Shown: one piece after another, positions 1 to 39,363 of the stretch
How the letters are laid out: every line of letters starts with the position of its first letter
Numbering within the stretch: the first letter of the stretch is position 1
Notes under the pieces: generated by a model
The model's input: only the letters and a program-made list of their open reading frames with translations
Databases searched by the model: none
Told to the model about the DNA's origin: nothing
NCBI GenBank assembly: GCA_902599495.1
Contig: CACKFY010000008.1
Location: forward strand, 1-39,363
Length of the DNA: 39,363 nt
Origin: an uncultured Pelagibacteraceae bacterium
Lineage (GTDB): Bacteria; Pseudomonadota; Alphaproteobacteria; Pelagibacterales; Pelagibacteraceae
Direction: 5' to 3'
Program-made: the position numbers and the translations under genes

Positions 1-2
1 AA

Positions 3-689
3 AATTCAGAAGTTTATATCGATAAAAAAAAAGTCAGAGTAACAAAAGATGGGTACTTTGCTTTTGGAATAGATAGAGACAGAAAAAATAATGTAATAAT
101 TAAAGTAATAAATAGTGGAAAAACTGAGATTATAGAAAAAAAGATATTTAAAAAAAAATATATCATTCAAAGAATTGATGGTTTGCCTCCTAAACAAGTT
201 ACACCCCCCAAAGAAGTTTATGATAGAATTAAAGCTGACAATGTTTTGATTGGTAAAGCCAGATCTATAAATAGTAATTTAACATTCTTCAAAAATAAGT
301 TTAAAGCTCCACTAAAAAATTCAATTGTTACCGGGGTTTATGGAAGTCAAAGAATACTTAATGGCAAACCTAGAAGACCTCATTACGGATTGGATTTTGC
401 CTCACCAGAGGGTACCCCAATTAAAGCTATGTTAGACGGTGTAGTTTCTCTAGCAGAAGATGATCTATATTTTACTGGAGGTACAATTATCTTTGATCAC
501 GGACATGGGGTTAGTACATTATATATGCACTTAAAAGATGTAGATGTAAAAATTGGGCAAAAAGTAAAACAAGGTGAAAAAATTGGAACAGTTGGAAAAA
601 CAGGAAGATCAACCGGGCCACATTTAGATATAAGATTAAATTGGTTTAATGTAAAACTAGATCCAGCTAGTGTTTTAAAATTAAATTAA
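3..689 (+). CDS. M23 family metallopeptidase, 5'-truncated by the window edge
   Basis: Probable cell-envelope peptidoglycan endopeptidase of the LytM/M23 type. The frame is open back to base 3, so the gene starts before the window; about 228 residues are visible. The catalytic domain fills roughly the last 130 residues. It has the HxxxD zinc motif (HYGLD), a GTI-FDHGHG strand, the YMHL segment and the final motif GPHLDIRLNW. The last motif reads H-L-D instead of the usual H-x-H, so one canonical zinc ligand is Asp; I recall the same variant in other proteobacterial M23 proteins. The visible N-terminal part is lysine-rich beta-type sequence typical of the accessory domain. A TTG at 183 could be taken as a start, but it lies inside the continuous frame. 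The stop overlaps the convergent xsc stop by four bases. Confidence 0.9.
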   Translation, partial: NSEVYIDKKKVRVTKDGYFAFGIDRDRKNNVIIKVINSGKTEIIEKKIFKKKYIIQRIDGLPPKQVTPPKEVYDRIKADNVLIGKARSINSNLTFFKNKFKAPLKNSIVTGVYGSQRILNGKPRRPHYGLDFASPEGTPIKAMLDGVVSLAEDDLYFTGGTIIFDHGHGVSTLYMHLKDVDVKIGQKVKQGEKIGTVGKTGRSTGPHLDIRLNWFNVKLDPASVLKLN

Positions 690-2467
690 TTAAGATTTTT
701 TTGAGGTTTCATATCAGATTTTTTAATACCAGCTACCTTCACAGGTTTTTTCATAGCGTCTCTTCTGAACGGCTCACCTAATTCTTGATTAAGTATAATT
801 TCTATAAAAGTAGTTATCCCTTTTTTTTGATCTTCACACGATTGTTTAATTGCTTTAGTAGTTTCATCCATTGACTTAACTGTTACACCTTTTAAACCAC
901 ATGCATCGGCAACTTTGGCAAAGCTTAACTCTGGATCAAGCTCCGTGCCTATAAAGTTATTGTTAAACCATAATGTCGTATTTCTTTTTTCTGCCCCCCA
1001 TTGATAATTTCTAAAAATTACCATTGTTATTGCTGGCCACTCTTCTCGCGCACAAGAGCTCATTTCGTTCATGCTGATACCAAAAGCTCCGTCCCCAGCA
1101 AATCCAATTACCGGCACATCTGGGCAGCCAATTTTTGCTCCAAGTATAGATGGAAACCCATAACCACAAGGACCAAACAAACCTGGTGCTAAATATTTTC
1201 TTCCCTTTTCAAAAGTTGGGTAAGCGTTTCCAATAGCACAATTGTTTCCAATGTCACTTGAAATTATTACATCTTCTGGCATTCCTGCTTGAATTGCTCT
1301 CCAAGCTTGACGAGGTGACATTCTATCTTTATCTCTTGATCTAGCCTCTTTATTCCACACAGTTCCTGGATCGTCTTCTTCATGATCTAAGCTTGATAAC
1401 TTTTGAAGCCAAGCAGACTTAGTTTGATGTATTAAATCTTTTCGTTTTTGCCTATCAGTGTCACCTGCTTTTTTAGAAAGTTTATTTAATAATTGTTGTG
1501 CCACTAATTTAGCATCACCACAAATACCAACTGTTACTTTTTTGGTTAAACCAATTCTATCTGAATTCATATCTACTTGAATGATTTTTGCATTTTTTGG
1601 CCAGTAATCAATTCCATATCCAGGCAAAGTAGAAAATGGATTTAATCTTGTGCCTAAAGCTAAAACAACATCTGCCTTAGATATTAACTCCATTGCAGCT
1701 TTCGATCCATTGTATCCTAAAGGTCCAACGGCTAAAGGGTGGCTTCCAGGAAAACTATCATTATGTTGATAGCCTGAACAAACTGGAGAGTCTAATTTTT
1801 CTGCTAATTTTTTACAATCTTCTATAGCTCCTCCTATTACCACTCCAGCCCCAGATAAAATTACTGGAAACTTAGCGTCAGATAATAATTGTGCTGCTTT
1901 ATCTATTGCTTCTGCGCCTCCTGCCTGTCTCTCTAATCTAACAATTGGTGGTAATTCTATATCAATGACTTGAGTCCAATAATCTCTTGGAACATTTATT
2001 TGTGCAGGAGCCGATCCCCTAATAGCTTTTTCAATTACTCTATTTAAAACTTCGGCAATTCTTGAAGGATCTCTAACTTCTTCTTGATAACAAACCATGT
2101 CTTTAAATAAATTCATTTGTTCCACTTCTTGAAAGCCACCTTGCCCCATAGTTTTATTGGCTGCTTGAGGTGTTACTAAAAGTAATGGTGTGTGATTCCA
2201 GTAAGCAGTTTTAATTGGTGTTACTAATCCAGTAATTCCTGGTCCATTTTGAGTAACAACCATTGACATTTTTCCAGTTGCTCGAGTGTATCCATCAGCT
2301 ATAAGGCCACCATTAGTTTCATGAGCGACGTCCCAGAAAGTTATTCCAGCATCTGGAAAAATATGAGAAATTGGCATAAATGCTGACCCTATAATTCCAA
2401 ACGCGTGTTCGATACCGTGCATTTGTAAAACTTTTACAAAAGCTTCTTCTGTGGTCATTTTAGCCAT
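686..2467 (-). CDS. xsc: Sulfoacetaldehyde acetyltransferase
   Basis: Thiamine-diphosphate enzyme that converts sulfoacetaldehyde and phosphate to acetyl phosphate and sulfite; it is the desulfonation step of taurine, isethionate and sulfoacetate catabolism in the cytoplasm. The 593-residue length is normal for Xsc. Visible marks are the catalytic Glu in AHETNGG (Glu50), QNGPGITG near 73-80, the Xsc-typical stretch QAANKTMGQGGFQEV (101-115), and the ThDP/Mg motif GDGAFG starting at 458 with its Asn at 487. The end RRDAMKKPVKVAGI is also characteristic of Xsc. The start (MAKMTTEEAF) has AAGGA a few bases upstream. The gene is divergent from suyAB and close to the apr operon, which fits sulfite production and disposal by neighbours. 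Acetolactate synthase was considered and excluded by the Xsc-specific motifs. Confidence 0.97.
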   Translation of the reverse strand: MAKMTTEEAFVKVLQMHGIEHAFGIIGSAFMPISHIFPDAGITFWDVAHETNGGLIADGYTRATGKMSMVVTQNGPGITGLVTPIKTAYWNHTPLLLVTPQAANKTMGQGGFQEVEQMNLFKDMVCYQEEVRDPSRIAEVLNRVIEKAIRGSAPAQINVPRDYWTQVIDIELPPIVRLERQAGGAEAIDKAAQLLSDAKFPVILSGAGVVIGGAIEDCKKLAEKLDSPVCSGYQHNDSFPGSHPLAVGPLGYNGSKAAMELISKADVVLALGTRLNPFSTLPGYGIDYWPKNAKIIQVDMNSDRIGLTKKVTVGICGDAKLVAQQLLNKLSKKAGDTDRQKRKDLIHQTKSAWLQKLSSLDHEEDDPGTVWNKEARSRDKDRMSPRQAWRAIQAGMPEDVIISSDIGNNCAIGNAYPTFEKGRKYLAPGLFGPCGYGFPSILGAKIGCPDVPVIGFAGDGAFGISMNEMSSCAREEWPAITMVIFRNYQWGAEKRNTTLWFNNNFIGTELDPELSFAKVADACGLKGVTVKSMDETTKAIKQSCEDQKKGITTFIEIILNQELGEPFRRDAMKKPVKVAGIKKSDMKPQKNLN

Positions 2468-2541
2468 AAAAATCCTTTTAAATATATTATTAATCTTCCT
2501 TCCAATATATCAAAATTTAGTCTATATCCATTAAATATTTT

Positions 2542-2829
2542 ATGTCACAGCCTGATTTAATTATACATGATGAAAAAGATAATGTTGGTGTAGTAGTAAT
2601 TGAAACCACAAGAAAAGGCCAAGATTGCAGCGCCTGGATCATGGAAAATGATAAAACTGTGAAAGTAAGTTCAATGAATGAAGTTCCTTTAGGTCATAAG
2701 ATTGCGCTACAAGATTTGAAAGAAGGTGATACTATACTTAAATATGGTCATGATATAGGTAAGGTAGTTAAACCAATAAAAAAAGGCGAACATGTTCATG
2801 TTCATAATGTAAAAACAAAAAAATGGTAA
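2542..2829 (+). CDS. suyA: (2R)-sulfolactate sulfo-lyase, alpha (small) subunit
   Basis: Small subunit of the iron-dependent lyase that splits (R)-sulfolactate into pyruvate and sulfite. The 95 residues form a single SAF/UxaA-N domain ([18 protein letters not shown] in the middle, [10 protein letters not shown] at the end), the family shared with altronate and galactarate dehydratases. A separate small subunit followed four bases later by the large subunit is the usual Suy arrangement, whereas altronate dehydratase is normally one chain. Xsc next door supports a sulfonate role. The substrate is inferred from family and context; another UxaA-family lyase is the main alternative. Confidence 0.88.
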
Positions 2830-2833
2830 TTTA

Positions 2834-4000
2834 ATGGAGATCCCAAAGAGTTTTTTAGGTTATAAAAGAGAGAACGGTAGAGCAGGAACAAGAAACCACG
2901 TAATTATTCTTCCAGTTGACGATATTTCTAACGCATGCGCTGAAGCTGTGGCTAATAATATTAAAGGTACGATAGCCTTACCTCACTCATATGGAAGATT
3001 GCAGTTTGGAGCAGATTTAGAATTACATTTTAGAACAATGATTGGGACTGGAAAAAATCCAAATGTTGCAGCAGTAATTGTAATAGGAATTGAACCTAAA
3101 TGGACAAAAAGAATTGTAGATGAGATAGCAAAAACAGGTAAGCCTGTAGAAGGTTTTCATATAGAGAGAACCGGAGACATAGGTACAATAATGAAGGCCT
3201 CAAAAAAAGCACAAGAATTTTCTCAATGGGCTTCGGAAAAACAAAGAGAAGAATGTCCTTTAAGTGATTTATGGATTTCTGTTAAATGCGGAGAGTCTGA
3301 TACAACATCTGGCCTAGCATCAAACCCGACGGTAGGAAATTTAATGGAAAAACTAGAGCCTTTTGGAGTTCATCTGTGCTTTGGAGAGACTTCAGAATTA
3401 ACAGGTGCTGAAAAAGTTTGTGCAGCTAGAGGGGCAACTCCTGAAGCTAAAGAAAAATTTATGAAAACTTGGAGCGCTTACAACGATTTTATTTTAAAAG
3501 AAGCAACTAATGATCTTTCTGAAAGTCAACCAACAGCTGGAAATATTGCCGGAGGTTTAACAACTATAGAGGAAAAAGCGTTTGGAAATTTTCAAAAAAT
3601 TGGAAATTTAAAGTTTATAGATGTCTTGGAGCCAGCTGAAGAACCTAAAAAAGGTAAGGGATTATATTTCATGGATACTTCGTCAGCTGCAGCAGAGTGT
3701 GTAACTTTACAAGCTGCAGGAGGATTTAATATACACTTGTTCCCTACTGGACAAGGTAACATAATAGGTAATCCTATTGAGCCGGTAGTAAAATTAACAG
3801 CTAATCCTCTTACAGCAAAACTTATGAAAGAGCACGTAGACTGCGACGTTTCAAAAATTTTATCTAGAGAGATGAACTTATCTCAAGCAGGAGATGAACT
3901 TATTAAAACTATGTTAAGAGTTGCTAACGGACGACTAACTTGCGCTGAGGCTTTAGGTCATAAGGAGTTTGTAATGACTAAGCTATACAGAAGCGCATAA
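2834..4000 (+). CDS. suyB: (2R)-sulfolactate sulfo-lyase, beta (large) subunit
   Basis: Large catalytic subunit partnering SuyA. The 388 residues match the UxaA/GarD C-terminal family: an opening [37 protein letters not shown] in the middle, a [20 protein letters not shown] stretch, and [19 protein letters not shown] near residue 300. Conserved cysteines in these stretches are candidates for metal or cluster binding. The gene starts four bases after suyA and is certainly co-transcribed. Product sulfite would feed the Apr enzyme or TauE exporter encoded at 4014-8725; pyruvate enters central metabolism. It ends convergently, 13 bases from tauE, with no visible terminator between them. Confidence 0.9.
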
Positions 4001-4013
4001 CAATAAAAGAATT

Positions 4014-5144
4014 TTATTTTTCTGGAAATTTAACTTCGTCTGCTTTTTTAACTTCTTTTTTTCTAAAGTCACTAAGCATTTTTTTAATAATTGGACTTAA
4101 AATTTTTCTCATAAATGCTATTAGTGCCCCAAGAGCTACAGCCAATAAAATTGCGAGAGTTCCGTATAAGAAAGGCGCATCACTTGCAAAGTTTACAGTA
4201 AATTCTGCTAAAGCGTTTAAATCTGTTTTAATAATTTTTTCTCCATTAAAACTGGATTTGTCTCTAAAGAAAGAGTCATAACCAATTGCAATAGCTACCG
4301 AAATCAGAAGCATTGCAAATAAAGACTTTAACTCTGTACTATCTAAAAACTGACCAAGCTTTTGACCAAGTTGAACACCAACTATAGAACCAAGTATGAG
4401 TGGAATAACTAAAAATAAATCAATAGATCCATAATTGAATGCATGTAGTATTGTTACTATTGCGCTTATAAAAATTGTAACAAACAATGAAGTTCCTGGT
4501 ATCAATTTAACTGGCATTCCAACAATATATATCATAGCTGGCACCATTAAGAATGCACCACCAATACCCATCATTGCTGCTACAAAACCGACAACTAATC
4601 CTAATAAAATCGGAGTTAAAGCACTTTCATATAATTTTGATTTCGGAAATCTCATTCTTATTGGCAAACCTTGTAGCCAATTATGTTCGTGAAGTTTTTG
4701 TTTAATTGAAGTTTTTTTTCTTTGAAGAACTTTTTTTCTATAAGTTTCGATTAACATTAATGTTCCAACCATTGCGAGTAAATACATATACAATAAAGAA
4801 ATTATTATGCTTATTTTCCCTATATCAGAAAAAAATGTAAACGTTGTTATTCCTAAAATTGTTCCTGCCACGCCGCCAAAAACAATCATTAATCCCATCT
4901 TGTAATCTAATGTATTTTTATACCAATGTGTTAAAGAACCAGAGACTGAGGTTGCTAAAATATTATTTACTTCATTTGGTACAGCATAAGCTGGGGGTAT
5001 TCCCATAAATATTAAAAATGGTGTCATTAAAAAACCCCCACCTACACCAAATAAACCTGATAATACACCAACAGCTAAACTTAGAAATAATAATAAAAAA
5101 ATGTCTATATTGACTTGTGCAATCGGAAGATAAATTTCCAGCAT
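4014..5144 (-). CDS. TauE/SafE family sulfite (organosulfonate) exporter
   Basis: Polytopic inner-membrane protein of 376 residues with the two TauE/SafE repeats. The first begins near residue 25 with GLFGVGGGFLMTPFLIFMGI; the second, near 190, reads MMGIGGAFLMVPAMIYIVG. About eight membrane segments plus a final one near 330-345 can be seen, and the tail is basic and cytoplasmic-like. The family exports sulfite or related C2 sulfur compounds. Position as the last gene of the apr operon and beside suyAB makes sulfite the most likely substrate, which is inference. The gene lies 36 bases downstream of the 116-residue unknown on the same strand. Confidence 0.9.
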   Translation of the reverse strand: MLEIYLPIAQVNIDIFLLLFLSLAVGVLSGLFGVGGGFLMTPFLIFMGIPPAYAVPNEVNNILATSVSGSLTHWYKNTLDYKMGLMIVFGGVAGTILGITTFTFFSDIGKISIIISLLYMYLLAMVGTLMLIETYRKKVLQRKKTSIKQKLHEHNWLQGLPIRMRFPKSKLYESALTPILLGLVVGFVAAMMGIGGAFLMVPAMIYIVGMPVKLIPGTSLFVTIFISAIVTILHAFNYGSIDLFLVIPLILGSIVGVQLGQKLGQFLDSTELKSLFAMLLISVAIAIGYDSFFRDKSSFNGEKIIKTDLNALAEFTVNFASDAPFLYGTLAILLAVALGALIAFMRKILSPIIKKMLSDFRKKEVKKADEVKFPEK

Positions 5145-5180
5145 ACGTCTAAGTATGCTTGAAAACTGACCTTGTCAATA

Positions 5181-5531
5181 TTAATAAATTGTGGCCCCGA
5201 ATACTTTCACTAAGTCGCCTTCGACTCCCAAAACTAATCTACCTAGAAATTCCCCTTTAACTGTATTGCTTTTTTGCTTATATAAAACTGTAATAAAATT
5301 ATCCCTTCTTATACAACCTAAAACTTCTTGTTGTTCAGAAAGACTTGTAAGTAATTTATTGCTTGCCCATTGTTTTCCTAATTCTACTTCATTAGCTCCA
5401 TATAACATTTGAGATGAAAAATCTTTTGTAAAACCTCCATAATCTTTAATATTCGATGATTTAACTAAATTTAGCCAAATAGGATTAGCAATTTTAATGA
5501 TCTCGTCATCACTTTTCTCTAACAAGTTCAT
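5181..5531 (-). CDS. Conserved-looking protein of unknown function in the apr operon
   Basis: 116 residues, not recognised. It is soluble with no signal peptide or membrane segment. Helical character is likely in residues 1-35, followed by alternating hydrophobic strands that end GRLVLGVEGDLVKVFGATIY; this layout would suit an NTF2-like or similar small alpha+beta fold, but that is only an impression. It has one cysteine, in GCIRR. It starts 9 bases after the aprA stop and is followed after 36 bases by the TauE-like exporter, so it is in the same transcription unit. An accessory role in sulfite oxidation is a guess from context. Confidence 0.8.
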   Translation of the reverse strand: MNLLEKSDDEIIKIANPIWLNLVKSSNIKDYGGFTKDFSSQMLYGANEVELGKQWASNKLLTSLSEQQEVLGCIRRDNFITVLYKQKSNTVKGEFLGRLVLGVEGDLVKVFGATIY

Positions 5532-5540
5532 TTTAATTGA

Positions 5541-7400
5541 TTAAGAGGCTTTCTTTTTCTTTTCGTCACCAACTATATGATAAACTGGCATTTTTTCTAA
5601 TGTAAATTTACCAGTTTTAGGATCTCTTCTAGAAACAGTTAAACAATGCCAGTTTTCATCATCTAATTTCAACTTATCGCCTCTATAATAATATCCAGGC
5701 CAACGAGTCTCTTCTCTAAAAAGAGTGTGTTCTGTCACGCACTGTGAGGTTAAAGTTCTATGTTTTAATTCCCAGGCTCTCATTAATTGGTGATAATCTT
5801 CAGCACCTACATTTTCTAAATCTTCTTGTAACCAGTCTAATAATTCTAAACCTTTTTTTAATAAATTATCATTAGTCATATAGTTAGCAGTAATCCCGCC
5901 TACATACTCATCCATTATTTTTTGAAGTCTTTGCAATCCTTGAATAGGAGAAATGTAACTCGGTGAAACTGTTCCACCTGTAATCTCGTTTCTACCGATA
6001 GTGTAATTGTCTAAAGGTTTATAGATGATATCTCTCAAATTATCACATTGCTTATCACTCACATTAATGTCTTCTGCTTTTTTATCCTCTATATATTTAA
6101 CCGCTGCTTTAGCTGCCAATCTTCCTTCTGTGAAAGAACCGGATGAAAATTTATGCGCACTTCCTCCAACAGTATCACCTGCTCCAAATAAACCTTCAAC
6201 TGTAGTCATCCTATTATAACCCCAAAAATATTCCGGCGGAGCTATATCTTCTGGACCGCTTACCCAAGCTCCGGAGCAAGTAGCATGAGAACCCATAACA
6301 TAAGGTTCAGATGTCGTTAGTTCAGGATTAGTATATTTAGGATCAATATTTTGTGAAGCCCATACGACAGCTTGACCAACAGTCATACCTAAAAAATTTT
6401 CCCATCCAACTGTTTCTAAATGCGGATCTTGGAAAGCTTCTTTTGTCACCATGTGAATTGGTCCTCCACCGGCCATTACTTCTTGTATAAATGCATGATT
6501 TCTCAAACAAGTTGGAGTTGGATGATGATCTATATATTCCCCAACTAATTCTTTTGTTTTATCGTACCATTTTTTTTCATAGTTCTCACCATTTGCATTT
6601 TGCGTATAAGTTTTTAAATGTAAAAAGTAAGCACCTACTGGACCATATCCATCTTTAAATCTACATAATACAATTCTATTCTCCATTTGAGTCATTTTGG
6701 CTCCAGCTGCGATCGGTAAGGCATAAGCAGATCCATTACTCCAAGGAGCGTACCAAGTTCTTCCCATTCCTTCTCCAACTGCTCTAGGCTTAAAAATATG
6801 TGACGCTCCACCTGCAGCTACTATTACTGTTTTAGCTTTAAAAACATGGTAGTCACCAGTTCTCATATTAAAACCTACTGCTCCACCAACTCTGTTCTCA
6901 TTATTTTCGTCCATCAGTAAGTGTGTGACCATTATTCTATTATAAATTTTATCCGCAGATTTTTTTGCAGCTTCGGCTACAATTGGTTTGTAGCTCTCTC
7001 CGTGAATCATAATTTGCCATTTGCCTTCTCTTTGGTATCTTCCAGTTTTTTTGTCCTTCATCATTGGCAGACCCCATTCATCAAACATGTGAACTGTAGA
7101 GTCAACATGACGGGCCATATCATAACCAAGATCTTCTCTTACTAGTCCCATCAGATCATTTCTTGCATATCTAACATGATCCTCAGGTTGATTTTCGTTC
7201 CATCTCATACCCATGTAGCAGTTAATAGCGTACAAGCCTTGGGCTACTGCACCACTTCTATCTATATTAGCTTTTTCTACACAGATGATTTTTAAATCTC
7301 TTCCCCAGTGTCTGGCTTCAAATGTAGCACCTGTCCCGGCCATACCTCCACCTACTACAAGGACATCGCAATTTTCGTGAACAGTTTTTCTTTTTGGCAT
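5541..7400 (-). CDS. aprA: Adenylylsulfate (APS) reductase, alpha subunit
   Basis: FAD-containing catalytic subunit of dissimilatory APS reductase. In this setting it probably runs in the oxidative direction, sulfite + AMP to APS + 2 electrons, in the cytoplasm. The 619 residues open with a fumarate-reductase-type FAD site, VLVVGGGMAGTGATFEA (14-30), then the AprA-typical DRSGAVAQGLYAINCYMG, LVAAGGA-like AAGGASHIFKPR, ENRIVLCRFKDGYGPVGAY and GSHATCSGAWVSGPED, where the active-site Arg and His are expected. The start codon overlaps the aprB stop at 7400. Its neighbours aprB and aprM complete the enzyme. Alternatives such as succinate dehydrogenase flavoprotein are excluded by these motifs. Confidence 0.97.
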   Translation of the reverse strand: MPKRKTVHENCDVLVVGGGMAGTGATFEARHWGRDLKIICVEKANIDRSGAVAQGLYAINCYMGMRWNENQPEDHVRYARNDLMGLVREDLGYDMARHVDSTVHMFDEWGLPMMKDKKTGRYQREGKWQIMIHGESYKPIVAEAAKKSADKIYNRIMVTHLLMDENNENRVGGAVGFNMRTGDYHVFKAKTVIVAAGGASHIFKPRAVGEGMGRTWYAPWSNGSAYALPIAAGAKMTQMENRIVLCRFKDGYGPVGAYFLHLKTYTQNANGENYEKKWYDKTKELVGEYIDHHPTPTCLRNHAFIQEVMAGGGPIHMVTKEAFQDPHLETVGWENFLGMTVGQAVVWASQNIDPKYTNPELTTSEPYVMGSHATCSGAWVSGPEDIAPPEYFWGYNRMTTVEGLFGAGDTVGGSAHKFSSGSFTEGRLAAKAAVKYIEDKKAEDINVSDKQCDNLRDIIYKPLDNYTIGRNEITGGTVSPSYISPIQGLQRLQKIMDEYVGGITANYMTNDNLLKKGLELLDWLQEDLENVGAEDYHQLMRAWELKHRTLTSQCVTEHTLFREETRWPGYYYRGDKLKLDDENWHCLTVSRRDPKTGKFTLEKMPVYHIVGDEKKKKAS

Positions 7401-7870
7401 TAATAATAAACTCCCTTTTTAAAAGAGTCTTTACTAATTGTGGGTAAATCTTTCTTAGTATCTAATCCCTCTGGTTCAGAGTAAAGAACCTGAGAATTCA
7501 TTTCGCCTTGCCGTGGTTTATCTCCCTCAGCTAATTTTGGAATAAATTTTCCCCATGGTTTAGTTGTAATGGGTGAGACAAAATCTTTTTCTGTTCCATT
7601 TCTGAATTTAATTTTCCAAGAGATAGTTCCCTTTTCTTCTTCTCTTCTTACTCTTACACTGTGGCCCATAGGCGCAAAATCTGCATATCCTCTAACATCA
7701 ATGGCATGATTAGGACATGCTTTTACACATGAATAGCATTCCCAACAAAAATTAGGTTCAATATTTTTTGCTCTTCTGATAGTTTCATCGATGTGCATGA
7801 TGTCCGAAGGACAAATATCTACACAGTGCCCGCATCCATCACATCTCGTCATATATACAAAAGTAGACAT
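7400..7870 (-). CDS. aprB: Adenylylsulfate reductase, beta (iron-sulfur) subunit
   Basis: Electron-transfer subunit of APS reductase, 156 residues. It carries two [4Fe-4S] ferredoxin motifs: Cys10, 13, 16, 20 (CDGCGHCVDICP) and Cys42, 45, 48, 52 (CWECYSCVKACP). The C-terminal tail after residue 70 lacks cysteines and would wrap around AprA as in known structures. A strong ribosome-binding site (aggaggag) lies just before the ATG. Gene order aprM-aprB-aprA, with a one-base overlap into aprA, supports a stoichiometric complex. Confidence 0.97.
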   Translation of the reverse strand: MSTFVYMTRCDGCGHCVDICPSDIMHIDETIRRAKNIEPNFCWECYSCVKACPNHAIDVRGYADFAPMGHSVRVRREEEKGTISWKIKFRNGTEKDFVSPITTKPWGKFIPKLAEGDKPRQGEMNSQVLYSEPEGLDTKKDLPTISKDSFKKGVYY

Positions 7871-7933
7871 TATTATCTCCTCCTAGTTTCTATAATAGCT
7901 TTAAATAATATACTAGTTTTATTAATCATGATG

Positions 7934-8725
7934 TTAATAATGTTTTGGCTGTTCTCTTTTAATACCAAGGCCAAATTGCTCTGGTGCGTCCGCTGGTGGA
8001 GGCAAATTGTCTCTAGACCCATCGGCTTCTGCTAAATTTTTTTGTATAGCAGCACCTGGTTTATAAAACATGTGAGCAAATTTAGACCAATAAACTCCAC
8101 CGAATAAAGCTAAATTTGCAAGAATAAATAAAATTAAAAATAAATAACTCAATCCTGTCATACCAGAGAATTGAAAATAAGACCAAGCTAATCCAAAAGT
8201 GGCGCAAGCTAGTAAAGCTAAAACAAATAAATCAGCAGTAATAATTCTATACCAAGGATGTGCCTCAGCGGACACATCTACTCTTAGAAAAAACCAAAAC
8301 CAATACCCACCTAAACATGTCATTATTGCTCCAACATGCCAGATAATTGGAATATAAGATGGTGCTGCTACGCCATCAGAGTATTTAAATATTAAAACTA
8401 CAGATGCGATCCAAAAAAGTATTGTTCCATACATCCCAAGCACATGAGCTAATCTTCTCTTTCCAAATCCAAGCTCTGATGTAGTCGCGATATCACTAGC
8501 AACTGTTTTTAGAATTACGGCTGTTTTTTTTCCAGCGCTTAATTCTGTTTTAGCGGATTTTTTTGCTTTTTGAGCATTTCTAAAAAAATAAACTACATTT
8601 TTTTTGTGTAGCATATCTAAGCCTGTTCCAATAATAATTAAAAGTACCATAGCAATTACAAATAATTGTAAGAAAATTGCTGGTATTATTTGTGAAAGTT
8701 CTGCAAATGGATTAATTGATAACAT
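7934..8725 (-). CDS. aprM: AprM-type membrane anchor of APS reductase
   Basis: 263-residue integral membrane protein encoded 63 bases upstream of aprB. Five to six hydrophobic segments are visible, around residues 15-35, 90-115, 125-147, 162-182 and 187-210, with a soluble tail. Histidines at or in membrane segments (LAHVLGMYG, IWHVGAIM, SKFAHMFYK) resemble haem-b ligands of nitrate-reductase-gamma-like cytochromes. AprM is the known membrane partner that replaces QmoABC in some sulfur-oxidising bacteria and links AprBA to the quinone pool. The name rests on context and topology, so the electron route is inferred. Confidence 0.85.
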   Translation of the reverse strand: MLSINPFAELSQIIPAIFLQLFVIAMVLLIIIGTGLDMLHKKNVVYFFRNAQKAKKSAKTELSAGKKTAVILKTVASDIATTSELGFGKRRLAHVLGMYGTILFWIASVVLIFKYSDGVAAPSYIPIIWHVGAIMTCLGGYWFWFFLRVDVSAEAHPWYRIITADLFVLALLACATFGLAWSYFQFSGMTGLSYLFLILFILANLALFGGVYWSKFAHMFYKPGAAIQKNLAEADGSRDNLPPPADAPEQFGLGIKREQPKHY

Positions 8726-8776
8726 AAAGAATTTTAGTAGTTTGATGTATATAGGTCAAGTGAGAACAATTCGCAA

Positions 8777-9169
8777 TTATTTTAGCTTTCCATCCTTTCT
8801 CATTTGTTCTCTAATTTTAGTTGCTGAAATTTGCTGCGTCTTTTCGTCAAGAACTATTTCTTCAATTTTATAACCAACACCTCTTCCATAACAAATGTTT
8901 GTTAGATTTGGTACTAAAGTAACTTTTATTCTGCCTTGGTAATCTTTTAAAGCCTCTAAAATATTTTTTTTTACTGTTTCAAAATTAAAAGGATTGTCAT
9001 CTACGCCTTGGACGTCACGTACCATAATATTTACCTGACCAGTCTTTTTTAGTATCTCTTCGAATAGTTTCTGATGTCCAGCATGCCAAGGTTGCCATCT
9101 TCCAAGCATTTGAGCAGTTGGTTTTTTGTTATCCCAGACATGACCATCATTTTTCATTTGGTCTGCCAT
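8777..9169 (-). CDS. Short cytidylyl/adenylyltransferase-like protein in the apr operon
   Basis: 130-residue single-domain nucleotidylyltransferase. The HxGH nucleotide-binding motif is in GRWQPWHAGHQKLF (about residues 23-36) and the second motif ISATKIREQM is near 113-122, equivalent to the ISSTxIR loop of this superfamily. It is far too short for a complete ATP sulfurylase (about 400 residues) and has no APS-kinase P-loop. It lies between the CADD-like gene (9 bases upstream) and aprM (51 bases downstream). AprBA working on sulfite makes APS, which must lose AMP, so an adenylyltransferase acting on APS is an attractive but unproven idea. Alternative substrates include any small phosphorylated cofactor. 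Several in-frame ATGs occur early; the first has been used. Confidence 0.88.
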   Translation of the reverse strand: MADQMKNDGHVWDNKKPTAQMLGRWQPWHAGHQKLFEEILKKTGQVNIMVRDVQGVDDNPFNFETVKKNILEALKDYQGRIKVTLVPNLTNICYGRGVGYKIEEIVLDEKTQQISATKIREQMRKDGKLK

Positions 9170-9178
9170 AAAGTTTCT

Positions 9179-9844
9179 TTAAGCAGCGGCTTGTATTTTG
9201 TGCTTCGTTGACATTCCGCTTAAGAAATTCCAAAGATATCTAGCTGTTAGCATAGAAGCTTTTTCAGCTTTAACTTTTTCTTCTTCAGTCAAAGCGTCTA
9301 AAAGTTTTTCACATTCTTTTCTGTGAATTACATCAGCAGCTTTATGAGCTTCAAAAAACTCTAAGCCTTCTTTTGATGTAACTCCATAAAAGTTTTTTAA
9401 TCCTCTTATTTTTGTCTCAGCTATTTCAGGAATTTGTCTTTCGTAAGTATATAAAGATGCTAAGCCTTCTGCGTAAGATTTTCTTGCTTGATGAAAAAAG
9501 TTTTCAATCATATCGTTAGTAAACCATTCTCTTTTTACATCTTCGATTTTATCTTTGTCAGCACCTATTGCTAATGCGAAGTTTTTCCAAAGCTTTGGAT
9601 GATCTGCATTTGGATTTTCCTCATCCTGAAGATTTTCTAAAAGAATTTTTCTTTTTTCAATGTCTTCACAAATTGAGTGTGTAGCGCTGATGTATCTTGG
9701 AAACGCTTTTACGTGTTGGTAATATTGCTCTGCGTAATCTTTTATTATTTCTCTTGTTAATTTTCCTTCATTCCATGACTTGTAGAATGGGTGATTTAAT
9801 AAATGGTACTGATCTAATTTTTTGTTAAGTTCTTGTGAAAACAT
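9179..9844 (-). CDS. CADD/PqqC-like haem-oxygenase-fold protein, candidate p-aminobenzoate synthase
   Basis: 221-residue all-helical protein of the TENA/PqqC/CADD superfamily. From memory it aligns closely, almost without gaps, to the Chlamydia protein CADD, a self-sacrificing dimetal enzyme that makes p-aminobenzoate from its own tyrosine. The probable metal ligands are all present: Glu75, His82, Glu135, His167, Asp171 and His174. The sacrificial tyrosine (CADD Tyr27, in HTFY) corresponds to Tyr21 in HPFY, and the amino-donor lysine (CADD Lys152) to Lys145 in ETKIRGL. It heads the apr operon with a good ribosome site (aaggaga). A folate role is inferred from residue conservation. PqqC is unlikely because no pqq genes are nearby. 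Confidence 0.9.
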   Translation of the reverse strand: MFSQELNKKLDQYHLLNHPFYKSWNEGKLTREIIKDYAEQYYQHVKAFPRYISATHSICEDIEKRKILLENLQDEENPNADHPKLWKNFALAIGADKDKIEDVKREWFTNDMIENFFHQARKSYAEGLASLYTYERQIPEIAETKIRGLKNFYGVTSKEGLEFFEAHKAADVIHRKECEKLLDALTEEEKVKAEKASMLTARYLWNFLSGMSTKHKIQAAA

Positions 9845-9917
9845 ATATCTCCTTGGTTAATTAACTTTATTAAAACTGTTTAATCTTAGGAAATAGAATA
9901 ATGATTTATCCACATTA

Positions 9918-9923
9918 AGTATA
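9918..9923 (-). promoter_or_regulatory. Possible -10 element for the CADD-apr-tauE operon
   Basis: On the minus strand TATACT lies about 75 bases before the ATG of the CADD-like gene, in the 145-base gap after the MFS gene. No convincing TTGACA is seen 16-18 bases upstream of it, so the assignment is weak. Confidence 0.3.
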
Positions 9924-9989
9924 CAAAAAAAGGTGCGATGTTCTCGTTTTGATTCACCTTTGATTCCAATTTAGACTCATAATACAACC

Positions 9990-11216
9990 TTAAATTGTTG
10001 CTTCTGATCTCTGAATAGGCCTTTCGTTTATTGGGTAATGAACAATTGTTGCGAATATTGATAAGGCGATAGCCATGTAAAAAGCATAATCATAAGAACC
10101 AAATTGATCATAAAAATATCCTCCTAGATACGCTCCTATGAAAGCTCCAACTTGGTGACTCAAAAAAACAATGCCAAATAGGGAACTTAAATATTTAGTC
10201 CCAAATATTTGTGCCACTATTCCATTGGTTGGAGGAACAGTAGATAACCATAATAATCCAAAAGAAATTCCAAAAACTATAGACATTATGTTTGATGGAG
10301 GTGAAAAAATAAAAATAGCTATCGATACAGCTCGCAAGGCATAGAGAATACAAAGTAAACTTTTTTTTCTATATTTAGTTCCTAAATAACCCATACCCAA
10401 AGTTCCAATAATATTAAACAATCCTATTAGTGCTAAAATAATAGTTGCTGACCAACCTCCCATACCCCTTTCTTGCATATATCCAGGTATATGCGTAGCA
10501 ATCAATGTTATTTGAAAACCACAGACAAAAAAGCCTGCGTTAAGTAAAAGATATCCTTTATGAGTAAAAGCTTCTTTAAGCGCCTCAAAAAAAGTTTGAT
10601 CTTTTACGATCGGCTGGTTTTTATCAATTAATTTTTTTGGAGCAAATATAAATAATGAAACTATTGATCCAAATAAAATAAAATATAAGAAATATTTTAA
10701 AGTTTCTTCCCAGCCAAATTCCCCTAAGGAATATTTTGTAAACAAAGGTGCAATAAAATATCCAACTGATGCTGCTGCAGTAACAAGACCTGATGCTATT
10801 GTTCTTTTTTCATTTGGAAAATGTTTGCTAACTTCAGAAACAGGCACACTTATTGCTGTAGCGCCTAAAGCAATACCGATTAAAACTCCAAGACTAATTT
10901 GAAAATAAACACCTGTATTCGGTCCAGAATAAAGCATAAATATACCTGCACCAAATATCAAGAAACCTATAAAAACTGCTTTATTACCACCAAACCTATC
11001 TGCAACTAATCCGAATAAAGGTGAAAACATTCCCCAAAAAATCATTTGAATACCGATCGCTAAACCAAATTCTGTGCGCGTGCATCCTAGTCCCTCTTCA
11101 AAAGCTTGAAAAAAAAGACCAAAGGTCTGTCTTAAACCCATAGAAATCATTATCACTACACAAGCAGAAATAAGTACAATAAGTGTTAATCTATTATTTA
11201 TAAATTTTTCTGACAT
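9990..11216 (-). CDS. Major facilitator superfamily transporter, monocarboxylate/oxalate-formate type
   Basis: 408 residues with twelve predicted membrane segments and the usual central cytoplasmic loop near residues 195-215. The MFS motif A between segments 2 and 3 reads GLVADRFGGNKAV (about 65-77), and a related GYLGTKYRKK occurs in the second half near 277-286. Overall it resembles OxlT/MCT-like carriers of organic acids. The substrate cannot be read from sequence. The gene follows the PLP enzyme at 11218 with one base between the coding regions, so the two are co-transcribed; export or uptake of a thiol amino acid or 2-oxoacid would fit but is speculative. Confidence 0.9.
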   Translation of the reverse strand: MSEKFINNRLTLIVLISACVVIMISMGLRQTFGLFFQAFEEGLGCTRTEFGLAIGIQMIFWGMFSPLFGLVADRFGGNKAVFIGFLIFGAGIFMLYSGPNTGVYFQISLGVLIGIALGATAISVPVSEVSKHFPNEKRTIASGLVTAAASVGYFIAPLFTKYSLGEFGWEETLKYFLYFILFGSIVSLFIFAPKKLIDKNQPIVKDQTFFEALKEAFTHKGYLLLNAGFFVCGFQITLIATHIPGYMQERGMGGWSATIILALIGLFNIIGTLGMGYLGTKYRKKSLLCILYALRAVSIAIFIFSPPSNIMSIVFGISFGLLWLSTVPPTNGIVAQIFGTKYLSSLFGIVFLSHQVGAFIGAYLGGYFYDQFGSYDYAFYMAIALSIFATIVHYPINERPIQRSEATI

Positions 11217-11217
11217 T

Positions 11218-12393
11218 TTATTTAATATGCTTCATCGCATTTTTTAAATCATCAATAAGATCTTTGGGATCTTCTAAACCAATGTGAAGTCTTACAATGT
11301 GTTCATCATTTTTTAAATTTAAATAGCTTCTATAACCTCTCTCAACAATTTCTTGATGTAATGCCAAACTTTCAAATCCTCCCCAGCTATAGCCATATCC
11401 AAAAAGTTTAAGAGAATTTACAAATTTTTTAATAGAATTTTTATTTTTAGATTTTATTCTTAAACCCATAAGGCCTGATGCTCCTTTGAAATATTTTTTC
11501 CACATTCTAAAATTAAAAGAATCTTTTTTGAAAGGATAAAGCAATGTGACTTTTTTTTGTTTGGATAGAAAAGCTGCAACTTTTTTTGCGTTAGCTTGAT
11601 GTTTTTCTAGTCTAATATCTAAAGTTCTTAGCCCTCTAAGAATTAAATAGGCGTCATCTGGACTTAGTCTTAAGCCGGTAATTTTATTTGTTTTTTCTAC
11701 AAGTTTAAAAGCTTTTTTATTAACTGCCAAACTTCCACCCATTACATCTGAATGCCCAGAATAATATTTTGTCGCTGAAACAATTGACATATCGAATCCT
11801 AATTTAATTGGTTTTAAAAAATATGGAGTTGCCCAGGTGTTATCGATTGCTGTGAAAATTTTTTTTCTTTTTGCAATTTTAATTATTTTCGATAAGTCTT
11901 GAAATTCAAAAGTATTACTTCCTGGACATTCTACAAAAATAAGTTTCGTTTTGTTTGATATATTTTGTGAAATTGTTTTTAAATCATGTGGATCATAAAA
12001 TTTAGTTTTAATTTTAAAATCTTTTAAAAATGTTTCTGTAAAAAGACGAGTTGGAAAATAAACAGGATCTGCTACTAAAATTTCTTCTCCTGGACGCACA
12101 ACGCTAAAAATCGCTAAAAAGACTGAACCAAAACCTGTTGGGGTTAAAAAGGTATGATAACTCTCCTCTAATTCCGAAAGAATTTTTTGTAAAATATGTG
12201 TCGTCGAAGTTCCTTGTCTACCATAATCAAAGTGGCCTCCTCTAGGGTTTTTCTTATATTTTTTTTGCGTCTTCCTAAGATCTTGTAGAGATTTAAAAAT
12301 AATTGTTGACGCTCTTACTACTGGAGGATTAACAGACTGATTATGAAAATCTTTAGCTGTATGTTTTAAAAACGTGTTTATAGACTTTTTCAT
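11218..12393 (-). CDS. metC: Cys/Met-metabolism PLP enzyme, cystathionine beta-lyase-like
   Basis: Fold-type I PLP enzyme of the trans-sulfuration family, 391 residues, cytoplasmic. The PLP lysine is Lys209 in SIVSATKYYSGHSDVMGG, and the aspartate holding the pyridine ring is in TAIDNTWATP (about 181-190). YGRQGTST (57-64) is the phosphate-binding tyrosine/arginine region contributed to the neighbouring subunit. Proteobacterial MetC proteins have this ATKY-GHSD-GG signature, and LRLSPDDAYLILRGLRTL is also typical. The most likely reaction is cystathionine to homocysteine, pyruvate and ammonia; cysteine-S-conjugate lyase activity is the alternative. It is followed directly by an MFS carrier gene. 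Confidence 0.85.
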   Translation of the reverse strand: MKKSINTFLKHTAKDFHNQSVNPPVVRASTIIFKSLQDLRKTQKKYKKNPRGGHFDYGRQGTSTTHILQKILSELEESYHTFLTPTGFGSVFLAIFSVVRPGEEILVADPVYFPTRLFTETFLKDFKIKTKFYDPHDLKTISQNISNKTKLIFVECPGSNTFEFQDLSKIIKIAKRKKIFTAIDNTWATPYFLKPIKLGFDMSIVSATKYYSGHSDVMGGSLAVNKKAFKLVEKTNKITGLRLSPDDAYLILRGLRTLDIRLEKHQANAKKVAAFLSKQKKVTLLYPFKKDSFNFRMWKKYFKGASGLMGLRIKSKNKNSIKKFVNSLKLFGYGYSWGGFESLALHQEIVERGYRSYLNLKNDEHIVRLHIGLEDPKDLIDDLKNAMKHIK

Positions 12394-12458
12394 AAAAAGA
12401 GTATAAGTGAACTTTATATAAGTTTAATTAATTAAGATATAAAAAAGGAGGCAAAAAT

Positions 12459-12542
12459 ATGGGTTACCCAAAAAAACATAGAGGTAGACGTAAAATTGGT
12501 TCAAAAAAAAGAAGAGCTAGAAAAAGAAACAAAAAAAAATAA
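12459..12542 (+). CDS. 27-residue highly basic protein
   Basis: The product MGYPKKHRGRRKIGSKKRRA... contains 18 Lys/Arg in 27 residues and ends with three lysines. An unusually strong ribosome site, aaaggagg, lies six bases before the ATG, which decides the call despite the small size. It is 15 bases upstream of the membrane protein gene. Composition and size recall tiny ribosomal or RNA-binding proteins (Thx/bTHX, AURKAIP1/COX24-like tails), but I do not recognise the exact family. It is divergent from metC, and the 65-base gap between them should contain promoters for both directions. Confidence 0.75.
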   Translation: MGYPKKHRGRRKIGSKKRRARKRNKKK

Positions 12543-12556
12543 TTATCACTTCATTA

Positions 12557-13588
12557 ATGAAAGAACAAATAGCAGCCCAAAAAATAAGACTTTTCGCTAT
12601 TCTATCATTTGTCATGCCTTTGATAGCGATAAATTTATGCTTATTAATTTTTTATTATTTAGGAAACATTAAAGTTTATGAAAGTATTGATTGGAAGGAT
12701 AATATTACAGTAGGAAATTTTGATCAATATTTAGGAGATAGTGGAAAAACAAGTTTATTTGATTGTCCCAAATACGAAATTTCATCATCAAGTTTTATTC
12801 TGAGTAATGGAAAAAAAATAGAAAATACTCGTACTAATTTAGATAAATATAAAACTAATTTAAGTACAAGTATAAAAAAAATTGAGTTTATCCACTCAAA
12901 AGAAATTAATAAAAAATGTATTAAGAATTATTTTTTAGCAAAATCACTGGTTAAATATTTTAATTTAGAGCCTAGTTTTATCAATTTACAAGAAACTAAT
13001 AGTGGATTTAGCCCTATTAGTAATCCATATTTTTATGGGGAAGTTTCAATTAGCAGAACGGCAAGATATTTTCCTGCTACTTTAATTTTTAAACCATTAA
13101 TTATTTTAAGTGCTCTTTTATTGTTTTTATATTGGTTAAATAATTTTAAATTTTTTTCTTTCTTAAAAGAAAAAGGGAAATTAGACAATTTTTCAAAAGG
13201 TTTTTTTTATTTAGGAATATTATCATGCATATTTTTAATTTTACATTCAATTTTTTTAGGAGTTAATTTTGAGAGTAAACTATATAACCAATTTAGAAAG
13301 TTCGTAATAACAGCTTTTATTTTTTCAGAAGTCGGTGCTCAAATTTATTTAACAATTACTCTAAATAAGTTTAAATTAGTACTGTCAGAATATATAAAAA
13401 GTTTTATATTAAATTTAAAAATCTTATTTGTTTTTACAGTTTTCATTATTACAATAATTTCCCTTTATGTATTGGCATTTAAAGATCCATCTACAAGTTT
13501 CAAAAACATACTTGAGTGGAATTATTTTGCAGCATTATTAATTTATTATTTATTAAGTAGAATGATGTGGAGGAAGAAAAAACTTTAG
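12557..13588 (+). CDS. Membrane protein of unknown function
   Basis: 343 residues, not recognised. There is one N-terminal membrane anchor (about 11-35), a 130-residue extracytoplasmic region with cysteines (Cys in FDCPKYE and NKKCIKNY) that could form a disulfide, then five further membrane segments around 175-195, 215-238, 245-268, 285-306 and 318-335. The end is strongly basic (RKKKL), suggesting a cytoplasmic C-terminus. Codon use is extremely AT-rich, similar to the poorly conserved genes nearby. It follows the 27-residue basic protein gene by 14 bases and its 3' end touches the RNA candidate on the opposite strand. Confidence 0.85.
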   Translation: MKEQIAAQKIRLFAILSFVMPLIAINLCLLIFYYLGNIKVYESIDWKDNITVGNFDQYLGDSGKTSLFDCPKYEISSSSFILSNGKKIENTRTNLDKYKTNLSTSIKKIEFIHSKEINKKCIKNYFLAKSLVKYFNLEPSFINLQETNSGFSPISNPYFYGEVSISRTARYFPATLIFKPLIILSALLLFLYWLNNFKFFSFLKEKGKLDNFSKGFFYLGILSCIFLILHSIFLGVNFESKLYNQFRKFVITAFIFSEVGAQIYLTITLNKFKLVLSEYIKSFILNLKILFVFTVFIITIISLYVLAFKDPSTSFKNILEWNYFAALLIYYLLSRMMWRKKKL

Positions 13589-13765
13589 CCCACACACCTT
13601 TCGGTGCGTAGACATAAAGTTATGGTTCGTCGTTGTAGGCGCTACCGCCGAACCCACCCGATCAACCATTTTAGCGCTACTCAGTTGACCTTTCTGCCCT
13701 TTAAGCTTGAACCTCTCGGTTTTTCCTTAATTGGCCAGTTAAGAGTTGCCTCTTAATTAAAACCA
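13589..13765 (-). ncRNA. Candidate structured noncoding RNA, family not identified
   Basis: The largest intergenic gap is clearly richer in G+C than its surroundings, as structured RNAs are in AT-rich genomes. Read on the minus strand it shows a 7-bp hairpin with a GCAA tetraloop (13739-13756), a 7-bp stem GGUCAAC/GUUGAUC (13684-13690 with 13660-13666), a GUUCG/CGAAC stem (13625-13629 with 13649-13653) enclosing a GC-rich hairpin, and a 7-bp hairpin with a GAAA tetraloop (13592-13609), followed by a run of T. In two stems the minus strand has a G-U pair where the plus strand would have A-C, and both tetraloops are GNRA only on the minus strand. It lies downstream of mnmA. Signatures of tmRNA, RNase P, SRP and 6S RNA were not found. 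Exact ends are uncertain. Confidence 0.68.
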
Positions 13766-13825
13766 TTAAACCATAATAAAAAAAAAAACGTATCACTTAT
13801 TAGTTGTCAAATATTTGCTTGTGGA

Positions 13826-14956
13826 TTAAGTGGATAAATTTTTATTAAAAGTTCTGTCTATCCATCCTCCACCTAGAACCTTATCCCCAGTCTCATCATT
13901 TAAATAAAATACACACGCTTGACCTGGAGAAATGCCGCTTTCACCTTCTAAAATATTTACTTCAGCTTTTTTATTATCTATTTCGACTTTGGCTCTTAAA
14001 AGCCTACCTGTGGATCTGACTTTTATTTTAATTTCATTTTTAAATTCATCAATATTTCCCAAAATATTTAATTCTCTTAAAATTATTTTATTTATTTTTA
14101 ATGTCTCTTTTGGACCAACAACTATAGTATTATTTTTGCTGTTTATTTTGACTACATAAAGTGGATCTTTATCAGCAATTTTAATTCCTCTTCTTTGTCC
14201 GATAGTATAATTTATAATTCCTTCATGCTTTCCAATAACTTTGCCCTCAATATCTAAAATATTTCCAGGTTTAAAAGACTCAGGTCTAAATTTTTTAATG
14301 ACTGAACCGTAGTCTCCATTTGGAACAAAACAAATATCTTGGCTGTCTGGTTTTTCAGATACATTTAGATTTAGTTTTTTTGCAATATTTCTAGTTTCTG
14401 TTTTTTCAATATCACCCAAAGGGAACCTTAAAAAATCAAGCTGTTCTTGTGTAGTGCTAAATAAAAAATAACTTTGATCTCTTGAAAAATCTTTAGCTCT
14501 ATACATTGAGCTCTTTCCATTTGCTTGAACTCTTTTTATATAGTGACCGGTAACTAAAACGTCTGCTTTAAGATATTTTGAATATTTAAATAAATCTCTA
14601 AATTTAACTGTTTGATTACATTGTACACAAGGTATTGGGGTTTCCCCAGAAGAATAACTGTCTATAAAATTATCTATAACTTCTTCTTTGAATTTTTTTT
14701 GATAATACAAAATTTTATGATTGATATTTAATTGTTCAGATACTCTTTTTGCATCTAAAATATCTTGTCCAGCACAACACTGTCTTCCATCTTTTGATTT
14801 TTTTGCGTCATCGTATAGTTTTAAAGTTATTCCTGTAACGTCATAACCCTCTTCTTTCATTAAACCTGCTACCACCGATGAGTCTACACCACCAGACATT
14901 GCAACTACGACTTTAATATTTTTTTTTGGTTTTTTTATTCCTAGTGAATTGTTCAT
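13826..14956 (-). CDS. mnmA: tRNA-specific 2-thiouridylase
   Basis: Catalyses ATP-dependent 2-thiolation of U34 in tRNA-Lys, -Glu and -Gln. The PP-loop SGGVDSS is at residues 21-27. The two catalytic cysteines fit Cys113 in [11 protein letters not shown] and Cys209 in [13 protein letters not shown] (135-139) and the C-terminal barrel ([15 protein letters not shown]) are also typical. Length 376 is normal. The CQCN spacing gives an extra cysteine, Cys110, next to the first catalytic one. It is divergent from the DUF3553 gene at 14994, with an AT-rich 37-base gap. A T-rich tract and the RNA candidate follow its stop. Confidence 0.97.
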
Positions 14957-14993
14957 ATAATGTGTATATTATATATATTAATCATTTTCCATA

Positions 14994-15167
14994 ATGCAAT
15001 TTGATCTTGAACCAGGCGATTTTGTTGTGAACCCCAAAAATAAAGATTGGGGAATTGGACAAATACAATCAGTTATAAAAAATAAAGTAACTGTAAATTT
15101 TCAGAATAGTGGTAAACAAGTTGTAGATATTAATTATGTTGTTTTAGAGAAGGTAAAGGAAGAATGA
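14994..15167 (+). CDS. DUF3553 domain protein
   Basis: 57-residue protein that fits the DUF3553 pattern: LEPGDFVVNP near the start, KDWGIGQIQSV (18-28) and KVTVNFQNSGKQVVD (31-45). This is an SH3-like small barrel, and the same type of domain occurs in UvrD/CarD-like proteins that touch nucleic acid or polymerase. Its role is unknown. The stop overlaps the cysQ start (ATGA), so translation is probably coupled. Confidence 0.85.
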   Translation: MQFDLEPGDFVVNPKNKDWGIGQIQSVIKNKVTVNFQNSGKQVVDINYVVLEKVKEE

Positions 15168-15940
15168 AACTTGATTTAAGAAGAATAACTGAGGAACTTA
15201 TTCCTGTTTTCGATACAGCAGGATTGGAGTCTATAAATTTGTATAAAAAAGGACTAAAAATTGAAATTAAAAATGATGGTTCTCCAGTAAGTAATGGTGA
15301 TTTAAAAGTTAATGAATTAATTTGTAAAAAGATAAAAAAATTAACACCTAAGATACCTATAATTTCTGAAGAAACAGTAAATTTGAAAGAAAAAAATAAA
15401 AATTCAATTTTTTGGTTAATTGACCCAATTGATGGCACAAAAGAATATATATCAGGCAAAGATGAATATACCTTAAACGCAGCTCTAGTAATTGATAAAA
15501 AACCCGTAGTAGGTTTAGTTGGTGTTCCTAAAAAAAAACAATTATTTTACTCTTATGGGATTGGTAAAAGTTTTGTAAAAGAAAATAATAATGAAATGAA
15601 AATTAATTGTAAGAAAAAAGATGGAAGAAAAAATATTGTTGCTCTTTCAAGTACTAGCAAGCCCTCTGAAATAATAATAAAAAAATTGAAAGAATACAGT
15701 GTTTCCTCAATTTCCAAGGTAGCAAGCTCGTATAAATTTTGTCTCATTGCTAATGGAACTTTCGATATTTATGCAGCTAAAGAGCGAGCCAACGAATGGG
15801 ATTATGCTGCAGGTCATGCTGTTGCTGAAAATGCAGGAGCAATTATAACTACTTTAGATAATCAGCCTTTTTTGTATGGAAAAGAAGATTATAGAAATCC
15901 AAGTTTATTAATGCTTAGATCAAAAAATTTAAATGATTAA
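15164..15940 (+). CDS. cysQ: 3'(2'),5'-bisphosphate nucleotidase, CysQ family
   Basis: Member of the inositol monophosphatase superfamily, 258 residues. Metal and substrate motifs are IISEE (66-70), WLIDPIDGTKEYI (84-96, Asp87 and Asp90 as ligands) and WDYAAGHAVAENAGA (near 212-226). The KEYI after DGT is typical of CysQ rather than SuhB or HisN. It would hydrolyse PAP to AMP; in a cell without visible sulfate assimilation genes the PAP probably comes from CoA-dependent carrier-protein turnover or other sources. Translation is coupled to the DUF3553 gene through an ATGA overlap. Confidence 0.9.
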   Translation: MKLDLRRITEELIPVFDTAGLESINLYKKGLKIEIKNDGSPVSNGDLKVNELICKKIKKLTPKIPIISEETVNLKEKNKNSIFWLIDPIDGTKEYISGKDEYTLNAALVIDKKPVVGLVGVPKKKQLFYSYGIGKSFVKENNNEMKINCKKKDGRKNIVALSSTSKPSEIIIKKLKEYSVSSISKVASSYKFCLIANGTFDIYAAKERANEWDYAAGHAVAENAGAIITTLDNQPFLYGKEDYRNPSLLMLRSKNLND

Positions 15941-16067
15941 AACAATTTTAATTATAGTTATATCAGTTGCTATTTTGGGTTTAATAGTTTTTGTTCTTGT
16001 AAGAAATGCTTTAAAAAGAAAAATTGATCAACTTATAGAAGAAGAAAAATCAGATAATTTTGATTAG
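15933..16067 (+). CDS. 44-residue single-span membrane protein
   Basis: It starts eight bases before the cysQ stop. One membrane segment covers residues 3-24, followed by a basic patch RNALKRK and an acidic helical tail (IDQLIEEEKSDNFD), so the tail should be cytoplasmic. It overlaps the 3' end of recX on the other strand by 18 bases. Function is not known. Support is the tight spacing and the well-formed N-in anchor; no homologue is recalled. Confidence 0.5.
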   Translation: MIKTILIIVISVAILGLIVFVLVRNALKRKIDQLIEEEKSDNFD

Positions 16068-16613
16068 TTTTTGAAACTCCTCTTGATCTAAATTTAACAC
16101 TCTTTTAGATAGGTCATAATCAAATCCTGCTCTAGCTAAAACGCCCATATCTTTTTTATAAAATAACTCCCTATTTGCATTTGGCCTTATAGCTCCGATG
16201 CGTCTTCTTTTGCATAGCTTGAGAGCAGATACAAAATCTGGCTCTATTTCTTTATTCTTAATTTTTTCAATACTTTGTTTAATATATTTTTGATCAATTC
16301 CTTTCATTCTAAGAGATTGATTAATCTTATTTAGTGAGTAACCTCTTTTTAATAAAGTTCTCGATTTTGAATCTGAGTACAATTCATCATTTAAAAATTT
16401 ATTTTGTTCTAAACTAACCAAAACATTATCAATTAATTCTAAAATTTCTTTTTTCGATTTTGTAGTTTTAAATTTAATTAAAACTTTTTTCATTAAATGG
16501 ACTTTTAACTGTTGTTTAGATGGACTATATTTTTCAATATATGAGTAAGCTAGGTCCTTTAAAGCTGTGCTAAGCTCATCAAAATCTTTTTTATTAGATG
16601 TGGGATTCATCAT
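16050..16613 (-). CDS. recX: Regulatory protein RecX
   Basis: 187 residues rich in helices with the repeated three-helix RecX modules. The recognisable parts are YSYIEKYSPSKQQLKVHLMKK (first module), FLNDELYSDSKSRTLLKRGYSLNKI (second) and the last repeat ending AGFDYDLSKRVLNL. RecX modulates RecA filaments. recA is not in the window, so it is not part of a recA-recX operon here. The family is loosely conserved, hence a slightly reduced confidence. Confidence 0.85.
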   Translation of the reverse strand: MMNPTSNKKDFDELSTALKDLAYSYIEKYSPSKQQLKVHLMKKVLIKFKTTKSKKEILELIDNVLVSLEQNKFLNDELYSDSKSRTLLKRGYSLNKINQSLRMKGIDQKYIKQSIEKIKNKEIEPDFVSALKLCKRRRIGAIRPNANRELFYKKDMGVLARAGFDYDLSKRVLNLDQEEFQKLIKII

Positions 16614-16636
16614 TCTAATATACTATATTATTTTAA

Positions 16637-17107
16637 ATGATAAATAACTTTGACGAATATTTAACTTTAGAAAACATATTCCTTTTTTCTAATTGGGGAG
16701 TAATACCTTTTTGGTTGCTTTTACTATTTTCACCCAATAGTACATTTACACGTTTTTTTGTACACTCTGTTATAATTCCTTTAATACTTGGTATTGCTTA
16801 TATATTTGTCGTTTATCAAATCTATTTGAATAATAATTTTTTAGATGGTTTTGGACTATACTTAGGAATTGAAAATCTTTATGCAATTTTTTCTGACGAA
16901 AATTTCCTATTAATTTTTTGGTTGCATTTTCTTTCAATCAGTTTGTTTGTAGGTGCATGGATCGCAAGAGATTCAGTAAGGTATTCAATTCCAAAATTTT
17001 TGACTGCTTTGTCATTAATAATTACCTATTTCACAGGCCCACTTGGAATATTTGTGTATTGGGTGATTAGAATTTTCTTTGCTAGAAAAATTTCATTAAA
17101 TGAATAA
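16637..17107 (+). CDS. ABA4-like (DUF4281) membrane protein
   Basis: 156 residues with four membrane segments, near 15-32, 40-62, 92-113 and 122-148. The sequence follows the DUF4281 pattern: LFSNWGVIPFWLLLLFSP at the start, WLHFLSISLFVGAWIARD in the third segment and FTGPLGIFVYWVIR near the end. ABA4 in plants is needed for neoxanthin synthesis; bacterial members have no settled function. In a light-exposed, retinal or carotenoid-using organism a pigment role is possible but unproven. It overlaps the next gene by eight bases. Confidence 0.85.
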   Translation: MINNFDEYLTLENIFLFSNWGVIPFWLLLLFSPNSTFTRFFVHSVIIPLILGIAYIFVVYQIYLNNNFLDGFGLYLGIENLYAIFSDENFLLIFWLHFLSISLFVGAWIARDSVRYSIPKFLTALSLIITYFTGPLGIFVYWVIRIFFARKISLNE

Positions 17108-17687
17108 ATCCTTTGATTTTTATTTTGATTTTATAAGCCCGTATGCATTTATTGCACACAATAAAGTAAAAAAAATTGAAAAAGAATATATGTTTAAAAT
17201 AAACTACCAACCTATTCTATTAGGAGGGCTTCATAACTTACATGAAATTAAAGCTCCAGCTTTCATACCTTCTAAAGCTAAATTTATGATTAGAGATTGT
17301 AAGATGGTTGCTGAAAAAAATAAAATAAATTTTAAGTTCAATTCTTATTTCCCGATAAAAAGTTTAAATTTAATGAGAGGTGTATTTGTTGCTGCAGAAG
17401 ACGGTATTAAAGACTTATATATTGACAAAATATTTAACGCAGTGTGGGGTGATGGTCTTAATATGAATGACGAAGTTGTAATAGAAAAGGTTTTAAAGAA
17501 TATAGACATAAATCCAAAAACGTTTCTTTTAAGAGCGCAAAGTCAAAATATTAAAGATCAATTAAGATCTAAAACTAACGATGCATACAAAAAAGGAATT
17601 TTTGGAGCTCCAACTTTTATAGTTAAAGATAAAATTTTTTGGGGTCAAGACAGACTTCAATATGCCATTGCTGAGGCAGTAAAATAA
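17100..17687 (+). CDS. 2-hydroxychromene-2-carboxylate isomerase/DsbA-like protein
   Basis: 195-residue thioredoxin-fold protein of the kappa-class glutathione transferase/HCCA isomerase family. It has no CxxC; the position is taken by FDFISPYAF with Ser13 as the expected glutathione-contacting residue. Further family marks are SLNLMRGV, FNAVWGDGLNMND and GIFGAPTFIVKDKIFWGQDRL at the C-terminus, containing the cis-proline loop. It probably acts on a glutathione-dependent aromatic or xenobiotic substrate; the real one is unknown. The stop abuts the stop of the convergent rhodanese gene with no gap. Confidence 0.88.
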   Translation: MNKSFDFYFDFISPYAFIAHNKVKKIEKEYMFKINYQPILLGGLHNLHEIKAPAFIPSKAKFMIRDCKMVAEKNKINFKFNSYFPIKSLNLMRGVFVAAEDGIKDLYIDKIFNAVWGDGLNMNDEVVIEKVLKNIDINPKTFLLRAQSQNIKDQLRSKTNDAYKKGIFGAPTFIVKDKIFWGQDRLQYAIAEAVK

Positions 17688-18086
17688 TTATTTTCTCTCT
17701 TTATTTACTACTTCAAGACCTACACTTTTTAACGCATCGAATCCTCCGGATGCATTTGCAACATTTTTAAAGCCCATTTCTTTTAAGGATTTAGTGGCAA
17801 GTGCCGATCTAAATCCTAAAGCACAGAACAAAACGATATTTTTCATGTCACCAATTTTTTTTTCTCGAAAATAGGAACTTTGTGGATCTAACCAAAACTC
17901 CAACATACCTCGAGGAATATGAATTGAGTTTTTAATAGTGCCTTCTTTCCATAATTCTCTGATATCCCTTATATCTATTAAAGTTATATCTCCTTTTTCA
18001 TAAGAAGACTTAACTTCTTCAGCACTTAAAACTTTTATTTCTTTATTAGCTTCATCAACAAGTTCTTTAGATGTTTTTATATTCAT
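17688..18086 (-). CDS. Rhodanese-like sulfurtransferase
   Basis: 132-residue single rhodanese domain. VTLIDIRDIRELWKEG-like sequence (34-49) gives the CH2A motif, SIHIPRGMLEF follows, and the active-site loop is CALGFRS with Cys88. The end is FKNVANASGGFDAL. It can carry a persulfide sulfur between partners in the cytoplasm. No dedicated partner is adjacent, as both neighbours point the other way. Confidence 0.92.
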   Translation of the reverse strand: MNIKTSKELVDEANKEIKVLSAEEVKSSYEKGDITLIDIRDIRELWKEGTIKNSIHIPRGMLEFWLDPQSSYFREKKIGDMKNIVLFCALGFRSALATKSLKEMGFKNVANASGGFDALKSVGLEVVNKERK

Positions 18087-18119
18087 GGTAGTAAGATATT
18101 AGATAATAATTAAATTGCA

Positions 18120-19142
18120 ATGAGACAATTAAATAATACAAAAAAAAAAGGAATTTTTAAAAAACTTTTTGTAAAATTATCTAGACTATTGGGTTACGAG
18201 CTTATTGACCAAGCTGATATGTCTTTTGTGACATCTAAGAATCTTAAAAATCCTTCAATAAGCGGAAAAAAATCTATTACATTGCCTTTAGGAGAAGTGA
18301 AAATTACGAGAAAAGTTCAAAATTTTGATATTATTTTAAAAACATGTACTTCAGTGAATTTAGTCTCTCAAAATAAAAAGAGAATATTCGAACAACCAAA
18401 ATCAGAATATACGATGAGAACTATAAATTCATTAATAAAAAGTATAAAAAAAGCATTAAAGTATAATAGTAATATAAGTTTTAAAATAACAATTATAGAT
18501 GCTGGTTCCCCTAAAGAAGACATGGCCATAATTGAAAGGCTTTTAAAAAATTCAAAATTAAAATTTAATATCATATACCTAAATTTAAATGAGTATTTAA
18601 AAAGAATAAAAATTATTAAAAGAAATAATTATCAAATTGAAAATAATATGAAATCAACAATGGCAAGTATAATTAAATCTTTTGAACTAGCAAAAGATCT
18701 TGATGACCTGGTTTATTTCGTAGAAGATGATTACATCCATGAGGATGGAAGTATTTCAGAGATGATATCCACTTATGAGAAATTTTCTACTATTTTGAAA
18801 GATGAAATATTTATAGTTCCAGTAGATTACCCTTTTCTTTACCAAAAAAATCAATCTACAAATGTTTTAATTGGCCAAAAAAATCATTGGAGATCTGTAA
18901 AAGAATCTCTGCTAACATTTCTGACTAGTAAAAAAATGGTCAATAAGTATTACAGTGATCTTATAAAGATGGGTGAAATTGAGCATGAGCCTTATGAAAC
19001 TATACTGCATAGTATTTATGATAAAGAAAACTGTTTTTCTCCTATTCCCTCATTAGCTTTGCATTGCACTAACGTAAACTCAGTGTTTGGATTATCTCCA
19101 AATATTAATGCTAAAGATCTATGGGAAATGAACAAAAATTAA
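18120..19142 (+). CDS. Glycosyltransferase-like protein (tentative)
   Basis: 340 residues, no membrane segment. The order of elements suggests a GT-A fold: FDIILKTCTSV strand (69-79), MRTINSLIKSIKKAL, ITIIDAGSPKEDMAII (124-139), then an acidic DxD-like stretch YFVEDDYIHEDG (199-210) that could bind metal and nucleotide sugar. NHWRSVKESLLTFL and an LALHCTNVNSVFGLSP tail follow. I cannot name a family with confidence; surface polysaccharide or lipid glycosylation would be expected. It precedes a strong hairpin terminator that serves the convergent amtB and possibly this gene too. Confidence 0.8.
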   Translation: MRQLNNTKKKGIFKKLFVKLSRLLGYELIDQADMSFVTSKNLKNPSISGKKSITLPLGEVKITRKVQNFDIILKTCTSVNLVSQNKKRIFEQPKSEYTMRTINSLIKSIKKALKYNSNISFKITIIDAGSPKEDMAIIERLLKNSKLKFNIIYLNLNEYLKRIKIIKRNNYQIENNMKSTMASIIKSFELAKDLDDLVYFVEDDYIHEDGSISEMISTYEKFSTILKDEIFIVPVDYPFLYQKNQSTNVLIGQKNHWRSVKESLLTFLTSKKMVNKYYSDLIKMGEIEHEPYETILHSIYDKENCFSPIPSLALHCTNVNSVFGLSPNINAKDLWEMNKN

Positions 19143-19176
19143 AATAAAAAAAAGGCCCAGCGGGGGGCTGGGCCTT
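19141..19176 (-). terminator. Intrinsic terminator of amtB
   Basis: A 10-bp perfect stem, aaggcccagc (19152-19161) with gctgggcctt (19167-19176), encloses a five-base loop. On the minus strand it is followed by a long T tract (A run at 19141-19151 on the plus strand). It stands 44 bases after the amtB stop. The plus-strand side has only a short T run, so termination of the 18120-19142 gene is possible but weaker. Confidence 0.88.
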
Positions 19177-19219
19177 AAGTTTTCTCCAACTAACGAGGGA
19201 GGAGATAAGATAAGAAGTT

Positions 19220-20512
19220 TTAGTCCCTTATACCGTAAGCGACAACTCCTACTTCAGCTTTATCAGTTCCAAGTCTTTCAGCTTCTTTACTGATTCTTAG
19301 ACCGATTGTAGCTTTCATAATTTGGAACACTATTAGTGATACTACAAAAACAAATACCACAATTGAAATTGTTCCTAGGAATTGAGCTCCAAAAGAAACG
19401 TCTCCATTAGTTAATGGAACTGCTAATGTACCCCATACTCCAGCAACTAAGTGGGCTGGTATCGCTCCAACTACATCATCTATTTTTAACTTAAATAGAA
19501 GTTTTGTTGAGAAATACATTACTAATCCACCAATTGCTCCAATGAATATTGCAGCTAATGGACTTGGTGTTAATGGTTCTGCTGTAATTGCTACTAAACC
19601 TGCAATCGCACCGTTTAGCATCATTACTACGTCTGTTTTACCACCAAGTAATCTTGAAATTACTGCAGCAGTCATCACTCCACCGCCGGCAGCTAAGTTT
19701 GTATTAATATAAATTGTTGCTACTGAAGTTACATCATCAAATGTTCCTGCAGCTAATTGTGAGCCACCATTAAAACCGAACCAACCTAACCAAAGTATAA
19801 ATACTCCAAGTGTTGCTAACGGAATTGATGATGCAGCGAATGGTGTCATCGCTTTTACTCCACCGCTTGAACTAAATCTACCAGTTCTTGCACCTAGCAC
19901 AATTGCTCCTGCTAAAGCTGCAGCTCCACCAGCGGCATGTACTAATGTTGAACCAGCAAAATCTGAAAATCCAGCGGCTGATAACCATCCACCGCCCCAT
20001 TGCCAGCCCATTTCAATTGGATAAATTATTCCAGTTAAAATTGCAGCAAATAAAAAGAACGGCCAAATTTTAATTCTTTCAGCTAATGTTCCAGATACAA
20101 TAGACATTGTTGTTGCACAGAATACCATTTGGAAAAACCAATCTGATCCGTCTGAATAACCTGTATCTACTGCAGATCCATCACTCCATGGAGTAAATGA
20201 TCCTATATATCCACCTTCTGGTATACCATAAGCTAAATTGTATCCAACCAACCAGAACATTAATCCTGCGATTGAATAAAGACCTATATTTTTAGCACAG
20301 ATTGCTGAGACACTTTTAGATGTTACTAAACCAGATTCTAACATTGTAAATCCGGCTGCCATCCACATGACTAAGAAACCTGACATTAAAAATAATAGGG
20401 TATTAAATATATATTGAGTCTCTGCTGATACAGTCGTCTCGGCATAACCAAGACCTGCAAAACCGAAGTAAACTGCGGTTCCAGCAAAGAAATATCCTAA
20501 GTATTTTTTCAT
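19220..20512 (-). CDS. amtB: Ammonium transporter
   Basis: Inner-membrane ammonium channel, 430 residues, with a cleavable-looking signal (residues 1-24, ending LGYAET) and eleven membrane segments. The twin pore histidines lie in GSTLVHAAGGAAALAGA and AIPAHLVAGVWGTL; the Phe gate and CAT-TMSIVSGTLAERI segment are conserved. A good ribosome site (gggag) precedes the ATG. No glnK/PII gene accompanies it, unlike the usual glnK-amtB pair, consistent with reports that SAR11 responds to nitrogen without PII. It is a single-gene unit ending in a strong terminator. Confidence 0.97.
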   Translation of the reverse strand: MKKYLGYFFAGTAVYFGFAGLGYAETTVSAETQYIFNTLLFLMSGFLVMWMAAGFTMLESGLVTSKSVSAICAKNIGLYSIAGLMFWLVGYNLAYGIPEGGYIGSFTPWSDGSAVDTGYSDGSDWFFQMVFCATTMSIVSGTLAERIKIWPFFLFAAILTGIIYPIEMGWQWGGGWLSAAGFSDFAGSTLVHAAGGAAALAGAIVLGARTGRFSSSGGVKAMTPFAASSIPLATLGVFILWLGWFGFNGGSQLAAGTFDDVTSVATIYINTNLAAGGGVMTAAVISRLLGGKTDVVMMLNGAIAGLVAITAEPLTPSPLAAIFIGAIGGLVMYFSTKLLFKLKIDDVVGAIPAHLVAGVWGTLAVPLTNGDVSFGAQFLGTISIVVFVFVVSLIVFQIMKATIGLRISKEAERLGTDKAEVGVVAYGIRD

Positions 20513-20610
20513 AATAAACTCCCTTGTTTTTTGAAGAATGATTTATAAGACTTTGAAAAATTTAAAGAATTGAAATCTGTTAATTTGAGCTATGCAGTTT
20601 TTGCAAGTAG

Positions 20611-20647
20611 TTTAGCCCTTATTTGATTTTTTCAAATAAGGGCTAAA
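20611..20647 (-). repeat. Perfect 16-bp inverted repeat between amtB and the HU gene
   Basis: The arms 20611-20626 and 20632-20647 are perfect complements around a five-T loop. It begins eight bases after the HU gene stop, so its transcript would form a long hairpin at the 3' end of that mRNA. No T run follows the stem on either strand, so it may be a processing or stability hairpin, or a terminator of unusual form. It is also about 100 bases upstream of amtB. Confidence 0.65.
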
Positions 20648-20655
20648 AATAAGAT

Positions 20656-20931
20656 TTAACGGTTAAACATTTCTTTTAAGCTTTTAGCAGGTAAAAACTT
20701 AACTTTTTGAGAAGCTGCTATTTGAATGGACTCACCTGTTCTTGGATTTCGACCTACTCTAGCTTTTCTTTTAGCTACTTTATAAGTACCAAAACCTGCG
20801 ATTTTTACAGTATCGTCATTCTTTAGCGCATCTAAAATAATAGTCGTAATTGAGTCAAAAGTTCTTTCAGCATCAGCTTTGCTTTGGCCCAATGTGGACG
20901 ATATTTTTGCTACTAGTTGTTTTTTATTCAT
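20656..20931 (-). CDS. hup: HU family nucleoid protein
   Basis: 91 residues, the usual size. It opens MNKKQLVAKISSTLGQSKADAERT and carries the DNA-binding arm GFGTYKVAKRKARVGRNPRTGE (about 47-68) with the conserved RNP proline that intercalates DNA. It bends and packages DNA as a dimer. IHF subunits differ in the arm region, and HU fits better. It has its own 142-base upstream gap, with an aggggc ribosome site. Confidence 0.95.
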   Translation of the reverse strand: MNKKQLVAKISSTLGQSKADAERTFDSITTIILDALKNDDTVKIAGFGTYKVAKRKARVGRNPRTGESIQIAASQKVKFLPAKSLKEMFNR

Positions 20932-21063
20932 TTTTGCCCCTAGGTTAATTCTAATCTCAACAATAACTGAGTAAAATCAACATTATTTTTAGTATTAAAT
21001 AAAAATATTAACACTAAATGTGGTGATTGAAAAAGTACTGAATTTACTTGCTTTTTTGAGGGT

Positions 21064-21085
21064 AAAAAGTGGCTTAAAATAAGCC
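21064..21085 (-). terminator. Terminator overlapping the rseP stop
   Basis: The stem ggctta/taagcc (21071-21076 with 21080-21085) has a three-base loop and, on the minus strand, is followed two bases later by five Ts. The rseP stop codon (21074-21076) lies inside the stem, an economical arrangement. The stem is short, so efficiency is uncertain. Confidence 0.55.
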
Positions 21086-22189
21086 TAAATCTTTAAGATC
21101 ATTAAACGTAGTGAAAAACATAAGAGAAAACAGCAAAAATAACCCGATTCGAAAAAAACCTTCTTGAGTTTTTTGGGAAAGTGGTTTTCCTAGAATTTTC
21201 TCAAACGCATAAAACATTAGGTGTCCGCCATCTAAAAGAGGAATTGGAAATAAATTTATTAAACCTAAACTTATCGAAATATAAGCCATAATACTTAAAA
21301 AGGCTATTAAGCCGAATTGAGCAACCTGACCTGTTATTTTTGCTATTCGTATAGGTCCACCTAATTGTGAACTATCCCCTTTTCCTTGAAACATAGATCC
21401 TACAAATTTTAATGTGGTTTTGGTTACAAACCATGTTTCTCCCAACGCATAATACATGGCTTTAGTTGGTCCTAATTTTTGTTTATCAAATTCATTATTC
21501 GGAGGAGATATTTTTATACCAATAATTTTCCTTTTAATCTTGTTACCTAAATTATCTTCACTCATTACTTCTTTAGGTTCTAATTTAAATGATAGTTCTT
21601 GTTCATTTCTTAAAACTTTAATTTCAACATTTTTATTTGTTGTTGCATTAATATGTGTGGAGACTTCTAAAACACTACTAATCTTATTGTCATTAATTTC
21701 TGTAATAACGTCATTCACTTTTAATCCTGATGAAAAGGCTGGGCTATTTTCTTGTATTTCAGATATTTTAGCTGGAGTGAAATCTTTGCCGGAAAACATA
21801 TATATAAAAGCAAAAATAATTATAGCCAAAATAAAATTTGCTAATGGACCTCCAAAGACAATTAATGATCTTTGGTAAAGAGGTTTTACTACAAAAAGTT
21901 TTTTTCTATCATTTTCATTGTATTTTTTTAAAAGCTCCGCTTGTTCAGCCTGACTAAAAACATTTCTGTCACCAAAAAACTTAACATATCCACCTAAAGG
22001 TATTAAACAAAATTTCCATCTTGTCCCGTTTTTGTCATTAATGCCAAATAATTCTCTACCGAAACCTATTGAGAAATCAGTAACACCTACACCATATTTT
22101 CTAGCGAAATAATAATGGCCGTATTCATGTACGAATACAACTATGGTAAGTAAAATTATAAATGGTATTATAAAATTTAAAATTTCCAT
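21074..22189 (-). CDS. rseP: RseP/site-2 zinc metalloprotease
   Basis: 371-residue intramembrane protease. The zinc motif HEYGH is at 21-25 inside the first membrane segment, the PDZ domain spans about 125-205 (KISEIQENSPAFSSGLKVND), and the third ligand motif FPIPLLDGGHL is near 318-328. Three to four membrane segments are visible. It normally cleaves anti-sigma factors or remnant signal peptides. The usual bamA downstream neighbour is missing; instead an HU gene follows. The start overlaps the end of the LysR gene by 13 bases, so the gene is probably at the end of a folE-acuI-lysR-rseP unit. Confidence 0.96.
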   Translation of the reverse strand: MEILNFIIPFIILLTIVVFVHEYGHYYFARKYGVGVTDFSIGFGRELFGINDKNGTRWKFCLIPLGGYVKFFGDRNVFSQAEQAELLKKYNENDRKKLFVVKPLYQRSLIVFGGPLANFILAIIIFAFIYMFSGKDFTPAKISEIQENSPAFSSGLKVNDVITEINDNKISSVLEVSTHINATTNKNVEIKVLRNEQELSFKLEPKEVMSEDNLGNKIKRKIIGIKISPPNNEFDKQKLGPTKAMYYALGETWFVTKTTLKFVGSMFQGKGDSSQLGGPIRIAKITGQVAQFGLIAFLSIMAYISISLGLINLFPIPLLDGGHLMFYAFEKILGKPLSQKTQEGFFRIGLFLLFSLMFFTTFNDLKDLGLF

Positions 22190-23067
22190 TCGTTGACCTT
22201 ACTAAAAAGAAAATTCCTGAACGCAATTAATCTAGCATTGTTTTTAAGTGACTCTGGGTAAACAAAATGTGTTTCTGTTGGTTTGCCAGGTTCAGTTGGT
22301 AAAACTTTTGTAATACCGCTTATATTGTGTGCAATATAGTCTGGTAATGCCGCTAACCCTACTCCACTTTGAACTGCTAATAATAGTCCGTAAACACTAT
22401 TTACTTTCAACAGAGACTTCCTTTTTTTTCCATCTTTTGTACCTACTTTTAATACCCAGTCTGGATTATAAACAGGGGATGGCGCACCTTTACCGTAGGT
22501 AATGAATTTATGTTTATCCAAATCCTTTAAAGTTTTTGGATAGCCATTTTTTTCTAAATATTCATTTGACCCATAAATGTGATAGTTGAAATCAACAAAC
22601 TTTTTTTGAATTAAATTAAGTTGTTTTGGTCTTCTCATTCTGATAGCCACATCGGCTTGGCGAGTTGCTAAATCAAGTTCTTTGTCGTCAAATATCAATT
22701 CTATTTCAATACCAGGATTTAAATCCATAAACTCTTTTATTCGTGGGGTTAACCATGTGGTGCCAAAACTTACAACAGTGGTGACAACAAGTTTGCCACT
22801 CAATTTATCTTTTTCTTCGCTTAAATTAGATTCTACATCTTTAAGTTTAGAAATTACCTCGTGCGCTGTCTTAAAAAGGTATTTGCCATTATCAGTGAGA
22901 GCTAATCCCCTAGCGTGTCTCTCAAAAAGCTTTATTTTAAGGTCACTTTCTAAAGATTGGATTTGTCTACTAATAGCTGATTGACTCAAATTTAAGATTG
23001 TTGATGCTTTTGTGAAGCTACTAGCCTCGGCAACTGTATGAAATATCTTTAGTTTATCCCAGTCCAT
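22177..23067 (-). CDS. LysR family transcriptional regulator
   Basis: 296 residues: N-terminal winged helix-turn-helix (1-60, with FTKASTILNLSQSAISRQIQSL) and a periplasmic-binding-type effector domain from about 88. It is GcvA-like or related to general LysR proteins; the effector is unknown. It starts 16 bases after acuI on the same strand. LysR proteins often control an adjacent divergent gene, but here no gene diverges, so an autoregulated operon with acuI is more likely. Confidence 0.95.
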   Translation of the reverse strand: MDWDKLKIFHTVAEASSFTKASTILNLSQSAISRQIQSLESDLKIKLFERHARGLALTDNGKYLFKTAHEVISKLKDVESNLSEEKDKLSGKLVVTTVVSFGTTWLTPRIKEFMDLNPGIEIELIFDDKELDLATRQADVAIRMRRPKQLNLIQKKFVDFNYHIYGSNEYLEKNGYPKTLKDLDKHKFITYGKGAPSPVYNPDWVLKVGTKDGKKRKSLLKVNSVYGLLLAVQSGVGLAALPDYIAHNISGITKVLPTEPGKPTETHFVYPESLKNNARLIAFRNFLFSKVNEWKF

Positions 23068-23083
23068 TAGAAAATATTATAGA

Positions 23084-24085
23084 TTATTTGTTAGGATTTA
23101 CTATAGCTCTTCCGAAGAACTTGCCTTCTAAAAGCTTTGGATATGTGTCTAAAAGTTCTGAAAATGAAAGAGATTTTGTGAATGATTTCAATTTATTAAA
23201 ATCTATAAGTTTTACAGCTTCGTTCCATAGAAATTCTCTTCTTCTAATTGATGCACCAGAGGAGTCGATTCCCCACAGTTTAACACCTCTTATTATAAAA
23301 GGCATTACAGTTGTATTTATTTTTATGCCTCCAGCATTTCCACAAGATGCAACAATACCATTTGGCTTTACCTGAGCTAAAATTTTTGTAAGCGATGGTC
23401 CGCCTACAGTATCAACGACACCATCCCACGTCCCTTTTTCTAACAGCTTACTGTCACCATCAAATTCTTTTCTTTCAATTATATTTTTGGCACCTAAATC
23501 TTTTAAATAATCATTTTTGTCTTTTTTGCCTGTCACAGCATGAACATCATAACCCATTTTCGATAAAATCATTACTGCAATACTTCCAACTCCTCCAGTA
23601 GCTCCGGTTACAAGGACATCTTTAACCTTGTCGCCTAAAAGAAGTTCTTCTCTCGCTTTAATAGCAAATGAACATTGCAAAGCTGTAAAACCTGCAGTCC
23701 CTAACATCATAGATTTTTCAGAGTCAATTTCTTTTGGATTTTTAATTAAAAAATTCGAATCTACTTTTGCGTACTGTGAAAATCCTCCATAATACATTTC
23801 TCCAACTCTAAATCCTGTGCAAATTACGTTTTCATCTTTTTTAAGTTTATCATCGCCACTTTCAACAACTTTTCCAGAAAAATCTATACCCGGAACAAAA
23901 GGAAATTTTCTAACTATTCTTCCACCATCTTTTAAAATCAAAGCATCTTTATAATTTAAACTTGAGTAATCAACTTTGATTAAAACATTTCCATCTTTTA
24001 AATGGTTGCTGTCGATTTCTTTGATGTCTCTTGTAAATTTTTCGTTCTGATTATCTATGACTACTGCTTTAAATTTGACAGTCAT
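23084..24085 (-). CDS. acuI: Acrylyl-CoA reductase-like MDR oxidoreductase
   Basis: 333-residue zinc-free medium-chain reductase of the AcuI/YhdH family. Visible are YSSLNYKDALILKDGG (37-52), FPFVPGIDFSGKVVESG, TAGFTALQC and the NADPH site VTGATGGVGSIAVMIL (about 159-174). AcuI reduces acryloyl-CoA to propionyl-CoA and protects against acrylate made from DMSP, a pathway known in SAR11. The start overlaps the folE stop. No DMSP lyase or demethylase gene is in the window, so the substrate is inferred; another enoyl reductase is possible. Confidence 0.88.
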   Translation of the reverse strand: MTVKFKAVVIDNQNEKFTRDIKEIDSNHLKDGNVLIKVDYSSLNYKDALILKDGGRIVRKFPFVPGIDFSGKVVESGDDKLKKDENVICTGFRVGEMYYGGFSQYAKVDSNFLIKNPKEIDSEKSMMLGTAGFTALQCSFAIKAREELLLGDKVKDVLVTGATGGVGSIAVMILSKMGYDVHAVTGKKDKNDYLKDLGAKNIIERKEFDGDSKLLEKGTWDGVVDTVGGPSLTKILAQVKPNGIVASCGNAGGIKINTTVMPFIIRGVKLWGIDSSGASIRRREFLWNEAVKLIDFNKLKSFTKSLSFSELLDTYPKLLEGKFFGRAIVNPNK

Positions 24086-24693
24086 TATTTCCCGATATGT
24101 TTTAAATACCTATTTTGAAGTGAAAGATCCTCTTTAAATGTTCCTAAAAAATAATTTGTTAGAGTCATCGCTTTTTCTTTTTTTATACCTCTCATGGTCA
24201 TACATTGGTGAGATGCATCAATTGTGACCGCAACCCCTTTAGCTTCTAATCCACTCATCAAAGTTTTTGCTATTTGCATATTTAACCTCTCCTGCGTTTG
24301 CAATCTCTTTGCATAAACCTCTACTGTTCTAGCCAACTTGCTTAAACCAACAACTTTTTTGTTTGGAATATAAGCAATGTGAACAACTCCGATAATTGGC
24401 GCCATATGATGTTCACAGTGACTTTCAAAAGAAATGTTTTTCTCAAGAACCATATCATCATAACCGTCAACATCTCCAAAAGTTTTATTAAGCGCTTTGT
24501 TGGCATCTTGGTGATAACCGCTGAAATATTCTTTAAATGCTTTTACGACTCTTTTAGGTGTTTCTTTTAAGCCTTCTCTATCAGGATTTTCTCCTATCCA
24601 TTTTAAAATGGTCTTGAAAGCATCTTCTGCTTCTTTATCTGTAACACCGCTTTGATTTATCGATGTTTTTTCTAGATCTTTGACTAATTTCAT
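24085..24693 (-). CDS. folE: GTP cyclohydrolase I
   Basis: First enzyme of the pterin/folate pathway: GTP to 7,8-dihydroneopterin triphosphate plus formate. At 202 residues it has the usual length. Zinc ligands are Cys93 and His96 (SHCEHH) and Cys164 (SHQCMTMRG); LQTQERLNMQIA and VYAKRLQ are also conserved. It heads the minus-strand unit with acuI. Together with the CADD-like protein at 9179-9844 it is the second gene in the window tied to folate precursors. Confidence 0.97.
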   Translation of the reverse strand: MKLVKDLEKTSINQSGVTDKEAEDAFKTILKWIGENPDREGLKETPKRVVKAFKEYFSGYHQDANKALNKTFGDVDGYDDMVLEKNISFESHCEHHMAPIIGVVHIAYIPNKKVVGLSKLARTVEVYAKRLQTQERLNMQIAKTLMSGLEAKGVAVTIDASHQCMTMRGIKKEKAMTLTNYFLGTFKEDLSLQNRYLKHIGK

Positions 24694-24771
24694 AAAATTT
24701 TAAACATTATTATAGGACATATGTTGTTTATGCAAATTGCTATTTTGTCTTTTTTTCACTATTTTAGCAAT

Positions 24772-25239
24772 ATGTTTAAAAAAAGAGATAGTGTTTTTGA
24801 GGTAGAAGAAGGAAAATTTTTATCTCCAAAATTTGATGATCAAGGCTTAATTCCGGTAGTAACTACGGATAGTAAAACTGGTGAAGTTTTAATGCATGGA
24901 TATATGAATTCTGAAGCTTTAAAAAAAACTATAGAAACAAAAGAAGCCCATTATTGGAGTAGATCAAGAAAATCTATTTGGCACAAAGGAAAAACAAGTG
25001 GATTTACTCAAAAAGTAATTCAAATAAGAATAGATGACGATCAAGACTCTGTTTGGTTGAATGTCGATATTGGAGATGGTGCAAGTTGCCATGTGGGTTA
25101 CAAATCATGTTTTTATAGATCGATCCCGTTAGGTAAAATAGATCAGTCTGAGAAAGTTGAAATGAAATTTGAAGAAAAAGAGAAAAAATTTGATCCAGAA
25201 AAAGTTTATAAAGGACAACCTAATCCAACTAAACTTTAA
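24772..25239 (+). CDS. hisI: Phosphoribosyl-AMP cyclohydrolase
   Basis: Third step of histidine synthesis, hydrolysis of PR-AMP. The 155-residue form from ATG 24772 begins MFKKRDSVFEV, as expected of HisI; an upstream ATG at 24721 would add 17 hydrophobic residues unlike the family and overlap the leader of folE. Motifs: MHGYMNSEALKKT, AHYWSRSRKSIWHKG, and the metal site DIGDGASCHVGYKSCFY with two conserved cysteines. No hisE fusion is present. The tail beyond the core (EKKFDPEKVYKG) is unusual but short. Confidence 0.95.
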   Translation: MFKKRDSVFEVEEGKFLSPKFDDQGLIPVVTTDSKTGEVLMHGYMNSEALKKTIETKEAHYWSRSRKSIWHKGKTSGFTQKVIQIRIDDDQDSVWLNVDIGDGASCHVGYKSCFYRSIPLGKIDQSEKVEMKFEEKEKKFDPEKVYKGQPNPTKL

Positions 25240-25241
25240 AG

Positions 25242-25619
25242 ATGTCCAAAGAAACTCAAAAAAATGTTTTCGGCGAACCTCTGGAACCTTGTTCTAATGA
25301 ACCTTTAACGGGTTGGTTTAGGGATGGATGTTGTAACACTGACAATAATGATCGTGGAGTTCATACAGTGTGTGCGAAAGTTTCTAATGAATTTTTAGAG
25401 TGGTCAAAAAAAGTAGGAAATGATTTAATCACACCGCATCCCGAGTTTGGTTTTCCTGGTTTAAAAGATGGGGATTGTTGGTGTGTTTGTGCTACTTGGT
25501 ATGCAAGGTCTATAGAAGAGAATAAAGCTTGTACTATTTTTTTAAAGAAAACAAATATCAAAACTCTTGAATTAATACCTTTAGAAAAATTAAAAAAATT
25601 TGCTGCTGATTTATCTTAG
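25242..25619 (+). CDS. DUF2237 family protein
   Basis: 125 residues matching the DUF2237 pattern: NVFGEPLEPCSNEPLTGWFRDG, GCCNTDNNDRGVHTVCA and a C-terminal GDCWCVCATWY. The conserved cysteines suggest metal binding, but the function of the family is unknown. It starts three bases after hisI and ends overlapping the convergent TPR gene by four bases. Confidence 0.92.
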   Translation: MSKETQKNVFGEPLEPCSNEPLTGWFRDGCCNTDNNDRGVHTVCAKVSNEFLEWSKKVGNDLITPHPEFGFPGLKDGDCWCVCATWYARSIEENKACTIFLKKTNIKTLELIPLEKLKKFAADLS

Positions 25620-26104
25620 TAAATTTTTGATCCTCGAGTTTTAATTATTAACTCAAGCTCTTGAAATTCTTCACAGTTACAGTTTTTAAGGACTGCTAGT
25701 CTTTCCTTTGCTTTTTCAATTCTATTTGTTTGAACATAAAGTTCACCTAAATATTCATTAATTCCATTATGCTTTGGATCTAAACTTAAGCCTTTTAAGT
25801 AAAACTTTTCTGCTTCATTAAAATTTCCTGACTTTCTTGAAGTGTAACCCATATAATTTAATATATCTGGATTATTTTTGTCTTTTTTATTTGCTGTTTC
25901 TAACTTGTTAAAAGCTTCCTTATAAAGTTTAATTGCCTTGTCTTTTTTATCTTTTTTCTCAAGCTTTCCTGCTCTTTTAATTAATTTTACAGCTTCATCA
26001 TACATTGAAATTTTTGAAGAACTTCCTCCACTATCTCCGCCTGCTGCAAGTGCAAGATTGTTTATTAAGAAAAAACTTATTAAGATAATTAGAATTTTTT
26101 TCAT
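25616..26104 (-). CDS. Secreted TPR protein
   Basis: 162 residues. A signal peptide (1-20, ending LALAAG) is followed by a Gly/Ser linker and at least three tetratricopeptide repeats; the clearest are YKEAFNKLETANKKDKNNPDILNYMG-like and the next, AEKFYLKGLSLDPKHNGINEYLG-like. Two adjacent cysteines occur in KNCNCEEF near the end. Probably periplasmic and a binding scaffold; the partner is unknown. Confidence 0.9.
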   Translation of the reverse strand: MKKILIILISFFLINNLALAAGGDSGGSSSKISMYDEAVKLIKRAGKLEKKDKKDKAIKLYKEAFNKLETANKKDKNNPDILNYMGYTSRKSGNFNEAEKFYLKGLSLDPKHNGINEYLGELYVQTNRIEKAKERLAVLKNCNCEEFQELELIIKTRGSKIY

Positions 26105-26135
26105 ATTTTAAATTTAATATTTTTTTTTTAATTTG

Positions 26136-26846
26136 TCATGCGACAGATGATCTTCCTCCGTCAACCCCAATAATCTGCCCAGTTATCCAAGAGCTATCTT
26201 TACTTAATAAAAAATTCACTAAAGAAGAAAAATCATCTCCCTCACCTATTCTTTTCAATGCATGCATTTTAGCAATACTTTCAGCCATCTTCTCATTTTT
26301 TAACATTGATCCAGCCATCTTTGATTTAGAGAGACTTGGTGCTATACAATTTACTCTAACATGTGGCGCAAACTCAGCAGCCAATGCAACAGTTAAACCT
26401 TCTACAGCTGCTTTTGCAGAACTTATAATACTATGATTTAAAAATCCCTTTCTAGCAGCAACAGTTGAAAATAAAACTATGGAACCTTTATTTTTTTTTA
26501 GTTTATCATAACTTGCTCTTATAATTTCCGTTGCAGATATAAGATTCAAATTAAAGCACTGCATGTAATCACTTTTTTTTGTAAGTTTTAAAGGCTTCAA
26601 ATCTATTGATCCAACACAAAAAGCCAAACCATCAATTTCTTCATTTTCTAAGTCGGTAATAATTTTGTCACTAAAATTTTCGTTTAATACATCGGCCACA
26701 GTGAAGGAAGAGCCAAGTTCATTTGCTAGACTTGAAACATCTTTCTCATTCCTACCTACTAAATGAGTTTTTCCACCATTTTTTTGGATATTTTTTGAGA
26801 CTGCTGATCCTATAGAACCAGTAGCGCCGATAATTAATTTTTTCAT
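26136..26846 (-). CDS. Short-chain dehydrogenase/reductase
   Basis: Rossmann SDR of 236 residues from MKKLIIGATGSIG. The longer frame to 26948 would add a 34-residue hydrophobic leader and overlap the divergent photolyase gene, so the internal ATG at 26846 was chosen. The cofactor motif GATGSIG, the serine of LFSTVAARKG, and a C-terminal ITGQIIGVDGGRSS are typical. The usual YxxxK is replaced: the aligned stretch reads NHSIISSAKAAVEG, so the catalytic tyrosine appears to be Ile or Ser while the Lys is kept. Activity may therefore be altered. Confidence 0.88.
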   Translation of the reverse strand: MKKLIIGATGSIGSAVSKNIQKNGGKTHLVGRNEKDVSSLANELGSSFTVADVLNENFSDKIITDLENEEIDGLAFCVGSIDLKPLKLTKKSDYMQCFNLNLISATEIIRASYDKLKKNKGSIVLFSTVAARKGFLNHSIISSAKAAVEGLTVALAAEFAPHVRVNCIAPSLSKSKMAGSMLKNEKMAESIAKMHALKRIGEGDDFSSLVNFLLSKDSSWITGQIIGVDGGRSSVA

Positions 26847-26931
26847 AAGGTTAAATACCATGATCTGAGAAATTGGACAGCCTAATAATGACGCGTGTAT
26901 TTTGTAATAAAAACAATATAAATTGATAGAT

Positions 26932-28413
26932 ATGAAACTATTCATCATTCTAGGAAATCAGCTTTTTAATCCAAAGTATTTAAGCCCGTATAAAGATCAC
27001 TTATTTTTTATGGCTGAAGATTATAACCTCTGCACCTTTGAAAAACATCACAAACTTAAAATACTTCTTTTTTTATCATCCATGAGATCTTTTAAAGATG
27101 AATTAAAATCCAAAAATTTCAATATTTTTTATAGAGACGGAAATAAAGATTTTAAACTTTCTTATGAAAAAAAACTTGAAAAAGTAATTAAAGAAAAAAA
27201 AATAAAAGAAATATCTTTTTTTGAAATAGAAGATAAGTTTTTTGAGAAAAGAATTTTGTCATTAACAAAAAAAAATTCTTTAAAAGTAAATCAAATAAAA
27301 ACGCCGATGTTTTTAATTAATAGAGATGAGTTTAAAAGCTATCTTACAAAAAATAAAAGGCCTTTTATGGCTAATTTTTATAAAATAGTAAGAACTAAAA
27401 TGAATTTGCTAATGAATAAGAATGGCACACCAAAAGGAAATAAATGGAGTTTTGATGAAGAAAATAGAAAAAAATTACCAAATTCAATTAAAATTCCTAA
27501 AATTTCAAAGGTTAAAGAAACTAAGGAAACTACAGTGCTTAAAAAATTTATAAGCTCTAATTTTAAAAACCATCCCGGAGATCTTGATAAATTTTGGTTT
27601 CCAACGACTAGAAAAGATGCAAACAAATGGCTAGATGAATTTTTAAAAGAGAGAATAAAATTATTTGGTGATTATGAGGATGCAGTAACAGATAAATCTA
27701 ATACTGTATTTCATAGTGCTCTAAGTCCATTAATTAATTTGGGATTAATAACTCCAAATGAGATTTTAGAGAAATTAAAAAAGATTGAAAATAAAGTTCC
27801 AATAAATTCTCTAGAAGGTTACATAAGGCAAATTATTGGTTGGAGAGAATTCATGAGAGGGATCTATCAAAATTTTGACCAAAGATTAGAGAAAACAAAT
27901 TTTTTTAATCATAAAAGAAAAATGAAAAATACTTGGTATAACGGAACAACTGGTTTAGATCCTCTCGATCACGCAATTAATAATGCAAAAAATTTTGGAT
28001 GGTCACATCATATAGAAAGGTTAATGATATTAGCAAACATCATGAATCTCTGTGAAATTCATCCTAAACAAGTTTATAAATGGTTTATGGAAATGTTTGT
28101 AGACTCTTCTGACTGGGTAATGTCTCCTAATGTTTATGGTATGGGTTTATTTAGTGACGGCGGTATATTTGCTACAAAACCATATATTTGTGGATCTAGT
28201 TATTTTTTAAAGATGATGCATTTTAAAAAAGGTCCTTGGTGTGATGTAATGGATGGACTGTATTGGAAATTTATCGACAGGCACAAAACTTTTTTTTTAA
28301 AAAACCCTCGCCTTGCGATGATGGTAAGAATTTCAGAAAAAATGAATAAAGAGAGAAAAACAAGAATATTTAAAGCAGCAAATTTTTTTATAAAAGAAAA
28401 TACAAATGGTTAA
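26932..28413 (+). CDS. PhrB-like cryptochrome/photolyase family protein, Fe-S ligands apparently absent
   Basis: 493 residues of the bacterial FeS-BCP/PhrB-type (6-4) photolyase family. Motifs include MAEDYNLCTFEKHHKLKI (N-terminal antenna domain), GYIRQIIGWREFMRGI (297-312), GWSHHIERLMILANIMNLCEIHP (356-378) and SPNVYGMGLFSDGG (398-411). The double His (359-360) at the repair site is kept. The CxxC of PhrB is missing: the region reads MMHFKKGPWCDVMDGLYW, and only Cys374, Cys420 and Cys437 lie in the catalytic half. The [4Fe-4S] cluster is therefore probably lost. The ATG at 26932 is preferred over a TTG at 26923. Followed by DUF393 and DUF2256 genes. Confidence 0.93.
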   Translation: MKLFIILGNQLFNPKYLSPYKDHLFFMAEDYNLCTFEKHHKLKILLFLSSMRSFKDELKSKNFNIFYRDGNKDFKLSYEKKLEKVIKEKKIKEISFFEIEDKFFEKRILSLTKKNSLKVNQIKTPMFLINRDEFKSYLTKNKRPFMANFYKIVRTKMNLLMNKNGTPKGNKWSFDEENRKKLPNSIKIPKISKVKETKETTVLKKFISSNFKNHPGDLDKFWFPTTRKDANKWLDEFLKERIKLFGDYEDAVTDKSNTVFHSALSPLINLGLITPNEILEKLKKIENKVPINSLEGYIRQIIGWREFMRGIYQNFDQRLEKTNFFNHKRKMKNTWYNGTTGLDPLDHAINNAKNFGWSHHIERLMILANIMNLCEIHPKQVYKWFMEMFVDSSDWVMSPNVYGMGLFSDGGIFATKPYICGSSYFLKMMHFKKGPWCDVMDGLYWKFIDRHKTFFLKNPRLAMMVRISEKMNKERKTRIFKAANFFIKENTNG

Positions 28414-28756
28414 AGTTTTTTTTAATAATTCTTGTAATATCTGTAGAACAGAAATCAATCATTATAAAAAACACAGTAATGATAATATTGGGTGGATTGA
28501 TGTTACAGACAATAAGGAAGCACAAAATATTACATCGAAATCTTATAGGGAACTTTTAAGAAGAATGCATGTTATTGAAAATGGTAAGGTTATTGATGGC
28601 GCTGAGTCATTTCTTATTATATGGAAGAATATTCCAAAATATAACTTTTTATATAAAATTTTTAAAATAAAACCCTTATTTTTTTTTCTAAATATTTTTT
28701 ATGAAATTGCTGCTTATTTTTTATTTCTTAAAAATAAACACCTTTTAAAAAAATGA
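28406..28756 (+). CDS. DUF393 (DCC) thiol-disulfide oxidoreductase-like protein
   Basis: 116-residue thioredoxin-fold protein with the CxxC pair in [11 protein letters not shown] (9-19); the family signature is DGxCx[18 protein letters not shown] and a hydrophobic C-terminal stretch ([17 protein letters not shown]) that could sit in the membrane follow. DUF393 genes commonly neighbour photolyases in proteobacteria, and here the start overlaps the photolyase stop by eight bases. The biochemical role is unknown. Confidence 0.9.
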
Positions 28757-28887
28757 AAAAAAGCCAGCTTCCAAAGAAGGTTTGCCCCGTATGTAATAAA
28801 TCTTTTAATTGGCGCAAAAAATGGAGACTTAATTGGGAAAAAGTAAAATATTGTTCCAAGAAATGCTCTAAATCTAGTTCAATTTAA
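28753..28887 (+). CDS. DUF2256 zinc-binding protein
   Basis: 44 residues with the DUF2256 signature: [19 protein letters not shown] and a second pair in KYCSKKCS, giving a C-x2-C...C-x3-C zinc site. The family is often encoded next to cryptochrome/photolyase genes. The start overlaps the DUF393 stop (ATGA), which supports translation and completes a three-gene operon. Its last 14 bases overlap the 3' end of the convergent flavoprotein gene. Confidence 0.88.
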
Positions 28888-30013
28888 AAGTAGATAATAT
28901 TATTGGTATATTTGACCTAAAATTAAAATAACCTTTATTAGAAAACTTCCAACAAAATTCATCTTCTTTTCGGGTAATAAAATTTATAGCTAAGTCATTA
29001 TTCTTAATCAATCTTTTCAAAAATGAGAAATTTTCTCCAACAGAAGGATATACAACATCAAATTTTTTAGATTTTTTCATTAAATCTATTAAACCATTTT
29101 CATCTAATAACTCAGCCTTAAATTGATATTCATTAAATTGTGATTTAATAACAGCTTTTTTATAGTCTATTACTTTTGATGATAGCTTTAGAGATCTATT
29201 TTTATTATCTAACAAAACAAAGAAAATTTTTTTGTATTTTTTTAGATCAAAAAAATCAATGTGCATTTCGTTTTCAAATACAATTAATTGTTCATTTACA
29301 TCTTCACTTTTATTAATTTGAAAAGGTGAAATTTTATATTCTCTTTTGTCAATAATCGGTAAAGCAGTCTCGTTCAACTTGACATTTTTATATTTATTAT
29401 TTGTAAATTTACTTATATTCCATGATTGGGCTAAATAATTTTTTCCTTTTGTTTGTATTCCAGCAACCCATCGCCAACTTAAAGTATTGGAAGCTGAATC
29501 ACCATCAAATAAATGTTTCATGAAAAACTCTGCTCCCTTTTGCCAAGGTAATCCTAATGTAAATATCCAAATACTTGCAAACAACATCCGAGTGTGATTA
29601 TGAAGATAATTAAAATTTTTAAGTTCGTTTACCCAATCATTAAAGCATTCAATTTCAGTCTCTCCTTTAATGGCTTTCAGATATTTATCATCTTCTGTTA
29701 TCGTCTTAAGATCTTCTATGAAATCAGTCCAAACTTTTGGTCTTAGTTCGAGCCATCCTTTCCAGTATACTCTCCAAAATATTTCTTGAATGAATTTATC
29801 TACTTTTTGGAAAGGATATTTCTTCAGTACAAGTTTTACAGTTTCATATTCGTTAATTAATCTATGGGTTATATATGGAGATAAACAAGAAACATTACTC
29901 CTGTTATTTACACCAAAATCGAAATTTCTTTTTGAATTATAATTTGAAATATCATTTTCAATATATTTATTAAGCTTATCTAAAGCTTCTGATCTCGAAG
30001 TTACAAATTGCAT
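28874..30013 (-). CDS. Photolyase-like flavoprotein with the FAD domain N-terminal
   Basis: 379 residues. The first 225 are a photolyase FAD-binding domain: [55 protein letters not shown] and [21 protein letters not shown]. The normal N-terminal antenna alpha/beta domain is absent from that end; instead residues 240-379 form an alpha/beta-type domain beginning [10 protein letters not shown]. This order is the reverse of classical photolyases. I recall similar alphaproteobacterial proteins annotated only as FAD-binding domain proteins. Repair or signalling function is unknown. The start overlaps the stop of the 66-residue gene upstream by one base. Confidence 0.9.
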
Positions 30014-30213
30014 TAATCTTCGTCATCCCTCCAGTCATCTATGTACAATTTCCAACAAGCAAACGTTACGCAAATTATTCCAACAGAAAATCCTAGAAGC
30101 ACTCCATTTTCTTTGCCTAAATATATAGAACCATAGTGAGCACTTAAAATTGGTGGTCCTACTAGAATCAATCCAACTATAATATATCTATAAATGAAAG
30201 GAGGACGCTTCAA
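30013..30213 (-). CDS. Small two-span membrane protein
   Basis: 66 residues with two membrane segments (9-27 and 35-54) and an acidic C-terminus (DDWRDDED). Not recognised. Overlaps at both ends with its neighbours place it in an msrA-30210 gene-this gene-flavoprotein operon on the minus strand. Confidence 0.78.
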   Translation of the reverse strand: MKRPPFIYRYIIVGLILVGPPILSAHYGSIYLGKENGVLLGFSVGIICVTFACWKLYIDDWRDDED

Positions 30214-30665
30214 ATGGTGTTCCCTTGATCAAATGGTTGTGAAACGGCAGAAGTAAACCAACAATTGCTGCAATCTTTATCGCTGCCTTTTTGTACGTGC
30301 CACTCATAAAAAAATAATTTCTTATCATTGTCTAATACTTCAACACCATAAATAAAAGTATTAGGGCTATTACTAATTAAATTTATTTTATGTGACGAAT
30401 GGTTTAAAAGAATTTTATACTGCTGGCCAAGCAACATACCCTCAAATCTTTTGTATGGGCCAGTAAATTTTTTATTATCAGGGTGAGCAAAAAGCCAAGT
30501 TTGTTTTATTCCATCATTTAACTTGTTATTTTTTTTTAATGCTTCTAGTTGAATTTTTACTACATCGAAAGCAGATAAATCTTTCGATGGTTTAATCATT
30601 TCTGCATTTAGAGTATTAAATGTAAGTACAAATACAAAAGTTATAAATATTTTTTTCAATTCCAT
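30210..30665 (-). CDS. Exported protein of unknown function, possibly DUF4864-like
   Basis: 151 residues with a signal peptide (1-21, ending TLNA). The mature part opens PSKDLSAFDVVKIQLEALKKN and contains WLFAHPDNKKFTGPYKRFEGML, then beta strands and a CSNCWF pair near the end that may form a disulfide or bind metal. The pattern of FAHP-N...GP..RF..ML resembles NTF2-like DUF4864 proteins, but this is not secure. It overlaps the end of msrA by ten bases. Confidence 0.82.
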   Translation of the reverse strand: MELKKIFITFVFVLTFNTLNAEMIKPSKDLSAFDVVKIQLEALKKNNKLNDGIKQTWLFAHPDNKKFTGPYKRFEGMLLGQQYKILLNHSSHKINLISNSPNTFIYGVEVLDNDKKLFFYEWHVQKGSDKDCSNCWFTSAVSQPFDQGNTI

Positions 30666-31228
30666 ATCTTTTTTAATGTTTCTTCTCTTTTACAAGCGTT
30701 TTTGTACATTAGATAACGAATAAAATTTTTTTCATAATAATCTTGGTGATAATTTTCAGCAGGGTAAAAAATGTCAAATTTCCAAACTAAAGTAACGATT
30801 TTTTTATCAAATTTTTTCTCTATTTCTTTAAATGATTTTTCAATAAGTTCTTTTTGATTATTATTTTCAAAAAAAATCACAGATCTATAACTTTTGCCTT
30901 TATCACAAAATTGACCTGAAGCGTCGAAGGGGTCAATATTTTTCCAGTAAACATTTAATAAATCTTTATAGCTCACCACTGAAGGGTTATATGTAACCTC
31001 TATTACTTCTACGTGACCAGTATCTTTGTAAATAACATCCTCATATTTTGGATTCTTAAGATGCCCTCCCGAGTATCCAGAAATTGATGATAAAACTCCA
31101 TCTACTTGGTCATAAGATTCTTCCATACACCAAAAACAACCTCCTGCAAAATATGCTTTTTTAGTTTCTGTTGCAAATACGCTTAGGTTTATAAAATAAA
31201 TAAATAAGATTAGAACAATTTTTTTCAT
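30656..31228 (-). CDS. msrA: Peptide-methionine (S)-S-oxide reductase, exported
   Basis: 190 residues. An N-terminal signal peptide (1-20) indicates a periplasmic enzyme, less common than the cytoplasmic form. The catalytic motif GGCFWCMEESYDQVDGV gives Cys31 as nucleophile with Cys34 nearby; GYSGGHLKNPKYEDV, HVEVIEVTYNP and NYHQDYYEKN are all present. It repairs oxidised methionine in envelope proteins. Position at the head of an operon that ends in a photolyase-like flavoprotein suggests a shared oxidative or light-stress context. Confidence 0.95.
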   Translation of the reverse strand: MKKIVLILFIYFINLSVFATETKKAYFAGGCFWCMEESYDQVDGVLSSISGYSGGHLKNPKYEDVIYKDTGHVEVIEVTYNPSVVSYKDLLNVYWKNIDPFDASGQFCDKGKSYRSVIFFENNNQKELIEKSFKEIEKKFDKKIVTLVWKFDIFYPAENYHQDYYEKNFIRYLMYKNACKREETLKKIWN

Positions 31229-31252
31229 TGAAAAGATGATATATTAATTATT

Positions 31253-31417
31253 ATGAAAAACGATGATCATATTGTCATAGATGAAAACAGTGATTTAAAT
31301 AATATTATCTGTGAGGAATGTAAAAAAGAAGACGAAAGTGTAAAACAGAATTTAATTATGCATGGTTTTAAATTTTGTAATAGCTGCAAACTATCAAAAA
31401 CAATTTTTCCAATTTAA
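31253..31417 (+). CDS. 54-residue protein with two CxxC pairs
   Basis: Two pairs, Cys20/Cys23 (ICEECKK) and Cys42/Cys45 (FCNSCK), 18 residues apart, look like a zinc ribbon. The N-terminal 18 residues are acidic. It lies on the plus strand in the gap between two minus-strand genes and overlaps the YIP1-type gene stop by four bases. No clear ribosome site, but many SAR11 genes lack one. Family not recognised. Confidence 0.6.
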   Translation: MKNDDHIVIDENSDLNNIICEECKKEDESVKQNLIMHGFKFCNSCKLSKTIFPI

Positions 31418-31935
31418 AAATTTCTAAATAAAATTAAAATTGTAAATAATAAAATCGCTTGAAATAACCAGGCTACAATTACAACACCTAAAGCTCTCCA
31501 CAAAGATTTATAGTCTAAAGCAGCTCTCACCCCAACTACCATACAAGCTAACATCCAAAAAGCTGATCCAATAAAAGTTACTGCCATTAAATCTGGTGTT
31601 ACACCAAATACCCTTAATAAACCTGGAGCACTAGAAAATCCTATAGTTCTTAATAACTCACCATGATTACTCTTAGTATTTTTTTCAGGAAATAATTTTA
31701 CGCCAACAAAATAAATAATATACGCCCACACGTACCAACTGATTAGAGAAAAAATTGGAGCTAATAAAAAATTAGATGCTCCTAATTGTAAAGCGCCCAC
31801 ACCTGCAGCCATACTTGAAAGTACAACGACTAGGCCAGCTTGGATTGTTGCTGACTTATCTCGCTCCACCTCTTCATAGAGCTCAACATCAATTTTAATG
31901 GCTCTAAATATTCTATCAAATAAATTGTTAAACAT
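31414..31935 (-). CDS. YIP1 family membrane protein
   Basis: 173 residues with four to five membrane segments from about residue 30 to 168, preceded by an amphipathic N-terminus (FDRIFRAIKIDVELYEEVERDKS). The IGFSSAPGLLRVFGVTP segment followed by a C-MVVGVRAALDY stretch matches the bacterial Yip1 pattern. Function unknown. It starts six bases after the phosphatase gene and is likely co-transcribed with it. Confidence 0.85.
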   Translation of the reverse strand: MFNNLFDRIFRAIKIDVELYEEVERDKSATIQAGLVVVLSSMAAGVGALQLGASNFLLAPIFSLISWYVWAYIIYFVGVKLFPEKNTKSNHGELLRTIGFSSAPGLLRVFGVTPDLMAVTFIGSAFWMLACMVVGVRAALDYKSLWRALGVVIVAWLFQAILLFTILILFRNF

Positions 31936-31941
31936 TCAAAA

Positions 31942-32724
31942 TTAACTCTTTAATATCTTCAATAATTTATAATGCAATTTTTTATTTGAAGTTGCCAAGA
32001 TATTTCCTGCTTTTTCAGCATTTTTATTATTCCATGTGGTAATAAAACCACCAGCATTTTCCACAATTGGAATAATTGCGGCAACATCATATATTTTAAG
32101 ATTAGACTCTATTACTGCATCTAATTTACCTTCTGCAAGTAAACAATAACTGAATGCATCAAGTGTAATCCTGCTTATATTCTTATTTAATTTATCTAAC
32201 TTTTTTAAGATTTTTAAATTTTTATTTTGATTATGAAAATTGCATAGAATTTTTGTTTTTTTAAAATTAATTACCGAATTTGTTTTCAATTTTTTTTTTT
32301 TATTTTTGTCTAAAATGTATGAAGTGTTATTATAGCTAATATAGGTTTTTTTTAATTCTGGAAAATTAGCCATACCTATTATTGATTTCTTTTTGTAAAT
32401 CATGCCAACTAAATTAGACCAAGTAGGAAGACCTGCAACAAATGCCTTAGTTCCATCTATTGGGTCAATTATCCAGTAGTTTTTGTTTTTGGTTTTTTTC
32501 TCTTTAAATTCTTCTCCAATAATGCCGTCGTCGGGAAATGATTTTACAATGTAAGCTCTTATCAACTTTTCAAAACTTTTATCAAAATTAGTTACTGGAT
32601 TGAATATTTTTTTTCCTTTTGATTTATTGTTTATAATTAATTTTTTTTTTGAATTTGATTTATAAAACTTATTTAGTTTAGAGGATAAATTATATAAAAA
32701 TTTAATAGCTTTATTCTGGTCCAT
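31942..32724 (-). CDS. Inositol-monophosphatase family phosphatase, HisN-like
   Basis: 260 residues from the ATG at 32724. The frame continues to 32817, but that longer start would add a 31-residue hydrophobic stretch and overlap the divergent HPP gene. Motifs: GIIGEEF (68-73) and WIIDPIDGTKAFVAGLPTW (84-102) with Asp87 and Asp90 as metal ligands, and YDVAAIIPIVENAGG near the end. TKAFVAG points to histidinol-phosphatase (HisN) rather than CysQ; hisI in the same window is consistent with a histidine pathway. A generic sugar phosphatase remains possible. Sequence is very lysine-rich. Confidence 0.87.
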   Translation of the reverse strand: MDQNKAIKFLYNLSSKLNKFYKSNSKKKLIINNKSKGKKIFNPVTNFDKSFEKLIRAYIVKSFPDDGIIGEEFKEKKTKNKNYWIIDPIDGTKAFVAGLPTWSNLVGMIYKKKSIIGMANFPELKKTYISYNNTSYILDKNKKKKLKTNSVINFKKTKILCNFHNQNKNLKILKKLDKLNKNISRITLDAFSYCLLAEGKLDAVIESNLKIYDVAAIIPIVENAGGFITTWNNKNAEKAGNILATSNKKLHYKLLKILKS

Positions 32725-32758
32725 ATAAGTATATAACTTAATTAAAAAGTTTTTAAAT

Positions 32759-33229
32759 ATGAAAATAAATGAAAAGATAATCCCAATAATTTTAGGCTTA
32801 TCAGCGGCACTTATCATAGGAGTGTTGGCTTTTTTGAGTTTTGAGACTTCTTATGGATATTGGTTAATATTTTCTTTTGGTGCTACAACTTTTAGTGTTT
32901 TAGTATTTTATCAAGCCGACATGGCTCAACCCAAAAATGTTTTTTTTGGTCATCTTGTGTCAATAACAGTAGGTATCTTATTTAATGAAATTTTTGGAAT
33001 GTCATTTATTACTTTAGGATTAGCAGTTGGATTTGCTTTAGCCTTGATGATGTATTTTAAAGTGGAGCATCCTCCAGCGGCCGCAAATCCTTTGATAGCC
33101 CTTTTATCGGATGTATCATTTGAATTTATCTTCTTGCCTGTCTCAGCTGGAGCAATAATTATAATTATTTTGTCAATTTTAATAAACAGATATTTATTAA
33201 AAAGAAATTATCCAACAAAATTTTTCTAA
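32759..33229 (+). CDS. HPP family membrane protein
   Basis: 156 residues with four membrane segments. The family motif is VEHPPAAANPLIALL near residue 101-115, and MAQPKNVFFGHLVSITVG (about 57-74) is also typical. HPP proteins have been linked to nitrite transport in cyanobacteria/plastids, but the substrate here is unknown. It overlaps the end of the convergent tspO by four bases. Confidence 0.88.
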   Translation: MKINEKIIPIILGLSAALIIGVLAFLSFETSYGYWLIFSFGATTFSVLVFYQADMAQPKNVFFGHLVSITVGILFNEIFGMSFITLGLAVGFALALMMYFKVEHPPAAANPLIALLSDVSFEFIFLPVSAGAIIIIILSILINRYLLKRNYPTKFF

Positions 33230-33687
33230 TTATAAATAAAAATATAGCTATTTAAAATTAATGCGTATGTGCTCCATAAAAAATAAGGGATCATTAAATA
33301 ATAGCTGATCTTGTCTATTTTAAAGTATTCTTTCAAAAGAAATATGATGAACGCTAATATAATAATTAAATTTATTAATGCTAAACCTATTTGGTGAAAT
33401 CCAAAAAAGGCAATGCTCCAAGTACTATTAAAAAAAAGATGAATAAAATAAATCTTGAGAATATATTTATTTTTTGTATTAAACCAAATTTTCCATATTG
33501 CTACTGACATCAAAATATATAACGTTGTCCAAACAGGTCCAAAAACCCATGCTGGAGGATTAAAAGGTGCTAGTGTTAATTGTGAGTACCAAGGTTCTTT
33601 AAAAGCTGAAGTAGTAAAACCGCCAATTGCAGAGGCTAAAAAAGTAATGGTTAATATTATAAATAATGATAAATATTTATTATTCAT
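33226..33687 (-). CDS. tspO: TspO/MBR family protein
   Basis: 153 residues, five membrane segments, start at the ATG 33687 (MNNKYLS). A longer frame to 33747 would run into the divergent SDR. Conserved parts: WYSQLTLAPFNPPAWVFGPVWTTLYILMSVAIW (residues about 34-66), FFNSTWSIAFFGFHQIGLALI, and PYFLWSTYALILNSYI. TspO binds tetrapyrroles and relates to light and oxygen responses in Rhodobacter. The 20-base gap to the divergent SDR must contain both initiation regions. Confidence 0.92.
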   Translation of the reverse strand: MNNKYLSLFIILTITFLASAIGGFTTSAFKEPWYSQLTLAPFNPPAWVFGPVWTTLYILMSVAIWKIWFNTKNKYILKIYFIHLFFNSTWSIAFFGFHQIGLALINLIIILAFIIFLLKEYFKIDKISYYLMIPYFLWSTYALILNSYIFIYN

Positions 33688-33707
33688 TATTAAAATATAA
33701 ACTTTAT

Positions 33708-34460
33708 ATGTCAGAAAAACAGAAAAAAATTTGGATAACTGGTGCAAGTAGTGGAATAGGAAAATCAGTTGCTGAAAAGTTTGCCAACGAGGGTTGGAAA
33801 GTTGCAGTGTCAGCTAGAAGAAAAGAACTACTTGACGAATTAGCTAAAAATCCTAATATAGTATCTTTTCCTCTCGATGTTACTAATCAAAATCAAATTA
33901 ATGAAGTTTTTAAAAATATTATAGATAATTTTGGCGACTTAGATATATGTTTATTTTCTAGTGGTACATATGAGCCAAAAGATGAACAAAATATCGATCC
34001 TGTCAAAATAAAGAATGTAATAAATGTAAATTTTTTAGGTGTAATTGATTGCGTAAAATCTGTTGAGAGATTTTTTAAAGATAAAAAATCTGGACATATT
34101 TCAATAGTTTCATCTATTGCGGGTTATAGAGGGTTACCAAATTCAAGTGGATATGGACCATCTAAAGCTGCCTTAACTAATTTTAGTGAGAGCATTTATT
34201 TTGATTTTAAAAAATTTGGAGTGAGAGTTTCAGTTGTATCACCCGGGTTTATAAAAACCCCATTGACTGATAAAAATGAATTTCCGATGCCATTTTTAAA
34301 AACTCCTGAGTATGCAGCAGAAAAAATTTTTAATGGCTTAGTAAAAAGTAGTGCTTTTGAAATTCATTTTCCAAAAGGATTAACTTTGACCTTAAAATTT
34401 TTAAGAATATTACCTTATAGACTTTATTTATTTTTAGTTGACAAGCTCGTTAAGAGGTAG
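33708..34460 (+). CDS. Short-chain dehydrogenase/reductase
   Basis: 250 residues from ATG 33708. The cofactor motif TGASSGIGKSVA (9-20), ISIVSSIAGYRGLPNSSGYGPSKAAL with Ser, Tyr and Lys of the classical active site, and VVSPGFIKTPLTD are all present. A hydrophobic C-terminus (LKFLRILPYRLYLFLVDKLVKR) suggests membrane association, as in lipid-modifying SDRs. In other proteobacteria an SDR of this type is part of the amine-oxidase/DUF1365/Cfa light-stress set; here it lies near that cluster but on the other strand. Confidence 0.93.
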   Translation: MSEKQKKIWITGASSGIGKSVAEKFANEGWKVAVSARRKELLDELAKNPNIVSFPLDVTNQNQINEVFKNIIDNFGDLDICLFSSGTYEPKDEQNIDPVKIKNVINVNFLGVIDCVKSVERFFKDKKSGHISIVSSIAGYRGLPNSSGYGPSKAALTNFSESIYFDFKKFGVRVSVVSPGFIKTPLTDKNEFPMPFLKTPEYAAEKIFNGLVKSSAFEIHFPKGLTLTLKFLRILPYRLYLFLVDKLVKR

Positions 34461-35045
34461 TTAGAGAAGGGACTCAACAAATTCCCAATTAATTAATTTA
34501 TCGAAAAAATTTTCCAAATAAACTGGTCTTTTGTTTTTATAATCTAAATAATAAGAATGCTCCCATACATCACATCCTAAAATAGGTTTCATATTATGAA
34601 TTATGGGATTTTCAGCATTAGGTGATTTAGTTACTACAAGCTTATCTTCTTTTAAAGATAGCCAACACCATCCAGATCCAAACTGGGTAATCCCAGCATT
34701 GATGAATTCTTCCCTAAATTTTTCAAAACTTCCAAAATCTTGTTTAATCTTATTTTCAAGTTTAGATGGAGCATTTCCACCGCCATTAGGTTTCATACAT
34801 CTCCAAAAAAGATTATGGTTCCAGTGTTGACTAGCATTGTTAAAAATACCTGATTTTTTTTCAGTAGATGATTTTTTTATTATATCTTCCAAAGTCAATT
34901 TTTCATATTCAGAACCTTTTATAAAATTATTTAGATTTGTAATATATGTTTGATGGTGTTTACCGTGATGTAAATCTAAAGTCTGTTCTGACATTATTGG
35001 AGAAAGAGCTGAATTAGCGTAATCTAATTTGGGAAGTTCAAACAT
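34461..35045 (-). CDS. sodB: Superoxide dismutase, iron type
   Basis: 194 residues. Metal ligands are His26 (LHHGKHH), His77 (WNHNLFW), Asp159 and His163 (DVWEHSYY). The second-sphere glutamine comes from the N-terminal half (NNASQHWNH, Gln73), as in Fe-SOD; the Mn form has it later. No signal peptide, so cytoplasmic. It follows the DUF3833 gene by one base, joining the lipid-modification operon, which is unusual and suggests co-expression under oxidative stress. The stop touches the convergent SDR stop. Confidence 0.96.
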   Translation of the reverse strand: MFELPKLDYANSALSPIMSEQTLDLHHGKHHQTYITNLNNFIKGSEYEKLTLEDIIKKSSTEKKSGIFNNASQHWNHNLFWRCMKPNGGGNAPSKLENKIKQDFGSFEKFREEFINAGITQFGSGWCWLSLKEDKLVVTKSPNAENPIIHNMKPILGCDVWEHSYYLDYKNKRPVYLENFFDKLINWEFVESLL

Positions 35046-35046
35046 A

Positions 35047-35571
35047 TTAATCTTTTACAAACATTACAGTTAGTTCCGCTACTTTAATTCCAAACTTAGT
35101 CATTGTAGCTCTGTTAATTGCTACACGCTCATCTTGCATAAAAATCCAATCATCAAAAGTAATTTTAATATTTTTACCTTTTACTGGTACAAGTAAAACA
35201 TATTCAAATTTAAAGGCGGGGCCATATGAATAGCCTTTTGCAGTTCCAACTACGTCTGAAGCAGTTCCTTCATAATTATGCTCATCTATTTTGTTAATTG
35301 TCCATTGTCGGGTTTGTCTTTCTCCGTCATTCCAATTAAATACCTCATCCAAGATTAATTTTGAACCGTCCCACTTTCCGTTTAAATCTGCTTTGAATTG
35401 CCTTGTAACCTTTCCAGATCTGTTTTGTAATACTCCCCAGGCTTTAACATTGCCTGATAAATAATTTTCTATGACTAATCTTGGTTTTTGATCTTTAAAA
35501 TCAGTTGGTTTCATTTTATTTGCACATCCTGTTATTAGTATTAGTAAAAAAAGTCCTATAAATTTTTTCAT
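35047..35571 (-). CDS. DUF3833 lipoprotein
   Basis: 174 residues with a lipoprotein signal: a hydrophobic start and the lipobox ITGC, giving Cys16. The mature protein is beta-rich (YLSGNVKAWGVLQNRSGKVTRQF, FDDWIFMQDERVAINRATM), as in DUF3833. The family is regularly clustered with Cfa and DUF1365 genes, as here, where it overlaps cfa by four bases. Likely a lipocalin-like barrel in the periplasm that carries a lipid; that role is inferred. Confidence 0.9.
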   Translation of the reverse strand: MKKFIGLFLLILITGCANKMKPTDFKDQKPRLVIENYLSGNVKAWGVLQNRSGKVTRQFKADLNGKWDGSKLILDEVFNWNDGERQTRQWTINKIDEHNYEGTASDVVGTAKGYSYGPAFKFEYVLLVPVKGKNIKITFDDWIFMQDERVAINRATMTKFGIKVAELTVMFVKD

Positions 35572-36758
35572 GAGGAATATTTATTCGACATAGAGAATTG
35601 AATCAAGTTAATGTTTCTAGACTTAAAGCCACCCTCACAATAAGATAGATAAAATTCCCACATACGTTTAAAATAATCGTCAAAACCAAGTGGGCTTATT
35701 TTGTCCCAGACACCTAAAAAATTTTTTCTCCAAGTAGATAAAGTTCTGGCATAATCATCAGAATAAGTATTTATTTTCTCAAGTTTAAGACTGTTTTTTT
35801 TTATAAGTTTTTCCATAAAATTTATTGAGGGTAAAAAACCGCCAGGAAATATATATTTTTGAATGAAATCTTCATTTGCTCGATATCTTTCAAATAATTC
35901 ATCTTTTATAACAATGCCTTGAATTGCAGCAGTACCATTATTGTTTAAAACTTTTTTAATAGTTTGAAAATATTTATCCATATAGTTTTCACCTACAGCC
36001 TCAATCATTTCTATTGAGGCAACATGGTCATATTTATCCTTTAAGTCTCTATAATCTAAAAATTTTACGTTAACTTTATTATTTAGGCCGGACTTAAATA
36101 TTCTCTTTTTTGTAAAATCATACTGGTTTTTTGAAATCGTTATACAATCAATACTTACATCATATTTCTTTGCTAAAAATTCTGCAAAACCACCCCAGCC
36201 ACATCCAATTTCTAAAATCTTATTTCCTTCTTTGATATTAAGTAAATTAATGAGTTCTTGAAATTTATTTTTTTGAGCTTTTTCTAGATCATCTTTTTCA
36301 TCTTTATAAACCGCACTTGAATAAGTAAGAGTTTTATCTAACCATAATGAAAAAAATTCGTTGCCTAAATCATAATGCTTTGAAATATATTTTATACTTT
36401 TAGATTTGGTATTGGACGCAAATATTTTTTTTAAAAAATTCTTTATTTTTTGTAATTTTAAACTTCCTGAAAAGGAATAAATAGTATTAATATTTCTTGC
36501 AGTAAGTTCGATTAAGTTGGTTAAATTTGATGTGTAAAAATCTCTTTTTATGTGTGCTTCGCCTAAAGCCGAGCTTCCGCCTAGTATAACATTTAAGTAA
36601 AAACTTGGGTTATTAATTTTGATATCTGCCGATAGTTTACTTTCTAAATCCCCAAAATGAAAAACTTTTCCATCGTAATTGATTAATTTTAAATTTCCTT
36701 GTGAAATATTTTTTAATTCATTTAAAACAAATTTTTCAGAAATTTTAGTTAAGCTCAT
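35568..36758 (-). CDS. cfa: Cyclopropane-fatty-acid synthase family methyltransferase
   Basis: 396 residues. The N-terminal lipid-binding part (1-110) is followed by a SAM-dependent methyltransferase with KYISKHYDLGNEFFSLWLD, motif I ILEIGCGWGGFAEF (about 182-195), HVASIEMIEAVGENY and GFLPSINFMEKL. It methylates unsaturated fatty acyl chains in membrane phospholipids. Similar enzymes in this gene cluster may instead make furan or methyl-branched fatty acids. It starts at the stop of the DUF1365 gene. Confidence 0.93.
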   Translation of the reverse strand: MSLTKISEKFVLNELKNISQGNLKLINYDGKVFHFGDLESKLSADIKINNPSFYLNVILGGSSALGEAHIKRDFYTSNLTNLIELTARNINTIYSFSGSLKLQKIKNFLKKIFASNTKSKSIKYISKHYDLGNEFFSLWLDKTLTYSSAVYKDEKDDLEKAQKNKFQELINLLNIKEGNKILEIGCGWGGFAEFLAKKYDVSIDCITISKNQYDFTKKRIFKSGLNNKVNVKFLDYRDLKDKYDHVASIEMIEAVGENYMDKYFQTIKKVLNNNGTAAIQGIVIKDELFERYRANEDFIQKYIFPGGFLPSINFMEKLIKKNSLKLEKINTYSDDYARTLSTWRKNFLGVWDKISPLGFDDYFKRMWEFYLSYCEGGFKSRNINLIQFSMSNKYSS

Positions 36759-37516
36759 TAGTTTTCCTCAAAACTCAAATTATTTTTTAATTTAACTTCT
36801 CTTTTCCGATATATTGCTCCTTTTTTCCATAATAGTAATGCTTCATAATGTATCGAACTAATAATTTTTATTGTCATTAATGGATACTTTATAAAATTAA
36901 TTGCAAGCTGTTTAAAACTAAATTCTTTCTTATCTCCCGTTTGAGTTGCAGTTAAAATTGTTCCATCGGCATCTGTTTGTTTTATAAAAACTGATAACTT
37001 ATCGTTTGGATTTAATAATTTAAAGTTGTAAAAAGTTTCCATATCCATAAATGGAGATACATAAAACTTTTTTCTACATTTTTGAATTATTTCCTCATTG
37101 TTTTTAATTTTAAAAATATACGTATGCTGTTCATTGAAAGTATTTTTTACCTCATAAAAAATTGCTACTAATTTATCTTTTTCATAGCAATAAAAAATGC
37201 TCAAGGGATTAAAAACGTACCCGAGTATTCTGGGATAACAAAGCACTTTGATGTTTGTTATTTTTTCTTTTATTTGGAATTTTTTTAGATTTGAAATTAC
37301 CCAATTCTTCAAATTACCTCCATCTCGATCTCCATGATCTTTGTCATAAAAACTAAAAATATTAAATTTGTTATATGAAAAAATACCTATTGATTTGTCC
37401 AATAGATTAATCTCATCTAAATCGATTAAAAGTGAAAAAGTTTTATATTTTAAAAAATGCCTTACAGGTTTAAATCTTGTATGGGTTACTTCTCCGTTAT
37501 ATATGCAAGAGTTCAT
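36758..37516 (-). CDS. DUF1365 family protein
   Basis: 252 residues. The start (YNGEVTHTRFKPVRHFLKYK), LCYPRILGYVFNPLSIFYCY (near 106-125), FNEQHTY and VSPFMDMETFYNF follow the DUF1365 pattern. Function unknown; the family is found between an FAD amine oxidase and Cfa in many proteobacteria and is thought to act in acyl-chain modification. One-base overlaps at both ends show strict co-transcription. Confidence 0.93.
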   Translation of the reverse strand: MNSCIYNGEVTHTRFKPVRHFLKYKTFSLLIDLDEINLLDKSIGIFSYNKFNIFSFYDKDHGDRDGGNLKNWVISNLKKFQIKEKITNIKVLCYPRILGYVFNPLSIFYCYEKDKLVAIFYEVKNTFNEQHTYIFKIKNNEEIIQKCRKKFYVSPFMDMETFYNFKLLNPNDKLSVFIKQTDADGTILTATQTGDKKEFSFKQLAINFIKYPLMTIKIISSIHYEALLLWKKGAIYRKREVKLKNNLSFEEN

Positions 37517-38742
37517 TAAATTTTAAAATTATTTATTAATTCAATTGATGATTTTAATCCATCTTCATGGAAACCGTAACCGAAATAACTACCACAAAAC
37601 CAGGTCCTTTTTTTACCCTGAATCATATGTAAATCTTTTTGAAGAAGCGTATTCTCAGTATTTAAGTATGGATGAGTAAAATTTATTTTTTTAATAATTA
37701 GATTATCTTGAACGTTATGAATAGGATTTAAAGTTAAAAAATAGTTTTTAGGTGTTTTTAAATTTTGAAGTTTGTTTAACCAATAAGTTATACATGTTCT
37801 TTTTCCATCTGAGATAGAGTTCCAGCTAGACCAAGCTCTTTTTTTTTGAGGCATTAGAGTTTCATCAGTATGTAAAATAGCTTCGTTTTTAACATACTTA
37901 AATTTTTCTAAAATATTTTTTTCTTGTGTAGTTGGTTTTTCTAGCATGTCTAAGCTTTCATCAGCATGTGAAGCTAGAACTACTTGATCATAATCTATAT
38001 ACTCATTTCCAATCATAATTCGAATATTATCATTACTTCTAATTATTTTGCTCACTTTATAATTTTTAAATATTTCGCCGCTTATTTTATCAGTTACTTT
38101 TTTAACATAAGTTCTGCTTCTATTCGAAACCGTATACCACTGCGGTCTATTTTTTAATTTAAATAAACCGTGGTTAATAAAAAAATTTAAAAAAAATTTT
38201 ATTGGCATTTTTTTTGCTTTCTCGAAAGGCATCGACCAGATAGCTGCAACCATAGGTATTATGTGATACTCTATAAAATATTCTGAAAGTTTTTTTTTAT
38301 TTAAAAAATCCCCTAAAGTTTGCTCTGTTATTTTATTTTTAAGTATATTTGGTGCAGTTTTGTAAAAGGATATTATCTCTTTTATCATTATTAAAAATTT
38401 AAAATTTAATAAATTAATTCTATTTGCAAAAATTCCACTGAGACCACTTCCACTATATTCTATGTTAGTATTTTTTATTGAAACAGAGAAAGACATATCA
38501 CTTTTTTCATACGGAACATTTAGATCTTTAAAAAATTTAATTAAATTTGGGTAAGTTACTTCATTAAAAACAATAAAACCTAAATCAACTGGAACAATTT
38601 TATCATCCTCTTTGATATCATAGGTAAAAGAGTGTCCGCCAAAGTGATCAGCTTTTTCATATAAATCAACTTTAAATTTTTTTGACAAAAAGTATGCAGA
38701 AGATAGTCCGGATATCCCAGAGCCAATTACTGCTATTTTCAT
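37516..38742 (-). CDS. FAD-dependent amine oxidase/desaturase-like protein
   Basis: 408 residues with the dinucleotide motif IAVIGSGISGLSSAYFL (3-19) and YEKADHFGGHSFT (about 28-40). VVLASHADESLDMLE and a C-terminal CGSYFGYGFHEDGLKS are characteristic of the protein paired with DUF1365 and Cfa. It probably oxidises or desaturates an acyl group of a membrane lipid; this is inferred from the cluster. The start lies three bases after the gcvP stop, so the lipid genes may be read through from gcvP. Confidence 0.92.
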   Translation of the reverse strand: MKIAVIGSGISGLSSAYFLSKKFKVDLYEKADHFGGHSFTYDIKEDDKIVPVDLGFIVFNEVTYPNLIKFFKDLNVPYEKSDMSFSVSIKNTNIEYSGSGLSGIFANRINLLNFKFLIMIKEIISFYKTAPNILKNKITEQTLGDFLNKKKLSEYFIEYHIIPMVAAIWSMPFEKAKKMPIKFFLNFFINHGLFKLKNRPQWYTVSNRSRTYVKKVTDKISGEIFKNYKVSKIIRSNDNIRIMIGNEYIDYDQVVLASHADESLDMLEKPTTQEKNILEKFKYVKNEAILHTDETLMPQKKRAWSSWNSISDGKRTCITYWLNKLQNLKTPKNYFLTLNPIHNVQDNLIIKKINFTHPYLNTENTLLQKDLHMIQGKKRTWFCGSYFGYGFHEDGLKSSIELINNFKI

Positions 38743-38745
38743 TTA

Positions 38746-39363
38746 TTAAGCAGCTTCATCTTTATATTCATCCATAGATGGGCAAGAACATACAAGATTT
38801 CTATCTCCATAAACATTGTCAACTCTTGCAACCGGAGGCCAATATTTATTATTTTTTACAAACTCGGTTGGAAAAGCCGCCTCTTCTCGGGTATATTTAT
38901 GACTCCAGTCATTTGAAGCTAATTCAATGTAAGTGTGAGGAGCGTTTTTTAATGGATTGTCAATTTTATCAAATTTTGATGACTCCACTAGATCAATTTC
39001 TTTTTTTATTTTAATTAATGCATTACAAAACTTATCTATTTCTTCTAAATTTTCACTTTCTGTGGGCTCTATCATTATTGTTCCTGCAACTGGCCAAGAC
39101 ATAGTTGGTGCGTGATATCCAAAATCGATTAATCTTTTAGCTAAATCTTCTTCTGAAATTCCTGAACTAGCTTTAATTGGTCTAATATCTATTATGCACT
39201 CATGGGCCACGTTACCATTTTTACCAGTGTATAAAACTTTGTAGTCTTTAGATAATTTCTTTGAAATATAATTTGCGTTTAAAATTGAAATTTGTGAAGC
39301 TTTTTTTAAACCCTCAGCCCCCATCATCTTTATATACATCCAAGATATAGGTAAAATGCTTGA
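38746..39363 (-). CDS. gcvP: Glycine dehydrogenase (P-protein), C-terminal part
   Basis: The frame is open to the window end, giving the last 205 residues of GcvP. It shows the [17 protein letters not shown] junction, [14 protein letters not shown], a [27 protein letters not shown] block and the final [19 protein letters not shown]. This is the PLP decarboxylase of the glycine cleavage system; the lysine-containing part lies outside the window. Three bases separate it from the amine-oxidase gene. Confidence 0.95.

Follow-up and report, generated by a model that had tools for sequence, protein, structure and literature searches.

An IMES-2 RNA gene lies downstream of mnmA

The stretch of DNA analysed here (the window; 39,363 nucleotides of contig CACKFY010000008.1, from the uncultured Pelagibacteraceae bacterium assembly GCA_902599495.1) carries, between mnmA and a convergent gene, a GC-rich island with 47% G+C at 13589-13765 versus 30% across the window. 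An Rfam 15 scan identified minus strand 13622-13763 as an IMES-2 RNA (RF02035), with 151.7 bits against a gathering score of 54.7 (E 7e-40), so that by covariance model the RNA belongs to this family. The match is the sole one in the whole window, complete over model positions 1-141, and the window RNA has the same P1-P4 hairpins as the Rfam family, without any family difference. The features of the locus are the following.

13622-13763, minus strand: IMES-2 RNA, full Rfam model 1-141 (RF02035, 151.7 bits, E 7e-40)
13739-13756, minus strand: hairpin P1, 7 bp, GCAA loop; 100% of cells paired and double changes in 2/7 pairs (alignment A2, see below)
13694-13738, minus strand: hairpin P2, with a purine-rich internal loop (GAAA / CAAG) and a GAGA-capped tip; double changes in 7/11 basal and 2/4 tip pairs
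13660-13690, minus strand: hairpin P3, whose loop bears the 5' strand of the kissing helix; double changes in 8/8 pairs
13672-13678, minus strand: kissing strand AGCGCUA in the P3 loop; covaries with 13638-13644, 6/7 positions pairing in the window
13624-13654, minus strand: hairpin P4, with a conserved non-standard step (G.A in 38/48, A.G in 10/48 sequences)
13638-13644, minus strand: kissing strand UAGCGCC in the P4 loop; covaries with the P3 loop
13577-13620, minus strand: predicted intrinsic terminator, GAAA-capped hairpin followed by T6; overlaps the end of the convergent gene
13770-13775, minus strand: -10-like TATGGT; predicted start at about 13763
13791-13806, minus strand: conserved element CAACTAATAAGTGATA, with AGTGAT at the -35 position and a 16-nt spacer
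13818-13837, minus strand: tandem DnaA-box-like site TTATCCACT-TAATCCACA; overlaps the mnmA stop codon
13826-14956, minus strand: mnmA, upstream same-strand neighbour outside the RNA gene (PF03054, 1e-74)
12557-13588, plus strand: convergent neighbour, no Pfam match at E ≤ 0.01

A sequence-only reading had described the island as an unidentified structured RNA, either a novel SAR11 RNA or a diverged known one. A structured SAR11 RNA is indeed encoded on the minus strand, but its identity is a known one: the clear match to RF02035 disposes of "unidentified" and leaves the existence of the RNA standing. The island is thereby confirmed as a genuine structured SAR11 RNA gene of an already catalogued family, which is not novel and is known as IMES-2. 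Beyond the known family, we report, as computed here, a P3-P4 kissing helix, the architecture of the promoter and of an upstream site, three gene contexts and true absences. Several details of that reading held. The minus strand folds above chance (-68.4 kcal/mol versus -47.6 ± 4.0 for shuffled sequences, z -5.2), none of 200 dinucleotide shuffles folding as well, and the GNRA loops are present: P1 has GCAA, P2 has GAGA and the terminator hairpin has GAAA. The minus orientation was also correct, both the Rfam match and a terminator-like site being found on this strand. The proposed boundaries, 13589-13765, were slightly off, with the RNA body occupying 13622-13763, the terminator 13577-13620 and the promoter region extending to 13837.

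The RNA had further been said to lack the signatures of tmRNA, RNase P, SRP and 6S RNA, in agreement with a scan of 13400-13900 with filters relaxed to E ≤ 10, in which only two weak plus-strand matches appeared besides IMES-2, both under their own cut-offs; ARAGORN found no tRNA or tmRNA in the window. A protein-coding reading, based on a 50-amino-acid GTG-started frame on the plus strand (13604-13756), was rejected because complete IMES-2 RNAs, which are 138-144 nt long, vary by non-multiples of three and conserve base pairs.

A literature search, which did not extend to the original 2009 Nature description, found no paper on IMES-2 function, the only one to carry the name being on the giant squid genome, and the available portion of a Red Sea study (PMC5069720) does not mention IMES-2. 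The SAR11 RNAs of Meyer et al. 2009 likewise occupy GC-rich intergenic islands, according to the available portion of that paper (PMC2704228), in which the table for HTCC1062 comprises tmRNA, 4.5S, RNase P, riboswitches and new motifs; in that portion neither 6S nor IMES-2 is named for HTCC1062, some of the listed regions being nameless.

Comparison among relatives supports four hairpins in series

The minimum-energy fold of the window RNA taken alone is partly unlike the comparative fold, its 5' end being paired with the 3' arm of P4; the relatives support P4. Two alignments were used, one of 39 distinct sequences aligned without structure (A2) and one of 48 sequences including the divergent genera g7 and g9, aligned with a model lacking the kissing helix (A3). 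With the four hairpins and the kissing helix counted together, standard pairs make up 93.4% of the 1789 cells of A2 and 92.7% of the 2193 cells of A3, with double-sided changes in 28/46 and 34/46 pairs, respectively. For A2, none of 500 shuffles reached any of five measures, and sliding the partners by 1-3 columns lowered pairing to 32-42%. The consensus hairpins are therefore kept with covariation in both alignments, and the RNA passes the covariation test among homologues that had been proposed from the sequence. This comparison shows a row of four hairpins in which the loops of P3 and P4 pair with each other. One step of P4 is never a standard pair, and P2 and P3 are joined by AAA in 48/48 sequences; the longest run of letters invariant in all 48 is 4 at most.

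P4 exists in two forms. A second allele (AAG..CAG stem end, with P3 loops GUAC, GUGC or GAAC) was seen at L036, L037, L039, L041, L042, L044, L046 and L047, in some members of genera g1, g2, g3, g6 and g10, with the commoner allele in other members of g1, g2 and g3. The occurrence of two P4 alleles across genera suggests that the 3' half of IMES-2 has been exchanged between genera.

The fold bears on the idea that IMES-2 is a SAR11 stand-in for 6S RNA that binds RNA polymerase. 6S RNA is a stable free-standing bacterial RNA of a length similar to IMES-2, and its fold is a rod with a central bubble. With the 6S model (RF00013), 0/30 SAR11 genomes gave a match at E ≤ 1, complete ones included, in a search whose control matched 5/14 known genomes (4 above the cut-off); this apparent vacancy speaks for a replacement. 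However, IMES-2 folds as a row of hairpins unlike 6S and yields no 6S match at E ≤ 10, and a general replacement is unlikely because the 30 negative genomes include some without IMES-2. We regard this reading as highly improbable. IMES-1 (RF02034) bears a sister name to IMES-2, from the same survey; 0/29 SAR11 genomes matched it above the cut-off, with 7 weak matches below. Assignment of the window RNA to either IMES-1 or 6S was rejected.

The P3 and P4 loops covary as a kissing helix

In the window, P3 loop AGCGCUA pairs with P4 loop UAGCGC. The pairing was followed in 123 rows merged to 111 distinct RNA sequences, identical ones being merged; some genome records are possibly the same genome. 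Both loops are present in 108. The helix is 4-7 bp long, mostly 6, and six core types are fully matched among these 108 sequences (P3/P4): GCGC/GCGC, GCAC/GUGC, GUAC/GUAC, GUUC/GAAC, GAAC/GUUC and GUGC/GCAC; UCGC/GCGA occurs in two sequences. Cores with A-U pairs have a seventh pair, A-U, closing the helix (19/48). The four core pairs are kept in 48/48 sequences of A3 and all five inner pairs in 96/111 distinct sequences. One-sided changes were found in 12/108, namely P3 UCGC with P4 GCGC (11) and P4 GCGA with P3 GCGC (1), leaving 4 or 5 pairs. Among 31 further distinct sequences at least 5 pairs are present in all, with a one-sided change in 8/31.

Taken alone, the kissing helix contains 28 double-change cells versus 7.0 ± 1.8 in shuffled alignments, with 0/500 as high, and its covariation score is 0.252 versus 0.106. 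The counts of double-change pairs and of pair types are ordinary (423 and 432 of 500 shuffles as high), because only two kissing pairs vary on both sides. Several cores are non-palindromic, so P3 pairs with P4 and not with another P3; the GCGC and GUAC cores are palindromes, for which self-pairing is also possible. The covariation would fit an intramolecular kiss and a domain-swapped dimer alike and cannot tell them apart. The similar GUAGCGC letters of both loops in the window could be read as two copies binding one shared target; this was rejected because the loops of other genera differ and complement each other. In genera g7 and g9 (L049-L057) inspection by eye suggests that the two loops of the kiss have changed places, the P4 loop having a GUAGUGCU form resembling P3 elsewhere and the P3 loop a GGUAGCACUU form resembling P4 of other genera.

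IMES-2 is carried by a free-standing cassette in three gene contexts

Three unrelated gene settings of IMES-2 were found, and the gene looks like a free-standing cassette whose order is tandem DnaA-box-like site, AGTGAT-like element, -10, RNA and terminator. The first setting has mnmA upstream and a convergent gene downstream; the second has ogt downstream and, upstream, DUF2938 or small-ORF genes, beyond which an integrase-like gene is often found; the third has SNase or SelO upstream and, in g9, a convergent SRAP gene downstream. The location downstream of mnmA noted from the sequence is thus true here but incidental, other genera having ogt or SNase/SelO genes beside IMES-2. In 25/57 compared loci, the 1.5 kb upstream of IMES-2 include a tyrosine recombinase (PF00589), e.g. 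L023:201-1175. Relatives of the convergent gene 12557-13588, which overlaps the IMES-2 terminator in the window, adjoin IMES-2 in 20/57 compared loci.

Upstream of the RNA, an AGTGAT-like hexamer is present in 119/119 loci, with its end 28-31 nt from the RNA; 86 of these loci have a -10 hexamer with at least 4/6 letters at 15-18 nt; further loci contain the AGTGAT-like hexamer in 38/38 cases versus 9/691 random places. A stricter long pattern, CAAC..GAT, matches 99/122 upstreams and is not universal. The window has a 16-nt spacer, and transcription is predicted to start at the base where the RNA model begins. A sigma-70 consensus scan of 13500-13900 found no site, so the -35 departs from the canonical form. 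The CAACTAATAAGTGATA pattern has a single copy without mismatch in its own genome; with up to 2 mismatches the promoter-element pattern occurs at 80 places there versus 110 for a backward control, and six other such loci of this genome that were scanned gave no Rfam match. Downstream of the RNA, a hairpin with a T-run is present in 100/118 loci versus 71/528 random places; the test failed in 18/118 loci, the U-run being short or interrupted in eight that were inspected. Identical upstreams were counted once, and L154 (decayed) as well as L167 and L124 (cut by the locus end) were left out of these promoter and terminator counts. A dedicated promoter with two conserved upstream elements and an intrinsic terminator, giving a predicted transcript of approximately 180-190 nt, are strongly indicated.

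These arrangements can be set against a riboswitch or other cis-acting leader. Such a role finds support in the ogt context, where ogt follows the terminator on the same strand; among L002-L030 the ogt start codon comes immediately after the terminator, and read-through could reach ogt. Nevertheless, a same-strand leader position was found among relatives in the ogt context only, the promoter elements travel with the RNA, and both the mnmA context and the g9 SNase/SRAP context have a convergent gene next downstream. Outside the ogt context a cis role is excluded because, with the next downstream gene convergent, there is nothing to control. We consider a cis-acting function extremely improbable.

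A tandem DnaA-box-like site accompanies the RNA gene

In 106/116 distinct upstreams a 9-mer shares at least 8/9 letters with TTATNCACA, versus 8.4% of 1050 control windows. A full match to the TTATCCACA-type box is present in only 19 upstreams, and many have TTATCCCCA or weaker second boxes. Expressed as a matrix, the site consists of two abutting 9-mers, TTATCC[AC]CA and [CT][AT]ATTCACA, and its distance from the AGTGAT-like element is mostly either 46-48 or 55-57. All 116 upstreams outscore the highest of 806 control windows in an in-sample test. Among 36 held-out upstreams, which belong to the same lineages as the training loci, 35 exceed the highest of 673 controls and 1 is without a site.

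For tests across contexts, loci were assigned by short peptide motifs and locus numbers, so that single assignments may be wrong (62 ogt, 46 mnmA, 9 SelO/SNase, 3 other). With a matrix trained without ogt loci, 61/61 upstreams of the ogt context scored higher than the 99th percentile of 1079 controls, though the weakest of them, at 5.9, was below the highest control (10.1). In the whole genome G009, whose context is SNase/SelO, the IMES-2 site ranks first with a matrix from 44 mnmA-context upstreams, third with one from 61 ogt-context upstreams and first when trained on both. At loci without IMES-2 beside them the site was found in 0/15 ogt and 0/12 mnmA loci (3 of the latter from genomes with IMES-2 elsewhere), and the best score at these 27 loci, 6.8, is below the lowest in-sample score, 14.0. 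Since the site is present with IMES-2 and absent from ogt and mnmA loci without it, we conclude that it belongs to the RNA gene.

The letters of the tandem site resemble DnaA boxes, which would make the SAR11 DnaA a candidate reader. TTATCCACA is given as the DnaA-box consensus, and DnaA is described as being also a transcription factor, in an excerpt of PMC8203912; an excerpt of PMC4468827 states that many Caulobacter promoters carry DnaA boxes. Control of the IMES-2 promoter by DnaA may be taken as a lead. An origin of replication was rejected for the complete genome G009, because the cumulative GC skew has its minimum at 160 kb and its maximum at 770 kb, with IMES-2 at 303 kb; no cluster of the same boxes marking an origin was found in this genome. 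In G043, for which 20 stretches were sampled, the IMES-2 copy is near the maximum of the cumulative GC skew.

IMES-2 is found in one SAR11 family and is truly absent from some of its genomes

RF02035 was matched above the cut-off in 168/247 genomes of the window's own family and in 54/147 genomes of an order sample, with one match each at E ≤ 0.001. Under stricter filters, by which weak matches are lost, a model built in this analysis matched 2/289 genomes of a class sample, both of the own family, and RF02035 was above the cut-off in 1/349 genomes of a phylum sample, the window's own genome. A conserved 18-base pattern from P1-P2 occurs in at least 120 public contigs; among the matches listed, 113/120 hold IMES-2, all titled Pelagibacteraceae, Pelagibacterales/SAR11 or Candidatus Pelagibacter, and the other 7, which lack it, are records of two SAR116, Smithellaceae, Negativicutes, Leptolyngbyaceae, Burkholderiales and Nitrospinaceae. 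A weak RF02035 match outside the class (L343:1501-1617 of G644; 22 bits, E 0.003) is probably due to chance. IMES-2 was thus detected in a single SAR11 family only, with one copy in each genome that has it, and some complete genomes of that family are without it.

Within g1, the genus of the window, 14 genomes have no match; 12/14 also lack an mnmA match, which in the remaining 2 is cut by the contig end or directly followed by it, so these absences are probably assembly gaps. Genus g4, by comparison, includes one-contig genomes of 99-100% completeness without IMES-2. In the g4 genomes lacking a match, a model including divergent members reached E 0.2 at best, and inspection of the ogt locus by eye showed the gene before ogt extending right up to it (e.g. 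L118-L120). The absence in g4 is real. Three genomes of g5 and g12 gave no match above chance. Viral carriage was examined and rejected: the 18-base pattern occurs at 5 IMG/VR loci, none of which has IMES-2 (three of the contigs being covered in part), and phage records gave only one 24-base match, with E 0.7.

datA and DARS are DnaA-binding DNA sites. By analogy, the RNA could be secondary to a DNA site of this kind, or the cassette could be a selfish or mobile element. The tandem DnaA-box-like site would agree with this, as would the presence or absence of the whole cassette at the ogt locus, its different places between genera and the integrase-like gene nearby in g4. On the other hand, each of the 168 matching genomes has one copy, selection on the RNA is strong and acts pair by pair, no IMES-2 match was obtained at the five viral loci bearing the pattern, and in G009 the gene lies away from the origin. 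This reading is highly improbable.

The same dispensability bears on a base-pairing small RNA, which would regulate mRNAs in trans via short unpaired segments and use its fold for stability only. Many regulatory small RNAs are dispensable, free-standing units, and IMES-2, with its own promoter and terminator and its absence from some genomes, has this appearance. Against this reading, invariant runs are of at most 4 letters in 48 sequences, the sequence elsewhere mostly drifts within the limits set by the structure, and the kiss already occupies the exposed loops. Antisense action is a possibility that we hold to be unlikely.

A protein-binding RNA acting in trans is the favoured explanation

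We consider that IMES-2 is probably a trans-acting structured RNA with its own transcription unit and a regulated promoter, and that it is probably bound by protein. The RNA would be made from the dedicated promoter with its two upstream elements and would end at the intrinsic terminator. We infer that the kiss fixes P3 alongside P4 so that the two make up a single compact body, and that this folded platform acts in trans, most likely by holding a protein rather than by antisense pairing. The protein might make contact with the invariant AAA that joins P2 to P3, with the purine-rich internal loop in P2 and with the G.A step in P4. An activator recognising the tandem TTATCCMCA / YWATTCACA site, for which DnaA is a candidate, would control expression at the promoter. 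A more specific version, in which IMES-2 is a replication- or growth-coupled RNA, switched on by DnaA or by another regulator of the same site and controlling a protein in trans through its kissing-loop body, is speculative and taken as a whole unlikely.

If true, this would constitute a dedicated RNA switch, carried on a cassette that is gained and lost, in some of the ocean's commonest bacteria. An excerpt of PMC13198564 ranks SAR11 first in abundance among the heterotrophic bacteria of the marine plankton and states that transcriptional regulators are few in oligotrophs whose genomes are reduced. IMES-2 is single-copy and conserved in structure; its kissing helix offers exact compensatory mutants and its promoter cassette a bait site for the regulator. 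Related genomes with and without IMES-2 at one locus, moreover, make its function open to comparison. A decayed IMES-2 was observed in the Pelagibacteraceae genome AG-365-E11 (L154:263-381), with P1 and P2 intact, P3 broken off and P4 missing.
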